NCBI GenBank assembly: GCA_030535245.1
Contig: JAUNBJ010000004.1
Location: 1-64,000, forward strand
DNA: 64,000 nt
DNA from: Planctomycetia bacterium
GTDB taxonomy: Bacteria > Planctomycetota > Planctomycetia > Pirellulales > Thermoguttaceae
Direction: 5' to 3'
Below are positions 1 to 64,000 of this stretch, piece by piece. Position numbers and translations under genes: made by a program. Position 1 is the first letter of the stretch. Every line of letters begins with the position of its first letter. The notes below the pieces were generated by a model. That model ran no database searches and had not been told where the DNA came from. It saw nothing but the letters and a program-made list of their open reading frames with translations.

Positions 1-322
1 CCTCTACGGCTTCTTTCACTTCCGCTACTTCCGCAGCCGGTTTCTCCTCAGCCGCCGCTTCCGCAGCCACCTCAGCCGCGTCTTCACGCTCCTGATTTAC
101 CGCCTTCTCCTCTACCGCTTCCTCCAGTTTTTCCGCCGCTTTTTCCGCTTCCTGCGTCGTTGGAGCCGGAACCGCTTGCTGCTGGGCCGCCGCCTTCCGC
201 TGCGAACGAGTCCCACGACGCCCACGCCCTTGCGCATCCGCCTCCGAATTCATTCCCAGAAACACCGTCAACAATACCAGAGACAGCCCCGCCGTCAACC
301 ACTTTTGAATTTTTTTCGACAT
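1..322 (-). CDS. Secreted Ala/Glu-rich protein, 3' end outside window
   Basis: Reading leftwards from an ATG at 322, the frame stays open to the window edge (107 residues seen). It begins with a basic n-region (MSKKIQKW), a hydrophobic core and an AQG-like cleavage site near residue 37. An RGRRGTR basic patch follows, then a long Ala/Glu/Lys-rich stretch of low complexity (EKAAEKLEEAVEEK type) likely to be helical or disordered. AAGGA lies about nine bases upstream of the ATG, and a promoter is visible at 382-410. The function is not recognisable. Other open frames here are shadows of this composition-biased gene. Confidence 0.7.
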   Translation of the reverse strand, partial: MSKKIQKWLTAGLSLVLLTVFLGMNSEADAQGRGRRGTRSQRKAAAQQQAVPAPTTQEAEKAAEKLEEAVEEKAVNQEREDAAEVAAEAAAEEKPAAEVAEVKEAVE

Positions 323-381
323 TCCAAAGATTCCTTTTCTACATGAGAATACCCAGGGCTTCCTCTGCCCTATTCTCTAAC

Positions 382-410
382 AGCGTACCATAAAAAAAAC
401 GTGGTGTCAA
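382..410 (-). promoter_or_regulatory. Sigma-70-type promoter for the leftmost gene
   Basis: On the minus strand TTGACA (405-410) and TACGCT (382-387) are separated by 17 bases. The predicted start is about 50 bases before the ATG at 322. The rest of the 323-625 gap shows only A+T-rich sequence apart from the promoter at 546-574. Confidence 0.5.
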
Positions 411-545
411 TGAGGCAAAAAGACCTTTTGGGAACCCTTTTCTGAAATTTTTTCCAATTACCTTGAAGGTGGGCAAGGTGCGACGCCGACAAAAGATGGA
501 CAAACGTTTATAATTAAAAAATTTTTAACTTTTGTAGCGATTTCC

Positions 546-574
546 TTGATTTTAACGGTTCCCCGGCCGATATA
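546..574 (+). promoter_or_regulatory. Candidate promoter for the Gln-rich lipoprotein
   Basis: TTGATT (546-551) and GATATA (569-574) are 17 bases apart. They precede the lipoprotein ATG at 626, leaving a leader of about 45 bases that contains an AAAGGA ribosome-binding site. Confidence 0.45.
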
Positions 575-625
575 TGCCAAAAGAGAAAGGATTGGGTTTT
601 CCCATTATCAGCAAAGGATTGTAAA

Positions 626-1225
626 ATGAAAAAATATCTGTTTGCCTTCGCCTGCGTCGCCCTGGTCGTCGGACTGACCGGCTGCAAGTTGTGTTGTGCT
701 CCGTACGATTATTGTGGCCCGGTTTATCAATGCGGACAATGCTCCGATTTGGCCCATCGTCGCTGCGGTTCCATCGCCGGCCAACAATCCATGGTCGCCG
801 TTTCAACTCCCCAGGGAACCCTGCAACAGGTTCCCTCCAAACAGGTTCCGACCCCCGCCCCTGCCCCTGCCGTAGGTTCTCAGGTACAGCAGGTTCCGCC
901 GTCGTACCAGCGGTATCAGCAGGTGCAGTACCAGCAGTTCCAGAATCGCCAGGCCCAGCAGGCCCCGTTCCAGCAGACGGCTCAGGCCCCGGCACAAACG
1001 GGTGTGGTGCAGGCTGCCGCTTTGATTCCGACCCCGGCTTCCTCGGAACATGCTGCCAGGCAAAACATCCCCGCCGTCGTTCCACAGGAAGGCAAAATCG
1101 CCGTGAATGCCGACGGTTTCCAGGAAGTCGCCGTCTATGACGAAAACGGGCGTCTGCTCGGTTACGAAACCATCGACGCCGAAGGGAAGACGGTCAAGGC
1201 GCTGGATTTGAGCAACCTGCGATAA
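626..1225 (+). CDS. Gln-rich lipoprotein of unknown function
   Basis: A 199-residue protein. MKKYLFAFACVALVVGLTGC is a lipoprotein signal peptide with lipobox LTGC, so Cys20 is the expected lipidated residue. A Cys/Tyr-rich segment (residues 20-45, several CxxC-like pairs) follows. The middle, roughly 60-125, is dominated by Gln, Pro and Ala (QQV, YQQ repeats). A small C-terminal segment (about 150-199) contains a folded-looking VAVYDENGRLLGYETIDAEG motif. AAAGGA is spaced eight bases before the ATG. The protein is probably anchored in the cell envelope; the function is not known. It ends tail-to-tail with the minus-strand ligase gene. Confidence 0.75.
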   Translation: MKKYLFAFACVALVVGLTGCKLCCAPYDYCGPVYQCGQCSDLAHRRCGSIAGQQSMVAVSTPQGTLQQVPSKQVPTPAPAPAVGSQVQQVPPSYQRYQQVQYQQFQNRQAQQAPFQQTAQAPAQTGVVQAAALIPTPASSEHAARQNIPAVVPQEGKIAVNADGFQEVAVYDENGRLLGYETIDAEGKTVKALDLSNLR

Positions 1226-1260
1226 TTCCCGCTCGGTTTTCTCCGGCAGGCAAACCCCCT

Positions 1261-1283
1261 AAGCGCCGTCCCACGCGGCGCTT
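1261..1283. terminator. GC-rich hairpin between convergent genes
   Basis: AAGCGCCG (1261-1268) and CGGCGCTT (1276-1283) form a perfect 8-bp stem with a 7-base loop at the junction of two convergent genes. It overlaps the stop region of the minus-strand ligase. No U-tract follows on either strand, so termination is a guess. Confidence 0.35.
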
Positions 1284-2910
1284 ATCGCGCAGCCCAGAGT
1301 GCCAGTTTTTCACGGAAAATCTTGGCGTTGTGCCGAATGTCCACCGGAAACGACGGGTGGAACAACACCCGATGGATCGTCGCGGTCAACATGTTCGACC
1401 CGGCCAGCCGTAACAGTTCTTCCCGCAACGGCTCGGATTCCGCATACCCCCGGTTCAGTTCGACAATCATCACCGGTTCCCCGGCAACACCGACAAGCGC
1501 ACTTCGAGAAACGGCAGGGTGGTTGTTGAAAATCGCCTCGCACGGAATCGTAAACAGCGTCGTGCCGCCATGGGTGACGACGCGGTGCGCTTTTCGACCG
1601 CAAAACCAGAAACGTTCCTGCTCGTCGAGATACCCCACGTCCCCCATCCGGTGCCAGATAATATCCTCTCCGGCATCCTGCTTTTCGCGGATTTTCGACA
1701 GGGCGTTGTGCTGGGGAAGCGTCACATACTCCCGCGTAATCTGCGGCCCGGAAACGACCAGCTCCCCGACCTGCCCGGTGGGGAGTTCCTCCACTTCATC
1801 CAAGGTCGGAATCGGGTCGTCCGTAATCCGAATTACCTTCCAGCGAATCGACGGAAATTTTCGCCCCACGCATACCCCCGCCCCCTCACGGGTTCGGGCC
1901 GCCGTTTCCCCCAACACTTCTGTGGACGAAATCGTCGCCACCGGGAGCGCTTCGGTCGCGCCATACGGGGTATGAATCTCGCCGTCCGGGTGAATGATCT
2001 CCTTCACGCTCCGCATCACCGGCTCGGAAACCGGCGCTCCGGCAGTGAGGATCATCCGGACGTCCGGCAACGTTTCGCCACGCTCCCGACACCATTGCCC
2101 CACCACCTTCCAAATGGCCGGCGAGCCAAACGACTGCGTGACCCCCCAGTCCCGACACGCTTCCAGGATGTTCTTCGGGTCCACCGACGCCGGACGGCTG
2201 GCGTCCAAATCGGGAATGACCGCCGTCGAACCCATGGCGCAATTAAACAGTCCAAACATCGGAAATCCCGGCAGATCGGTCTGCCCCGGCTGGATGTTGT
2301 ACTGACGCGAAATCTCGCTCACCTGCGTGTTGAACGTCCGGTGCTGGTAGAGCACCCCTTTGGGCGGCCCGGTGCTCCCCGTCGTAAAAATAATGGCAGC
2401 GGGATCGTCCGGCGTCACGTTCTCCATAAACGGCCCCGGATAGGCCATGCGACGCAGCGCCGAAAGCGACGGCCCCCCCCAGAACCAGCGGTTCCCCACC
2501 GTCAACAGATATTTCGCCTTGCCAAACCGCCACGGCATGAGCCGCTGCACCGCCTGCACCAGCGAAATGGCTACGAACCCCTCCGGCTCGGCGTCCCGCA
2601 GGCAGCGCATGGTGTTTTTTATCCCCATCCCAGGGTCGATGAGGATCATCACCGCCCCCGATTTCAGCATTCCAAAGACGCACGAAACAAAATCAACCCC
2701 CGGCGTAACCAACACCGCCAGACGCATCCCCTTTTCCACACCGCTTCGACGCAGCCCAAACGCGATCCTGTCGCTATCCTCGTTCAGCTCCCGAAACGTG
2801 ATGGTTCGGTACTGCCGTTTGCCCTTTTTATACCCCAACGGCTCGACCACCGCCAGGCGATCCGGCTGGGTTTTTGCATAATGAACCAAATGTTGCGCAA
2901 CGTTGTTCAT
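1282..2910 (-). CDS. AMP-dependent acyl ligase, OleC-like
   Basis: A 542-residue ANL-superfamily adenylating enzyme. Visible motifs are the P-loop-like IIFTTGSTGPPKG (about residues 171-183), YGATEA (about 315) and GDVGYLDEQERFWFCGRKAH (about 420), the usual A3, A5 and A7/A8 motifs. The short form and the FWFCGRKAHRV signature resemble the OleC/beta-lactone synthetase and 'fatty acid CoA ligase' group. That group acts on long-chain beta-hydroxy acids in olefin biosynthesis, but no OleA, OleB or OleD neighbour is present here. The frame extends upstream, but the ATG at 2910 overlaps the previous gene's stop (ATGA) and aligns with the family start. It is the last gene of the rubrerythrin-DUF89 operon. 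The substrate is uncertain. Confidence 0.8.
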   Translation of the reverse strand: MNNVAQHLVHYAKTQPDRLAVVEPLGYKKGKRQYRTITFRELNEDSDRIAFGLRRSGVEKGMRLAVLVTPGVDFVSCVFGMLKSGAVMILIDPGMGIKNTMRCLRDAEPEGFVAISLVQAVQRLMPWRFGKAKYLLTVGNRWFWGGPSLSALRRMAYPGPFMENVTPDDPAAIIFTTGSTGPPKGVLYQHRTFNTQVSEISRQYNIQPGQTDLPGFPMFGLFNCAMGSTAVIPDLDASRPASVDPKNILEACRDWGVTQSFGSPAIWKVVGQWCRERGETLPDVRMILTAGAPVSEPVMRSVKEIIHPDGEIHTPYGATEALPVATISSTEVLGETAARTREGAGVCVGRKFPSIRWKVIRITDDPIPTLDEVEELPTGQVGELVVSGPQITREYVTLPQHNALSKIREKQDAGEDIIWHRMGDVGYLDEQERFWFCGRKAHRVVTHGGTTLFTIPCEAIFNNHPAVSRSALVGVAGEPVMIVELNRGYAESEPLREELLRLAGSNMLTATIHRVLFHPSFPVDIRHNAKIFREKLALWAAR

Positions 2911-3719
2911 TCTTTCGACATGTCCTTCGGGGTTTCCACAGGCGTTTCCACCGATTCCGTCCCTTCCGGGAAAATCCCCGCCGGAACCGCTATTGTCGCG
3001 TCGCCGCCGGGACGGGTCAGGGTTTGCAGGGAATCGTTCAAAACATCCTCCACCGTCTCGTGGGTTTCCTGCTTCACGTCGTGATACGTTTTTCGCCACT
3101 TGTTGACTTCTTTACTCTGCTCGATCGCCGCACTGTTTTTACGCACCCGATCCTCCCGCGCCGACCGCACAAACGAATGCACCGGATCGGTGATCTCCTC
3201 GCTTTTTTCCTTCGCTTCCGCCGCATCCTTCGCTTCCGCCACGTCGGGAATATCCACCACGTTCCCTTCCTCGTCGTACTGCAAATCCAGCAGCTTCATC
3301 AACCCCACGATCTCCCGATTCGACATCCCGACGATGATCTTTTCCCAATATTTGTGAATCAGTTCCCGATTCTTTTTCGTCAACGGAAAATACGGGTCGA
3401 TCTGCCGGTTCTGCACCAGACGCTGCGCGACCAGTTCCTCCTCCATCTCGGCGGACATTTCCTTCTCCGCCCGCTGCGCCGCTTCCCGCAGTGCCGCACG
3501 GTCGCGTTCCACGTTGCTGATGGCGTACGGCGACGTCCAGGTGTCCACCGGTTTGTAATACACATACCACAAAAGATAGATAAACCCGGATAACAACACC
3601 CCCAGAAAAACCAGCCGCAACAAAAGTCCTTTGAGGAAACTCCCCAAATCCCCGTCCGACCGGTGGGTTGCCCGACGAATGATGGGGGCGTCGTCGTCAT
3701 ATCGATCAAAATTTCGCAT
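2907..3719 (-). CDS. Membrane-anchored protein of unknown function
   Basis: 270 residues. The N-terminus is polar and acidic (about 1-25). One strong transmembrane segment spans about residues 33-53 (LVFLGVLLSGFIYLLWYVYY). A long charged, probably alpha-helical domain follows, rich in Glu, Arg and Lys, with segments such as REAAQRAEKEMSAEMEEELV. The tail is Pro/Thr/Glu-rich. No catalytic motif is evident. It lies between the DUF89 gene (12-base gap) and the ligase, whose ATG overlaps its stop, so translational coupling is likely. The function is not known. Confidence 0.7.
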   Translation of the reverse strand: MRNFDRYDDDAPIIRRATHRSDGDLGSFLKGLLLRLVFLGVLLSGFIYLLWYVYYKPVDTWTSPYAISNVERDRAALREAAQRAEKEMSAEMEEELVAQRLVQNRQIDPYFPLTKKNRELIHKYWEKIIVGMSNREIVGLMKLLDLQYDEEGNVVDIPDVAEAKDAAEAKEKSEEITDPVHSFVRSAREDRVRKNSAAIEQSKEVNKWRKTYHDVKQETHETVEDVLNDSLQTLTRPGGDATIAVPAGIFPEGTESVETPVETPKDMSKE

Positions 3720-3731
3720 GCTTCCGCTCTC

Positions 3732-4604
3732 TTAATTGTCCTGGGACGGCGGTATGAGCCGTCCGACAAACGTCCCTTTGGGAAGATTCACCATCCGGGA
3801 AATCACCCCACACTTGACCATGAACAGGTGGAAAATCTCCCGCCCGGCAGGTTGGAGGGTTTCAAAATTCCCCTGCCCCTTCGCCAACACCAGGTCCGCC
3901 TCCTGAAAACGACGGGAAAACTCCTCCCCCGTCTGTTCCAGCAACACGCCCGGTGCGTCGGAACCGGTATCGATAATCGTGCAGATATTCTCCAGCCCGG
4001 CAAAAACCGCGTCCTCCCGAGTTACGTCGTTGACGACCGGCCCCCCACGCACCGCCAGCGTCACCGGAAGGATCCGCGACAACTGCTCGATCAGGAGCCG
4101 GTCAAACACAATCTCTCCCGAATTGTCCGCAAGGTACAACAGATTATCGGCACTTTGTATCCGATGCTCCAGTTCCGGCATGTTCAGCCCGACAATCGGT
4201 TCCTTTTCCACCCGATCCACCGTTTTCCGGATTTCCTCCACCGACACGGAATCGAACGTCGAAAAATCGATGATGTTGCCCGCAATCGCAAAACGAATCG
4301 CCGTCTCTAAAGGATGCCTCGACGCCGCCAGACGTTCCCGAAGCTGCGGCAAAAGTCGCATCGCCGCGTCGTTCATCCGGTCTTTGATCTCACGGTACGG
4401 GTCGGCACAACGAAGCTGCTCCCGCACGATCCGGTGCATCTGCTGCGACGCCTCCGGCGGTGAAAGCGCATAATCGAAGTCCGCCAAAAGCCGCAGCGTC
4501 TGGCGGATCACCACGTCCGTTACGTTGCGGTCGGACGTGAATCTTTCCGTCGCGCTAACCGCCTGCCGAACGATACAGGAAAAACAGGGAGTTTGAATAC
4601 GCAT
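3732..4604 (-). CDS. DUF89 damage-control phosphatase-like protein
   Basis: 290 residues. It matches the DUF89/ARMT1-like family of metal-dependent phosphatases thought to remove damaged or harmful phosphometabolites. Recognisable pieces are the N-terminal CFSC pair (Cys7, Cys10), GNIIDF (about 106), LADNSGEIVFDR (about 157), GGPVVNDVT (about 184) and KGQGNFE (about 240). The conserved Asp, Asn and Glu residues in these pieces are those that bind metal and phosphate in the family. A TTG five codons upstream could be read, but the ATG at 4604 has GAAAGG placed correctly. The gene follows rubrerythrin by 15 bases, so both are probably co-transcribed. The physiological substrate cannot be told from sequence. 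Confidence 0.85.
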   Translation of the reverse strand: MRIQTPCFSCIVRQAVSATERFTSDRNVTDVVIRQTLRLLADFDYALSPPEASQQMHRIVREQLRCADPYREIKDRMNDAAMRLLPQLRERLAASRHPLETAIRFAIAGNIIDFSTFDSVSVEEIRKTVDRVEKEPIVGLNMPELEHRIQSADNLLYLADNSGEIVFDRLLIEQLSRILPVTLAVRGGPVVNDVTREDAVFAGLENICTIIDTGSDAPGVLLEQTGEEFSRRFQEADLVLAKGQGNFETLQPAGREIFHLFMVKCGVISRMVNLPKGTFVGRLIPPSQDN

Positions 4605-4619
4605 GGAATCCCTTTCCAA

Positions 4620-5192
4620 TCACCAGTTCTCCGCCAGACGTTCGTAATACGCCTGCGGATGGAAACATGCCGGACAAACTTCGGGCGCTTCCGTCCCTTC
4701 ATGGATGTAACCACAGTTGATGCAACGCCACTTTACCGGCTTGGGATCGACAAACGTCGTCCCCTTTTCCAGCCCCTCCAACAGCCCACGATAACGGTGT
4801 TCGTGCTGACGTTCCGCCACGGCGATCGCCTGGAACTGGTTTGCCAAATCGTCAAAACCTTCCTGACGGGCCACTTCCGCGAACTTGGGATACAATTCCG
4901 TCCATTCCTCTTTTTCCCCGCTTGCCGCCGCCATGAGATTTTCTTTCGTCGTGCCGACCACGCCCGCCGGGAATTTACCGGACACTTCCAAATCGCCCCC
5001 CTGCAAGTAGGAAAAGAACCGCTTGGCATGTTCCTTCTCCTGATTGGCGGTCTCCTCGAAAATTTGTGCAATCTGGACGTACCCTTCCTTCCGGGCTTTG
5101 GAAGCGAAGAAGGTATAACGATTTCGTGCCTGTGATTCCCCGGCAAATGCCGTCATTAAATTTTTCTCGGTCTGCGTACCCCGAATATCCAT
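4620..5192 (-). CDS. rbr: Rubrerythrin
   Basis: 190 residues, the normal length for a classical rubrerythrin. The N-terminal ferritin-like diiron domain shows ExxH pairs in EETANQEKEHAKRF and AVAERQHEHRYR. The C-terminal rubredoxin domain has CINCGYIH and CPACFHP (about residues 157-175), giving the four iron-binding cysteines. The enzyme reduces hydrogen peroxide in the cytoplasm of anaerobes and microaerophiles, which suggests an oxygen-avoiding lifestyle. The frame is open further upstream, but the ATG at 5192 has AAGGAG at good spacing and begins with MDIRGTQTEKNL, like the family. It is first in its operon, behind the promoter at 5253-5281. Confidence 0.95.
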   Translation of the reverse strand: MDIRGTQTEKNLMTAFAGESQARNRYTFFASKARKEGYVQIAQIFEETANQEKEHAKRFFSYLQGGDLEVSGKFPAGVVGTTKENLMAAASGEKEEWTELYPKFAEVARQEGFDDLANQFQAIAVAERQHEHRYRGLLEGLEKGTTFVDPKPVKWRCINCGYIHEGTEAPEVCPACFHPQAYYERLAENW

Positions 5193-5252
5193 GGTTTTTG
5201 CTCCTTTCCAGGAAATAAAGAAAACGGAGAGCCCCAAAAGCTCCATATCATT

Positions 5253-5281
5253 ATTTTACCCAAACCGTCTCCTTGTCGCAA
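5253..5281 (-). promoter_or_regulatory. Promoter of the rubrerythrin operon
   Basis: On the minus strand TTGCGA (5276-5281) and TAAAAT (5253-5258) are separated by 17 bases. The predicted transcript start is about 50 bases before the rubrerythrin ATG. Confidence 0.6.
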
Positions 5282-5451
5282 GGAGGGCGTACGATCGACC
5301 GCTTCTAAAAAACTCCATTCCGGCACAAAAATGGTAATTTATCGCTTTCCGACGGCGTGGACGGAAGGTTCCCCCATTGATAGCAGGCGAAAAATGGGAT
5401 TGCCCCCGAATCCGAAACCCGAAAACCCGAATGCACCGATTCCCAGTAGCC

Positions 5452-5479
5452 TTGACTTCACGGCCAAAGCCGCTATAAT
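5452..5479 (+). promoter_or_regulatory. Promoter of uvrA
   Basis: TTGACT (5452-5457) and a perfect TATAAT (5474-5479) are 16 bases apart. The expected start near 5486 lies downstream of an earlier in-frame ATG (5331). This supports translation from the ATG at 5520. Confidence 0.7.
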
Positions 5480-5519
5480 ATACATTATTTTAAAAATTTT
5501 AAAACACACGACGCATTTT

Positions 5520-12386
<6,867 letters not shown>

Positions 12387-12395
12387 CGGCAGGCA

Positions 12396-13571
12396 ATGGC
12401 GACGTATTTGATATTCAGCGACGATTGGGGGCGGCATCCGTCCAGCTGCCAACACCTGACGCGGTTTTTGCTGCGACCGGAGAATCGGGTGTTGTGGGTC
12501 AACACGATCGGGACGCGTCCGCCCCGGTTGGACTGGCTGACGGCGAAGCGGGGGTTTGAGAAGGTTTTTTCGTGGATGTTCTGCAAGCATACCGAGGCGG
12601 AAGATGCGGGGGAAAACGGAATTTACGGAGCCTCTCCGACCGTACACCATCCGATGATGTGGCCATGGTTTCGGCACACGTGGGATCGGAAGCTGAATCG
12701 ATGGTTCCTGCGGCTGGCGATTCGGAAGCTGCTGAAAAATGCGGAGCCTCCGATCCTTGGCGTCACGACGCTGCCGATTGTGGCGGACGTCATGACGCGG
12801 GAGTTTGGAATCGACCGGTGGGTTTATTACTGCGTGGATGATTGGAGTCTCTGGCCGGGGATGGATTCGCGACCGTTGGCCGAGATGGAAAAAAAGGTGG
12901 TGCAAAACGCCGACGTCCTGATCGCGGCAGGAACGTCGCTGCAAAAACGGCTGGCGGAAATGGGGCGGGATGCGGAACTGCTGACGCATGGCGTCGATTT
13001 GGATTTCTGGCGAAACGCACCCACTTCCGGGATGGAACCGGTTCTTCCGGCGGGACTGGAAAAACCGTACTACACGTTCTGGGGACTCATCGACGAACGG
13101 CTGGATTTGGACTGGATTCGCCACCTTTCCGACGATTTAACGCGAGGGACGCTGGTTTTTTCCGGGCCGTTCGTGTCGTCGGAGGTGCGGGAAAAACTGG
13201 AACGGATACCGCGAACCAAGCTGCTGGGATTCCTTCCTTACGCCCATTTGCCCCGGCTGGCGGCGGAGTCGGACGTGCTGCTCATGCCGTATCGGGACAT
13301 CGACGTAACGCGGCAGATGCAGCCGTTGAAAATGACGGAATATCTCGTTTCGGGGCTGCCGACCGTGGTGCGCGACCTCCCTGCCACGCGGGAATGGGCC
13401 GACGCCATGGACGTGGTGGACACGGCGGAAGCGTTTTCCCAAAAGGCCCGAAAACGTGCGGAAGGGGGCCTTCCAGAGGAACAGAAAATTGCCCGAAAAC
13501 GGGTGGAAAACGAATCGTGGCGGGCCAAGTCCACGCGATTTGAGGCGATTTTGCGAAAAGATTTACACTGA
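12396..13571 (+). CDS. Glycosyltransferase, GT-B fold
   Basis: 391 residues. The N-terminal half starts with YLIFSDDWGRHPSSCQHL and has CVDDWSLWPG, as in TuaH-like and group-1 glycosyltransferases that act on lipid or polymer acceptors. The C-terminal half has the donor-binding pattern seen in GLIDERLDL, FSGPF and LGFLPYAHLPRLAAESDVLLMPY, followed by PLKMTEYLVSGLPTV, the usual Glu-containing nucleotide-sugar-binding motif. No signal peptide is seen, so the enzyme is cytoplasmic and possibly membrane-associated. The ATG follows the uvrA stop by nine bases, and its stop overlaps the next start (TGATG). The sugar and acceptor are unknown. Confidence 0.85.
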   Translation: MATYLIFSDDWGRHPSSCQHLTRFLLRPENRVLWVNTIGTRPPRLDWLTAKRGFEKVFSWMFCKHTEAEDAGENGIYGASPTVHHPMMWPWFRHTWDRKLNRWFLRLAIRKLLKNAEPPILGVTTLPIVADVMTREFGIDRWVYYCVDDWSLWPGMDSRPLAEMEKKVVQNADVLIAAGTSLQKRLAEMGRDAELLTHGVDLDFWRNAPTSGMEPVLPAGLEKPYYTFWGLIDERLDLDWIRHLSDDLTRGTLVFSGPFVSSEVREKLERIPRTKLLGFLPYAHLPRLAAESDVLLMPYRDIDVTRQMQPLKMTEYLVSGLPTVVRDLPATREWADAMDVVDTAEAFSQKARKRAEGGLPEEQKIARKRVENESWRAKSTRFEAILRKDLH

Positions 13572-14752
13572 TGAAAAATGTAGTACCGATAACATCGACG
13601 AAACGGAAAGTGGATTTGAAAGGGCAGGTGCTGGAAGTCCGCGTGGTCACGGGGAAAGGGGGCGGCCCGGAAAAAACGATCCTGAACACCCCCCGTTATA
13701 TGAATCCGTTTGGATACCCGACAAAGTGCGCGTACATGCACCCGCCTGAGGATGACGGTTTTCAGGTCATTCTCGACCGGGCGAAAGAGCAGGATTGCGA
13801 AATTCTGGAGGTTCCCGACCGTGGCATGTTCGACCGGAGCGTGGGGCGGCGTCTGTTGGAACTGTGTCGTGCGCATGAAATCACGATCTGGCATGGTCAC
13901 GATTACAAAAGCAACGTCCTGGGTCTCTGGATACGGCGAAAACACCCGATGAAGCTGGTGACGACCGTCCATGGCTGGGTGAATCACACGTGGAAAACCC
14001 CGCTGTATTACCTGCTGGATCGCTGGAGCCTGCGGCACTACGACCATGTGATCTGCGTTTCGCACGACCTGTACGAACGCTGCCTGCGGCTGGGCGTGGC
14101 AAAGGAGAAATGTTCGCTGGTCGAAAACGCCATCGACACGAAGCAATATTCCCGTACCCTCAAACGGGAGGAGGCGAAAGCCCGTTTCGGGTTCCCGCAA
14201 GACCGCATCGTGCTGGGCGGTGTGGGGCGACTGTCGCCGGAAAAGAATTTTGCCGGACTGATCCGCGTCGTGGCCAAACTGCTGGACGAAAACCTGCCGA
14301 TTTCGCTTTATATTGCCGGGGACGGGCCGATTCAGGAATCCCTTCAACGGTTGATCGACTCTACGGGCCATGCCGACCAGATTCACCTGCTGGGTTTTTG
14401 CGCCAACATCCAGGAATTTTATCAGGGGCTGGATTTATTCGTGCTGAACAGCCTGCGGGAGGGGTTGCCTAACGTGGTGCTGGAGGCGATGGCGTACGAG
14501 GTTCCGGTGCTTTCCACGCGGGTGGCGGGGGTACCACGGGTGATCACGAATGGCTACAACGGCGTGTTGGTGGACATTCGGCGGGACGACCAGCTCGAAA
14601 CCATGCTTCGGACGCTCCTTACCGAAACCGACTACCGCCAGATGATCGCCTCCAACGGGCATTTGACGATTCTCAAGCAGTACCATTTTGGCCTGCGGAT
14701 GAAGAAAATCCGGGATATTTACGACTCGCTGCGAGGGAAAGAAGATGTTTGA
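13571..14752 (+). CDS. Glycosyltransferase family 4-type
   Basis: 393 residues with a GT4-like GT-B architecture. The N-terminal acceptor domain contains VTGKGGGPEKTIL (about 25) and TVHGWVN. The C-terminal donor domain contains GRLSPEKNFAGLI, YIAGDGP, LLGFCANIQEFYQGLDLFVL and SLREGLPNVVLEAMA. The last is the EX7E signature that holds the nucleotide sugar. It is coupled to the preceding glycosyltransferase by a TGATG overlap and overlaps the next membrane protein by eight bases. With hpnC downstream, glycolipid or exopolysaccharide assembly is plausible but not proven. Confidence 0.9.
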   Translation: MKNVVPITSTKRKVDLKGQVLEVRVVTGKGGGPEKTILNTPRYMNPFGYPTKCAYMHPPEDDGFQVILDRAKEQDCEILEVPDRGMFDRSVGRRLLELCRAHEITIWHGHDYKSNVLGLWIRRKHPMKLVTTVHGWVNHTWKTPLYYLLDRWSLRHYDHVICVSHDLYERCLRLGVAKEKCSLVENAIDTKQYSRTLKREEAKARFGFPQDRIVLGGVGRLSPEKNFAGLIRVVAKLLDENLPISLYIAGDGPIQESLQRLIDSTGHADQIHLLGFCANIQEFYQGLDLFVLNSLREGLPNVVLEAMAYEVPVLSTRVAGVPRVITNGYNGVLVDIRRDDQLETMLRTLLTETDYRQMIASNGHLTILKQYHFGLRMKKIRDIYDSLRGKEDV

Positions 14753-15011
14753 GGCGATCATGATGATCTGTTTCGGTGCCAGTTGGCCGGTGTCGCTCTG
14801 GAAACTTTGGTCCACGAAGCAGACCGGCGGTGTCAGCCTGCGATTTCACACGCTGGTTCTTATCGGTTATCTCAGCGGGATCGTGCATAAAATCCTGAAC
14901 CACCCCGACTGGGTGATTTTCCTGTACGTCGCCAACACCCTGATGGTCGCCGCCGCCATGACGCTGGTCGTGCGGTACCGTTTCTTTCCGTCGGGGAGCC
15001 GAACCCCATGA
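14745..15011 (+). CDS. Small PQ-loop/SemiSWEET-like membrane protein
   Basis: 88 residues with three hydrophobic segments (about 2-18, 33-50, 58-77). The first contains FGASWPVSLWKLWSTKQTGG, which resembles the PQ-loop or WP motif of SemiSWEET and MtN3-type half transporters (Pro in helix 1, followed by a basic loop and TGGVS). Such proteins dimerise to move sugars or other small solutes, but here the match is only by motif. GAGGGAAAG lies before its ATG, inside the previous gene. Its stop overlaps the hpnC start (ATGA). The function in this operon is open. Confidence 0.6.
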   Translation: MFEAIMMICFGASWPVSLWKLWSTKQTGGVSLRFHTLVLIGYLSGIVHKILNHPDWVIFLYVANTLMVAAAMTLVVRYRFFPSGSRTP

Positions 15012-15910
15012 CAGGCTATTCCACCGGTTTTCCCATGCGGGATTTGGAACGTTTTGGGCCGGGATCGTCGGAAAACGTGACACCGGAGTTTGCCCGGAAA
15101 TACACCGCATCGCTTGCCGGAAAGCACTACGAAAATTTTACCGTCGTGACGTTTTTCCTCCCGAAAGCGCTGCGGCAGCCGTTTTACAATCTTTACGCAT
15201 ACTGCCGTTGGGCCGACGATCTGGCGGACGAGGCGGGACATGCGACGCATTTGCTCGACTGGTGGGAAACGGAGCTGGATGCCATGTACGCCGGCCGGGC
15301 GACGCACCCGGTGTTCGTGGCCCTTGCCGAAACGGTGCGGGAATACGCCATCCCCCGCGAGCCGTTCGCGGATCTGCTTTGGGCGTTTCGCCAGGATCAA
15401 CAAACGCTGGAATATACATCGCGAGAACAGCTTCTGGAATATTGCCGGCACTCGGCCAACCCGGTAGGACGGCTGATCCTGTACCTCGCCCGGACGACCG
15501 ACGCGGAATCGTTTCGGCTTTCCGACGCGATCTGCACGGGGCTGCAACTGGCCAATTTCTGGCAGGACGTGGCACGCGACTGGCACGAACGGCGACGGAT
15601 TTACCTCCCCGACGACGACCGCCAGCGATTTGGAGCGACACGGGAAATTTGGGAAAAGGGGCAAACCACCCCGGAATTTGCCGCGTTGCTGCAAGAGGAA
15701 ACGGACTGGGCGGAAACGTTTTTCCAGACGGGCCGTCCGCTCATTTCCCGCGTCCCGAAAGCGTTTCGGTTGGAAATTCGGCTCTTTCACGACGGCGGCA
15801 TGGCCGTGCTTTCCGCCGTGCGTCGCCAAAATTACGACGTCTGGACGCGACGCCCCGTGGTGACGAAATTCCAGAAACTACGTCTTTTGCTAAAAACCTT
15901 TTTTAATTGA
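15008..15910 (+). CDS. hpnC: Squalene synthase-like HpnC
   Basis: 300 residues of the trans-isoprenyl diphosphate synthase, head-to-head class. The first Asp-rich motif is YCRWADDLADE (about 67-77) and the second is QLANFWQDVARDW (about 180-192). RRRIYLP follows, as in squalene/phytoene synthases. The short form matches HpnC. In the HpnCDE route HpnC converts presqualene diphosphate to hydroxysqualene, on the way to squalene and hopanoids. HpnD and HpnE are not in the window. It is the last gene of a five-gene operon starting at uvrA. A phytoene-synthase role cannot be excluded from sequence alone. Confidence 0.85.
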   Translation: MTGYSTGFPMRDLERFGPGSSENVTPEFARKYTASLAGKHYENFTVVTFFLPKALRQPFYNLYAYCRWADDLADEAGHATHLLDWWETELDAMYAGRATHPVFVALAETVREYAIPREPFADLLWAFRQDQQTLEYTSREQLLEYCRHSANPVGRLILYLARTTDAESFRLSDAICTGLQLANFWQDVARDWHERRRIYLPDDDRQRFGATREIWEKGQTTPEFAALLQEETDWAETFFQTGRPLISRVPKAFRLEIRLFHDGGMAVLSAVRRQNYDVWTRRPVVTKFQKLRLLLKTFFN

Positions 15911-16304
15911 CAGTCGGTGTTTTAAAAGACAAACGGTTCGGACGCAAAGCACGCCCGAACCGCCTGAAAAACGCTTCACTATGGTATCGGTTTGGAGAAA
16001 TATCAGCGTTTTAATGGCATCACTTCCACAGGAATCCGTTCCCGTGAAAAATGATTTCATTGTTCATCCTGAACACTTGTAGTCTATCATCTTAATCGTT
16101 AAAAGCAATACCGAAAGTGAGATTATTTTCAAGAATTTACAAATTTTTCCTAAAGTTTTAACGCATTGGCAATTTCGCGAATCCAGGGGGACAGGGCAAC
16201 CCATATGAAAAATCTCTCACGCTTTCTTATTTTACGCAAAAAGAAAAGTCGCGACCCCGAAAGCTGCTCTTGCCCTGAAACGTTTTTTTTGTTACCCTGC
16301 GGTT
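15911..16304. other. Intergenic stretch with one hairpin
   Basis: The 394 bases between hpnC and the next gene hold a perfect 8-bp stem, CGGTTCGG (15934-15941) with CCGAACCG (15955-15962). It lies 24 bases after the hpnC stop and may mark transcript release, though no U-tract follows. The rest is A+T-rich, with no open frame of interest and no clear promoter. Confidence 0.4.
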
Positions 16305-16895
16305 ATGGATGATTACTCGATACAGCGACAAAATCCCAACGAATGCTGCGTGACCCACCGACCGTTCACGCCCGGCGAATCGTACTACGCGGCGGTTTTC
16401 GATGAAAACGGCACGTTCGTGCGTCGGGATTATTCGCTGGAAGCGTGGAAAAAGAATCCCCCTGAACATGTGGTTGGGTTTTGGAAGAAAAAAGTCCCCG
16501 AACATGCCGACGCAGGGCGGACACGTCTGGCGGTAAACGACGTGCTTTTATCGTTGCTGGATTACCTGCTGCAAAGTGGCGACCAGCCGGACAAGTTGTA
16601 CATTTTGGCCCTGCTTCTGGCACGTCGGCGCGTTTTTCGGATTGAAAACAACCGCTTCGACGAAACCGGAATGCTGGAGCTGTACAACCCCAAACGGGAC
16701 GAAACGCTCTCCATTCCCGTGGTGCTCCCCACCCCACAGCGGCGCGAGGAAATCCAAGACGAGCTGGAACTGACCCTGCACGGAGAGCCGACCGAAACGT
16801 TCACGTTCCCCTTTGTCGAATCAGGCGAGGAGGACGAACCCCTGGATTTAACCGAGCTGGAGTTGCCGGACATGGAGGATTTGGAAGAAACATGA
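16305..16895 (+). CDS. Conserved-looking hypothetical protein
   Basis: 196 residues, no signal peptide. The N-terminus has NECCVTHRPFTPGESYYAAVFDE, a Cys-Cys/His plus Gly-Glu-x-Tyr-Tyr pattern that could be a small metal-binding module. A predicted helical part (DVLLSLLDYLLQSGDQPDKLYILALLLARRRV) follows, and the tail is very acidic. No ribosome-binding site is evident before the ATG, and transcription may start close to it. Its stop region overlaps the following lipoprotein start by four bases (ATGA), so the two are probably an expressed pair. The function is not known. Confidence 0.65.
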   Translation: MDDYSIQRQNPNECCVTHRPFTPGESYYAAVFDENGTFVRRDYSLEAWKKNPPEHVVGFWKKKVPEHADAGRTRLAVNDVLLSLLDYLLQSGDQPDKLYILALLLARRRVFRIENNRFDETGMLELYNPKRDETLSIPVVLPTPQRREEIQDELELTLHGEPTETFTFPFVESGEEDEPLDLTELELPDMEDLEET

Positions 16896-17761
16896 ACAGG
16901 CGCCGATTTTTACGAACACTGCTCCTTTTTCCCCTGCCTGCGACCCTGGGGTGCGGCAGCGTACGCTCGCTTTTTCGTGGAAATCACTCCTCACCACCCC
17001 CTGCACACGCGGCACTTTCCGCCAACGCGTCGCTTATGGAAATCTTTCAGGTGGTGAACGCGAACGTCGGAAAAATCGACAGCTTCACCACCACCAACGC
17101 AACGCTTTCCGGCGACGGACTGTTCAACCTGAAAGGCGAGATTGCGTTCAAACGGCCCGGACTGTTCCGCCTTCGAGGGAGCCATTCCATGACCGGTGCG
17201 GAAATCGACATCGGTCGAAACAACGAAGTTTCATGGATGTGGGTCGGTAAGTCCGAACCCAAAGCGATTTATTACGTCCGTAACGACCAGTACGGGGCGT
17301 GCCGCTTCGCCCAGGACCTGCCCATCGACCCCAACTGGATGATCGACGCCATGGGTTTCGGGGAGCTGAATCCCAACCTGAACTACGAAGGCCCCTCCCC
17401 CATCGACAACACGCATGTGGAGCTGCGGCTGAAGGAACAGACCGCTGCCGGCACGAAGCGAACGCGGGTAATCGTGATCAACCGTGTCCGTGGCCTCCCC
17501 GCCTCCCAGCGGATTTACGACCAGTACGATTCGCTGTCCGTCGAGTCCCGCGTCACGTCGTACTTCACCGATTCCGCCGGCTTCACGTATCCGCAGGCTG
17601 TGGAAATTCGCTGCCCCAAAGAAAACGACGGCAAGGGAATGAACGTCCACATCAACTTTGGCACCCCCGTCCTGAACCAGCTCGACGGCGCCAATTCCCA
17701 CCTTTGGATGATGCCCCAGTATCCCGGCTATCCGCCCCGCGATATGGCACGAATGCAATGA
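16892..17761 (+). CDS. LolA-like lipoprotein of unknown function
   Basis: 289 residues. MNRRRFLRTLLLFPLPATLGCG combines a twin-arginine-like RRRFLR motif with a lipobox ending at Cys21. The mature part has alternating strands (LMEIFQVVNANVGKIDSFTTTNATLSG, GLFNLKGEIAFKRPGLFRLRG, WMWVGKSEPKAIYYV), the general plan of LolA/LolB-fold proteins that bind lipids or lipoproteins. The resemblance is structural, not a firm family match. It is translationally coupled to the upstream 196-residue protein, so the two likely act together at the envelope. Confidence 0.6.
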   Translation: MNRRRFLRTLLLFPLPATLGCGSVRSLFRGNHSSPPPAHAALSANASLMEIFQVVNANVGKIDSFTTTNATLSGDGLFNLKGEIAFKRPGLFRLRGSHSMTGAEIDIGRNNEVSWMWVGKSEPKAIYYVRNDQYGACRFAQDLPIDPNWMIDAMGFGELNPNLNYEGPSPIDNTHVELRLKEQTAAGTKRTRVIVINRVRGLPASQRIYDQYDSLSVESRVTSYFTDSAGFTYPQAVEIRCPKENDGKGMNVHINFGTPVLNQLDGANSHLWMMPQYPGYPPRDMARMQ

Positions 17762-17765
17762 ATTA

Positions 17766-18287
17766 TCAATTAATAGAAGTTTTTTTCTGTTTTTCCCGAT
17801 GAACCTCAAAAAGCCATGGGCCGATTTCGGGGTTCGCTTCCAGGATGGCCAGTTGCCGTTGTGCGTCCTCCTCGCGTTTTTCACGTCGTAACACCGACAC
17901 CAAAAGCAGCCGGGAGGGAACATCCTCCGGAACCTTTTCCAGACGGCTCCAAAGCATACGTTCCGCCTCGTAAAAATCCTGACGCAGATAGGCCGTCTGC
18001 GCCAACGGCAGGGAATCTTCGGCCATCGCGGTTTTCCGACGTTTTTCTTCCGCCAACCGACGTGCCGCCTCGTTTTGCCCGGTGATGAGGATTCCCAAAA
18101 CCCACGTGATTACGAAAATCAGAAGCAACGTTCCCTGCGACGCCCGCGGAATCACCTCCGACCAGAACAGCGTGCAGGCCACGACGCCGCACGCAAACCA
18201 TGCGTAAAACAGCGACGCCGCCAGTCCGCCAAGCGAGCCGCCGTAGTAAAACGCCGTAAATCCGGGCCAAAAATGGGTCCATTTCAT
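17766..18287 (-). CDS. Membrane protein with tetratricopeptide-like tail
   Basis: 173 residues. Two or three hydrophobic segments lie between about 15 and 70 (FYYGGSLGGLAASLFYAWFA, GTLLLIFVITWVLGILITG). A cytoplasmic-type helical domain follows with LPLAQTAYLRQDFYEAERML and VPSRLLLVSVLRREKREEDA, which resemble one or two TPR units. The ATG overlaps the thiE stop (ATGA), giving translational coupling, although no functional link to thiamine is evident. The function is unknown. Confidence 0.65.
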   Translation of the reverse strand: MKWTHFWPGFTAFYYGGSLGGLAASLFYAWFACGVVACTLFWSEVIPRASQGTLLLIFVITWVLGILITGQNEAARRLAEEKRRKTAMAEDSLPLAQTAYLRQDFYEAERMLWSRLEKVPEDVPSRLLLVSVLRREKREEDAQRQLAILEANPEIGPWLFEVHREKQKKTSIN

Positions 18288-19279
18288 GATTTCGCAAACA
18301 CTTCTTCCGCCGCCTGTGCGCAGGCGACACGCGTAAACCCCGTCTCATACACGCGGGAGACATTTTCCGCCGTGATTCCCCCAATCGCGAACGCCGGGAG
18401 CGTGATCTCCGCCGCCACCTGCCGCAGAAAATCGAGGCCGGGGAAATGGTCGAACGCCTTGGTACCGGATGGAAACGTCGGGCCGCAACCGATGTAGTCG
18501 GCTCCGTCCAACACCGCCTGCCGCGCCTGCGTTAACGTATGCGTGGAAACACCCACCAACCGCGTGTCCCCCACCATCCGACGTGCGTCGCGAACGGTCA
18601 GCTCCTCTTGCCCCACGTGTACCCCGTCGGCACGACACACCACGCACAAATCCGCACGGTCATTCAGAATCATCCAACGTTTTTTATCCTGCCGCAGGTC
18701 AAGCAACGTACGTAACTGGCGTCCAAAACATACCAATGTCCGGTCGTCGGCCCCCTTGTCGCGAAGCTGAAAAACGTCCGTGCCAAGACGCAACAACCGC
18801 TCGATCTTCGCCGGAAAGTCGCCCGACGTATCCACCAATGCGTAAAACCTCGCGTCGCCAAACGTGTCTTTGGAAACAAACCGCACCGCCCGTTGGAGCG
18901 TGTACGAAAGATAACGCATCTGCTCGAACTGGTGGGCCGCTTCCGGACAGGAAATTTTGCTGAACTCCTCCAACGACCGAAGGGATTCCTGCAATCGGGA
19001 AAAATTCGCCGCCAGCACGTGCGCGACGCTCTCCCGATGAAACTCCGTCGGCACGCTAATCGTTGTGCCAACGTCCTTCTGTGTCTCCCGAAACGCCAGC
19101 CGCGTCTCCATCGGAAAGCACGCAATCGCCGACACCACGCCATGCCGCACCGTCTTGAGCTGCTCGGTCAGAAATGCGTCGTCCCGCACGAAACGAACGT
19201 AATCCTCCAACACCCGAAGTGCCTCGCACGCCCGGTTTGCCGAAGCGTCCAGAATCCGATACAGGGAAGAATCGTTCAT
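18284..19279 (-). CDS. thiE: Thiamine phosphate synthase with N-terminal ThiD2-like domain
   Basis: 331 residues, against about 210 for a plain ThiE. Residues 1-140 (RILDASANRACEALRVLEDY, followed by a helical domain) fit the ThiD2 type of domain fused to ThiE in several bacterial phyla. It may supply HMP-phosphate kinase activity. Residues about 145-331 are the ThiE barrel: QLRDKG, ILNDRADLCV, DGVHVGQEEL, YIGCGPTFPSGTK and AIGGITAEN. The enzyme joins HMP-PP and thiazole phosphate to form thiamine phosphate. It lies 21 bases after ilvN and overlaps the next gene. Confidence 0.9.
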   Translation of the reverse strand: MNDSSLYRILDASANRACEALRVLEDYVRFVRDDAFLTEQLKTVRHGVVSAIACFPMETRLAFRETQKDVGTTISVPTEFHRESVAHVLAANFSRLQESLRSLEEFSKISCPEAAHQFEQMRYLSYTLQRAVRFVSKDTFGDARFYALVDTSGDFPAKIERLLRLGTDVFQLRDKGADDRTLVCFGRQLRTLLDLRQDKKRWMILNDRADLCVVCRADGVHVGQEELTVRDARRMVGDTRLVGVSTHTLTQARQAVLDGADYIGCGPTFPSGTKAFDHFPGLDFLRQVAAEITLPAFAIGGITAENVSRVYETGFTRVACAQAAEEVFAKS

Positions 19280-19300
19280 TTCGTGAAACCATCCCGGAAC

Positions 19301-19777
19301 TCAGTTCCCACGCGTCATTGCAATCCGCCCGGTTCGGACGGTTTCCAGAATTTCAAACGGACGCAACAGGTCGATGAATGCCTCGATTTTCTTCTCTTTG
19401 CCGGAAATCTCCACAATCACCGAATCCAGCCCAACGTCCACAATTTTCGCCCGGAAAATATCGCATATCTCCCGAACGTCCACCCGCGTTTTGGCATCCG
19501 CCTTCACCCGAATCAACGCCAAATCCCGTTCCACGTAGTCGTCGGCGCTGATGTCGATCACCTTCACGACCGTCACGATTTTTTCGAGCTGCTTGCGTAC
19601 CTGCTCCAGAACATGGTCGTCGCCCACCACGACAATCGTCATCCGGGAAAGTGTCGGGTTGTCGGTTTCGCCGACCGCCAGACTTTCAATATTATAACCA
19701 CGAGACGCCAACATCCCTGAAATATGGGACAACACGCCCGGCACGTTCTGAACCAGTGCGGAAAGCAGGTGTTTCAT
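19301..19777 (-). CDS. ilvN: Acetolactate synthase small (regulatory) subunit
   Basis: 158 residues, the standard length. An N-terminal ACT domain starts MKHLLSALVQNVPGVLSHIS and contains GMLASRGYNIESLAVG. The C-terminal domain has ARVKADAKTR-like and SGKEKKIEAFIDLLRPFEI motifs. The subunit activates the catalytic IlvB/IlvI chain and confers feedback control by branched-chain amino acids. No large-subunit gene is in the window, so the holoenzyme is encoded elsewhere. GGAAAGGA precedes the ATG. The gene heads a minus-strand group with thiE. Confidence 0.93.
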   Translation of the reverse strand: MKHLLSALVQNVPGVLSHISGMLASRGYNIESLAVGETDNPTLSRMTIVVVGDDHVLEQVRKQLEKIVTVVKVIDISADDYVERDLALIRVKADAKTRVDVREICDIFRAKIVDVGLDSVIVEISGKEKKIEAFIDLLRPFEILETVRTGRIAMTRGN

Positions 19778-19921
19778 CTTTTATTCCTTTCCAAAAAGAA
19801 CTTATAACGCCCCTAATCATAACGTATCCCCCCGTTCCTTCAAGGGGGTGGGCATCTGCGTAGGGGAATCCCATTGGGGCCGGAATTGGGGAGGGGGTTT
19901 TGCGGGGTATTCGGGCAGCTC

Positions 19922-19950
19922 TTGCTTCCGTGAGGGGTTTCTGTTATATT
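19922..19950 (+). promoter_or_regulatory. Promoter of the secreted peptidase gene
   Basis: TTGCTT (19922-19927) and TATATT (19945-19950) are 17 bases apart. They lie about 35 bases before the ATG at 19985, which has GTGAGGTG as ribosome-binding site. Confidence 0.6.
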
Positions 19951-19984
19951 GTGGGAAAAGAGAATTTTCCGCGTGAGGTGAAAG

Positions 19985-21112
19985 ATGAAAAAACTGGCGA
20001 TTCTGTTGGGATTTTGGATGTTGTTCGCGATGAGCGTACCGACGGATGGTTTTGCGGAAACGAGCAAGAAACCCTCGGCGTCGAAAACGTCGAAAACGTC
20101 CAAATCGAAGAAGAAAACCACGTCGAAAAAGACGACGGATAAAAAGAAAAAGAGTCCGAAGAAAAAGAACGATCCAGAGCAGGAAGCGGAGGAAAAACCG
20201 ACGCGGGACAATCGACCGTTGGAAGAAAAGATCGCGGAGCAGCAGACGAAGTTTCGCATGACGGGCGTCAAGTCGTGGTACGAGCTTTCGGAGGAGCAGG
20301 AAGCGGAAGAAGTGGAAAAGCAGAAGGCCCAACTGGAGGAGATCAAGAAGTCGTTTTCACGTAACAACATGGTTTATTACGAGTCGGCGCATTTTTTGTA
20401 TTTGACCGACGCACCCCGGCCGATTGCGTTGGAGTGTCTGAAATTTTTGGAAGCGGGGTTCGACAAGCTGGTGCAGATTTTCAATCTTCCCAAGGAGTCC
20501 CCGGTTTGGCAGGGGAAGGGGATTGTCGTTGCGTTTGTGCGGAAGCAGGATTTTCTGGAATTTGAATCGACGGTTTACCAGACGAATTATGATTTTGAGA
20601 AGATTCTCGGACTGGCACACCTGTCGAGCGACGGTTCCGTGGTAATCAGCATGTTTTACGGCGACATGACGCACACGGATTCCCGGTGGCAGTTCCTTTC
20701 GACGATGATTCACGAAACGACGCATGGGTTTGTGCACCGATATCGGTCGGCGGTGTATCCTCCCACGTGGTTGAACGAGGGGATTGCGGATTTTGTGGCG
20801 GGGTATGTGGTGCCACGATCGACGAACGTCCCGAACAAGCAGCGGGAGGCGTTGCGGGTCATGCGTCAGACCGGGTCGGTCGGGGGGCTGATGGCGGCGG
20901 AAGGGCAGATCATGCCGTGGCAGTATGGCGTGGCAAGCGGGCTGGTGGGGTTTATGTTGAAAAACGATCCCAAGGCGTTCAAGAATTTTTTTGAGGCGGT
21001 AAAATCGGGGCAGAACTGGCAGCGTGCGTTGTCCGAGCATTACAAGTGTTCGGTGGAGCAGCTTCTTCTGGCGTTTGGTCGGGCCAACCGCATCCCACAT
21101 CTGGGAATGTAA
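19985..21112 (+). CDS. Secreted zinc metallopeptidase-like protein (HExxH...E)
   Basis: 375 residues. A Sec signal peptide (about 1-25, cleavage near DGFAET) is followed by a strongly basic Lys/Ser/Thr-rich linker (about 25-65). A Glu-rich helical segment comes next, then the catalytic domain. HETTH at 243-247 and WLNEGIADF with Glu265 form the HExxH plus downstream Glu pattern of gluzincins of the peptidase MA clan, as in DUF1570-like planctomycete proteins. It is probably periplasmic or exported, and the lysine-rich linker could bind cell-surface polymers or nucleic acid. Its substrate is unknown. It has its own promoter and stands alone. Confidence 0.75.
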   Translation: MKKLAILLGFWMLFAMSVPTDGFAETSKKPSASKTSKTSKSKKKTTSKKTTDKKKKSPKKKNDPEQEAEEKPTRDNRPLEEKIAEQQTKFRMTGVKSWYELSEEQEAEEVEKQKAQLEEIKKSFSRNNMVYYESAHFLYLTDAPRPIALECLKFLEAGFDKLVQIFNLPKESPVWQGKGIVVAFVRKQDFLEFESTVYQTNYDFEKILGLAHLSSDGSVVISMFYGDMTHTDSRWQFLSTMIHETTHGFVHRYRSAVYPPTWLNEGIADFVAGYVVPRSTNVPNKQREALRVMRQTGSVGGLMAAEGQIMPWQYGVASGLVGFMLKNDPKAFKNFFEAVKSGQNWQRALSEHYKCSVEQLLLAFGRANRIPHLGM

Positions 21113-21197
21113 CCATGTTTCCATAAAACGCCTCCTATTACTCCATGTTCATTGCTCATTGTTCATTGTTCAAAAAAAGTAAAAAAGGGGAGAAGGG

Positions 21198-21225
21198 TTG
21201 CTTTTTCGATAAAAAGAGGTATAAT
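21198..21225 (+). promoter_or_regulatory. Promoter of the ECF sigma/kinase pair
   Basis: TTGCTT (21198-21203) and a perfect TATAAT (21220-21225) are 16 bases apart, about 45 bases before the sigma-factor ATG at 21271. The upstream 21146-21172 holds a short imperfect TTCATTG repeat. Confidence 0.65.
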
Positions 21226-21270
21226 CTTTTTAGGTGACAAAATTCTCAATAGCAGAAAACGAGTTCCACG

Positions 21271-21834
21271 ATGTCCGACAACCATGAGACCCCTTCGTCT
21301 TTACTCACGCAATGCAAGAAGAACCTCCCCGAAGGCTGGGAACGGATGAAGGTGTTGTACGGACGGCTGATTCTGTATTGGTGCAAAAATGCGGGGCTTC
21401 AGGAAAACGATCGCTATGATGTTTACCAGGATGTCATGCTGACGCTCGTCAAAAATATTCACCAGTTTCGCAAAGAGCGACCGGGGGACAAATTCCGCAA
21501 ATGGCTAAAAACCATCACCCATTCTCGGATTTCCGACTTTTTCCGGAAGCAACAGCAACAGCCCATCTTAAAGGACATGGCGGAGTTTTCCGAACGGGAA
21601 GCGATCCGAAATACCCGTGAGGCGGAGGAGGTCGAAATTCTGTTCCAGCAGCTTTTTCAGCTTCTGAAATCGCATTTCGACGCGAAAACGTTGGAGGCGT
21701 TCCGTCTGATGAATCGACCTGGCTCGACGAGTGAAGAGGTTGGAAAAGAGCTGGGCATGACTGCCGTCGCCGTCCGAGCTGCCAAAAAGCGGGTTATGGA
21801 CCGAATTCGTAAGGATTATGGCGATCTGCTTTAG
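21271..21834 (+). CDS. ECF-type RNA polymerase sigma factor
   Basis: 187 residues. Region 2 is seen around YGRLILYWCKNAGLQENDRYDVYQDVMLTL and the RKWLKTITHSRISDFFRK segment (about 75-92). Region 4 is at the C-terminus, where STSEEVGKELGMTAVAVRAAKKRVMDRIRK forms the helix-turn-helix that reads the -35 box. The spacing and the DVYQDV motif fit the planctomycete ECF factors encoded beside Ser/Thr kinases. The following gene, 44 bases on, encodes a zinc-finger kinase likely to act as its partner. A clear consensus ribosome-binding site is missing. Its target promoters are unknown. Confidence 0.88.
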   Translation: MSDNHETPSSLLTQCKKNLPEGWERMKVLYGRLILYWCKNAGLQENDRYDVYQDVMLTLVKNIHQFRKERPGDKFRKWLKTITHSRISDFFRKQQQQPILKDMAEFSEREAIRNTREAEEVEILFQQLFQLLKSHFDAKTLEAFRLMNRPGSTSEEVGKELGMTAVAVRAAKKRVMDRIRKDYGDLL

Positions 21835-21878
21835 ACACGTAACAGGCTCGCGTTCCTTTTCTGGAAAGGATGAATGCG

Positions 21879-23129
21879 ATGGATTCCTGTTACGATCATG
21901 CAATATTAATGGGGCTGGTGCGATGCGAGTTGGACGACGCCAGGACTCAGGAGGTGGAGGATCATCTTGCCATCTGCCCGGATTGCCGCCGGCGTGTCGG
22001 GGAGCTGGAACAGATTACGATTCCGCTGTTCGATTTTACGCAGCTTTCGGAATCCGAAATCACGTGTGCCACGGAATTAGGGCAATTCGACGACCGATTT
22101 ACACAATTTTTGGACACGGAAGAAACGCTGGAACTACCTTTAATTATCGGCGTTTACGAAATTCATCGGGTGCTGGAAAAGGGGGGAATGGGGATTCTCT
22201 ACGAAGCGGAGCATCTGCTTTTAAGACGCAAGGTGGCGATCAAGTTTCTGCGTCATAAACGTCTTCCCCAACCGGATATGCTGGAACATTTTCAGCGGGA
22301 AATCACCGCCGCCGGAAAATTGGTTCACCCCAATATCGTTACCGCAACCGACGCCGGGACTTACAACGGCCAACCGTTTCTGGTCATGGAACTCCTATCA
22401 GGGGAAACGGTGGAGCGGTACGTTTACCGCAACGCGTCGCTCTCCCCCACCGAAGCGAGCCAGATCACCATTCAGGCCGCACGGGGACTTCAGCATGCCC
22501 ACGAAGCGGGATGGATTCATTGTGATGTCAAACCCTCCAACCTCTGGCGAACCCCGGACGGGACGATCAAGGTGCTGGATTTGGGCCTGGCTTCCCTGCA
22601 AACGTTGGGGAAAACCGCTTCCCGGAAGGGAGGAACGCCCCATTTCATGCCGCCCGAACAACAATCCGGAAAAGAACCGGTCGATGAACGTTCCGACATT
22701 TACTCTCTGGGCTGCACGCTCTACTTTCTGCTTACGGGGAATCTTCCTGAAATTTCCGACCCTCCCCAACCCGTGGTCGTGCCCAAAACGGAAGCGGACA
22801 TACCGCCCACCCTGCAAAACGTTCTGCGTCGCATGACACAACCGCAAAAATCCCGCCGTTTTGCCTCCATGGAAAACGTCATCCACGCACTTGAAAAATT
22901 TGCCACGCCACGCAGCTCCACCGCAAGCATCGCCACGGCGTACGTGACCATGCTCCTCTCCCTGTTGATTTTTCCCCTTCCACTGGGAATCGTAACCGTC
23001 CTTCTGGGCTACCGAAACAAAAAACGCGGCAGCATTCTCCATGGAAGAATCCAGATCATCATGGGAATCCTTTGCGCCATCATTGGTTCGGCCATCGGAA
23101 CCTTTTACTGGATGGAACGGGGCGAATAA
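21879..23129 (+). CDS. Ser/Thr protein kinase with N-terminal anti-sigma-type zinc finger
   Basis: About 416 residues. The first 45 resemble a zf-HC2 anti-sigma zinc finger, with a His-x3-Cys-x2-Cys arrangement in HLAICPDCRR. A Hanks-type kinase domain follows: Gly-rich loop LEKGGMGILYEAE, Lys122 in VAIKFL, HCDVKPSN with catalytic Asp216, DLG with Asp234, and PPEQ. The HRD motif reads HCD and DFG reads DLG, both common in bacterial kinases. Two hydrophobic segments near the C-terminus anchor it in the membrane. The kinase probably senses an envelope signal and controls the adjacent ECF sigma factor. An ATG at 21870 is also possible, but GGAAAGGA is better spaced for 21879. Confidence 0.88.
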   Translation: MDSCYDHAILMGLVRCELDDARTQEVEDHLAICPDCRRRVGELEQITIPLFDFTQLSESEITCATELGQFDDRFTQFLDTEETLELPLIIGVYEIHRVLEKGGMGILYEAEHLLLRRKVAIKFLRHKRLPQPDMLEHFQREITAAGKLVHPNIVTATDAGTYNGQPFLVMELLSGETVERYVYRNASLSPTEASQITIQAARGLQHAHEAGWIHCDVKPSNLWRTPDGTIKVLDLGLASLQTLGKTASRKGGTPHFMPPEQQSGKEPVDERSDIYSLGCTLYFLLTGNLPEISDPPQPVVVPKTEADIPPTLQNVLRRMTQPQKSRRFASMENVIHALEKFATPRSSTASIATAYVTMLLSLLIFPLPLGIVTVLLGYRNKKRGSILHGRIQIIMGILCAIIGSAIGTFYWMERGE

Positions 23130-23144
23130 GATTCCAGGGGAGGA

Positions 23145-23945
23145 TCAATACTCTTTGAAATGCGGATTGTTGTACTCGTCGTCGCCAGCGGTCAAAACGT
23201 ACGGGCCATCCTCCGTAATCGCGACGGTATGCTCAAAATGGGCGGACGGTTCCTTGTCGGCCGTCACCTGAACCCAACCGTCGGCCCCTTCACGAACCTT
23301 GTGCGTGCCGACGTTCACCATCGGCTCAATCGCAATCACCAACCCCGGCTGAATCCGAAAATCCCCACCACGGCATGGATAGTTCGCCACCTGCGGTTCC
23401 ATGTGCATTTCCCGACCGATTCCATGCCCCACAAACGTATCCACCACCGAAAAACCATGGTCTTCGACAAACGTTTCCATTTCCGTGGCAATCGCGTTCC
23501 AGTGCGTCTTTTCAGAAAGAAGCTGAATGGCCAAATCCAACGTTCCCTTCGTCACATCCAACAGCCGCTGCTTGATGGGGGAGATGCTGCCAATCGGGTA
23601 CGTCCGGGCCGAATCCCCACACCATCCCGACACCCGCGAACCAATATCCACGCTCAAAATATCCCCTTCCACCAATACCCGGTCGCTCGGAATGCCATGA
23701 ACGACCTCCTCATTCACCGACATGCACGTCACCGACGGGAACGGTTTCTGGCGGGAATACAACTGCACCCCCTTGAACATCCCCTCCACGTTTTTGAGGC
23801 GGAAATAATCCTCCACAATCGCGTTCGCTTCCCGGGTCGTCATCCCCGGCTTCACGCGCTCCCCGATCATCCGATGGGCGTGGTATACATGCAACCCGGC
23901 ACGACGCATTAGCCGAATCTCCCGCTTGGATTTCAATTCCACCAT
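23145..23945 (-). CDS. map: Methionine aminopeptidase, type I
   Basis: 266 residues. It removes the initiator methionine from new proteins. The pita-bread-fold metal ligands are visible: Asp100 (SVDIGS), Asp111 (GDSART), His174 (VGHGIGREMH), Glu207 (AIEPM) and Glu238 (AHFEHTVAIT), with the substrate-binding His83 in VVHGIPS. There is no N-terminal zinc-finger extension. GAGG precedes the ATG by five bases. The gene follows adk, the usual secY-adk-map order, but a long inverted repeat (23976-24038) lies between them. Confidence 0.95.
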   Translation of the reverse strand: MVELKSKREIRLMRRAGLHVYHAHRMIGERVKPGMTTREANAIVEDYFRLKNVEGMFKGVQLYSRQKPFPSVTCMSVNEEVVHGIPSDRVLVEGDILSVDIGSRVSGWCGDSARTYPIGSISPIKQRLLDVTKGTLDLAIQLLSEKTHWNAIATEMETFVEDHGFSVVDTFVGHGIGREMHMEPQVANYPCRGGDFRIQPGLVIAIEPMVNVGTHKVREGADGWVQVTADKEPSAHFEHTVAITEDGPYVLTAGDDEYNNPHFKEY

Positions 23946-23975
23946 CTCAACCTCGCATTTCCTCTAATAGATATT

Positions 23976-24038
23976 ACGAAAGCCCCACGAAAGCACACGA
24001 ATCGGATTTCCCTTCGTGCTTTTTCGTGAGGCTTTCGT
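23976..24038. repeat. Long inverted repeat between adk and map
   Basis: ACGAAAGCCCC-ACGAAAGCAC on the left pairs with GTGCTTTTTCGTG-AGGCTTTCGT on the right around a short loop, giving arms of about 25 bases with a few mismatches. It can form a hairpin in the adk-map transcript and may act as a terminator, attenuator or mRNA stabiliser. Confidence 0.55.
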
Positions 24039-24069
24039 TTTCTCTGGTTTTCCAACCGTTTCCCAAAAA

Positions 24070-24627
24070 TTACTGGAGCGAATCCAGTTCTTTCTCAATC
24101 CGGGCAAAAATTTCTTCCACCGTGCCCAAACCGTCGATCGTCTTGAGCAACCCTTTTTTGCCGTAGTAATCCAACAGCGGCGAGGTCTGGTTCCGATAAC
24201 CGACCAGACGCGTCTTGATCGCTTCGGGCGTGTCGTCAGCACGACCCCGACCCGCCAAACGCGTAAACAGCTCCTCCTCCGGAACCCGAAGCTCCAGAAC
24301 CACGTCCAACGGCGTGCCCGCCGCCTTCAGCATTTCGTCCAACGCCTCCGCCTGCGCAATCGTACGGGGGAAACCGTCCAGCAGGAATCCCTCCGAACAA
24401 TCCGGCTGCGCCAGACGCTCTTTAATAATATCCACAATCACCTGGTCCGGAACAAGCTGCCCGGTCGACATGTATTCGTTCGCCTTCAGACCCACTTCCG
24501 TTCCCGCATCCCGTGCCGCACGGAGCATATCGCCTGTGGACAAATGCGCGGGGTGATATTTTTTGATGAGAAATTCCGCCTGTGTTCCTTTGCCGGCTCC
24601 CGGAGGGCCAATGAAAACCAAACGCAT
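24070..24627 (-). CDS. adk: Adenylate kinase (short-LID form)
   Basis: 185 residues. It interconverts ATP, AMP and ADP in the cytoplasm. The P-loop GPPGAGKGT is at residues 7-15. STGDMLR, GFLLDGFPRT (substrate Arg) and AGRGRADDTPEAIKTRL are clear. The last shows that the LID domain is the short type without the zinc-binding insertion. GGGAG precedes the ATG. It sits between secY and map in the standard order, but a terminator separates it from secY, so a separate promoter is needed. Confidence 0.95.
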   Translation of the reverse strand: MRLVFIGPPGAGKGTQAEFLIKKYHPAHLSTGDMLRAARDAGTEVGLKANEYMSTGQLVPDQVIVDIIKERLAQPDCSEGFLLDGFPRTIAQAEALDEMLKAAGTPLDVVLELRVPEEELFTRLAGRGRADDTPEAIKTRLVGYRNQTSPLLDYYGKKGLLKTIDGLGTVEEIFARIEKELDSLQ

Positions 24628-24698
24628 GGTTGACTCCCTTAATTGCTATGATCTGTCTTTCAGGCAACTCCCCAAACCCGTTTGGAAAGAGCCTTGTC

Positions 24699-24736
24699 AA
24701 AAAAAATGCGGAACCCCTGTTTTCGGATTCCGCATT
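24699..24736 (-). terminator. Intrinsic terminator after secY
   Basis: Read on the minus strand, AATGCGGAATCC pairs with GGGTTCCGCATT around a short loop, followed by a run of Ts (24699-24706 as As on plus). It lies right after the secY stop and before adk. Confidence 0.7.
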
Positions 24737-24748
24737 CCGAATTCCGAA

Positions 24749-26113
24749 TTATTTTTCGAGCAATCCCTTGTAACTTCGCATGACAAGGTGACTGTCGATC
24801 TTCTGTACCAGGTCGAACGCCACGCTCACCGCAATGAGCAACCCCGTTCCCCCGTAGAAACTGGCCAGGTCGTGACGAATCTCCAACGCGTTGGCCAACA
24901 GTGCCGGCAGGATGGCAACCAACGCCAGGAACGCCGCCCCAACGTAGGTAATGTGTACCATCACCTTTTCCAGATAATCGGCCGTCTGCTTGCCCGGACG
25001 ATGCCCACGGATGATCGTGCCGTTGTTCTTCAGATTGTCTGCCATGTCCTTCGGGTTGAACGTAATCGCCGTCCAGAAGTAGCAGAAGAAGAAAATCAAC
25101 GCAATGTACATCAGGTTGTACGTGAACAGGCTGTCATGCGAAAACATCTCGTACAGGAAGTTGCAGACACTGTTGCCACGGAAACCTTGGAACAACCAGC
25201 TCGGAATCATCAACAAGCTGCTGGCGAAGATGATCGGCATCACGCCCGCCTGATTCACCCGCATTGGCAGGTACTGACGTCCTCCGCCATAAACGCGACG
25301 ACCACGAACATGCTTGGCACTCTGCGACGGAATACGACGCTGACCCAACGTGATGAACACCACGCCCGAAATCACCGCGACAAAAAGCACCACCAGCACC
25401 AGCAGTTTCACCACACTCGTCCCTTCGCCACCTACGCTCAAACCGTTCGCGCTGATGTCGTTGCACAACTGAATAATCGGAGCCGGCATACGAGCCAAAA
25501 TTCCCGCCATGATCAAAAGACTGATTCCGTTTCCAATCCCATAGGCGTCTATCTGCTCGCCCAACCACATCAAAAACGCCGTGCCGCACGTCATGGTGAA
25601 CACCGCCGTGAACTGCCAGAACAACGTCAACTGCCCTGCGTCATTGCAGAACTGCGGCAGGAAAATGGATTCGCCGTTCCCCGTCGCGGCTCCATGAGCC
25701 ATCGCAATCAGATAGAACCAGCTCTGGAACAGGCAGAGCACAATCGTCGCATAACGGGTGTACTCGTTAATCTTCTTTCGACCACTCTCCCCTTCCTTCT
25801 GAAGCATCTCCAACGGCTTCCAGACGCTGGCCAGCAACTGGAATATAATCGACGCCGAAATGTACGGCATGATCCCCAAACCAAAAATGGTAATCTGCCG
25901 CAGCTCCGAAGCACTGAAGAATTCCGCCTGGCTCAACAGATTCCCCAGAGGACTCTCCGATTGAACCTGGAACGCCTTTTCCAGCACTTCCGAATTGATC
26001 ATCGGAAGATTAATGTGAAATCCTATGCGGAAAATCGCCAACAGAAGCAACGTCAGAAAAATCTTTCGACGCAGTTCCGGAATGGTGAAAATAACTCGAA
26101 TTTTTTCGAACAT
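24749..26113 (-). CDS. secY: Preprotein translocase subunit SecY
   Basis: 454 residues with about ten transmembrane segments. It forms the core channel of the Sec translocon. Typical pieces are GIMPYISASIIFQLL, QKEGESGRKKINEYTRYAT, GEQIDAYGIGNGISLLI, RRIPSQSAKHVRGRRVYGGG, LPMRVNQAGVMPIIFASS and GTIIRGHRPGKQTADYL. GAGGA precedes the ATG. Unlike many bacteria, it is cut off from rplO by a terminator (26341-26374) and about 220 bases, and has an extended -10 promoter candidate. Confidence 0.97.
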   Translation of the reverse strand: MFEKIRVIFTIPELRRKIFLTLLLLAIFRIGFHINLPMINSEVLEKAFQVQSESPLGNLLSQAEFFSASELRQITIFGLGIMPYISASIIFQLLASVWKPLEMLQKEGESGRKKINEYTRYATIVLCLFQSWFYLIAMAHGAATGNGESIFLPQFCNDAGQLTLFWQFTAVFTMTCGTAFLMWLGEQIDAYGIGNGISLLIMAGILARMPAPIIQLCNDISANGLSVGGEGTSVVKLLVLVVLFVAVISGVVFITLGQRRIPSQSAKHVRGRRVYGGGRQYLPMRVNQAGVMPIIFASSLLMIPSWLFQGFRGNSVCNFLYEMFSHDSLFTYNLMYIALIFFFCYFWTAITFNPKDMADNLKNNGTIIRGHRPGKQTADYLEKVMVHITYVGAAFLALVAILPALLANALEIRHDLASFYGGTGLLIAVSVAFDLVQKIDSHLVMRSYKGLLEK

Positions 26114-26165
26114 GGGTATTCATCCTCAAAATTGATGATGGAAACAAACCGTAATAAATGGAGTA

Positions 26166-26174
26166 ATTCTAGCA
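26166..26174 (-). promoter_or_regulatory. Extended -10 promoter candidate for secY
   Basis: On the minus strand TGC-TAGAAT (extended -10) lies about 45 bases before the secY start, giving a short leader. No good -35 box is visible. The rest of the 26114-26412 gap holds A+T-rich and CT-rich sequence plus the rplO terminator. Confidence 0.45.
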
Positions 26175-26340
26175 TAAACCCAAGATTTACGCTAGGGGGC
26201 TTCTAGGGGGTTTCGGAAATATATTCCCGCAAATCCCTAAAAATCCACAAAATTCCGGGAGTCCCCCCCGAAACCTTCCTCGCCACGACGCTACTCCGTC
26301 CGTCTGCGAACCCTCCAACACCTCCTCCTGCTCCTCACGT

Positions 26341-26374
26341 AAAAAAGCGTAAAACCACTTCCGTAATTTTACGC
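26341..26374 (-). terminator. Intrinsic terminator after rplO, end of the S10-spc operon
   Basis: Minus strand: GCGTAAAA, a 12-base loop, TTTTACGC, then six Ts (plus 26341-26346). It lies about 40 bases after the rplO stop, so secY is not simply read through. Confidence 0.8.
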
Positions 26375-26412
26375 TTCCTCTGTACGGAACTCAGGCGGTG
26401 TCCGCCAACGGA

Positions 26413-26907
26413 TCAAGCCTCGGCTTTCGCCTTCTTCACGCCCTTCACCACCGGCTTTTTGCCCGGAAGAACTTCCATCTCGGCTCCCGCCGCTTTGATC
26501 TTCTCTTCCGCCGTCTTGCTGAAACGGTGGGCCTGAATCTTGACCTTCTTCGTCAACTCGCCATCGCCCAGAACCTTCAAAACATCGTAACGATATTTCA
26601 AAATGCCCTTCGCCTTCAGCGACTCAACATTCACCGTCTCGCCGTCCGAGAACATCGCGTCGATGTCACAGACATTGATGCAGGCCACTTCCAACGCGCC
26701 AGCGTTGTTGAAACCACGCTTCGGAACCCGACGGAACAACGGCATCTGGCCGCCTTCAAACGAAAGGTTCATCGACGAACCGCTACGGCTGCCGTAACCT
26801 TTCGTCCCACGCCCCGCAGTACGGCCCTTTCCAGAACCTTTACCACGTCCTAAACGCGTGATCTTCTTATTCTTAACGATACCAGTATTTACAGTATGCA
26901 AGTTCAT
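26413..26907 (-). CDS. rplO: 50S ribosomal protein L15
   Basis: 164 residues. The Gly/Arg-rich N-terminus with RLGRGKGSGKGRTAGRGTKG and GSRSGSSMNLSFEGGQMPLF is diagnostic. The ATG overlaps the rpsE stop (TAATG). No rpmD (L30) gene lies between rpsE and rplO, as seen in several phyla including planctomycetes. A basic Lys/Ala tail ends the protein. It is the last gene before the terminator at 26341-26374. Confidence 0.95.
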   Translation of the reverse strand: MNLHTVNTGIVKNKKITRLGRGKGSGKGRTAGRGTKGYGSRSGSSMNLSFEGGQMPLFRRVPKRGFNNAGALEVACINVCDIDAMFSDGETVNVESLKAKGILKYRYDVLKVLGDGELTKKVKIQAHRFSKTAEEKIKAAGAEMEVLPGKKPVVKGVKKAKAEA

Positions 26908-27392
26908 TACAGGGATACTCCTCGAAGCGTTTCAACCTCGGACTTGGAGCGAATCTGCTGCAAAGCATTCAGCGTCGCTTTCACAAGGTTCAAAGGGTTA
27001 TTCGATGAAAAACTCTTGGTCAGAATGTCGTGAATCCCGCAGGCTTCACACACGGCACGCACCGCCGACCCGGCAATAATTCCCGTTCCAGGACGCGCGG
27101 GAACCAACACCACCCGAGCTGTGCCGAACCGACCGTGAACCTCATGCGGAATCGTCGTCCCCTCCAGCGTGACTTTCATCATGCTGCGGGCACCATCCTT
27201 CACCGCCTTCTCGACCGACGGCGGTACTTCGTTGGCCTTGCCGTATCCACAGCCAACCTGCCCCTTGCCATCGCCGACGACTACCAAAGCCGCGAAACTG
27301 AACCGACGACCACCCTTCACCACGGCGGCACAACGTCGGATCTTCACAACTTTTTCCACTAGTCCGTTATTTTCTCTTGATTCGTTTGACAT
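26907..27392 (-). CDS. rpsE: 30S ribosomal protein S5
   Basis: 161 residues. [24 protein letters not shown] and [17 protein letters not shown] are the RNA-binding and decoding-fidelity parts, and [12 protein letters not shown] is the conserved C-terminal domain. The stop overlaps the rplO start. It follows rplR after 87 bases. Confidence 0.96.
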
Positions 27393-27479
27393 GGATTTTC
27401 TTCGTCTCGTCGTTAGGTTTCTTCCGGCTAACCGGTTTTTCTGGTAAACCGTACCACTCTCGGCACGACTCTTATACCA

Positions 27480-27932
27480 CTATTTCTTGGCCGCTTTCTT
27501 TTCCTTCGCAGGCTTCTTCGCGACTTCCTTCTCCACGGGCGCTTCCTGCTTGACAGCCGCAGCCCCCAAATCCAAACCAGCCGCACGAGCCGCTTCCGCA
27601 AGCGCCGCCACGCGACCATGATACCGGTAATGACGACGATCCACCGTCGCTGCCTTCACCCCGGCAGCCAACGCACGCTGTGCAATCACTCGCCCTATCA
27701 CCGTAGCGGCCGCTACGTTACCACCGTACTTCACTTCCTCCGCAACATCCTTGTCTAAGGTGCTCGCATACGCCAGGGTCTTCCCCGTCGCATCGTCAAT
27801 CACCTGCGCACTGATGTTCTTCAGACTACGGAACACGGCAAGCCGCGGACGGGTCGAGTTCGCCTTGATATGGTTCGTTACCCGCCAGCTACGTCGCTTG
27901 CGCTGCTTATAATTTACTTTTGTACGTTCCAC
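27480..27932 (-). CDS. rplR: 50S ribosomal protein L18 with Lys/Ala tail
   Basis: 150 residues, longer than the common 117-122. The core (RPRLAVFRSLKNISAQVIDD, HYRYHGRVAALAEAARAAGL) binds 5S rRNA. Residues 122-150 form an extra Ala/Glu/Lys-rich tail (KKPAKEKKAAKK at the end). The core C-terminus is intact, so this is an appended tail and not a misread stop. GGAAAGAGAATTACCG upstream supplies a ribosome-binding site. Confidence 0.95.
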   Translation of the reverse strand: MERTKVNYKQRKRRSWRVTNHIKANSTRPRLAVFRSLKNISAQVIDDATGKTLAYASTLDKDVAEEVKYGGNVAAATVIGRVIAQRALAAGVKAATVDRRHYRYHGRVAALAEAARAAGLDLGAAAVKQEAPVEKEVAKKPAKEKKAAKK

Positions 27933-27964
27933 GGTAATTCTCTTTCCAATCGTTCAAGTGCGGC

Positions 27965-28504
27965 TTATTTCGCCATGACCTTGCCCTGCTTGCGGCGGAC
28001 ATTCTCGCCCTGGAAACGAATCCCCTTGCCCTTGTAAGGCTCGGGCTTCCGGAGAGCGCGCGTCGAAGCGGCAAACTGGGACACCTTCTGTTTGTCGATT
28101 CCCGTGATCAGAACGTGCGTCTGGTCGGGACAGGATACCTGCAAACCCTCCGGAATCGGAACCTGAAGCTCATTCGCCATTCCTACACGCAACTGAAGCG
28201 TATTGTTCTGAACAGCGGCAATGTAACCAACCCCCACGAGTTCCAAACGCTTCTCGTAGCCGGCCGTCACTCCGATAATCATGTTCGCAAGCTCCGCCCG
28301 CGTCGTTCCGTGCATCGCACGACTCCAACGCTCCTCGTCCTTACGCTCCACAATGATCTCGCTACCTTCCTGCTTCACCGTTATGCACGGTACACAGGCA
28401 AGCTCAAGTTTCCCCTTCGGGCCTTCCACCGTCACCAACGTGTCGGTAATCTCTACCTTCACACCAGCCGGCACTTCTATGGGTTTCTTTCCAATACGCG
28501 ACAT
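27965..28504 (-). CDS. rplF: 50S ribosomal protein L6
   Basis: 179 residues. MSRIGKKPIEVPAGV, TVEGPKGKLEL, HGTTRAELANMIIGVTAGYEK and RKPEPYKGKGIRF are all in place, giving two RNA-binding lobes near the factor-binding site. The gene lies 32 bases before rplR. A 111-base gap precedes it after rpsH. Confidence 0.97.
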   Translation of the reverse strand: MSRIGKKPIEVPAGVKVEITDTLVTVEGPKGKLELACVPCITVKQEGSEIIVERKDEERWSRAMHGTTRAELANMIIGVTAGYEKRLELVGVGYIAAVQNNTLQLRVGMANELQVPIPEGLQVSCPDQTHVLITGIDKQKVSQFAASTRALRKPEPYKGKGIRFQGENVRRKQGKVMAK

Positions 28505-28615
28505 CTCAATATCACCTTTGATGTATTGTCTCCGGCAGAAGCTCGCACCCCTGCCGCCTGTAATCAGAGACCAGACTGCCTGACAGCCCCACTGACACAG
28601 CGCGCCCCCGCAAAA

Positions 28616-29011
28616 TCACCAAATCTCGCAGAGAACTTCACCGCCATGGTTCAGTCTTTTGGCCTCACGGTCACTCAACAATCCCTCGCTCGTACTCAGG
28701 ATGGAAATCCCCAGCCCATTCAATACAGGCTTCAGACTCTCAGCTCCAGAATATACCCGGCGACCGGGCTTGCTGACTCTTTTAATGTGCCGAATGACAC
28801 GCTCTCCGTTCGGTCCGTATTTCAAAATAATACGAATCACGTTCACGGGCTTCGCTTCTATCTCCTGCCAGTCCCAAATATAGCCTTCGCGCTTCATCAC
28901 TTCGGCAATATTCTTCTTCAGGTTGGAGTACGGAAGGTCCACGTGCGGACGTTCCACTCTCACGGCATTGCGGATACGTGTCAACATATCGGCGATGGGG
29001 TCGGTCATCAT
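28616..29011 (-). CDS. rpsH: 30S ribosomal protein S8
   Basis: 131 residues. MTDPIADMLTRIRNA at the N-terminus and the C-terminal STSEGLLSDREAKRLNHGGE contain the 16S rRNA-binding STS motif. Two consecutive ATGs occur, and the AAGGAAG spacing favours the first. It lies 13 bases after rpsN. Confidence 0.97.
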   Translation of the reverse strand: MMTDPIADMLTRIRNAVRVERPHVDLPYSNLKKNIAEVMKREGYIWDWQEIEAKPVNVIRIILKYGPNGERVIRHIKRVSKPGRRVYSGAESLKPVLNGLGISILSTSEGLLSDREAKRLNHGGEVLCEIW

Positions 29012-29024
29012 AGCTTTTCTTCCT

Positions 29025-29210
29025 TTACCAACTCGCCTTCTTCACACCAGGAATGTTTCCCTGGTCAGCCAATTTGCGAAAGCAAATACGACAAATACCG
29101 AATTTTCGATACACTGCTCGCGGTCGCCCACACAAAAGACAACGATGTTCGCTGCGTGTGGAAAACTTGGGCTTTCTGCTTGCCTTCGCAATTTTTGATT
29201 TGCTTGCCAT
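29025..29210 (-). CDS. rpsN: 30S ribosomal protein S14, zinc-binding type
   Basis: 61 residues, the short zinc-binding (type Z) form. Cys24, Cys27, Cys40 and Cys43 in CLLCGRP and CRICFRK bind zinc. [18 protein letters not shown] is the usual C-terminus. Standard position between rplE and rpsH. Confidence 0.97.
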
Positions 29211-29222
29211 TTTTATTTTCCC

Positions 29223-29771
29223 TTATTTCTCTGCACGGAACGGCATGCCAAATTTCTTCAGCAACAGCCGAGCCTCATCGTCTGTCTTTGCACTGGTGAC
29301 GATCGTAATCGTCATTCCCTGCGGACGAGTAAACTTGTCAGGATTCAACTCCGGAAACACTAACTGCTCCGAAAGACCCATGTTGTAGTTCCCTCGATTG
29401 TCAAAGCCGTTCGGATTCAGCCCGCGAAAGTCCCGCACTCGGGGAAGCGCAAGACTGATCAGACGATCCAAAAACTCGTACATCCGCTGATGACGCAACG
29501 TCACTTTGCACCCAATTTTCATACCCTCACGGAGACGAAATCCAGCAATGGACTTTCTCGCCTGCGTTACCACCGGCTTTTGCCCCGTTATCTGAGACAA
29601 CGCGTCCACCGCCTCTTCCATGTGCTTCTTCTCGTTAATCGCCGAGCCGACGCCCATGTTGACGATGATCTTCTCTATCCGGGGAATCGCCATCGGATTC
29701 TTCACGCTAAGCTCGTTCTCAAGCTCCGGAATAATCTCGTTCTTGTATTTTTCCTGAAGTCGGGGAATCAT
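29223..29771 (-). CDS. rplE: 50S ribosomal protein L5
   Basis: 182 residues. It binds 5S rRNA and contacts tRNA. Markers are [53 protein letters not shown] and [17 protein letters not shown] 95-base spacer separates it from rplX upstream, and it ends 12 bases before rpsN. Confidence 0.97.
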
Positions 29772-29866
29772 CTTTCTTCCGTTCTGATGAATTGCTCGTA
29801 CAATTCACACGTTACTTCCAAAACCACTTTTCGACTTCCGTAAACGCTTTCGCGCCCACAGAAACA

Positions 29867-30214
29867 CTACGCCTTGGCACGCGACTTCTTCGCCGGAGCG
29901 ACAAGCCCATTGCCTGCATTGCACTTCTTGCAATATCGTTCCTTGGAACCATCGTCCAAATAACGGGTCCCTAACCGCGTCGGCTTGCCACATACCGTGC
30001 AAACAAACATTACGTTCGACTGCGATACCGGCTTCTCCATCTCCAAACGACCCCCCTGCGGGTTCCGCTTGTTCGGACGAACGTGCTTCGTCACAACGTT
30101 CACGCCTTCCACCGTTACACGACCGGCTTCACGATCTATGTCCGTCACCTTCGCAACTTTGCCCTTGTCGGCACCGGCAATTACCTGTACTTTGTCACCT
30201 TTACGAATACGCAT
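29867..30214 (-). CDS. rplX: 50S ribosomal protein L24 with C-terminal zinc ribbon
   Basis: 115 residues. The KOW domain is at the N-terminus ([32 protein letters not shown]). The C-terminal part has Cys72/Cys75 (CTVCGKP) and Cys95/Cys98 (CKKC), a zinc-ribbon-like pattern found in some L24 lineages, and a basic tail. A GTG one codon upstream is possible, but the ATG at 30214 overlaps the rplN stop (ATGA). Confidence 0.95.
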
Positions 30215-30582
30215 CACAGCACCTCACTGGCCAGACTTACGATCTTCATGAAACCGTTCTCGCGAAGCTCACGAGCCACAGCACCGAATATTCGCGTCCC
30301 ACGCGGATTGTTGTCCTTGTCGATGATAACCGCGGCATTCGAATCGAAACGTACATAGCTCCCATCCGGACGTCGCACCGGCGCCTTCGTTCGCACGATC
30401 ACCGCACGACAGACACCGCCCTTTTTCAGGTCGCTGCCAGGAATGACGCTCTTGACACTGCATACGATAATATCGCCGAGTCCCGCAGTTCTTCGGTGCG
30501 TCCCGCCGAGTACCTTTACGCACATCAGCTCTTTCGCACCTGTGTTGTCGGCTACTGCCAGCCGGGTCTGCATCTGGATCAT
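30214..30582 (-). CDS. rplN: 50S ribosomal protein L14
   Basis: 122 residues with [40 protein letters not shown] and [18 protein letters not shown], all invariant features. The stop overlaps the rplX start. It follows rpsQ by 21 bases. Confidence 0.98.
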
Positions 30583-30603
30583 TACGACACCTTTTATCTA
30601 AAT

Positions 30604-30906
30604 CTATTTGGCTTCTTCCTGTGCGGCACGATTCGCAGCATGTAATGCCGCTACGTCCACCAGACGACTTTCCTGTACCACGCTGACAAAATTCCAGCGC
30701 TTACGCTTCGACATCGGACGACATTCTTCAATCTCGACCGTGTCCCCCTCTTTGGATGTATTGTTCTCGTCGTGAGCAATACAAACGGACTTCCGACGGA
30801 TATACTTCCCATAACGCGGATGCTTCTCCACTCGGTCAATCTCTACCCGACGCGTCTTGTCCATCTTGTCGCTCGTCACGACGCCAACGACTACCTTCTT
30901 CGGCAT
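30604..30906 (-). CDS. rpsQ: 30S ribosomal protein S17
   Basis: 100 residues. VVGVVTSDKMDKTRRVEIDR, the OB-fold core, and EECRPMSKRKRWNF identify it. It is slightly longer than the common 80-90 because of a helical tail (VAALHAANRAAQEEAK). Standard position between rpmC and rplN. Confidence 0.95.
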   Translation of the reverse strand: MPKKVVVGVVTSDKMDKTRRVEIDRVEKHPRYGKYIRRKSVCIAHDENNTSKEGDTVEIEECRPMSKRKRWNFVSVVQESRLVDVAALHAANRAAQEEAK

Positions 30907-30927
30907 GATCTCATCCTTTACCTTGTA

Positions 30928-31131
30928 TCAGTTCGCTTCTTCCGCCATCTGACGCTCCGAAAGGATCGTCCTGACTTGAGCAATCAACCTGCGATGTTTC
31001 TTCAACTCACTGGGAGCGTTCAAGCGTTCACTCTGCGCCTGAAGACGAAGACGAAATAATGCGTCAATCGCCTCTTTCAACGTGAACTGAAGCTGCTCAG
31101 TACTCTGTTCGCGGAGTTCTTTCGCTTTCAT
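30928..31131 (-). CDS. rpmC: 50S ribosomal protein L29
   Basis: 67 residues of two helices: MKAKELREQSTEQLQFTLKE and RRLIAQVRTILSERQ. It sits near the peptide exit tunnel. Standard position after rplP. Confidence 0.95.
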   Translation of the reverse strand: MKAKELREQSTEQLQFTLKEAIDALFRLRLQAQSERLNAPSELKKHRRLIAQVRTILSERQMAEEAN

Positions 31132-31160
31132 GAGTCTTCTCTCTATTTGCTGAAAAATTG

Positions 31161-31577
31161 TTACTTAATCCGACGGCGTACCATCCGTACCCGAACCGGC
31201 ATCTTGTGCGCCAATCGAGCCAGACATAACCGCGCCGCTTCTTCCGTCGTTCCACCAACCTCGTACAAAATCGTACCAGGCTTCACCGGTGCGGCCCAAT
31301 ATTCCGGCTCGCCCTTTCCTTTACCCATTCGTGTCTCCAACGGAATCGATGTGATCGGTTTGCTCGGAAACACCCGGATAAAAAGCTTGCCTTCCCCTCG
31401 GAGGTACTGCTGAGCAGCGATACGACCCGCTTCAATCGTCTTGGCGGGAATCCATCCCCCCTGCATCGTCTGAAGCCCGTATTCGCCGAAAACAACACGT
31501 CCGCCACGGGTCGCGTTACCGCTTATACGTCCTCTTTGGACCTTTCTGTGTTTTATTCGTTTCGGCATCAACGCCAT
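31161..31577 (-). CDS. rplP: 50S ribosomal protein L16
   Basis: 138 residues with MPKRIKHRKVQRGRISGNA, GGWIPAKTIEAGRIA, FPSKPITSIPLETRMGKGKG and KPGTILYEVGG. The ATG at 31577 starts MALMPKR, and a second ATG three codons later is also possible. Either way the start lies inside rpsC in another frame, with an overlap of 53-62 bases. The last codons of S3 and first codons of L16 therefore share DNA. Confidence 0.96.
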   Translation of the reverse strand: MALMPKRIKHRKVQRGRISGNATRGGRVVFGEYGLQTMQGGWIPAKTIEAGRIAAQQYLRGEGKLFIRVFPSKPITSIPLETRMGKGKGEPEYWAAPVKPGTILYEVGGTTEEAARLCLARLAHKMPVRVRMVRRRIK

Positions 31578-32232
31578 CGTTCTTACCCTCGCTATAAGAG
31601 CCTAAATTAATCCATACCTGAATGCCGATATGCCCCTGAGCAATCTTGGCTTCAAAAAACCCGTAGTCTATGTTCGCACCAAGCGTGGACAACGGTATCG
31701 AACCATCAATCGCCTTCTCGCACCGCGACATCTCAGCCCCGCCCAAACGACCGGAAAGCTGGATTTTGATTCCCTTCGCCCCCGCCTCCATCACGTTCTT
31801 GATCGAACGCTTCATGGCCTGACGGAAACTGGAACGCTTCATAAGCTGCTCACCAATATCTTCCGCGATAAGCTGAGCAACCAAATTCGGTTTCTCGACT
31901 TCCTTCACCTCGATCGCTATGCGGCGACCAATCAGGTTCTGTAGATCTTCCTGAAGCTCATCAATCACTTTACCCGCCGCACGCGATAAATCCCGCGCAC
32001 GTCCACTGAAAAGGATTACCTTCACTTCATCACGCGTACGCTCGATTTCGATCTTCGAAATCATCGGGTACATCGCGCGACCCGCCGTCGTTTTACGGGT
32101 TTTCACGAACTTGCGAATCTTCTGGTCTTCCACCAGCAACTCGCCAAATTCCTTCTTCGATGCGTACCAACGACTTTTCCAACCAAGGAAAACACCAGTT
32201 CGATAACCAATTGGATTGACTTTCTGTCCCAT
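31516..32232 (-). CDS. rpsC: 30S ribosomal protein S3
   Basis: 238 residues: MGQKVNPIGYRTGVFLGWKS, the KH domain, and the C-terminal domain with MEAGAKGIKIQLSGRLGGAE and GHIGIQVWINLG. The extra tail after the core (EGKNDGVDAETNKTQ, then KGPKRTYKR) is encoded within rplP. The overlap makes the S3 tail and L16 N-terminus mutually constrained. Confidence 0.97.
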   Translation of the reverse strand: MGQKVNPIGYRTGVFLGWKSRWYASKKEFGELLVEDQKIRKFVKTRKTTAGRAMYPMISKIEIERTRDEVKVILFSGRARDLSRAAGKVIDELQEDLQNLIGRRIAIEVKEVEKPNLVAQLIAEDIGEQLMKRSSFRQAMKRSIKNVMEAGAKGIKIQLSGRLGGAEMSRCEKAIDGSIPLSTLGANIDYGFFEAKIAQGHIGIQVWINLGSYSEGKNDGVDAETNKTQKGPKRTYKR

Positions 32233-32265
32233 GTTCTGTTCTCTTACTTTTGGTTGTTGCGTTAG

Positions 32266-32595
32266 TTATAAATCCAGTGTAACCCGAATGTGCGACGTCC
32301 GCTTCTTAATGACCGACGCGCTTCCGCGGGCCTTCGGACGAAATCGCTTGAACATCGGACCACCGTCCACGCAGAGCTCCGTAATACGAAGTTCACCGAC
32401 CTTACGCTCGTTCTTGTCGCGAGCGTTGCCCAATGCACTGTTGATGACCTGCTCGACCATCCGGGCGCCGCGGTTCGGCTGATACTTCAGAATCTCCAGC
32501 GCTTCATCAGCGTATTTGCCACGTACAAGATCCGCCATGTAACGAAGCTTGCGGGGGCTGATTCTTGCGTAACGATACAATGCTTTGTACGGCAT
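32266..32595 (-). CDS. rplV: 50S ribosomal protein L22
   Basis: 109 residues from the ATG at 32595 (MPYKALYRYARISPRKLRYM), with GAGGG at good spacing. An open frame reaches further upstream but lacks a plausible start. The C-terminal loop GSASVIKKRTSHIRV lines the exit tunnel. Confidence 0.96.
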   Translation of the reverse strand: MPYKALYRYARISPRKLRYMADLVRGKYADEALEILKYQPNRGARMVEQVINSALGNARDKNERKVGELRITELCVDGGPMFKRFRPKARGSASVIKKRTSHIRVTLDL

Positions 32596-32645
32596 GACTA
32601 TTCCCTCATTCCAGAGCCGATACCGCAATACCGGCCCCTCTGTTT

Positions 32646-32915
32646 TTAACGTTTACCCTTGCCGCCATGTCCGCGGAATATTCGCGTAGGAGCAAATTCA
32701 CCCAGCTTGTGTCCCACCATCTCCTCCGTCACAAAGACGTTCACATGGTGCTTTCCATTATGAACCATGAAGGTAAAACCTACAAACTCCGGGATAATCG
32801 TGCTGCGACGTGCCCACGTTTTAATAGGTTCCTTGGTTCCAGCTTCGATCTGCTTGTCCACTTTGACGTACAAGCTCGGATCAACATACGGTCCTTTTTT
32901 TGACGATCGTCCCAT
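32646..32915 (-). CDS. rpsS: 30S ribosomal protein S19
   Basis: 89 residues with [52 protein letters not shown] and GEFAPTR. Standard gene order between rplB and rplV. Confidence 0.98.
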
Positions 32916-32928
32916 AGTACCCTAATTC

Positions 32929-33789
32929 CTAGTTTGCAAGTTTCAGTTGACCGTAACGACGAGACTTACGCCGACGCACGATCGCCTTGTTCGATGACTT
33001 ATGACGCTGACGTGTGGAGTGACCCTTGGTCGGCTTACCCTGCGGAGTGACCGGGTTACGACCACCCTTCGTACGACCTTCACCACCACCATGCGGGTGA
33101 TCTATCGGGTTCATCGCCGTGCCTCGTACGTGAGGACGACGACCCTTCCATCGATTACGCCCCGCTTTGCCAATCACGATGTTCATGTTGTCGCCGTTAC
33201 CAACTTCACCAAGAACCGCGCGGCACTCGACCGGAATTCGACGAATTTCTCCACTGGGCAACGTAATCTGCGCCCAACCCTCCTGACGGGCCATCAGCGT
33301 CGCATAAACGCCCGCCGAACGGCACATCCGCGCCCCATGACCCGGCTGAAGCTCAATGTTGTGAATCGTGCTGCCCAACGGAATCTGCGAAAGCGGAAGG
33401 CAATTGCCCACGCTCACCACCGCATCTTTACCACTGGCAACCTTCATCCCCTTCTGGAGTCCCTTGGGGGCGATAATGTAACGTTTCTCACCATCCACAT
33501 AGTGCAGCAACGCAATGCGCGCCGTACGGTTCGGATCATACTGAACCGAATCCACCACCGCTTCCACTCCGTCCTTGTTCCGACGGAAATCAATCAAGCG
33601 GTACTGCTTCTTGTGTCCTCCACCTCGATGACGACACGTAATAATCCCCTGATGATTACGTCCGTTCGTGCGGCGTTTCGGCTCAAGAAGCGATTTCTCT
33701 ACCTTCGCGCCCGGCGTCAGATCAGCAAAGTCACTGACCGAAGCGTTACGGCGTCCCGGAGACGTTGGCTTGTAGTGTCGAATTCCCAT
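32929..33789 (-). CDS. rplB: 50S ribosomal protein L2
   Basis: 286 residues. Conserved pieces include [39 protein letters not shown] and the peptidyl-transferase-proximal [20 protein letters not shown] with the invariant His. A 106-base spacer separates it from rplW upstream. Confidence 0.98.
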
Positions 33790-33895
33790 GATTTTATCCT
33801 GTTATCTGTTACCCGCCCGGAACACCCGTGCGGTGACTTATGCGGTCGTATTCCTGATTCTACGTAAACCTTTGCACGACCACCACTCACATTGT

Positions 33896-34204
33896 TTAGA
33901 AGAAATCGATCCGGTGCTCCTCATTCAGGAACACAATCGCCTTCTTCCAGCAGCTCGTCTTAAACAGTCGCTGCTTGAACCGACGCGGCTTGCCATGCCG
34001 ATTCTGTGTATTCACTTTTTCAACTTTCACGTTGAACAATTCTTCCACGGCGTCTTTAATTTCCTGCTTCGTAGCGTCGGGATGGACCTGAAACGCGTAG
34101 GAATTAAATCGGTTCGCCTTGTGGACGCCCTTCTCCGTAACGAGAGGACGAATGATAACCTGATGCGGTTCCAAAATCAGGCCAGCGCCTTTAATCTCAG
34201 CCAT
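33896..34204 (-). CDS. rplW: 50S ribosomal protein L23
   Basis: 102 residues. [19 protein letters not shown] and [26 protein letters not shown] are typical. L23 docks trigger factor and SRP at the exit tunnel. It lies 14 bases after rplD. Confidence 0.96.
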
Positions 34205-34218
34205 GATACGTCCTTTCC

Positions 34219-34887
34219 TTACTCAGCTATTTCCTCAGGGGTATTCGCAGTGCTCTTCGCAGCCGCAACCTTGCCACGGAATGCGTCCAACGCCGCACGC
34301 GTCATTACAACCTTACGCGGCTTGAGAATCTCCAAAGCGTTCAAATCCGATACCGGAAGCACCTGCAAACCCGGAATGTTTCGCCCGCTCTTGTAAAGAT
34401 TCAGATCGTATCCCGAAATCGCGAACAACGTCGTCGTACCACATACGTTCAACGCCGTCAGTACGCCCGCCATCTCTTTCGTCTTGGGAGCATCCATACT
34501 GAAATCTTCCACCAAAATGACCTGCTGCGACTCAAACTTCGCTCGCAACGCCATCCGGGTCGCCGCCTGCAACGCCTTGCGAGGCAAACGATACGTCCAG
34601 TCCATCGGACGCTTCGCATGAATGTGACCGCCACCTCGGCGAACACCACTCCTCTTGTGACCGGCACGCGCGTTCCCCGTACCTTTTTGCTTGTACATCT
34701 TCTTCGTGGAACCAGCCACCTCACCACGCGTCTTGGTCTTCGCAGTTCCCTGGCGCTGATTCGTCTGGTACATGACCACGGCATCGTGAAGCAGTTGTTT
34801 GCTGATATTCCCAGCGAGCTCCTTTTCGTCGAACTCGTAGGTATCTACCTGCTTGCCATTACGGTCAAAAATCGGCAGACTGACCAT
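34219..34887 (-). CDS. rplD: 50S ribosomal protein L4
   Basis: 222 residues. The extended loop [20 protein letters not shown] and [20 protein letters not shown] is diagnostic. The C-terminus has [19 protein letters not shown] 269-base structured spacer precedes it after rplC, the largest gap in the operon. In other bacteria L4 is an autogenous regulator of S10-type operons, so the spacer is a good place to look for its binding site. Confidence 0.97.
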
Positions 34888-35156
34888 GATAGTCTCTTCT
34901 CTCTTCTTGAGGATTGTTTTCTAACCAAACACTCTAAGGTGAAACCAACGGCTCAAATCAAGTGCTTTGCGGACCTGTCATCCTTTCACCTGGCGGCGAA
35001 AATTGGTTATCTTTTTTTGCCTGCCGTAAAGCTCGGCAAAAGTGCGGTCCGACCGGAACGTCCGGGTTTGGAATTGCTTCCTGACGGGACTTTCACCCAT
35101 CCGTCGTTACTCTATATCCATAAAAATTGGCCCTGAACCTCGCGCCTTGCGGCCCA
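34888..35156 (-). other. Structured rplC-rplD spacer, candidate regulatory RNA
   Basis: 269 bases inside an otherwise tight operon with no convincing reading frame. Hairpins seen on the transcript include CCGGA-CGT-TCCGG (35053-35065), TGCCG with CGGCA (35022-35038) and GACGG with CCGTC nearby. It may be an autoregulatory or processing element of rplD-rplW. No Rfam-like motif is recognised, so this is a candidate only. Confidence 0.4.
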
Positions 35157-35879
35157 TCAGTTCATGACCAATTCACCTTCCAATTTGTTCGGACGCGGCT
35201 GCATGTTCGTCGGACGAATCGTTACGTAGGAACCGTTCGCTCCCGGTACGCCACCCTTGATCAACATCAGATTGTTGTCCTTGTCCAAACGCACAATCGC
35301 AATGTTCCGAACCGTTACCTGCGTCGCACCATACTGTCCAGGCATCCGCTTGCCCTTCAATACACGGCTCGGATACGCACTACAGCCCGTACCGCCCATA
35401 TGTCGATGGCACTTCTTCACACCATGGCTGGCACGCTGACCCGCAAAGTTGTGACGCGTCATCGTTCCGGCATAGCCACGACCCTTGCTCGTGGAAATCA
35501 CATCCACCGCCGTCGTGCCCTCAAATACCGAAACGTCCAGCTTCTGGCCTACCTGATAATCCGCAGCGTTGCAACGGAACTCACGAATCATTTTCTTCGG
35601 TTCGCAGCCGGCTTTCACACGGGTCTCCCCGGCGGCCGCCATGGCCTTCTGACGCTTGCTGTCGATATCCGCAACATGTCCGCGTTCCGCACGGGAAGCA
35701 CGCGAGCGTTTCTTGTCGTCAAAACCGATCTGAATGGCTTCATAACCATCTTTGTCTCCGGTCTTGACCTGGAGCACATCGCACGGACCCACTTCCAGAA
35801 CCGTCACGGGAATCGCTTTTCCCGAAACCTCGTAGACCTGAGTCATTCCAATTTTGCGTCCGAGTAATCCAACACTCAT
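35157..35879 (-). CDS. rplC: 50S ribosomal protein L3
   Basis: 240 residues from the ATG at 35879 (MSVGLLGRKIGMTQVY), with AAGGTGAG upstream. A frame extension of six codons is ignored. TSKGRGYAGTMTRHNFAGQ and SHGVKKCHRHMGGTG surround the peptidyl-transferase-facing loop. It is preceded by a 204-base spacer after rpsJ that carries small hairpins, such as CGGGG-TTCG-CCCCG near 36036-36048. Confidence 0.97.
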   Translation of the reverse strand: MSVGLLGRKIGMTQVYEVSGKAIPVTVLEVGPCDVLQVKTGDKDGYEAIQIGFDDKKRSRASRAERGHVADIDSKRQKAMAAAGETRVKAGCEPKKMIREFRCNAADYQVGQKLDVSVFEGTTAVDVISTSKGRGYAGTMTRHNFAGQRASHGVKKCHRHMGGTGCSAYPSRVLKGKRMPGQYGATQVTVRNIAIVRLDKDNNLMLIKGGVPGANGSYVTIRPTNMQPRPNKLEGELVMN

Positions 35880-36083
35880 TGTTCTCACCTTTGACATGCC
35901 GCCTTTCAGGAGAAATCCGCATTTTCAAGACGCGGCTCTTACCCAAAAAACGTCGACCTCTTTAGCTTTCTCTGAACTTCGTCTGCCGCGATGGTGCGGC
36001 TTGACTTTCACTGCGTTCCGAAAAAATATCCTCATCGGGGCGAACCCCGCCACTTTTATCTATCTACACCACTACTCTATTTA

Positions 36084-36410
36084 TTAGCGGCCCGTAGCCT
36101 TGATCTTGATCTCCACACCCGCCGGCAACGTCAGCTTGTTCAGCGCGTCCACCGTCTTTTGCGTCACTTCCGCAATGTCGATTAAGCGTTTGTGCGTACG
36201 AATCTCGTATTGCAAACGCGCTTTCTTGTCGATGTGCGGGCTAGACAGGACTGTATAACGTTCAATCCTCGTGGGAAGCGGAATCGGACCCCGGACGACA
36301 CTGCCATTGCGTTTCGCCGTATCAACAATTTCCGCAGCACTCTGATCAATAATCGCGTGATCGTATGCTTCCATCCGGATTCTAATAATGTTGCTACTCT
36401 GCCCAGCCAC
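36084..36410 (-). CDS. rpsJ: 30S ribosomal protein S10 (GTG start)
   Basis: 108 residues: [35 protein letters not shown] and [20 protein letters not shown]. The open frame begins upstream, but the family start and the perfect AGGAGG five bases before it point to a GTG at 36408-36410. It is the first gene of the S10-spc operon, 68 bases downstream of the predicted transcript start. fusA and tuf are not adjacent. Confidence 0.95.
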
Positions 36411-36484
36411 GACAGCCTCCTGTTTCCATTCCACGTTACCAAAGATACTACGACTTTGGACTTCTTGCCCAAATGTGAATGAGG

Positions 36485-36512
36485 ATTCTACCTCATTTTT
36501 CCATCCTGTCAA
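36485..36512 (-). promoter_or_regulatory. Promoter of the S10-spc ribosomal operon
   Basis: On the minus strand a perfect TTGACA (36507-36512) and TAGAAT (36485-36490) are 16 bases apart. It is the only strong promoter upstream of rpsJ. Confidence 0.75.
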
Positions 36513-36838
36513 CGGGGGAGGCTGCCATTTTTTTAATTTCTTTACACCATTTTGGTAAATGGCTTTTTCTTGAACTTATGGCTACCTTCCACTGTCGGGA
36601 TGTGAAGAAAGGAATTTACCACGTTCCCCAAATTACTCAAGGGGGGTACCCTCCAATTTTTAAAAAATTTTCCAAAAATTTTTTTCTGCCCTTCCAAGCA
36701 CCCCCACTTTCCACGGGAACTTTGGTTATTTTAGGTTTTTGCCTTAACCATTAGACCGATTTTGCCGATTTTACTAAAAAGACCCGGATTAACGGAAATC
36801 CGAACCCTTACAAAAACAGAAAGCAATGAGGTATTGTC
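36513..36838. other. Intergenic A+T-rich region
   Basis: Between the S10 promoter and the small secreted protein gene there is A+T-rich sequence with short palindromic pieces (for example CCATTTTGGTAAATGG near 36548 and GGGGGGTACCCTCC near 36640). No gene is seen. The plus-strand promoter of the next gene is not clear. Confidence 0.5.
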
Positions 36839-37252
36839 ATGAAAGGTGCCTTCACTACGGCAATGCTGCTCGCGGGGTTGCTGGTCGCCGGACTTTCGTT
36901 CGACGCCAACGCCCAGAATTACGTCCAGGACGGCAATTTCTATAACGGCGGCAATGTCCAGGTTCAGAACGCCGGAAACCCCGGCACACCCTTGCCCTAC
37001 GCGGCAGGTTACAATCAGAGCTGGGGAAAAACGGGACGCAGTGCTCAGGACTGGAATCGGTTCTACCACTATCCCTACATTTATTATCCCCACAACTTCT
37101 ATCCGGCCGAGTATTTTCGCAGCTCCGACAACATGGTACGTCGTTACCCCAAAGAGATGCGGATTCCGATTTACGATCGGCGTAACTACAACTACTATGC
37201 CGAGCCGAAACCCTATCATCAGGGATTCCATTATACCGTGGATATTTTCTGA
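36839..37252 (+). CDS. Small secreted Tyr/Asn-rich protein
   Basis: 137 residues. An Ala/Leu-rich signal peptide (about 1-25, cleavage after ANA) is followed by a mature part rich in Asn, Gln, Tyr and Pro (NRFYHYPYIYYPHNFYP). This looks like a surface or periplasmic protein and not an enzyme. GAGGT precedes the ATG. A strong bidirectional terminator follows. The family is not recognised. Confidence 0.7.
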   Translation: MKGAFTTAMLLAGLLVAGLSFDANAQNYVQDGNFYNGGNVQVQNAGNPGTPLPYAAGYNQSWGKTGRSAQDWNRFYHYPYIYYPHNFYPAEYFRSSDNMVRRYPKEMRIPIYDRRNYNYYAEPKPYHQGFHYTVDIF

Positions 37253-37280
37253 TATTCGTTACTTCAACGTCTTATCCTGA

Positions 37281-37316
37281 AAAAAAGCATGGCGACGAAC
37301 CATGCTTTTTGTTTTT
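37281..37316. terminator. Bidirectional intrinsic terminator
   Basis: AAAAAGCATGG (37282-37292) pairs with CCATGCTTTTT (37300-37310). T-runs follow on plus (37306-37316) and an A-run precedes it (Ts on minus). It ends both the secreted-protein gene and the convergent alcohol dehydrogenase gene. Confidence 0.85.
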
Positions 37317-37338
37317 GCCCCTCTTTTTAACGAAACGG

Positions 37339-38493
37339 TTATTTCTTCGGCGGCGTCTGGTCGAGCGTTTTCAGGTCGATCACGTACCGGTATTTTGCGG
37401 TGCCGTTTTGCAGGTGCTCAAACGCTTCGTCGATTTTCCAGACCGGAATGACCTCCACGTGGGGGTAGATTCCATGTTTTATCGAGAAATCCATCATTTC
37501 CTGCGACTCGGCGATCCCTCCGATTTGGGAGCCGCACACGTGGCGACGCCCCAGAATCACAAGGGCGGCGGTGTTGAGCATCGGGGTATTCTCGGTAGCT
37601 GGCAGGCCGACGATAACCAGCTCGCCATCGGTCTGGAGCATGTTCACGTAGAAGATCGGGTCGTATTTGGCGGGAATGGTACTTAAAATAACGCGAAACG
37701 TATGTTCCAGCCCCTGGCATTCTTCCGGGTTCCGGACGTTGACGAACTTCGTGGCTCCCATGGCAAGGGCATCCTGGCGTTTCGATTCGTTCACATCGAA
37801 CACGGTGACTTCCGCCCCAAACGCGACGGCATACTGAACGGCCATGTGTCCCAACCCGCCAAAACCTGCCACGCCAACCTTGTCCCCCTTTTTCACCCGG
37901 GTGAATTTCAGCGGGGAATACGTCGTGATTCCCGCGCACATGAGCGGGCCGATTTTTTCCATGGGGGCGTCCTGTGGCACTTTGACGGCAAACTTTTCGG
38001 AAACGACCATGTTATTGGCATAGCCGCCGCAGGTGATTTCATTGCCATGAAACGTATCGGGAACGGCGTAGGAGAGGATCCGTCCGCCGGGCGTTTCGCA
38101 GTATTGCTCCTCCCCACGCTGGCACATTCCGCAATGCCCGCAGGAATTGACCATGCAGCCGACGGCAGCGTAATCCCCCACCTGGAATTTTTTGACCTTT
38201 TTACCAACGCGGACGACTTTCCCGACCATTTCGTGACCGGGCACCATGGGATACGGTTCCTCCCCCCAGTCGCCACGGACGAAATGCAGGTCGGTATGGC
38301 AGATTCCGCAGTAGAGCAAGTCCAGCAGAATATCCTCCTCCCCCACGGCATGTCGGGTAAAGGTGTAGGGTTGAAAGGAACCCTCTTTGGAAAACACGGC
38401 GTACCCCTTGGCGGGAATCCGCGTTTCCTCCGCCCACAGGGTTCCGCCTGCCAAAAGAAAAACCAACAACCAGAGTATGTTTCGATTTCGCAT
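37339..38493 (-). CDS. Zinc alcohol dehydrogenase with N-terminal signal peptide
   Basis: 384 residues of the medium-chain dehydrogenase, YahK/cinnamyl-alcohol type. The catalytic zinc ligands CGICHTDLH (Cys, His) and PGHEMVG are clear. The structural zinc cysteines lie in CGHCGMCQRGEEQYC. The Rossmann motif is GVAGFGGLGHMAVQ. Unusually, the protein begins MRNRNILWLLVFLLAGGTLWA, a good signal peptide or anchor, and no internal Met fits a cytoplasmic start. GAAGGAG precedes the ATG. Membrane anchoring, or export of an NAD(P)-dependent enzyme, is implied. An upstream copy of this leader DNA exists near 38835. Confidence 0.85.
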   Translation of the reverse strand: MRNRNILWLLVFLLAGGTLWAEETRIPAKGYAVFSKEGSFQPYTFTRHAVGEEDILLDLLYCGICHTDLHFVRGDWGEEPYPMVPGHEMVGKVVRVGKKVKKFQVGDYAAVGCMVNSCGHCGMCQRGEEQYCETPGGRILSYAVPDTFHGNEITCGGYANNMVVSEKFAVKVPQDAPMEKIGPLMCAGITTYSPLKFTRVKKGDKVGVAGFGGLGHMAVQYAVAFGAEVTVFDVNESKRQDALAMGATKFVNVRNPEECQGLEHTFRVILSTIPAKYDPIFYVNMLQTDGELVIVGLPATENTPMLNTAALVILGRRHVCGSQIGGIAESQEMMDFSIKHGIYPHVEVIPVWKIDEAFEHLQNGTAKYRYVIDLKTLDQTPPKK

Positions 38494-38587
38494 CCTTTTT
38501 CTCCTTCAAAAAACTTGTACAATGACTTACTACTTCGCTATCCAGAGGTTGGAAGCGGGTGCGATCAAACTTTCTGCGAGCCGGACG

Positions 38588-38711
38588 AATTCCCCTTCTT
38601 TGAAGGGGTACGCCCGTCAGGGCGGGGGGTAGTTCCGAAGTGGGGAACGCTTTCCCAAGTCAAAACACCCCGTCAGCCTACGGCTGCCACCCCTCTGAAA
38701 AGAGGGGAATT
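38588..38711. repeat. Palindromic MITE-like element with AATTCCCC ends
   Basis: Bounded by AATTCCCCTTC...GAAGGGG on the left and CCCCTCT...AGAGGGGAATT on the right. It contains GGGGTACGCCCGTC, GGGCGGGGGGTAGTTCCG and AAAACACCCCGTC. The internal block recurs at 40197-40275 with small changes. It carries no gene. The 38494-38853 gap holds only this element, the flanking repeats and a hairpin at 38793-38832. Confidence 0.65.
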
Positions 38712-38792
38712 ACCCATCTTGTCCAAATTCGCAAGGAAATTTGATCGCCCCCCTGGAAGCGTAATAGTTAGAACTACCACCGCTTCCAACCT

Positions 38793-38832
38793 TTTGAGAG
38801 GAAACATTTTTGAAAAATTGTTTCCTCTCAAA
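38793..38832. repeat. Perfect 13-bp inverted repeat downstream of the XylR-like gene
   Basis: TTTGAGAGGAAAC (38793-38805) and GTTTCCTCTCAAA (38820-38832) flank an A/T loop that is itself nearly palindromic. It may terminate the regulator's minus-strand transcript, but no U-tract follows. Confidence 0.5.
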
Positions 38833-38853
38833 CTCTCCTTCAAAAAACTTTTA

Positions 38854-40116
38854 CTATGGCTCACTACGTTCGCTTTTATTAATATTTCTTTTTACATAAA
38901 AATCGGGTTCCTCCGGCCCCGGACGTTCCCGGAACCCCTCCCCCTGAAGGCGGTACTGACGAGGCGTTTTGCCATGAAACTCTCGGAATGCACGAATGAA
39001 ATGCTCCACAAGAGGATACCCGACCTGAAGACCCACTTTTTCGATCGACAGACCTGTCTCCCGCAACAGGAGCCGGGCACGTTCCATCCGTACGCGAATC
39101 ATCTCCTCCTCCGGCGACCGACGAAGATACTCCTGAAACCACCGCAGAAGCGTCCGACGCGAAACGCAAAGGTGATCCGCAACCTCCTGCACGGAAATGC
39201 GACGCGTAGCATTCTCCCGGATGAACCGCAGCGCCTGCGTAAAATCGGGATGCTCCACCGCAATCGCATCGGTGGACTGTCGGGTAGTCACGCCAGCGGG
39301 TGGAATCCAGATCGGAAGTTCGGGGAGCGGATTCCCACGCATTTTCTCGTCGAGCAGCCGGGCGGCCTGGTAGCCGGTCTGCTGCCCGTTGGGATCAATG
39401 CTGGAGAGTGTCGGGGTGGTCGATTCGCACAGAATCTGGTTGTCGCCAACCCCCAGAACCGCCACCTCGTCCGGGACGGCAATCCCCTCCATCTGGCAGA
39501 GATTCAACAGAAAAATCGCGTTCACGTCGCGCGGGCAGAAAACCCCCACCGGTTTGGGGAGGTCGTGTAGCCACCGCACCAGAACCTTTTCCTGATCGGG
39601 GCGGAAATTGGGAGCATGAACCGACTCCGCTCGCCGGAGCGAAAAGGGGGAAACATGTACGTTATCGCCCCATTCCTTCACCGCCTGAATGTATTCCTGC
39701 CGAAAACCACGCGACCACCACGTTTGCCCAAAGCTGAACCAGGCGTAGTGCCGGAAACCCCGCTCCTGAAAATGTTTCGCCGCCATCTGCCCCAGCTGGT
39801 GTTCGTCGCTGAGGACTTCGGAAGGGCACTCCCCATGCTCCCCCAGCAGCTCTACCATTGGAATCTGACGTTGGCTCAACTGTTCGGAAACTTCCGACTT
39901 GGCACTGCGGATGATCATCCCCTCCCCCTGCCAGGAGCGAATCCAGGAGGGGACTTTTTTAATCGGCCCCTGATCGACCAGAAACAGCACCCAATTCCCC
40001 TGTTCCTTGGCGTAACGGGAGATTCCCCGAACGATTTCCAGCGAATAGGAAAACGTCGTCTCCAGCAAGATCAGGATCCGTTTTCGATTCGGGGAAGATT
40101 TTTCGGAATGTCTCAT
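38854..40116 (-). CDS. XylR-like (AraC-type) transcriptional regulator
   Basis: 420 residues. The N-terminal two thirds resemble the LacI/periplasmic-binding sensor fold (KRILILLETTFSYSLEIVRG, then VLGVGDNQILCESTTPTLSS with DPNGQQTGYQAA), which binds a sugar effector. Residues about 290-395 form an AraC-type double HTH domain (ISVQEVADHLCVSRRTLLRW, EKVGLQVGYPLVEHFIRAF). This architecture matches E. coli XylR. It is transcribed divergently from the GH99-like gene, so it probably controls the neighbouring glycan locus. The last residues (about NINKSERSEP) are encoded in a dispersed repeat. The native tail may have been replaced. Confidence 0.88.
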   Translation of the reverse strand: MRHSEKSSPNRKRILILLETTFSYSLEIVRGISRYAKEQGNWVLFLVDQGPIKKVPSWIRSWQGEGMIIRSAKSEVSEQLSQRQIPMVELLGEHGECPSEVLSDEHQLGQMAAKHFQERGFRHYAWFSFGQTWWSRGFRQEYIQAVKEWGDNVHVSPFSLRRAESVHAPNFRPDQEKVLVRWLHDLPKPVGVFCPRDVNAIFLLNLCQMEGIAVPDEVAVLGVGDNQILCESTTPTLSSIDPNGQQTGYQAARLLDEKMRGNPLPELPIWIPPAGVTTRQSTDAIAVEHPDFTQALRFIRENATRRISVQEVADHLCVSRRTLLRWFQEYLRRSPEEEMIRVRMERARLLLRETGLSIEKVGLQVGYPLVEHFIRAFREFHGKTPRQYRLQGEGFRERPGPEEPDFYVKRNINKSERSEP

Positions 40117-40145
40117 TAGGGCAATATTTTGGCGAAAAAAGGCAC

Positions 40146-40174
40146 TTGTTTTCCCTGTCTATCCAAATTATAAT
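40146..40174 (+). promoter_or_regulatory. Divergent promoter region between regulator and glycan genes
   Basis: Plus strand: TTGTTT (40146-40151) and TATAAT (40169-40174) are 17 bases apart, serving the GH99-like gene. On minus, TATAAT lies at 40167-40172 for the regulator. The two -10 boxes overlap, so binding by the XylR-like protein could switch both directions. Confidence 0.5.
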
Positions 40175-40196
40175 GGAAATCGACGTGAGATGGAAG

Positions 40197-40275
40197 GGGT
40201 ACGCCCGTAGGGCGGGGGGTAGTTCCGGAGAGCAGGAGTGCTCTCCCTCCCCAAAACACCCCGTCCGCCGGGTTT
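40197..40275. repeat. Second copy of the palindromic GC-rich repeat
   Basis: GGGGTACGCCCGT followed by AGGGCGGGGGGTAGTTCCG and ending in AAAACACCCCGTC, like 38610-38675. It lies in the untranslated leader of the GH99-like gene, after the promoter. The inner part (GGAGAGCAGGAG, GTGCTCTCC) forms another hairpin. Confidence 0.65.
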
Positions 40276-40293
40276 CCTACGCGATTGATTTTG

Positions 40294-40337
40294 AAATACA
40301 TCGTCGCCTGGGGCATCGCAGGGATGGTCAGGTGGTT
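40294..40337 (+). repeat. 44-base hairpin leader repeat, copy 1
   Basis: Begins AAATACATCGTCGCC and ends GTCAGGTGGTT. It is identical to 41549-41592. It folds as CCTG/CAGG plus CATC/GATG arms around GCAGG. It lies 25 bases before the ATG of the GH99-like gene. The frame through it is open and in phase with the gene, but signal peptides start downstream. Confidence 0.75.
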
Positions 40338-40362
40338 CGATTGCCTCAATAAGGAGAGAAAA

Positions 40363-41520
40363 ATGCGATTTTGGATGATGAGTTTGATGGCGGTTTTTTC
40401 GTTTTTTCCCTGTGCGGCCAGTGAGGAAATGGCGGAGAAACCTCTCGTCGGAGCAATTCGCTGGGATGCCTGGTACGGGAAAGTGCCGGAAGGGGTGTCG
40501 TTGCCCGACCCGCGGCAATATCCCGGTGCTCCCGAAGGTTTGAATATCAGTCCCGATCCGGGCGCGGAGACACGGCGTGCGCTTTCGGAGCCTGCTGTTT
40601 GGGAGTATCGCCTTCCGTTTTATACCGAGCTGGACGCGGACGGCAAAGTGGTCGATATTCCTGGAAATTCACCCGAAGTGATGGCCAAAGAGCTTGCGTT
40701 GGCTCACGATGCCGGACTGGACTATTGGGCGTTTGTCTTTTATCCCGAAGATTGTCCGTTGAGCTTCCTTCTCAAGACGTATCTGGAATCTCCTCATCGG
40801 GAAAAAATTCCGTTTTGTCTTTTTATGTTCCATGGTAACTACGGTTCTTTCAGCGAAGACCCTGCCATGCAGGAATATGCGCTGCGGCTTCTTTCCCACC
40901 CCAACTACCTGAAAGTGCAGGGGAATCGACCGGTACTTTTCATGAATTCGATCCGTGAGCGGACGAATGAGAAGCTGAAAAATGGCCTTTGGGACGAGTT
41001 TTGCCGTCGGCTTGCGGAAAAGGGTTTGGGGAAACCATACCTGATCTGCTGCGACTGGGACGTGCGGCGGAGCAAAGCTTTGCTGGACACGTTGGGCGGC
41101 GACGCGATTTCCAGCTACACTCCAGGGTTTCCTGAAGGAATCCATGTCCCCTACCGCCAATTGACGGAACACGCCCGGAATTTCTGGGAACGTTGCCAGG
41201 CGACCGGCGCCCCGGTCGTTCCTGTTTGCACAGCGGGCTGGGATCGCCGTCCGAGAGTTCTGAATCCTGTTTCCTGGGAACGTATTCCCAAAGATACCGC
41301 CAGCGAGTTCAAAAAATGTTGCCTTCCGGGGAAACCGGAGCAGATTGCCCAGCACGTTGCCGAGGCGATACAGTGGAAAAAAGCTCATCCCAATCAGGAT
41401 GGCGTGTCGATGATTCTCATTTATGCCTGGAACGAATTCGACGAAGGGGGTTGGCTGGCTCCGACGCTGGGAGAGGGGAACGCACGTCTGGAAGCACTGA
41501 AAAAAGTCCTCTCAAAATAG
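40363..41520 (+). CDS. Secreted GH99-like glycoside hydrolase (WbsX-type)
   Basis: 385 residues. The start at 40363 gives a signal peptide (MRFWMMSLMAVFSFFPCAAS) and AAGGAGAG upstream. The mature domain has GAIRWDAWYGK, LAHDAGLDYWAFVFYPED, NRPVLFMNSI, YLICCDWD and the C-terminal YAWNEFDEGGWLAPTLGEGN. These fit the GH99-like/WbsX glycan-active domain. Members cleave or modify mannose-containing or complex glycans, but the exact bond is unknown. The open frame extends upstream through the 44-base repeat. It opens the enzyme cluster opposite the XylR-like regulator. Confidence 0.8.
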   Translation: MRFWMMSLMAVFSFFPCAASEEMAEKPLVGAIRWDAWYGKVPEGVSLPDPRQYPGAPEGLNISPDPGAETRRALSEPAVWEYRLPFYTELDADGKVVDIPGNSPEVMAKELALAHDAGLDYWAFVFYPEDCPLSFLLKTYLESPHREKIPFCLFMFHGNYGSFSEDPAMQEYALRLLSHPNYLKVQGNRPVLFMNSIRERTNEKLKNGLWDEFCRRLAEKGLGKPYLICCDWDVRRSKALLDTLGGDAISSYTPGFPEGIHVPYRQLTEHARNFWERCQATGAPVVPVCTAGWDRRPRVLNPVSWERIPKDTASEFKKCCLPGKPEQIAQHVAEAIQWKKAHPNQDGVSMILIYAWNEFDEGGWLAPTLGEGNARLEALKKVLSK

Positions 41521-41548
41521 AAAAAGAGGCGAACGGGTGGAAAATACA

Positions 41549-41592
41549 AAATACATCGTCGCCTGGGGCATCGCAGGGATGGTCAGGTGGTT
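41549..41592 (+). repeat. 44-base hairpin leader repeat, copy 2
   Basis: Identical over 44 bases to 40294-40337, and similar for about 15 bases beyond. It lies 28 bases before the ATG of the GH106-like gene, in the 100-base gap between the two enzyme genes. Confidence 0.75.
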
Positions 41593-41620
41593 CCATTACC
41601 TCCATAAAGAAAGGGAAAAA

Positions 41621-43603
41621 ATGCGAATTTTACATACCTGTTTACTCGGTTGTTTTCTGGCGACCTGCGCGAATGCACAGCTTCCCGAAAATTGGCAAAA
41701 CGATTGGGACGCTCCGAAAAAGGAACATCGTCCGCTCCAGATTCTGCACGGTTGGCTGAAGGGATGGTCAACCATGCACGAAACGCATACGTGGGATTTC
41801 AGCACGTTCACCCATCCGGGCGACGACTCCCAACCCGACCGTTCGCCGGAAGATATTCGCCGGATTTTCGAGGAACTCGGTTTCGGCGGTGTGGTTTGTA
41901 ACGTCGGTGGGGAGGAGTATTTCCGGGACGAGAAACAGTGGGATTTACTCGTGAAGTCGGTACGCGCGTTTGACCAGGCGGGCTTGCGAATCTGGATTTA
42001 CGACGAGCAGGGGTATCCCAGTCTCGGCGCGGGAGGGCTGGTTTTAGAGAAGCGGCCGGAATTGGAGTCGCTGGCGTTGGTTTACGATAAGGATTTGGAA
42101 AAGGAAGGAAAAAATCCCTACTATTCCCGCCCCGCCTTTGAGTATACCCACGCGGCGAACAACGTTCGTGTTTTGCGGCGTTATCCCAACCCGCTGGAAC
42201 CGGAGGCGACGCAGCTTTTCATCCAGCTGACCCACGAAGCGTATCGCCAGCGGCTGGGGGAAGCACTGTTCCAGAAAATCGAGGCGTTTTTTACCGACGA
42301 GCCGTCGATCATCGCGTTCAATCTCAGCAACAATCCCGGAGCGGCTTCCCTTCCGTCGAATCAGGCCAAAGTGGATCGAACGGTGAAGAATCTTCCGATG
42401 GTACCCTGGTCGCGGGATTTTGCGCAAGCGTATCAGAAGGCGTACCAGGAAGATATTACGAAGCATTTTTCCAGTCTTTTCCAGGGCGACTCTGCCGAGG
42501 ATATCCGCATCCGCAGGCAGTTCTGGAAGCTGGTCGCAAAGATGGATCGGGAGTTTTACTACGGCCAGATTCAGGATTATCTGAAAAAACAGGGTTCGTC
42601 CTGCCCCACGCTTGAGAATTCCGACGCACCGCTTCGGCTTGCGTTTTCCGGGCACCTGCTTGGGGAGGAGGATCTCCTGATGCACCTGCGGGCGGATGGC
42701 GACAAACTGGCATGTCTGGCACGGATGGATGTTCCGGGGCTGGATGTTCTCGCGGCAGCTCCCGCCCGTCGGCGTTGGCTGGCACCGGCAATGCCCTGCT
42801 CCGCCGCGTTTTTGACCGGGAAACGACTTGTTATGACGGAGGTTTCCGATATGGTGGAAACCCGCTTTATCCAACCCCGACGGATCGCTTCGGTCGAGGA
42901 GATGTGCACTCAGGCGACCTGGCAGGGGGTTTGGGGCGTCACCGAATTTACCTCCTACTTCCGATTTGAAAATCAGGGAAAAGAGGGCTTTCGGAAGTAC
43001 GGCGATTTTGTCGGACGTGTCAACGCGATTCTCCGAAAAGCGAAACCGGTGCGGCCCGTCCTCCTTTTCTATCCCATCGAGGAGATGCAGGAACATTACC
43101 TCCCCGGCAACACGCGAAAGTGCCAGCGTCAACACCAGGCGTTTCTGGCGTTGGGCGGGGCATTGGTGAAAAACCAGATTCCGTTCGTGATCGTCAACCG
43201 TTCCTTCCTCCAGCAGGCACAAACGCTGGAAAATGGGGCGATTCAGATCGGCGGCTGCCAGTACGACGTTCTGCTGGTTCCTCAAGGGAGTTCCTATACC
43301 CACCCCACACTCCCCACCTTCCACGACCAGGCGGCCTTGGCACAGATCCCGAAACTGCGTGAAAAATTCCCCCGTCTGGAAACCCCGCAGGAGGAGATTG
43401 TCGGCGGGCAGTTTGAGCGGGATGGCAAGACGATCTGGATGCTTGGAAACATGCACACGACCGAGACCTATACTGAAAAATGGCTTGATCCGGCAGGGCG
43501 AAAATGGCTGCGGCTGAATCCCGCCACAGGAGAAATCACGACGTTGGAGAACCACTCCGTGACGCTGAAACCCATGGAGACCGTTCTTTTGGTGAGTGAG
43601 TAA
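41621..43603 (+). CDS. Secreted GH106-like glycosyl hydrolase
   Basis: 660 residues from the ATG at 41621, which has AAGGG upstream and a signal peptide (MRILHTCLLGCFLATCANAQ). The mature enzyme has DEQGYPSLGAGG and FFTDEPSI, matching the GH106/alpha-L-rhamnosidase-like group in which acidic residues in these segments are catalytic candidates. GVWGVTEFTSYFRF and VLLFYPIEEMQEHY follow. The C-terminus holds an Ig-like/beta-sandwich stretch. The likely role is release of rhamnose or a related sugar from complex glycans in the periplasm. The assignment is at group level only. It is co-oriented with the BNR-4 gene downstream. Confidence 0.75.
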   Translation: MRILHTCLLGCFLATCANAQLPENWQNDWDAPKKEHRPLQILHGWLKGWSTMHETHTWDFSTFTHPGDDSQPDRSPEDIRRIFEELGFGGVVCNVGGEEYFRDEKQWDLLVKSVRAFDQAGLRIWIYDEQGYPSLGAGGLVLEKRPELESLALVYDKDLEKEGKNPYYSRPAFEYTHAANNVRVLRRYPNPLEPEATQLFIQLTHEAYRQRLGEALFQKIEAFFTDEPSIIAFNLSNNPGAASLPSNQAKVDRTVKNLPMVPWSRDFAQAYQKAYQEDITKHFSSLFQGDSAEDIRIRRQFWKLVAKMDREFYYGQIQDYLKKQGSSCPTLENSDAPLRLAFSGHLLGEEDLLMHLRADGDKLACLARMDVPGLDVLAAAPARRRWLAPAMPCSAAFLTGKRLVMTEVSDMVETRFIQPRRIASVEEMCTQATWQGVWGVTEFTSYFRFENQGKEGFRKYGDFVGRVNAILRKAKPVRPVLLFYPIEEMQEHYLPGNTRKCQRQHQAFLALGGALVKNQIPFVIVNRSFLQQAQTLENGAIQIGGCQYDVLLVPQGSSYTHPTLPTFHDQAALAQIPKLREKFPRLETPQEEIVGGQFERDGKTIWMLGNMHTTETYTEKWLDPAGRKWLRLNPATGEITTLENHSVTLKPMETVLLVSE

Positions 43604-43678
43604 GGCCCCCCTACCTTCACGAAGGGATTTCCATTAGGATTCGTTATTATGTTGTTACTTTCAAAAAGGAATTTTGCC

Positions 43679-45037
43679 ATGGCAACCTCTGGAAAAGTAT
43701 TGTTTTTCGGACTGATTTTAAGTTTCACCCCCCTCCTTTTTGCGGAGGAATCGGCCCCGGCCCCCTGGCAGGTTACGTCGCGGGAGGAGATTGCCACCGT
43801 CTGGTCGGGAAATCCGGTCGGGTTTTGCTTCAAGGAAAAAGAGGGGATTCTCTTTATCGGCTTTTACAGTGCGGAAAGGAATATGGTCATCGGCCAGAAA
43901 AATCCGGGGGAAGCGTGGAAATTTCAGACGCTGCCAACGAAAATCGGCTGGGATTCGCACAATTTCATTGCCATGGAGTTCGATCGTGAGAAGAAACTCC
44001 ACGTCAGCGGCAACATGCACTGCGTCCCGCTGATTTACTTCCGTGCCGAGAAGCCGCTTGATATCGATTCCCTGCAACCCGTTCACCGGATGGTGGCGGA
44101 GAATACCACGCACGAAGCTCGCAAAGCGGCGTTGGAACATCAGGTCACGTATCCCGTTTTCCTGATCCACAGCGATGGCCGCCTCCTGTTCAACTACCGC
44201 CACGGCAACAGCGGTAACGGGATCAGTCTCTGGAACATTTACGATGAAAAAACGCAGGCATGGAGCCGGTTTCTGGACAAACCCCTGACAGACGGCAAGG
44301 GGATGTGCAACGCCTACGCGACGAAACCGACGCTGGGAAAGGATGGTTTTTACCATGTGGCGTACGTCTGGCGGGATTCGGGGGACTGCGCAACGAATCA
44401 CGATCTCTCCTACATGCGCAGCCGCGACCTGATTCACTGGGAAAAGAGCGACGGCACGCCGTTGGAAATCCCCGCCACGCCCGGCTCCGGTGAGATCGTC
44501 GCCCCGCTGAAACCGGGGGAAGGGCTTCTCAACAGCTTCGTCCGCGTCAGCTTCGACCCGGAAAATCGCGTTCTCCTCACGTACACCCGCTACGATGAAA
44601 ATGGAATCCTCCAGCTCATGCAAGCGCGGCGGGAAAAGGATGGCTGGAAGCATTACCAGACCTCCAACTGGAGACGCCGTTGGGTTTTTTCCGGCTACGG
44701 CTGCATTCCCACGGAGTTGAGCTTCGGCAATATCAACATCGATGAGGATGGCAATCTGGTACAATATTGGAATCGAAAACAGGAACCTTCGGGAGAATTT
44801 GTTCTCGATCCCGCCACGTTGCGACCGCTTCGCCGCACCGTCCGCCCTGCCATGCCGAAGGAGTGTTCGCAGGTGGAGAATCCGCAGCCAAATCAGCGGT
44901 TGAAGGCCGATTTGCTCCCCCTTTCGCCAAACAAACAGCTCTATTTTGTCTGGGAAACCCTCCCCATCAACCGCGACCAGGCGCACGATGTCGTCCCCGT
45001 CCCCAGCACGCTGCGGATGTTTGTGCTGGAACGATAA
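43679..45037 (+). CDS. Secreted BNR-4-type beta-propeller protein
   Basis: 452 residues from the ATG at 43679 (AAGGA upstream). The signal peptide is MATSGKVLFFGLILSFTPLL with cleavage near LFAEE. The mature part shows BNR-4-like pieces: WDSHNFIAMEFDREKKLHVS, LLFNYRHGNSGNG and HDLSYMRSRDLIHWEKSDG. Proteins with this fold include ulvan-type polysaccharide lyases and sialidase-like enzymes. Catalytic residues cannot be assigned here. An alternative ATG ten codons upstream is less likely. It belongs to the same enzyme group. Confidence 0.75.
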   Translation: MATSGKVLFFGLILSFTPLLFAEESAPAPWQVTSREEIATVWSGNPVGFCFKEKEGILFIGFYSAERNMVIGQKNPGEAWKFQTLPTKIGWDSHNFIAMEFDREKKLHVSGNMHCVPLIYFRAEKPLDIDSLQPVHRMVAENTTHEARKAALEHQVTYPVFLIHSDGRLLFNYRHGNSGNGISLWNIYDEKTQAWSRFLDKPLTDGKGMCNAYATKPTLGKDGFYHVAYVWRDSGDCATNHDLSYMRSRDLIHWEKSDGTPLEIPATPGSGEIVAPLKPGEGLLNSFVRVSFDPENRVLLTYTRYDENGILQLMQARREKDGWKHYQTSNWRRRWVFSGYGCIPTELSFGNINIDEDGNLVQYWNRKQEPSGEFVLDPATLRPLRRTVRPAMPKECSQVENPQPNQRLKADLLPLSPNKQLYFVWETLPINRDQAHDVVPVPSTLRMFVLER

Positions 45038-45124
45038 AAAGAAACAGTTTTCAAACATTGCTTCCGTTGATAACGGGCGAAACCTGGTAGTTTGGGTTTT
45101 TTGGAAAATTTTCCAAAAAAATGC

Positions 45125-45153
45125 TTGACTTTTGAAAATGGGGTGAGTACAAT
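45125..45153 (+). promoter_or_regulatory. Promoter of the DUF1559 gene
   Basis: TTGACT (45125-45130) and TACAAT (45148-45153) are 17 bases apart, about 40 bases before the ATG at 45199. They show that a new transcript starts here. Confidence 0.65.
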
Positions 45154-45198
45154 AGACTTCGTGCTTTGAGAAATTTGGAGTTTTTCAGGAGAAAAAAC

Positions 45199-45275
45199 AT
45201 GCAGCCTATTTTCACCCCCCCCCCCAGTTTATCAGTCGTGGGCTGAAAACATCTCCTCGTATTTCTTTTCGACCA
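45199..45275 (+). other. Out-of-frame start with an 11-C tract upstream of DUF1559
   Basis: CAGGAG and an ATG at 45199 open a frame that meets a stop after 15 codons. The run of 11 Cs (45215-45225) is the only change needed: one extra C puts this ATG in frame with the prepilin-type protein. It may be a phase-variable switch or a sequencing or assembly error. Confidence 0.6.
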
Positions 45276-46415
45276 TTGTTTTCTTGTGGTTTTACGCTGG
45301 TGGAGTTGTTGTTCCTTCTTGCAAAAGGCAAGGGGAGCCAGAAGCGTAGCGACTGTCCCCCGGACTACCGGCAACCGGCGGCAGCCGTAATGTGCAGGCC
45401 GCACCCGGCCTTTACGCTGGTGGAGTTGTTGGTGGTGATTGCGATTATCGGAATGCTGGTAGGGCTGCTTTTGCCCGCAGTCCAACAAGCTCGGGAAGCG
45501 GCCCGGCAAATGCAGTGCAACAATAATCTCCGGCAGATGGCTCTGGCGCATCTGAATCTGGAAACCTCCAACCGTGCGTTTCCGTCCGGGGGGTGGTACT
45601 GGTGTTGGGCAGGCGACCCCGATCGGGGGTTGGGGGTAAGTCAACCCGGTTCCTGGGCCTATCCCATGCTCCCGTTTATCGAGCAAACCGCACTCTTTCA
45701 ACTGGGCAGCGACGGCGACCCCCATACCGTAACGGATACCCAAAAACAGGGGGTAAAAGAATGTTGCGAAGTCCCTCTTTCCGTGCTGATTTGTCCGTCA
45801 CGGCGGAGTGTGAAGCTTTACGACATCAAGAATCAGAGTGCCAACAAAAATCTTCCCACCACCGACATGCCGCAGGGGGTAAAAAGCGACTATGCGGGAA
45901 ATTACGGTTCGGGAAGTTACAGCGAGGTTAGCACGTCCCTTCCCCCCACCAATATGAGCGACGCCAAAACCCGCGACGCAAAGCAGGACTGGCCGACCGA
46001 CGAACAGGACGGGATTTTCTACTACCGCAGCCACGTGACGTTGGGGGAAATCCGCGACGGGACGACGAATACCTATTTGTTAGGAGAAAAATATCTCAAT
46101 CCCGACTACTACGAGCAACAGGGGAGTACCGTTTATTGCGGTTCCGACAACGAAACGGCCTACCATGGCGGAAACAGCGACATGGGACGTGCCACGTATT
46201 ACAACGCGACCAATCCGTCTCAGGGCCTTATTCCTCTGCAAGACCGTGCGGGCTTTGAGTGGCGAAGTATCCGATTTGGCAGTCCCCATGCCGGAGCGTT
46301 GGGGATGGCGATGTGCGACGGCTCCGTTCATCGAATCACGTACAGTATCAACCCGGAAATCCACGCTTACCTGGGAAACCGTCGAGATGGTAAAGTGGCT
46401 CAAATTCCCGAATAG
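45276..46415 (+). CDS. DUF1559 (SBP_bac_10-like) protein with prepilin-type N-terminus
   Basis: 379 residues in the frame as read. A prepilin-like methylation motif occurs twice: GFTLVELL (45288 on) and AFTLVELLVVIAIIGMLVGL (45408 on), followed by LLPAVQQAREAARQMQC. The planctomycete DUF1559 body follows (GSWAYPMLPFIEQTALF, GEIRDGTTNTYLLGEK, AGALGMAMCDGSVH). These proteins form large paralogous families with pseudopilin-like anchors. The role is unknown, perhaps surface structures. Either the TTG at 45276 or the ATG at 45390 could start it. The best-placed ATG (45199) is one base out of frame. The promoter at 45125 is adjacent. Confidence 0.8.
   Translation: MFSCGFTLVELLFLLAKGKGSQKRSDCPPDYRQPAAAVMCRPHPAFTLVELLVVIAIIGMLVGLLLPAVQQAREAARQMQCNNNLRQMALAHLNLETSNRAFPSGGWYWCWAGDPDRGLGVSQPGSWAYPMLPFIEQTALFQLGSDGDPHTVTDTQKQGVKECCEVPLSVLICPSRRSVKLYDIKNQSANKNLPTTDMPQGVKSDYAGNYGSGSYSEVSTSLPPTNMSDAKTRDAKQDWPTDEQDGIFYYRSHVTLGEIRDGTTNTYLLGEKYLNPDYYEQQGSTVYCGSDNETAYHGGNSDMGRATYYNATNPSQGLIPLQDRAGFEWRSIRFGSPHAGALGMAMCDGSVHRITYSINPEIHAYLGNRRDGKVAQIPE
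45291..45431 (+). repeat. 120-base in-frame duplication in the prepilin motif
   Basis: TTTACGCTGGTGGAGTTGTT is present at 45291 and again at 45411, exactly 120 bases apart (40 codons). A 99-base GC-rich segment lies between. The first copy keeps the Gly before Phe required for prepilin cleavage. In the second, Ala is in that place. Confidence 0.7.
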
Positions 46416-46460
46416 TTTTTCATTTCATCATTTGCTAAAAGCGAATCAAAGGAGTTTTTT

Positions 46461-48506
46461 ATGAACCGACATGTTCTAAATCATGTTCTAAATGGATTGG
46501 GGATGTTTCTGATTTTGTTTCAGATCGCCCAGGGAAACACGTATACAGGCGACGCGACCCGCACCGTCACGGGTGCAGAATCCGAAACGGGATTTTCCGG
46601 TTCCGGCACGCTGAAGGTTTCCAGTGCCGATGGAACAGGGGTGCTGGATTTGACGAGTGTGGCAGGGACACCGTATAGCGGTACCGTCACCCTTGAGGAC
46701 GTTACCGTCAACATCACAACCAACGGAGGCAACAGTAACAATTCTGCGTTGGGGAACCCATCGGTCGGAATTGTCGTAGGGGAAGGTGGGCATTTGCATT
46801 ATGGTTATTACCGTTCGGCAGGAAAACATACCGGAACCGTTTCCATTTTGGATGGTGGGAAATTGTCCATTTCCAACCTGACAGGTACTGGAGGTTATAC
46901 GGACAATCGAGGCGTTATCATGATAGCCATCGGGAACACGATTTCCATGACAGGTACCGCGGAATTGGAAGTTTCTCACCAACAGGGACTGTACTGGCGC
47001 AGTGCGGCAAGTCAGTTATCCGGCCAGACCATCTCGGTTACGGGAGAAAATTCCAAAGCGGTCGTTTCCGGAAATTCCGGCCAGACCTATGCCACGATCA
47101 TGCTTTCCCCTGGTGATGGTCTGTCCACGACATCCAACTATACCACCACCGGCACGTTTCATGTCGACAAGGCCTCAAGCCAATTGACCGTTTCTGCCGT
47201 CATAGGGGAGGAAGGCAAATCGTGTGGCCTGCTAAAAACAGGGGCGGGAGCACTCTACATGACCAGAACGAACCTTTTCACCGGCAAGGTTTCGGTAAAA
47301 GGTGGCACGGTTTACGCGCAGAGTGCCAACGCGTTGGGAACGGGTGCAAACGGGGCGTTGGATATCGATGGTGGTGCGGTTATCGCAACCATAAAGGGAG
47401 CGTTGGGAAATGCCCGGAAGGAAATTAGTGTGAAAAATGGCAAATTGCAAGTGACTGTGGACGGCGCTCTGGGAAGTCAGGCCAGTACGATCAACGTCGG
47501 CCAGGACGGTCTTTTGCAATTTACAGGCTTGCGAACCTCGAACCGCCATCAAGGTCTGATTTCGCTGACCGACAACGCGAAAATGGAAGTGGATGGCGAC
47601 AACACGCTTTTCGATGGTTCGTTCAATTTTTCAGGAACCTCTCGGGTTGACATTACTTCAGGGAGATGGTGCCTGTATTACAGAGCGAACCGGGAGAATC
47701 AGGCCACCAATTCCCGAATCACCGTTTCGGGAGAAAATTCGTCCGTTCTTTTTAGTGGAAACAATCTGAACCTCTGTCCCATGGAAGGGGATTGGACCAC
47801 GCCAGGAATCACCACTGGCTGGTTCACATTCGACGTTGAGGAGGCCTCTGGCACATTGACCATCACCGCTCCCATTACCCGTTATGCCAATAAAGTTGCC
47901 GAAGTGGGACTTTTGAAAACGGGGGAGGGGACGCTCCAACTCCCCACGCTGAACACCACAGCGGTTGGCGCCCATGCCACGATTACCGGCGGAATCGAAG
48001 TTCAGGAGGGGACGCTCTACGCAGCGGGAACGACAAATTCCCCCGTTATCATCGGCGAAACCGGCCTTTTCAGCACCGGAACGCTTTCAGCGGAAAACAG
48101 CATGGCGGATACGATCGGCGAACTGACGATTCAGGAAGATTTTCAACTCGACGGAACGTGGCAGATTGATTTGGCGAAAGGTTCCAACGACTTTTTGAAA
48201 GTGACCGGGGAAACCCTCCTTTCCGATGGTTCGTCGCTCGTCCTGTCGCTGGCGGAAGGTTTTCAACCCGCTATCGGCGAGACGTTCACACTTTTGGAAA
48301 CGTCCGAACTCATCGCCGATTTTTCCCAAATCGACTTTTCCGTTTTGGGAGAAATGATTCCCTCCACGTTTTTCACCCTTTCCACCTCCACCGAAGGGAA
48401 CCTCACCCGACTTACCGCCACGGTAGGCGTTCCCGAACCCGCGACCTGGCTGCTGCTTTTGGGAAGCCTGCTCGGACTGGCTTTCCGGAGGCGGTCTGTT
48501 CGATAA
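46461..48506 (+). CDS. PEP-CTERM protein with autotransporter-type beta-strand repeats
   Basis: 681 residues. A signal-like N-terminus (LGMFLILFQIAQGN) is followed by Ser/Thr/Gly-rich beta-helix repeats. Typical units are LLKTGAGALYMTRTNLFTGK and VKGGTVYAQSANALGTGANG, the autotransporter-associated repeat. The C-terminus ends VPEPATWLLLLGSLLGLAFR and a basic tail, a PEP-CTERM signal for exosortase-type processing. It is probably a surface adhesin or glycan-binding protein. No exosortase is in the window. GGAG precedes the ATG. It is 45 bases after the DUF1559 gene. Confidence 0.85.
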   Translation: MNRHVLNHVLNGLGMFLILFQIAQGNTYTGDATRTVTGAESETGFSGSGTLKVSSADGTGVLDLTSVAGTPYSGTVTLEDVTVNITTNGGNSNNSALGNPSVGIVVGEGGHLHYGYYRSAGKHTGTVSILDGGKLSISNLTGTGGYTDNRGVIMIAIGNTISMTGTAELEVSHQQGLYWRSAASQLSGQTISVTGENSKAVVSGNSGQTYATIMLSPGDGLSTTSNYTTTGTFHVDKASSQLTVSAVIGEEGKSCGLLKTGAGALYMTRTNLFTGKVSVKGGTVYAQSANALGTGANGALDIDGGAVIATIKGALGNARKEISVKNGKLQVTVDGALGSQASTINVGQDGLLQFTGLRTSNRHQGLISLTDNAKMEVDGDNTLFDGSFNFSGTSRVDITSGRWCLYYRANRENQATNSRITVSGENSSVLFSGNNLNLCPMEGDWTTPGITTGWFTFDVEEASGTLTITAPITRYANKVAEVGLLKTGEGTLQLPTLNTTAVGAHATITGGIEVQEGTLYAAGTTNSPVIIGETGLFSTGTLSAENSMADTIGELTIQEDFQLDGTWQIDLAKGSNDFLKVTGETLLSDGSSLVLSLAEGFQPAIGETFTLLETSELIADFSQIDFSVLGEMIPSTFFTLSTSTEGNLTRLTATVGVPEPATWLLLLGSLLGLAFRRRSVR

Positions 48507-48549
48507 TGCTGGATACGATGAAGATTTCACCATTTTTTAAGGAGAATTT

Positions 48550-49740
48550 ATGAAACGAATGATTTTGACTTGCCTGTTTTGCCTTGTGGGCGGAGTTTCT
48601 GTTGGTCTGGGAGCGGAAGTTCCCGATTCGGAGAAAGCCTTGCAAACCCCGAAAATGTATACCGATTTTCCGGCGGAACTGCTGGATGAAAATCGGATTT
48701 TCCAGGGAATCCCCAGCCTGGCAGCTACCGGGAAGGGGCAGTTGTGGGCGGTCTGGTACACAGGCGGTGAAACGGAGAATCAGGACAATGTGATCGTGGT
48801 CGTTCGTAGCCGTGACGGTGGGCAGACGTGGAGCAAGCCGTTGTTCTACATGGATGTCGACGGCCCCGGCCCGATTCGGCTTTACGACCCGGCGATGTGG
48901 TGCGACCCGACCGGACGCCTTTGGGTTTTCTGGGCGCAGGGTTGGAACTGGTGGGATGGACGCGCGGGCGTCTGGGCAATCACGACCGAGAACCCAAACG
49001 ACGAGAACCCCGTCTGGAGTGCTCCCCGCCGTTTGTGCGATGGAATCATGATGTGCAAACCGTTTGCCGACTCGAAAAATGTCTGGCACCTCCCGGCATC
49101 GGTCTGGAATGTCACGCTGACCCCCGGCCTTCCGAAAGAGGCACAATTTCCCGTCGAAGGACGTTGTGGAGCAGGTTGTGTCTCCTCTGCCGATGCGGGA
49201 AAAACCTGGACGCTGACCGGGAAAGCCTTTGTCCCACGAAATATCGCGGTTTTCGACGAGCACTGCATCGTGGAGAAAAACGACGGTACGTTCTGGGCAA
49301 TCGTCCGAACCAAAGGGATTGGGCAGGCCTTTTCCCAGGATTGCGGCAAAACCTGGACGGAAGTCGCTCCGATCGACGGAATCCGACACACCTCCTCCCG
49401 ACCCTTCCTCCGCCGTCTGGCCAGCGGAAATTTGCTTCTGGTCAAGCATGGCGAAATCAACGAGGATTGCGGACGAAAACACCTCCGGGCGTTCCTCTCC
49501 GACGACGATGGCAAGACGTGGAAAGGTGGGCTGATGCTGGATGAACGCGGTAGCGTGTCGTACCCCGATGGCGACCAGACTTCCGACGGCACAATCTACA
49601 TCATCTACGATTTCGACCGCTACAATGCCAAAGAAATCCTCCTCGCCCGCATTACCGAAGCGGATATTCTGGCAGGCAAAATCGTCTCCCCCCAGAGCCA
49701 GCTTCGCCTGATCGTCAACAAAGCAACCGGTAAGAAGTAG
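48550..49740 (+). CDS. Secreted sialidase-like (BNR) protein
   Basis: 396 residues. Signal peptide MKRMILTCLFCLVGGVSVGL is followed by the six-bladed propeller fold of exo-alpha-sialidases. Four Asp-box motifs (SxDxGxTW) are visible: SRDGGQTW, SADAGKTW, SQDCGKTW and SDDDGKTW. VSYPDGDQTSDGTIYIIYDF matches the catalytic face in BNR_2-type relatives. It may remove sialic acid or another terminal sugar. The substrate is not fixed by sequence. AAGGAG precedes the ATG. It closes the cluster before the MITE-like element. Confidence 0.82.
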   Translation: MKRMILTCLFCLVGGVSVGLGAEVPDSEKALQTPKMYTDFPAELLDENRIFQGIPSLAATGKGQLWAVWYTGGETENQDNVIVVVRSRDGGQTWSKPLFYMDVDGPGPIRLYDPAMWCDPTGRLWVFWAQGWNWWDGRAGVWAITTENPNDENPVWSAPRRLCDGIMMCKPFADSKNVWHLPASVWNVTLTPGLPKEAQFPVEGRCGAGCVSSADAGKTWTLTGKAFVPRNIAVFDEHCIVEKNDGTFWAIVRTKGIGQAFSQDCGKTWTEVAPIDGIRHTSSRPFLRRLASGNLLLVKHGEINEDCGRKHLRAFLSDDDGKTWKGGLMLDERGSVSYPDGDQTSDGTIYIIYDFDRYNAKEILLARITEADILAGKIVSPQSQLRLIVNKATGKK

Positions 49741-49744
49741 AGGA

Positions 49745-49926
49745 AATTGATAATTAATGGTTAATGGTTAATGGTTAATATCCCCGTGTGGAGCCGTGAA
49801 CGAAGGGCGTAGCCCGTAGTTCCGGAAAAGCAGTGGTGAACGCTTTCCAGTGCTCCGGGACTACGCTGACGCTTCGTCCACGGCTCCAATCACTAACCAT
49901 TAACCATTAATTATCAATTATCAATT
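49745..49926. repeat. Nested palindromic MITE-like element
   Basis: About 180 bases. The outer arms are AATTGATAATTAATGGTTAATGG and its reverse complement near the right end (TAACCATTAACCATTAATTATCAATT), with short TTAATGG tandem units. The inner arms GGAGCCGTG (49790-49798) and CACGGCTCC (49879-49887) extend through CGAAG and CGTAG/CTACG pieces. The centre, GTAGTTCCGGAA and GAACGCTTTCC, resembles the elements at 38588 and 40197. No gene lies in 49741-50156 apart from the promoter at 50004-50031. Confidence 0.7.
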
Positions 49927-50003
49927 CGTTGTTATCGCACGGTATCATTTTCTGTTTTTGCATTTTTAACACAAAAATTTAAAAAATTCCGGTTTTCAGG
50001 ATA

Positions 50004-50031
50004 TTGACAAACACGGCAGTTGGGGTAAAAT
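50004..50031 (+). promoter_or_regulatory. Promoter of the large PEP-CTERM protein gene
   Basis: TTGACA (50004-50009) and TAAAAT (50026-50031) are 16 bases apart. The leader before the ATG at 50157 is about 120 bases. A second TTGACA near 50074 has no good -10. Confidence 0.55.
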
Positions 50032-50156
50032 GGTAGAGTTGGCGTTTTTGAAAAAGGAGGGTAAAACCTTCTTGACAAAAAGTCCGATGAATTTTGAAGC
50101 GTGTTATTCTGTAGAGAACGATTCCTGCAAAACAATAAAATAAGGGGTGAAAAACC

Positions 50157-53100
50157 ATGCAAAAGAAAAACATAAACCTCCTGGGGCTGGTGGGGTTGTG
50201 TGCAATATTGACGGCACTTCCCAGGATTGCGTGGGGACAAACAACGGTAAACGTGACGGGGAACGTTACAATCAGCAATACCTCATCCAATGCCAATTAC
50301 CTGGACAAAAATATCACGATTGCCAGTGGCGCTAAACTGACGTATTCCAGCTACGCACCGAATCAGACGGTTCCAATTACGATCACCAACAACGGTACGC
50401 TGGAATTTGCTCTTTGGAGCAACCAGGTGCTGGTTACGGGTGCGAGCAAAACATTGACACTCAACGGAAACGGCACGTTCATCAAATCGGGAACGAGTCT
50501 CCTGCAAACCTTGAGTGGTGATTATGATATCGTGTTTGCGTTTGGCTCCGGTGCCCAGTTCAACATCACGGCAGGAACTTTCAGGAATGGGGAATGGCTC
50601 AAGCAAAACTGGCGGAATAACAAATCGGATATGACGATTTCCGCCGGGGCGACGTTGGACCTGTGGGATGGCGGATATGCCGATACAAGTGGCGACTACA
50701 CGACCAAAACGGGGGTGATCATCGATGGACTGAATGGAGCGGGAACCGTCACCGCAACGGCAGCATCTGATCCGGGCACGTTTGTCATGGGAGTGGATAA
50801 TGGCAACGGCAGTTTCTCCGGAAGCATTCTGGGAGGCACGACTGCCAAAACCATTTCCATTCTGAAAAAGGGAACCGGGACGCAGATTTTCACCGGAACG
50901 AACACCTACACCGGCACGACGACCATCTCGGAAGGTACGCTCCAGATTGGCGATAACACCAATACCGGAACGCTCGGTTCGGGTGCGGTCTCGGTTGCGG
51001 CCGGGGCGACGCTCGCTTTCCAGCGTAAAAATGAAGTAGAGGTAACCAATGCGATTACTGGCACGGGAACGATCGCGGTTCGTTCGGGAGCCGTGTCGTT
51101 TGCCAGCGATTTTAATGGAACGGTCAACGTCGCGGCAAACAGCGTCGTGGCAGTGGCATCCAAAGCGAATCTCCAGACGGGAACGTACAACATTGCGGAA
51201 AACGGCGTTTTGGCGGTGAACGTGGATGAAACCAGCACGGGCTGGACGAAAGACGAATTTCTGGCCCTGCGTGCCAATGCCACTCCCTTTGCGAGTTTTT
51301 CCAACGTCACGTGGGGAACCAACGCGGTGGTGGGGCTGAACGTGGAAACGGGCAATTCGGTCAATACTTCCGGAATGTTCGGTGTCGCAACCCCGTTGTA
51401 CAAAACCGGGGGCGGGGAAATGCTTCTGGATAGTAATGCGTATGACGCTGCCGTCGCCACGCCCGTTACGGTCATGGGAGGAACCTTCCGTCTTACCGGG
51501 AGCGATAAATTCAACGGAACGACCAACGTGGTCAACGGTGCCGAGGTCGTTTTCGATGTTGGCACGGGTCTAACCCGCGTTTTGGATCAGGCGGTTTCCG
51601 GCGAAGGGAATCTGGTCGTGAAGTCGGGAACGTTGCAAGTGACTTCCGCTTCACCCACCATCTCCTACACCCACACCAGTGGTACGAATACCGCGACGGT
51701 CAACGCCAAAATCGACACCAGCACCGTGACGATCAACAACGGCGCGAAGCTCTACTTTGCAAATCAGGTCATGCCGCACAACGACCGGGCGGTGACGTTC
51801 CAGATCGACGCGGGCGGAACGTTGGAATTCAACAACACTTCCGACACCGTCAATCATAATGTAACCAATACCATCACGCAGGAAGTTTCCAGTGGAACTG
51901 TCCGAGCAGGGGGCGACACCACGATTACCGGCGGTGGTACGCTCTTGAAAACCGGTGCCGGGGCGATTGCCCTGCTAGCGAACTCCAATGGTACCCGGAA
52001 AATTACGATTGCCATGGATGCGGGCGGGCTGATCGATATTCAGGAAGGAACGTTCATCAATGGCGGTTGGAGTCACCAAAACTGGGCGAATAATAAAGCG
52101 TCGATGAATCTCGCGTCAGGAACGACGTTGAACCTGTGGGATGGTGCTTCCGTCACGATCGATGCCCTCACCGGAAGCGGGACGATTACCCGTGGAAAGA
52201 CGCGAACCTTCACCGTTGGTGCGGGAAATCACACGGCAGGAACGTACAATGAAGCGGGTACCGCCACGTTCACCGGGAAATTCGGGAGCGGTGAAGTATC
52301 CAGCGGGGTTGGGCTTTCGCTGGCGAAGGTGGGAACCGGGACGCAGATCATGGCGGGGACGAACAACTACGACGGAACGACCGTCTCGGCAGGAACGTTG
52401 CAATTCAACGCCAACAGTAACATTGGAACGGGAAACGTGAGCGTGGCGAGCGGCGCAACGCTGAATCTCAACAACGGTTTGAACAACACCGTCGGCGGAG
52501 CGTTTTTCGGGGCGGGAACGGTTCAGTTGAACAGCAAAAGCAAATTGACCTCCGCCAACTTTAGCAGCTTTACCGGAACGCTGGCGACGACGGACGATAC
52601 CAGTGTGACGCTTTCCGTTGCGGATGGCCAGTTGCAGACGTTTTCCGGAACGGTTTCCGGGACAGGTTCCTTCACGAAAACGGGAACGGGAACCATGCGA
52701 ATTTCCGGGACGCTTGCCAATACGGGAGGAGTCACCTACGATGGTGGTAAGATTATCTTCTCAAGTGCCGGCTCCATGGGGAGTAACTTCCGCGTCACCG
52801 CCGACACGACCGCCGAGTTCTTGCAGGGGCAGCCCTACTCCATCACGCTTTATGCCAACAGCGCCGGTAATGGGCGGGTACGCCCCACGGATTCCATCGT
52901 GGGAACCTCGCAGGGGACATCTTATAATATGGATGGTTGCGTCAATAATACCAGTCGGGGAATCATCACCACATATTCCACGGTTTCCTACCAGACGGAA
53001 GTGTGGGTTCCTGAAGATATTACGGTCGATTTTGCGGGAAGTTACGACGACACCGTTGGCATTTTCTTCCAGAAAATCAACGAAGATGGAACGAGAGGCG

Positions 53101-53858
53101 CCTGGACGACCGTCATGGATTTTGGCAGCAACTGCGTGGCAGTAAGTAAAAATGGCTACACGATTGCGGCGGGACATTACCTGATGGATTTCCGCGCGGT
53201 GGATCAAAGTGGAAATGCCTATGCCATAGCGAACTTCTCGACTGCTGGCGGAAAGAGGTTGGGGTTGGGGATTCGCTACAACGATTCCACCGGCGCCACC
53301 AGTAGTGCGAAGAATAATTACTACGCGCTGGACATCGACACGAACGGTTACATCGCCTTTGGCGACGGGGCACTTCGTATCAGCAATCCGTACAAGGTCT
53401 TTACCGCCAACAATGTTGACATTGCCAACGGTGTGACATTCACGATCGACAACCCCGACACCCTTGCTCAAAGCATGGCCGTTTCCGGCGACTTTACCGG
53501 GACGGGGACGCTCCGCGTGACGAACAGTGCGGGTAACACCCTTCCGCTTGCCCTGAGTGGAAGCACGGCAGGGAATCTGTCGCTGGGCGAAAACATGACC
53601 GTGCAGCTTTCCAAAGACAATGTGTTCGACGTGGCGGGAATGTTCACGTCTGATTCGGCACTTCGGTTTGAAATCAACCTGGATGGAATCACCGAGGACA
53701 CGACGTGGTTTGCGGGAGCCGACGCGACGATGCGCTTTTCGTGTTCTCCACTACGGAAGCCTTCGCCCCGGTGGAGTTGGCCTTCTTCAGCCAGTCCAAT
53801 TTCACGGAAGCGGATTGGCTCTCCAGGATCGACTTTTCCGGTGCGGCCGGGATGTTGA
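50157..53858 (+). CDS. Large autotransporter-repeat surface protein, frameshifted near its end
   Basis: 1233 residues in the frame as read. A signal peptide (INLLGLVGLCAILTAL..AWG) is followed by many beta-strand repeats (GTGTQIFTGTNTYTGTT, GTGTQIMAGTNNYDGTT). There is a long internal duplication: TFRNGEWLKQNWRNNKSDM against TFINGGWSHQNWANNKASM, each followed by LDLWDGG/LNLWDGA. A globular beta-rich domain follows (about 900-1090). AAGGGGTG precedes the ATG. After about residue 1190 the frame runs into nonsense, while the PEP-CTERM end is in another frame (53705-53995). As read the protein lacks its sorting signal. Confidence 0.8.
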   Translation: MQKKNINLLGLVGLCAILTALPRIAWGQTTVNVTGNVTISNTSSNANYLDKNITIASGAKLTYSSYAPNQTVPITITNNGTLEFALWSNQVLVTGASKTLTLNGNGTFIKSGTSLLQTLSGDYDIVFAFGSGAQFNITAGTFRNGEWLKQNWRNNKSDMTISAGATLDLWDGGYADTSGDYTTKTGVIIDGLNGAGTVTATAASDPGTFVMGVDNGNGSFSGSILGGTTAKTISILKKGTGTQIFTGTNTYTGTTTISEGTLQIGDNTNTGTLGSGAVSVAAGATLAFQRKNEVEVTNAITGTGTIAVRSGAVSFASDFNGTVNVAANSVVAVASKANLQTGTYNIAENGVLAVNVDETSTGWTKDEFLALRANATPFASFSNVTWGTNAVVGLNVETGNSVNTSGMFGVATPLYKTGGGEMLLDSNAYDAAVATPVTVMGGTFRLTGSDKFNGTTNVVNGAEVVFDVGTGLTRVLDQAVSGEGNLVVKSGTLQVTSASPTISYTHTSGTNTATVNAKIDTSTVTINNGAKLYFANQVMPHNDRAVTFQIDAGGTLEFNNTSDTVNHNVTNTITQEVSSGTVRAGGDTTITGGGTLLKTGAGAIALLANSNGTRKITIAMDAGGLIDIQEGTFINGGWSHQNWANNKASMNLASGTTLNLWDGASVTIDALTGSGTITRGKTRTFTVGAGNHTAGTYNEAGTATFTGKFGSGEVSSGVGLSLAKVGTGTQIMAGTNNYDGTTVSAGTLQFNANSNIGTGNVSVASGATLNLNNGLNNTVGGAFFGAGTVQLNSKSKLTSANFSSFTGTLATTDDTSVTLSVADGQLQTFSGTVSGTGSFTKTGTGTMRISGTLANTGGVTYDGGKIIFSSAGSMGSNFRVTADTTAEFLQGQPYSITLYANSAGNGRVRPTDSIVGTSQGTSYNMDGCVNNTSRGIITTYSTVSYQTEVWVPEDITVDFAGSYDDTVGIFFQKINEDGTRGAWTTVMDFGSNCVAVSKNGYTIAAGHYLMDFRAVDQSGNAYAIANFSTAGGKRLGLGIRYNDSTGATSSAKNNYYALDIDTNGYIAFGDGALRISNPYKVFTANNVDIANGVTFTIDNPDTLAQSMAVSGDFTGTGTLRVTNSAGNTLPLALSGSTAGNLSLGENMTVQLSKDNVFDVAGMFTSDSALRFEINLDGITEDTTWFAGADATMRFSCSPLRKPSPRWSWPSSASPISRKRIGSPGSTFPVRPGC

Positions 53859-53995
53859 ATTACATCGCCACCCTGGGAGCCGACGGGCAATTGTTGCTGA
53901 CGGTTGGGGATAAAGCCTCGCTGCCGGAGCCGGCGTCGTGGGTGCTGTTGCTTTTGGCCGGCGGGTTGCTTTTCCGCAGAAGAAACCGGAAATAA
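53705..53995 (+). pseudogene. Out-of-frame PEP-CTERM end of the preceding gene
   Basis: This frame, one base back from the preceding one, continues its homology with ALFVFSTTEAFAPVELAFFS and ends in LPEPASWVLLLLAGGLLFRR, a PEP-CTERM signal with a basic tail. The shift point is within about 53715-53740. One extra base in the genome would restore a single protein of about 1280 residues. Whether this is a real mutation, a sequencing error or slippage at TTTT is open. Confidence 0.75.
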
Positions 53996-54025
53996 CCGTT
54001 CGGTTCAAGATTCCATTTTCTGAAT

Positions 54026-54063
54026 ACCGTTGGGGTTTCCATGGAACTCCAACGGTTGTTTTA
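54026..54063 (+). terminator. Intrinsic terminator after the PEP-CTERM gene
   Basis: ACCGTTGG (54026-54033) pairs with CCAACGGT (54049-54056), extended by GTTTCC/GGAAC pairs, followed by TGTTTTA. It lies about 30 bases after the stop at 53995. Confidence 0.7.
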
Positions 54064-54183
54064 TATGCCTTGCTGAAAATGCCTGCATCCCAACCGCACA
54101 AAACGGAATTTCAAATAGGAACCGGGTATAAATGCGTTTGAGCATAAAGCACGATGAACATAAACGAGTGTGCGACTATCTAC

Positions 54184-55131
54184 TTACCCGTCCGCGTTTC
54201 GGTTCCAAATCCTTCTCAACTTCGCGGGAAGCTTCCTCCATTTTTGTAGAAGAAGCTGTTTAAAGATTTCGACATGGGGCGATCTGCGTTGGAAATGGAA
54301 TGGCATTAAAAATTTCAAACCTCCGTGATAATGGATGATTTTCATGGGTGCTTGAAGTCCCCCCTTTAACGTCGAGTTTTTTAGTGTTGCATGTGGAAGT
54401 CCTTCTTTCCAAACGATTTTCTTAAATGGACGAAGGAAGCCGGGCAGGTAGCGTATCGCCTTGAAGTCTTGCACAAAATCAATACACGAGTCGAAAAAGA
54501 TACCGTCTGGATAAAAATCTTCGAAAAAGCAAAAGGGATAGTCTGAGTGCGTACTCCAATCATAAAAGAGAGACATATCGGAGACTCGATAGCGATTTTT
54601 CCCTTTCCGACTGGTCTGTTTTAGGCGTTCAAGAAGCTCCGAATTTTGATAGACCTCCAACGAATAATCCGCAAACGCCTCAAGAGCGGAAATATCCTGG
54701 ATAAAATTGCAGTGGATGAGATTTTGCGTTGCGTTCCAATGTGCAAACGTCATGGCGTACGGTCGAAAGCGTTCTGCCTCCTGGGTGACATCGCAAAAAA
54801 TGAGGACGTCCGAATCAATCGCCAAAGCACGAGTAATCTTTTCGCGACGCATAAAATTTCGCACGATCAGCCACCGCTGAATGCAGAAACATTCTGACTC
54901 CAGAGAGTTTGAGGAGCTTAAACGCTGATAGATTGAGGAAAAAAAAGCCACGTCTTGAAAAAGTTCCGGCTCGTGAAATGAAAAACAATCCACAAAATCT
55001 AGTGGGTGGTCTTTCTCCCCATGCAGCCAGACGATACGTGAATGAGGATTCGTTTGCCTTGCCTGACGTAGACACACCTCTAAATAGGATGAATTTCCTT
55101 GATGAACCAAGATGATTGGGAGCGATTCCAT
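54184..55131 (-). CDS. Glycosyltransferase-like protein (GT-A fold, DxD)
   Basis: 315 residues. It starts with an N-terminal Rossmann-like strand (PIILVHQGNSSYLEVCLRQA). ALAIDSDVLIF carries the DxD motif that binds the metal and nucleotide sugar. VSDMSLFYDW and KIIHYHGGLKF follow. It resembles capsule and exopolysaccharide glycosyltransferases that I cannot name more closely. It is more A+T-rich than the flanking genes, stands alone, and lies in a repeat- and remnant-rich patch, which suggests transfer. The donor and acceptor are unknown. Confidence 0.7.
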   Translation of the reverse strand: MESLPIILVHQGNSSYLEVCLRQARQTNPHSRIVWLHGEKDHPLDFVDCFSFHEPELFQDVAFFSSIYQRLSSSNSLESECFCIQRWLIVRNFMRREKITRALAIDSDVLIFCDVTQEAERFRPYAMTFAHWNATQNLIHCNFIQDISALEAFADYSLEVYQNSELLERLKQTSRKGKNRYRVSDMSLFYDWSTHSDYPFCFFEDFYPDGIFFDSCIDFVQDFKAIRYLPGFLRPFKKIVWKEGLPHATLKNSTLKGGLQAPMKIIHYHGGLKFLMPFHFQRRSPHVEIFKQLLLQKWRKLPAKLRRIWNRNADG

Positions 55132-55676
55132 TTTTTGTTCTTTTGGGGAAGTCTAACTCGCTTGCCCTTTTGTTCTATTTTGCACCTTGCATACTTGTCG
55201 TATTTTCAGACAACTTCTAAAAACTCCATCGAACAGTGTTCTTACCAAGATTCCCCATTGTACCTCGACAAAATCCACTTGTCAAGCGAAACGGAGAAAA
55301 ATTTCCCAAAAATTCATTTTGGGCCCCTTTTGACCCAAAGTTTTCCATAATCGGCTCATGTTGTAAGTGAAGCTCTGGAAACTATTTGATTTCTGCGCGA
55401 AAGATGACGATGGTATGAATCAGGCGGTGGCCTCAGGAAAGTTGGCTCATGTGGCTGAAAACGTGTTCCGGTCGGACGATTTCAAGTCCAAATACACTTT
55501 GCGGCAGAAGAAGTAGCTGCCGAGCGGTTCACAATGCATGGGTACAGGAAATGGAGGGGAGTTATTTGCGGAATCGGTAGCAGAGTATGTTTTTGCAAAA
55601 ACGAACGGGATACAACCACGTTCGTTCTGCGTAGAAGTAATAGAGTTGTGGAAAAAATATTTGTGAGGAGAAAGAG
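55132..55676. other. A+T-rich intergenic region with one small frame
   Basis: 545 bases without a clear gene. A short frame from a GTG at 55367 to a stop at 55516 (49 residues, with FDFCAKDDDGMNQAVASG) has no visible ribosome-binding site and may be a remnant. ACGAACG pairs with CGTTCGT around 55600-55626, upstream of the small gene at 55677. No promoter is convincing. Confidence 0.35.
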
Positions 55677-55979
55677 ATGGGATTTATCGAAGAACTGGAT
55701 AAAAGACAAAAAGAGTACGAGCTGGAATTATTGAGTAAATGGACGGACTTTACAAAGGCCAAAATCAAACCCAACGCGCCCAAGGGCATATTGGAAAAAG
55801 CGAAGAGGTACGACGATTACGTCATGGAGAAACATGGCCATCATGCCTACCGCAACTTCGTGGAACCTGAAAACCTGAAAGAGTGGGATAAAGTCCGGTT
55901 AAAGTTGGACGAACTCGGCAAAGATTTGGCGGCAGGCTGTAAGTATTCCGAAGACGGCATAGCCATTATCAGTACGTGA
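55677..55979 (+). CDS. Small hypothetical protein
   Basis: 100 residues, predicted mostly helical and highly charged (LDKRQKEYELELLSKWTDFT, EKAKRYDDYVMEKHGHHAYR). GAGGAGAAAGAG just before the ATG is a strong ribosome-binding site, which supports expression. There is no signal peptide or known motif. It lies in the degenerate patch between the glycosyltransferase and the recombinase remnant. The function is unknown. Confidence 0.55.
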   Translation: MGFIEELDKRQKEYELELLSKWTDFTKAKIKPNAPKGILEKAKRYDDYVMEKHGHHAYRNFVEPENLKEWDKVRLKLDELGKDLAAGCKYSEDGIAIIST

Positions 55980-56056
55980 AACTGCGTTGTGTCCACACAA
56001 GACGCGACGCAGGCGGGAAGGGTTGGTTGCCTCAAAAGTCGGATGGTTTCTCCGTT

Positions 56057-56084
56057 AAATTCCCCTTTTTGAAAAGGGGAATTT
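56057..56084. repeat. Perfect short palindrome
   Basis: AAATTCCCCTTTT-TG-AAAAGGGGAATTT, a 13-bp stem with a two-base centre. Shorter relatives occur at the ends of the element at 38588-38711. It could be a residual end of the same repeat family. Confidence 0.5.
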
Positions 56085-56269
56085 CCCTTTTCGACGAAAA
56101 ATTTTCCAAAAAAACTGAAAATTATTTTTTTGTCCCGTAAAAACAGGGACGTTCTGAATAAAAAATCTTTTATTAAGTTCGCCAAAGGGGAGCTTAAGGG
56201 GGAGTTTTGCCCCTGAAAAGGGAAAATTTGCTTCCCCCTTTCTTAAATCCTCCTGTAATAGAGGGCTTG

Positions 56270-56875
56270 CATTTTGTGGCGTTTTGTAGAAGCGTCGGGC
56301 GTTGTCCTTTGTGCGACGCCTTGGGAGCTGTTGGAACTGACGCGGACGGTTCCGTCGGATATTCCTGTTTTCCTTGTTCCGGAGCAACCGGCGGTGACGG
56401 ACTTGGAATTCCTTGTTTTTTTGGCGGAACGTCATTTAGTGGCGTATGTGGTAAGTCGTGGATTTTCCGTAATGCGGGAATGAAGGCCCACCAGAATTTC
56501 AGCGTCATGACGGAAAAGCTGGCGGTTCGTGCGTTGGGGGAGTGCTGGCTGAACCCGTGGTACAACTTGCGGAAAAGTTTCTGTACCGATTTGCTCCCCA
56601 TAGTCCGTGACATTTCGGTATATGAGGAGGTGACCGACCATTCCTACAGTATCGCCAAGAAACACTATCAGATTATGACGGGAACCCGACTTCAAAAGGG
56701 GCTTGAGGAGGCCGCCACCCTTTTCACCCATATCGGCATTTCGTCCGCAAAAACCAGCGAAACCACCCCGGAAATGCGGGGGCTTAAACGGGGGCTACAT
56801 GGGGGGCCAAAATGGGAGCTTGCGCTGCATTGCGGAAAAATGCGACAGAAAGCAAGAATCGCCGGAAGTGCTTGA
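56270..56875 (+). pseudogene. Degenerate tyrosine recombinase remnant
   Basis: The 3' part of an integrase-like gene is spread over at least two frames. One frame has EASGVVLCATPWELLELT and PVFLVPE (from about 56290). The next has LNPWYNLRKSFCTDLL, VYEEVTDHSYSIAKKHYQIM and RLQKGLEEA (about 56545-56720), which fits the C-terminal catalytic region of tyrosine recombinases (Arg, and the H..Y segment before the active Tyr). Upstream parts are missing or scrambled. It ends 60 bases from tRNA-Val, the usual place for an integration site. Confidence 0.5.
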
Positions 56876-56934
56876 AAATACGGAAGATATGCGCAAAGAA
56901 AAACCGGCTTGCAATCTCTTGCAAACCGGTAATC

Positions 56935-57008
56935 TGGGCGGCACGGGGCTCGAACCTGTGACCCCCAGCTTGTCGAGCTGGTGCTCTAACCAACTGAGCT
57001 AGCCGCCC
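56935..57008 (-). tRNA. tRNA-Val (GAC)
   Basis: On the minus strand the acceptor arms GGGCGGC and GCCGCCC pair. The D arm contains GCTCAGTTGGTTAGAGC and the anticodon stem-loop is CCAGC-TCGACAA-GCTGG, giving anticodon GAC. The T loop is TTCGAGC. One A-C mismatch is present in the T stem (ACAGG with CCCGT). The 3' CCA is not encoded. The promoter at 57044-57071 is well placed. Confidence 0.93.
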
Positions 57009-57043
57009 CCATTTTCGCCTCTTACAGCAAAAACATTAGTCGA

Positions 57044-57071
57044 ATTGTAGCGGATTTCCACCAATTGTCAA
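57044..57071 (-). promoter_or_regulatory. Promoter of tRNA-Val
   Basis: On minus TTGACA (57066-57071) and TACAAT (57044-57049) are 16 bases apart, about 30 bases before the 5' end of the tRNA. Confidence 0.7.
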
Positions 57072-57162
57072 TGGGGGGAATGCCGATTTTACCATCTCGA
57101 CGAAATCTCGACGAATAAATACTTCGTTTTGACCTGCGGAAACGGTTTGGGGAAGGTGCCAT

Positions 57163-58683
57163 TTATTTTTCACGTACCATTCGGTTTACGGCGTCGAGGA
57201 AGGCCAGAATGGTCGCCTCGATACAGTCCGTGGAAAAGCCGCGGCCGCGATATTCCCGACCGTTCCAGTCCACGGCCACGTTGACTTCCCCCTGTGCGTC
57301 GTGCCCGACCGTGACGCTGTGAACCCGATATTCGCGGCATGTCATGGCGTACCCGGTCAGATCGCAAATGGCCAAAAACAGGTCGTCGATGGGGCCGTCG
57401 CCGCTGGAGCTGTCTTTCACTTCCAGTACCGAATCCCCATGACGCAGTTTCAGCGACACGACCGGTTTGCGATCCGAACCGCTGCTGCATGTGTACGACT
57501 CCAACGTCCAGCGAACCGCCTCGTCCGCCAGCAGCACCCGTTGAATCAGTGTACGAATGTCGGCGTCGTAAATATCTTTTTTGCGGTCGGTGAGGACTTT
57601 GAACTGCTCGAAAAGGGCCTTGAGCTGGTCGTCGTCCAGCGTGTACCCCAGCGCCGCCGCCTTTGCGGAAAGGGCCGCCCGCCCGCTGTGCTTGCCCAGC
57701 ACCAGATCGGTCTGCGTGAATCCCACCATCTCCGGACGCATGATTTCATACGTCGTCGGATTTTTCAGCATCCCGTCCTGATGGATTCCCGATTCGTGTG
57801 CAAACGCGTTGCGTCCGACAATCGCCTTGTTCCGGGGCACTTCCAGACCGGTGATTCCGCTGACCAGCTGGCTGGCCGGAAGGAGCTTCTCGGTGATGAC
57901 CCGCGTTACCGCACGATAATAATCCCGCCGCGTGTTCAACGCCATGACGATCTCCTCCAACGCGCAGTTTCCCGCCCGCTCGCCGATGCCGTTGATGGTG
58001 CATTCTACTTGCCCCGCCCCCGCTTCAACCGCACAAAGCGTGTTCGCCACCGCCATGCCCAGATCGTTGTGACAGTGGATACTCAGCACCGCCTGCTCGA
58101 TGTTCGGTACCGAACGCCGTAATTCCCGAATGATTCCCGCAAACTGCTCTGGAACGGCATACCCTACGGTGTCCGGAATGTTGATCGTTTTGGCCCCGGA
58201 ACGGATCGCCATTTCGACGACCCTGCAAAGAAAATCCATCTCCGTACGGGACGCGTCCTCGGCCGAAAATTCCACGTTCGGACAGAGTTCCGCCGCCATG
58301 CGGACGTACCCTTCCGTATGCTGGAGGATTTCGTCCTGCGTCATGCGCAGCTTGAACCGACGATGGATTTCGGAGGTCGCCAGAAATACATGGATGCGGG
58401 GGTTTTCCGCTTCCCGAATCGCTTCCCAGGCGGCCTGGATGTCTTGCGTTTTGCACCGAGCCAAGGCACAGACCGACGAACCCTTCACCGCCCTGGCAAT
58501 CTGGCGTACCGACTCGAAATCACCGGGCGAAATGACAGGGAACCCCGCCTCGATCACGTCCACCCCCAACCCTGCCAACATCTCCGCAACGCTGATTTTT
58601 TCCTGGGTGTTCATGCTGGCGCCGGGCGACTGCTCGCCGTCGCGAAGTGTGGTGTCGAAAATGACAATGGGACGTTCGGACAT
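57163..58683 (-). CDS. leuA: 2-Isopropylmalate synthase
   Basis: 506 residues. The TIM-barrel DTTLRDGEQSPGASM (catalytic metal Asp, substrate Arg) comes first. HCHNDLGMAVANTLCAVEAG (metal His residues) and NGIGERAGN follow. AFAHESGIHQDG lies next, and the C-terminal allosteric domain starts at about 385. It catalyses the first committed step of leucine synthesis from 2-oxoisovalerate and acetyl-CoA, and leucine inhibits it through the C-terminal domain. CAGGAG precedes the ATG at 58683. A Leu-rich leader peptide and terminator upstream add transcriptional control. Confidence 0.96.
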   Translation of the reverse strand: MSERPIVIFDTTLRDGEQSPGASMNTQEKISVAEMLAGLGVDVIEAGFPVISPGDFESVRQIARAVKGSSVCALARCKTQDIQAAWEAIREAENPRIHVFLATSEIHRRFKLRMTQDEILQHTEGYVRMAAELCPNVEFSAEDASRTEMDFLCRVVEMAIRSGAKTINIPDTVGYAVPEQFAGIIRELRRSVPNIEQAVLSIHCHNDLGMAVANTLCAVEAGAGQVECTINGIGERAGNCALEEIVMALNTRRDYYRAVTRVITEKLLPASQLVSGITGLEVPRNKAIVGRNAFAHESGIHQDGMLKNPTTYEIMRPEMVGFTQTDLVLGKHSGRAALSAKAAALGYTLDDDQLKALFEQFKVLTDRKKDIYDADIRTLIQRVLLADEAVRWTLESYTCSSGSDRKPVVSLKLRHGDSVLEVKDSSSGDGPIDDLFLAICDLTGYAMTCREYRVHSVTVGHDAQGEVNVAVDWNGREYRGRGFSTDCIEATILAFLDAVNRMVREK

Positions 58684-58723
58684 GATTTGAACTCCTGTAA
58701 AAAGGTGCCTGAAAATAATCCAT

Positions 58724-58850
58724 AAAAAAAACCCTGAAATCACTTCGGCGATTTCAGGGTTTGTGTTTGACTTGTCTGGATGGTTTTGAAAAATCACTTC
58801 CAGCTTTGGGTACAGCACCGACCCTGACCACGCCGCAAAAGCGGCAGGGT
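58724..58850 (-). promoter_or_regulatory. leuA transcription attenuator (segments 1-4)
   Basis: Four matching blocks follow the Leu codons on the minus transcript. Segment 1 is ACCCTG (58845-58850), segment 2 CAGGGT (58821-58826), segment 3 AAACCCTGAAATC (58750-58762) and segment 4 GATTTCAGGGTTT (58729-58741) followed by Ts. Pairs 1:2 (pause), 2:3 (antiterminator) and 3:4 (terminator) are all possible, as in classical amino-acid attenuators. Confidence 0.85.
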
Positions 58851-58892
58851 AAGCAACAGGCCGACGGTAAGCAAAACAGGGTAATTTTTCAT
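58794..58892 (-). CDS. leu leader peptide (attenuator)
   Basis: A 32-residue frame with eight leucines in a short block, VLLTVGLLLTLPLL, from residue 6 to 19. It lies right after the promoter and before the terminator of leuA. The predicted transcript start is within about three bases of the ATG at 58892, so the message may be leaderless. A ribosome waiting for charged leucyl-tRNA would cover segment 1 and allow the antiterminator to form. The rest of the peptide (RRGQGRCCTQSWK) has no known role. Confidence 0.8.
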   Translation of the reverse strand: MKNYPVLLTVGLLLTLPLLRRGQGRCCTQSWK

Positions 58893-58901
58893 AACGCCGT
58901 G

Positions 58902-58929
58902 ATTCTATCATTTCTATCTCCCCTGTCAA
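58902..58929 (-). promoter_or_regulatory. Promoter of the leu leader and leuA
   Basis: On minus TTGACA (58924-58929) and TAGAAT (58902-58907) are 16 bases apart. The expected start is at or within a few bases of the leader ATG. Confidence 0.8.
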
Positions 58930-59113
58930 GCGGGTGCGACGCAGCAGGTGCGATCCCAATTATGGGAAGGGGTATTCCTGTCCGTATGAAAAAACAGTGA
59001 AAATAGATAAACTATTCCGTTCGTACGGATTCTATTGCTTTTTCTGATTTTTCCTGCCGATACTGTTGGTAAAGATAGTAAAAAAAGAACCACGTTCTGC
59101 GGAACAAAATACC

Positions 59114-60505
59114 ATGAAACGTTTATGCCTCACCTTTGTTTGCCTGTTTGGGGGTACGGCACTTTTCCAAAGTCCGGTGTTTTCCGAGGAAATCCCTGCC
59201 GATCTGATTGCCCGATTCGAGCAGCTTGAAAAAGAAACCGAAGCCATGCGCACCGAGCTGGCCGCGTTGAAAAAAGAAAAATCGTCACAAAAAACGGAGC
59301 TTTACCAGCCGGTCGAGGAAACGAAAACGCCGTCGCAGGAAATTCATGACGAGGTGGCCCGGCAGGTTCAGGAAAGTGCGTGGAAAAAAGGGGAAGCGTA
59401 CATCCGGCCTTACGGCATGTTCTGGGCGTCGTTGATTGGTGCCGACGCGCGGTTCGCTCCGGCCGACAGCGTGAAAATGATCCTCCCCGGCGACGCATAT
59501 GGGCAGAGCGTTTGCACCGTGGCGGCTCGATGTTCGCGGTTGGGAATCGACGTAAAAGCCCCCGACGCCCCGATTCTGGGTGGGATGGAGATGTCCGGAC
59601 GACTGGAAATCGACTTTATGGGCGATCTGGGTGCGGTGGAAAACAAGCCAAGCGTTCTCATGCGGCACGCCTACTGGAAAATGGAGAACGATACGTTCCT
59701 GTTCCTGGTCGGCCAAACGAACGACGTCATTTCGCCGCTGAATTCCGGATCGTTGAATTATTTTGTCAACTGGTTTGCCGGAAATATCGGCTACCGGAAC
59801 CCACAGATTCTGTTCGGGCGTTTCTTCTATCCGAGCGAACGGATGCGGGTGGATTGGAAAGTTTCGCTCAGCCAGCTCTGCGGTTCCGACTTCAACACCA
59901 GCGACCATGCCGGCCGTTACCCCACCATCCAGACCCGTTTGGGATGGACGATTGCCAGCTGCGATCCGGAGCAGACTCCGATTCAGTTCGGCATTTCCGC
60001 CCACATCGGCGAACAGTGCTACAACCTGGCCCTGCTGCATGGTACGGAGGACGTCACGATAGACACGTGGTCGGTGAACGCCGATTTGACGCTCCCGTTG
60101 ACGACCCGGTTCGGAATCCGCGGCGAGGTGTTCCATGGACAAGGGCTGGCGGGGGTCAACGGCGGCGTGGATCAGAGCGTGGATTTTTCCCTGCTTCGGG
60201 TGGCTGACGCGTCGCTCCGGAGCATTCACGCCACGGGGGGCTGGGCGGAAATCTGGTGGGACTTGACGCGGAAAGCCAAACTGACGGTCGGTTATGGAAT
60301 CGACAACCCGCTCGATTCCGACATGGACGTGGCCCCGATTCGGAGCAATTCGGTTCTTTACACGAATATCGTTTACCAATTCACACCGTTTTTACGAACG
60401 GGAGTGGAGTACAGTTATTGGAAAACGCTCTATCGCGAAGGGTACGTTGGCGGCGACGTGGGAAAAGCGAACGTGGTTCAATGGATGTGGCAGTTTGAAT
60501 TTTAG
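59114..60505 (+). CDS. Outer-membrane porin-like protein (DcaP-like)
   Basis: 463 residues from the ATG at 59114. The signal peptide is MKRLCLTFVCLFGGTALFQS (cleavage near VFSEE). A short coiled coil follows (FEQLEKETEAMRTELAALKK), as in trimeric DcaP-like porins. The mature part is a beta-barrel pattern of alternating strands: YIRPYGMFWASLIG, SGRLEIDFMGD and FLVGQTNDVISPL. It ends in VVQWMWQFEF, a C-terminal Phe typical of outer-membrane barrels. It is likely a pore for small anionic or aromatic solutes. It has no clear ribosome-binding site and is divergent from leuA. Confidence 0.8.
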   Translation: MKRLCLTFVCLFGGTALFQSPVFSEEIPADLIARFEQLEKETEAMRTELAALKKEKSSQKTELYQPVEETKTPSQEIHDEVARQVQESAWKKGEAYIRPYGMFWASLIGADARFAPADSVKMILPGDAYGQSVCTVAARCSRLGIDVKAPDAPILGGMEMSGRLEIDFMGDLGAVENKPSVLMRHAYWKMENDTFLFLVGQTNDVISPLNSGSLNYFVNWFAGNIGYRNPQILFGRFFYPSERMRVDWKVSLSQLCGSDFNTSDHAGRYPTIQTRLGWTIASCDPEQTPIQFGISAHIGEQCYNLALLHGTEDVTIDTWSVNADLTLPLTTRFGIRGEVFHGQGLAGVNGGVDQSVDFSLLRVADASLRSIHATGGWAEIWWDLTRKAKLTVGYGIDNPLDSDMDVAPIRSNSVLYTNIVYQFTPFLRTGVEYSYWKTLYREGYVGGDVGKANVVQWMWQFEF

Positions 60506-60625
60506 CAAACCTCCCAATTGATAATCACACTTTAACTGGAGGAATAGATCGCTTTTTACCCCTATTTTCTCTACCGGTTGCTATATTTTATATCCGGGAT
60601 GGAAAGCTCCTATTTACGGAGGGCG

Positions 60626-60750
60626 GTCGTCCTCGGCCACCTGTGTTGTAAAAGGGACACGAACCCCCACGTATTACGTCGTCCTCGACCGCCTGTGTTG
60701 TAAAAGGGACGCGAACCCCCACGTATTACATCGTCCTCGACCGCCTGCGT
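60626..60750. repeat. 52-base tandem repeat (about 2.4 copies)
   Basis: GTCGTCCTCG begins units at 60626, 60678 and 60730. Each unit contains GTTGTAAAAGGGAC and CCCCCACGTATTAC. The units differ at one to four positions. They overlap the 3' end of the transposase remnant and may derive from the end of the insertion sequence. Not a CRISPR: no distinct spacers. Confidence 0.7.
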
Positions 60751-61190
60751 CTTAGTCAAACCACGACACTCCACCTTGCGGCAGCCAAAGTCGCGTTTGA
60801 CGATCAAAAGTAAATGCTCCACCTTGCTGCGAATCGACGATTTTCGCCAGGCGTTCATCTTCTCGAACCTCCTTCTGCTTTTCGACCTTCAGGTAGCCCG
60901 AATCCCTGTAAACCACCGTATCCTCAAGACGCAGAAGGTTCAACGTCTCGGCCGAATCATGCACGTTCGCCGCCCTTTTTCGTGGAGTGCATTTCCGGCT
61001 CACGCTGGCCAGTCTCGTTTTTCGTAGAACTCGGCGTGGAAACCAGCGTCGCATCTTCTCCCGAGAAACGACCGCATGGCAGAACTATCGTAAATCGTGT
61101 CCTCAAGTCCTTCGTCCGACGACGGAACCAGACCAGCATCAGGTACATCCGCAACATTTTCTCAATACCCCGTGTCGGACGTCCACGTTT
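60745..61190 (-). pseudogene. IS5-type transposase remnant
   Basis: Spread over several minus frames are RGRPTRGIEKMLRMYLMLVW (about 61187-61128), TPSSTKNETGQREPEMHSTK (about 61040-60980), VVYRDSGYLKVEKQKEVRED and KVEHLLLIVKRDFGCRKVEC (about 60830-60780). These follow the order of an IS5-family DDE transposase, but stops and frameshifts break it. No intact element or clear inverted-repeat ends remain. The 60506-61367 gap holds only this remnant, the tandem repeat, a 24-base dispersed repeat (61224-61247) and the terminator of the TolC-type gene. Confidence 0.7.
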
Positions 61191-61223
61191 TCATTGGGAT
61201 AGAACGGTTGAATCCTCTGCACC

Positions 61224-61247
61224 CACTACGTTCGCTCTTATTAATAT
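61224..61247. repeat. Dispersed 24-base repeat, second location
   Basis: CACTACGTTCGCTCTTATTAATAT differs by one base from 38862-38885 at the end of the XylR-like gene. It lies at the upstream side of the IS5 remnant, which suggests that both are traces of element movement. Confidence 0.55.
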
Positions 61248-61287
61248 ATTAATATTTGGCCACCTTCTGAAGACCGTTTTCCAGAAT

Positions 61288-61344
61288 AAAAAAAACTCCC
61301 GCCCTTTCGGTTCTCTCCGTTGAACCGTCGAGGCAGGAGGTTTT
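61288..61344 (-). terminator. Intrinsic terminator after the TolC-type gene
   Basis: On minus AAAACCTCCTGCC pairs with GGGCGGGAG, with one bulge, followed by eight Ts (plus 61288-61295). It lies about 25 bases after the stop at 61368. Confidence 0.65.
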
Positions 61345-61367
61345 GGGTTCCGATTCAGGAATCGGAG

Positions 61368-63194
61368 TTACTTCCTCAATCCTTCCAGAAGCGGATCGGG
61401 TTGGGATTTAGGAGCCTCGGTGGGAGGAATCACGACCGAGGGGGCTTTTTTAGGAAGCCGCGTGGTGGGGGTATTCTCCGGCTGCAAGTCCAGCGGATAC
61501 TGCTGGTTCAGGTTTTTCGCCGATTGAATCTCCTTCATCGATTCCGTACCTTGCTGGGGACTTTCCGACGTGGTTGCCAGATTCGCCTTCTGCTCCTCGG
61601 TCAGGGTTGCTCGCGTGGTCGAAAGCGACTGGCGGCTGGACGATTTGGCGACTTCTACCGGAAGGTCGTGACGACTGGCCAGCGGGCCGTTGGTGTTCAC
61701 ACTCTCTCCAGGACGACTGGTCGGGGCTTCCCCGGCATAACGGTTCCGGAAACGGTCGATTTGCTGTCCGGTTCCGGCCGAAACCGGATCCACCTGCCAG
61801 CCGCCGCCCAGGGCTTTGTAAATCTGAACCACGCTGGTGGCAAGGTTGGCACGCGCCACGGCCAGCAGTTCCTCATACTCCAACACGTACCGCTGCGAAT
61901 CCAGTACCGGAAGGTAGTTGTTCCGACCGGCGGAATAGAGCTGTTCCGACAACTGAAGGGCCTGGCGGTAGCGTACGACCGTTTCTTCCAGGTATTCCAC
62001 CCGCTGCTGAAGTCGGACGTAATTGGAAATGGCGTTATCCACTTCTTCGGCCGCTTCCAAAACGGTTTCCTGGTAATCGTACTTCATCTGTTCGGTCAGC
62101 CCTTCCTGCTGCATGATGGTGCAACGAATTCGCCCAAATTCCAACAGTCGCCATGACAAACTCGGCATCACGCTGGCAGTAAAGCTGCGGGCGTTGAACA
62201 GGTCGTCCAACCGGTCGGCTTCCAGACCGAAACTGCCGTTGATGTAAAACTTCGGATAACGTTCCGCCATGGCCACGCCAATCCGGGCGTTCTGGGCCGC
62301 CAGCCGACGCTCCATCGCACGAATGTCCGGACGACGACGCAGGATGTCGGCAGGAATGCTCACCGCCACCGCATCGGGAGCCACCGGAAGCGGTTCCACC
62401 TTCTTCATCAACTCGTCCACCGTTCCCGGAGGGCAGCCCATCAGCACGCTCAACCGGTTCAGGCTTTCCCGATACCCCGACATGATCGACGGATAGCTCG
62501 CCTCCACCGCCGCAAGGTTCGCGACCGCCTGCGAATAATCCAGACGAGAGTCCTTCCCCTTGGTGAACCGGGCGACAATGATCCGCAGGAATTCCCGCTG
62601 CTGAAGGATGTTCGCTCGCACGATCTCCATCCGTTCCTGATACAGACGGGCGTCGATGTACGTTCGGGCCGTGTCGGCCATCAAAACCATCTTCACGTTG
62701 CGATAATCGTCCTCGGTCGCTTCCACTTCCGCTTCCTGAGCCTCAATGTACCGCTTGATCTGGCCAAAAACGTCCAGCTCCCAGTTGGCACTCACGCCCC
62801 AGTCCCACGTCGAAGCGAACAGGTCCGTTCCACGCGGTTTGTTGTCGCCGGACATTTTCACGTACGAGTACGAAGCATCCGTCCCAATCGCCGGAAACAA
62901 CTGCCCCTGCGTTGCACACAACGCAGCACGTGCCTGATAAACCTTCCAGGCGGCAGACCGCAACGACAGATTCTGTTCGTTGACCGCCGTCAAAATTGTG
63001 TTCAACACGGGATCGTCAAAAACCATCCACCAGTCGTCTATCGCCGGGTTTTCCGGACGAACCTCCTTGTGGTCGTTCTGCGTCCACTCTTTCGGAGTGG
63101 GGGGGCACGGTGGCCCTACATAATCCGGGCCTACCATACACCCCGTCAGGAGCGTTAAACCCGTTAAAAGAAACAATGACAAAAACCGGAGCAT
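61368..63194 (-). CDS. TolC/NodT-type outer-membrane efflux lipoprotein with long tail
   Basis: 608 residues. MLRFLSLFLLTGLTLLTGCM is a lipoprotein signal (Cys19). The body of two efflux-protein repeats follows: DDWWMVFDDPVLNTILTAV, FASTWDWGVSANWELDVFGQ, SIPADILRRRPDIRAMERRL and SLSWRLLEFGRI. It forms the outer-membrane exit of RND-type pumps. About 140 extra residues after QIYKALGGGWQ are Pro/Ser/Thr-rich and low in complexity. GGAAAGGTGA precedes the ATG. No inner-membrane pump is adjacent. The frame extends upstream by seven codons without a good start. Confidence 0.9.
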   Translation of the reverse strand: MLRFLSLFLLTGLTLLTGCMVGPDYVGPPCPPTPKEWTQNDHKEVRPENPAIDDWWMVFDDPVLNTILTAVNEQNLSLRSAAWKVYQARAALCATQGQLFPAIGTDASYSYVKMSGDNKPRGTDLFASTWDWGVSANWELDVFGQIKRYIEAQEAEVEATEDDYRNVKMVLMADTARTYIDARLYQERMEIVRANILQQREFLRIIVARFTKGKDSRLDYSQAVANLAAVEASYPSIMSGYRESLNRLSVLMGCPPGTVDELMKKVEPLPVAPDAVAVSIPADILRRRPDIRAMERRLAAQNARIGVAMAERYPKFYINGSFGLEADRLDDLFNARSFTASVMPSLSWRLLEFGRIRCTIMQQEGLTEQMKYDYQETVLEAAEEVDNAISNYVRLQQRVEYLEETVVRYRQALQLSEQLYSAGRNNYLPVLDSQRYVLEYEELLAVARANLATSVVQIYKALGGGWQVDPVSAGTGQQIDRFRNRYAGEAPTSRPGESVNTNGPLASRHDLPVEVAKSSSRQSLSTTRATLTEEQKANLATTSESPQQGTESMKEIQSAKNLNQQYPLDLQPENTPTTRLPKKAPSVVIPPTEAPKSQPDPLLEGLRK

Positions 63195-63430
63195 GATCGT
63201 CACCTTTCCAAGCAACTAAACTAAAGGATACAAAAATTACCAACAAAGATGCCCCCCCTGTAAAAGGGTTCATCCATGTATTTGTATCCATCGGTTTTTC
63301 CCAACCTTAAGGAAAAGTCAAAATGTTATGATTTGATAAGTTTTTCCGGATTTTCCGGTCGTAATGGTTATAGTGAAAAGAGAATGTGCAAGATGGATAA
63401 AATAGACAGAATTTCAGGCGAAAAATCCAC

Positions 63431-63472
63431 AAAAAAAGGAAAGGAAACACGGCCGTACCGCATTGCCTTTCC
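63431..63472 (-). terminator. Intrinsic terminator after the LOG-family gene
   Basis: On minus GGAAAGG pairs with CCTTTCC (63438-63444 and 63466-63472 on plus), followed by seven Ts. The rest of the 63195-63501 gap is A+T-rich, with no gene and no clear promoter. Confidence 0.6.
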
Positions 63473-63501
63473 TCTGGAAGGGGGGAGATTCTTTCAGGCG
63501 A

Positions 63502-64000
63502 TTATTGATGGTAGCGTTTGATGTAATCCCAGGCCTGCTGGGGAGTTTCGGCGTCGTAGAACAAATCCAGGTCGGCTTCGTCGATGACCCCCATTTCCGT
63601 CAGGGCCTTAAAATCGATGATTTTGCTCCAATAATCTTTCATACCGAACAGGATGATGGGAATGTGCTGCATCCGTTTGGTCTGGCGGAGGGTGAGCGTT
63701 TCAAACAGCTCGTCGAAGGTGCCAAACCCGCCGGGAAACACAACCAACCCCTGTGCCTGTTTGAGGAAGTGCATTTTCCGCATGGCAAAATAGTGGAACT
63801 GGAAGCAGAGTTCCGGGGTGATGTAGCGATTGGGCTGCTGCTCCTGCGGGAGCTTGATATTCAGGCCGATGGAGGGATAATCGGCGTCGTAGGCGCCACG
63901 ATTAGCCGCTTCCATGATTCCCGGCCCGCCCCCGGTCACGATGACGTAGTTTTTCCGGTCGTCGTTTTTGCATTCTTCCGAAACGATCCGGGCAAACTCG
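63502..64000 (-). CDS. LOG-family (TIGR00730) protein, 5' end outside window
   Basis: About 166 residues seen, running off the right edge. VTGGGPGIMEAANRGAYDA and PGGFGTFDELFETLTLRQT are the two signature motifs (GGGxGxM and PGGxGTxxE) of Lonely-Guy-type phosphoribohydrolases. In the family these release free bases from nucleoside monophosphates, and bacterial members also have less clear nucleotide-related roles. The C-terminal half is complete (KIIDFKALTEMGVIDEADLD). The missing part should be the N-terminal 50-100 residues. Confidence 0.85.
   Translation of the reverse strand, partial: EFARIVSEECKNDDRKNYVIVTGGGPGIMEAANRGAYDADYPSIGLNIKLPQEQQPNRYITPELCFQFHYFAMRKMHFLKQAQGLVVFPGGFGTFDELFETLTLRQTKRMQHIPIILFGMKDYWSKIIDFKALTEMGVIDEADLDLFYDAETPQQAWDYIKRYHQ

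Follow-up and report, generated by a model that had tools for sequence, protein, structure and literature searches.

The window analysed here, a 64,000 nt stretch of DNA from a planctomycete of the order Pirellulales, carries on its minus strand between positions 58929 and 58724 a promoter, a short leucine-rich leader ORF, a set of competing helices and an intrinsic terminator, in that order, followed downstream by leuA with its own Shine-Dalgarno (SD) site (Table 1). The gene leuA is named from knowledge of its family and is taken to be the 2-isopropylmalate synthase gene with which leucine synthesis starts. The promoter, the Leu-rich frame of 32 residues, the alternative hairpins and the terminator with its T-run had all been described in an earlier sequence-only reading, and each was recovered at the position given there, on the minus strand. 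Between the leu promoter and a divergent gene ending at 60505, the window also contains a short perfect inverted repeat, TCCGTTCGTACGGA (59016-59029), which is terminator-like on both strands.

Table 1. Features of the leuA leader locus, in window coordinates.
Feature	Position	Strand	Remarks
-35 hexamer TTGACA	58924..58929	-	TTGACA or TTGACG in 7/8 congeners; TTGTAA in L002
Extended -10 TGATAGAAT	58902..58910	-	hexamer TAGAAT 58907..58902, preceded by TGA; -10 to ATG gap 9 nt
Predicted transcript start zone	58892..58897	-	from promoter spacing
Putative leader ORF (leuL), 32 codons, MKNYPVLLTVGLLLTLPLLRRGQGRCCTQSWK	58794..58892	-	ATG 58892..58890, stop TGA 58796..58794
Putative sensor codons: Leu at leader residues 7, 8, 12-14, 16, 18, 19 (8 codons)	58836..58874	-	
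Strand 1, ACCCTGCCGC	58841..58850	-	pairs with strand 2; 1:2 hairpin -16.2 kcal/mol
Strand 2, GGCGTGGTCAGGGT	58821..58834	-	partner of strand 1 or strand 3
Strand 3, AAACCCTGAAATCGCC	58747..58762	-	5' arm of terminator; antiterminator partner is strand 2
Intrinsic terminator and U-tract	58724..58762	-	3:4 hairpin 58762..58729, -21.4 kcal/mol
leuA SD site AGGAG	58692..58696	-	~30 nt past terminator
leuA, putative regulated gene, start MSERPIVIFDTTLRDGEQ	57163..58683	-	ATG at 58683; relatives at 54-83% identity

The -35 and -10 hexamers are separated by a spacer of 16 nt and match the consensus at 11 of 12 bases, giving a promoter score of 15.2 against a mean of 7.0 and a maximum of 13.5 for 200 shuffled sequences, under a scoring scheme that assumes an E. 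coli-like sigma-70. The runner-up among separate promoter-like sites within 300 nt upstream in the window scored 7.0. Only CACGGCGTT lies between TAGAAT and the leader ATG. The transcript is predicted to start at 58895, approximately 7 nt past the -10 hexamer and 3 nt before the ATG, and the start zone as a whole (58897-58892) would leave a 5' UTR of 0-5 nt; as a prediction, this agrees with the earlier placement of the start at the leader ATG or beside it. The eight Leu codons fall within leader residues 6-19. Counting both strands, the window contains 728 ORFs of 12-60 codons, and the leader ORF was alone among them in having at least seven Leu within 14 residues. The terminator hairpin comprises 15 pairs and a 4-nt loop and is followed by a run of eight T, and the fold of leader plus terminator reached -66.4 kcal/mol (z = -6.3), a stability equalled by none of 200 dinucleotide shuffles.

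The behaviour of the leader under ribosome stalling was simulated by folding the RNA available with the polymerase just short of strand 4, the ribosome being represented by a footprint of 13 nt counted from the first base of the A-site codon. When Leu codons at leader nt 34-46 occupied the A site, strands 2 and 3 paired ahead of the ribosome in an antiterminator of -30 to -34 kcal/mol, which beats the terminator alone (-21.4), and stalling deeper in the Leu run gave progressively weaker antiterminators of -21.1 and then -16.5. With no ribosome present, the leader folded on itself through the 1:2 pairing, leaving strand 3 free so that the terminator formed; with the ribosome at the stop codon there was no competitor ahead, 1:2 pairing was possible behind, and the terminator again formed. 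These simulated states are those of the classical attenuator. As the minimum-energy structure of the full-length leader always retains the terminator, antitermination must be kinetic, as it is in known attenuators. Extending the calculation to 126 leaders from the genus and its relatives gave a mean fraction of strand 3 paired upstream of approximately 0.8 under a Leu stall, and of 0.11 (genus) and 0.24 (others) with the ribosome at the stop codon. The Leu-stall value was reached by at most 1 of 20 shuffles in 80 of the 126 leaders, with a slight bias toward the observed value because the best Leu codon was used for each leader. In the congeners L003 and L007, the Leu-stall antiterminator was no better than that obtained with shuffled upstream sequence (reached by 7/20 and 5/20 shuffles, respectively).

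To place the locus in an evolutionary context, DNA upstream of leuA was compared among relatives drawn from the genus (8 genomes), family, order, class and phylum, using an automatic rule that called a leader where at least four Leu occurred in 10 residues and a terminator followed the stop codon. The expectation from the window that a Leu run would recur upstream of leuA in related genomes was borne out, with the leader present in all eight genomes of the genus and a Leu-rich ORF plus terminator found at 114 of 150 scorable loci across the order and class, compared with four of 150 dinucleotide shuffles and one of 150 reverse complements under the same rule. A stricter rule retained 90 of the 150 loci and none of the shuffled or reverse-strand controls. 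A chance origin of the leader is ruled out by these shuffle and reverse-strand controls together with the window-wide ORF count. Leaders were also found in other families of the class and were rare in other classes of the phylum; they were weak or absent in one outgroup family of the class and missing from several leuA clades, such as L103-L121 and the L029/L142/L156 clade. Some of the leuA clades lacking a leader come from the window's own family. Since the arrangement recurs in most of the examined genomes of the order, the switch is taken to be real, and the interpretation of the locus as a leucine attenuator, first proposed from the window alone, is strongly supported by this order-wide conservation and by the stall simulation.

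Across the class, the Leu run is retained while the peptide sequence varies. The usual pattern of the peptide among congeners is M....F..LLLT.PLGGDW, with the window and genome G005 as exceptions. Outside the genus the peptide is typically M..NLLPLLLLAL..RRP, TAGGGTTCG comes next, and the terminator there starts with CGAACCC, so that the region of the stop codon can act as strand 2. At the leuA locus of G005 (L008), the leader and terminator lie 621 nt upstream of leuA, and similarly long gaps occur at L020, L033, L042 and L043; another element may be located between the distant leader and leuA at these loci.

The proximity of promoter and leader ORF is also a property of the whole genus. The gaps between the -10 hexamer and the ATG in the eight genomes are 9, 7, 7, 7, 10, 9, 9 and 6 nt, so that a start placed 7 nt past the -10 would give a 5' UTR of 0-4 nt, and promoter spacing overall predicts 0-5 nt in every case. 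Promoter scores, again assuming an E. coli-like sigma-70, were 13-15.5 in seven of the eight, and in six no shuffle out of 200 scored as high; L002 has a weak promoter (9.3, a score reached by 13 of 200 shuffles). The leader start codon is ATG in all eight congeners, and an SD sequence was absent before it in each of them, with matches of just 3-4 nt, whereas leuA at the same eight loci is invariably preceded by an SD match of 5-6 nt. A comparable layout was seen upstream of trpE in two genomes of the genus. In G003 (L304) the arrangement is TTGACG-17-TACAAT-7 nt-ATG with the peptide MKIEIVHTFRIFSWLWRRFARTGMVC, and in G005 (L305) it is TTGACT-16-TATAAT-6 nt-ATG with the peptide MKNLNSVTSRFWWWRS. 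Downstream of both leaders there is a terminator-like hairpin with a T-run; no such Trp leader was found in the trpE upstream region of the window's own genome (L302). The layout shared by these Trp leaders indicates that the leaderless arrangement is not peculiar to leu in the genus. Upstream of ilvB in the same genus genomes, a comparison that leaves out L297, where the match begins inside the gene, there was no convincing leader, and the gene has a promoter distant from its start, a good SD and an ordinary SD-led start. The proposal that the leader peptide is translated from a leaderless transcript is therefore supported for the genus at the level of sequence, by the 6-10 nt gap in all eight congeners, by the lack of an SD before the leader compared with its presence before leuA, and by the two Trp leaders.

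The window alone did not reveal that most relatives have the same attenuator but a longer 5' UTR. In most other Pirellulales leaders, 28-66 nt separate the best -10 from the start codon, with no clear SD, while short gaps appear on several separate branches of the order, and parsimony on the leuA tree requires nine changes to account for the leaderless layout. The 28-66 nt gaps in most relatives and the nine changes rule out the leaderless leader as an order-wide feature, and with such gaps in most other Pirellulales leaders, leaderlessness looks like a recurrent variant. A handful of the automatic leaderless calls made beyond the genus are doubtful, since promoters scoring 9-10 are marginal, and the call at L010 takes a GTG upstream of a likelier GTG that follows AAGGAG. 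In a comparative study that included one planctomycete genome, Planctomycetes were among the phyla with few SD genes and among those with signs of leaderless or S1-driven initiation (PMC5397173).

These relatives bear directly on the strongest alternative, namely that the locus is the same Leu attenuator but is not leaderless, with transcription starting farther upstream and the leader translated from an ordinary SD-less 5' UTR. A longer SD-less 5' UTR is evidently workable in the order, as most relatives are predicted to have one. However, the strongest promoter of each of the eight congeners is 6-10 nt away from the ATG, in the window no separate site within 300 nt upstream approaches the score of the leu promoter, and the spacing is matched in the G003 and G005 Trp leaders, which together make a distant start unlikely in the genus. 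Considerably less probable is leucine control that does not involve translation of the ORF, by a T-box, a riboswitch or a LEU-like protein-bound structure, in which case the Leu-rich ORF would be incidental. In its favour, the leader is highly structured, and mutations in the Streptomyces coelicolor leuA leader reportedly did not behave as classical attenuation (PMC1262725). Against it, the leader matched no Rfam family at threshold, the best cis-regulatory match being Phe_leader at 17.3 bits against a gathering value of 55, and the Leu run is both maintained across the class despite the varying peptide and placed where a stalled ribosome would cover strand 1. None of the Rfam leader families came near its threshold, and no T-box was listed up to E = 10. 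The locus differs from the actinobacterial LEU element, which has no terminator, in having one approximately 30 nt before the leuA SD. It is scarcely credible that the ORF instead encodes a small hydrophobic peptide that has a function and a terminator of its own and plays no part in the control of leuA by leucine, even though membrane peptides can be Leu-rich and 15-30 residues long: the ORF holds a constant place before leuA, a terminator lies 30-60 nt past its stop codon, the leader is complementary to the terminator arm, and ilvB in the genus genomes is preceded by no such ORF.

The reading that we consider quite probable is a classical ribosome-mediated attenuator of leuA, whose leader ORF would be translated from a leaderless or nearly leaderless transcript. 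In the mechanism that we infer, from the precise point of transcription initiation through translation of the ORF and stalling to the response to leucine, RNA polymerase would start 0-5 nt ahead of the leader AUG and a ribosome would load at the 5' end of the transcript without an SD site. When charged tRNA-Leu is scarce, the ribosome would stall in the Leu run (codons 12-19) and cover strand 1, allowing the 2:3 pairing to form, blocking the terminator and permitting transcription of leuA. When leucine is plentiful, the ribosome would reach the stop codon, the 1:2 hairpin may form behind it, and the 3:4 pairing would stop transcription at the U-tract ahead of leuA.

A second conserved block was observed between the attenuator and leuA at 44 Pirellulales leuA loci (L014, L010, L026, L025, L049, L058 and approximately 38 more), 120-320 nt before leuA, but not in the window's genus. 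The block codes in one frame for P-[TS]-R-A-[WRH]-L-[VAL]-L, summarised as PTRAWLVL. Single-base codon differences in this frame comprised 1211 synonymous and 611 non-synonymous changes, compared with 563:1190 and 376:1692 in the other two frames, a contrast somewhat inflated by the selection of loci on the peptide pattern in the coding frame. The coding signal ends at the last Leu codon and is directly followed by a hairpin with compensatory changes, its arms varying among GCCGACC..GGTCGGC, CCCGGG..CCCGGG and GGCCCAGA..TCTGGGCC. Of 58 genomes, 11 had a single match to a DNA pattern for the block and none had two, the matches lying within a few hundred nt upstream of leuA; the block is thus single-copy and specific to leuA. 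This second uORF looks like a leucine-sensing ORF, and is possibly part of a leucine-sensing module without a terminator. A broader and more tentative reading, toward which we lean slightly less than away, would combine three propositions: that the leu and trp leader ORFs of the genus are leaderless as a class, that control of leuA by a ribosome close behind the polymerase is ancestral to Planctomycetia, and that in many Pirellulales outside the genus this control has been doubled by a second leuA-specific ribosome-sensing module, consisting of the P-[TS]-R-A-W-L-V-L uORF and its covarying hairpin, between the attenuator and leuA.

Attenuation needs a ribosome that trails the polymerase by at most a few tens of nucleotides, and the retention of the attenuator across most of the Pirellulales implies that ribosomes follow RNA polymerase closely in planctomycetes. 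The retention of a leader-peptide attenuator in most Pirellulales, as well as in further families of the class, provides genomic evidence for tight planctomycete coupling, and would offer a simple reporter with which coupling could be tested; the inference leaves the case of Gemmata unsettled, as one outgroup family has weak or absent leaders. The leader ORFs of the genus appear wholly dependent on SD-independent initiation at the 5' end, and the genus and its relatives with longer 5' UTRs, bearing the same device, constitute a natural comparison of two modes of initiation.

The leaders of classical enterobacterial leu attenuators are SD-led. As in the enterobacterial leuL-leuABCD system and the Rfam Leu leader class, the planctomycete locus has a Leu run in a short leader ORF, 1:2, 2:3 and 3:4 helices and an intrinsic terminator before leuA, with the same predicted logic, but its leader has a different sequence that falls below the threshold of every Rfam model, lacks an SD and has a predicted 5' UTR of 0-5 nt. 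Leaderless leader ORFs for leu, trp, ilv and others have been described in Streptomyces lividans, in which LeuL1 precedes leuA and LeuL2 precedes leuS, both leaderless by RNA-seq (PMC8079986). The planctomycete leader resembles LeuL1 in being Leu-rich and upstream of leuA, and its predicted transcript start would make it leaderless, as LeuL1 is by RNA-seq; however, LeuL1 has no typical terminator, and the actinobacterial leuA leader, likewise without a terminator, may not operate by classical attenuation (PMC1262725). The actinobacterial LEU element is a pseudoknot in which the Leu run is paired to the leuA SD, whereas the planctomycete leader has a complete terminator and antiterminator. The trpL (rnTrpL) attenuator transcript of Sinorhizobium meliloti begins at the AUG of the leader ORF (PMC7298713), and differs from the present case in sensing Trp, in belonging to an alphaproteobacterium and in having a measured rather than a predicted start. 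In the openly accessible literature searched, there was no report of planctomycete leucine attenuation, nor of any planctomycete in which a leaderless leader is combined with a complete leucine attenuator that includes its terminator. This agrees with the earlier suggestion that no planctomycete example had been described, although leaderless leu and trp leader peptides are on record from Actinobacteria and Rhizobia. Leu attenuators, and leaderless leader ORFs in other bacteria, are therefore already known, and what appears to be new is their predicted combination in a planctomycete.
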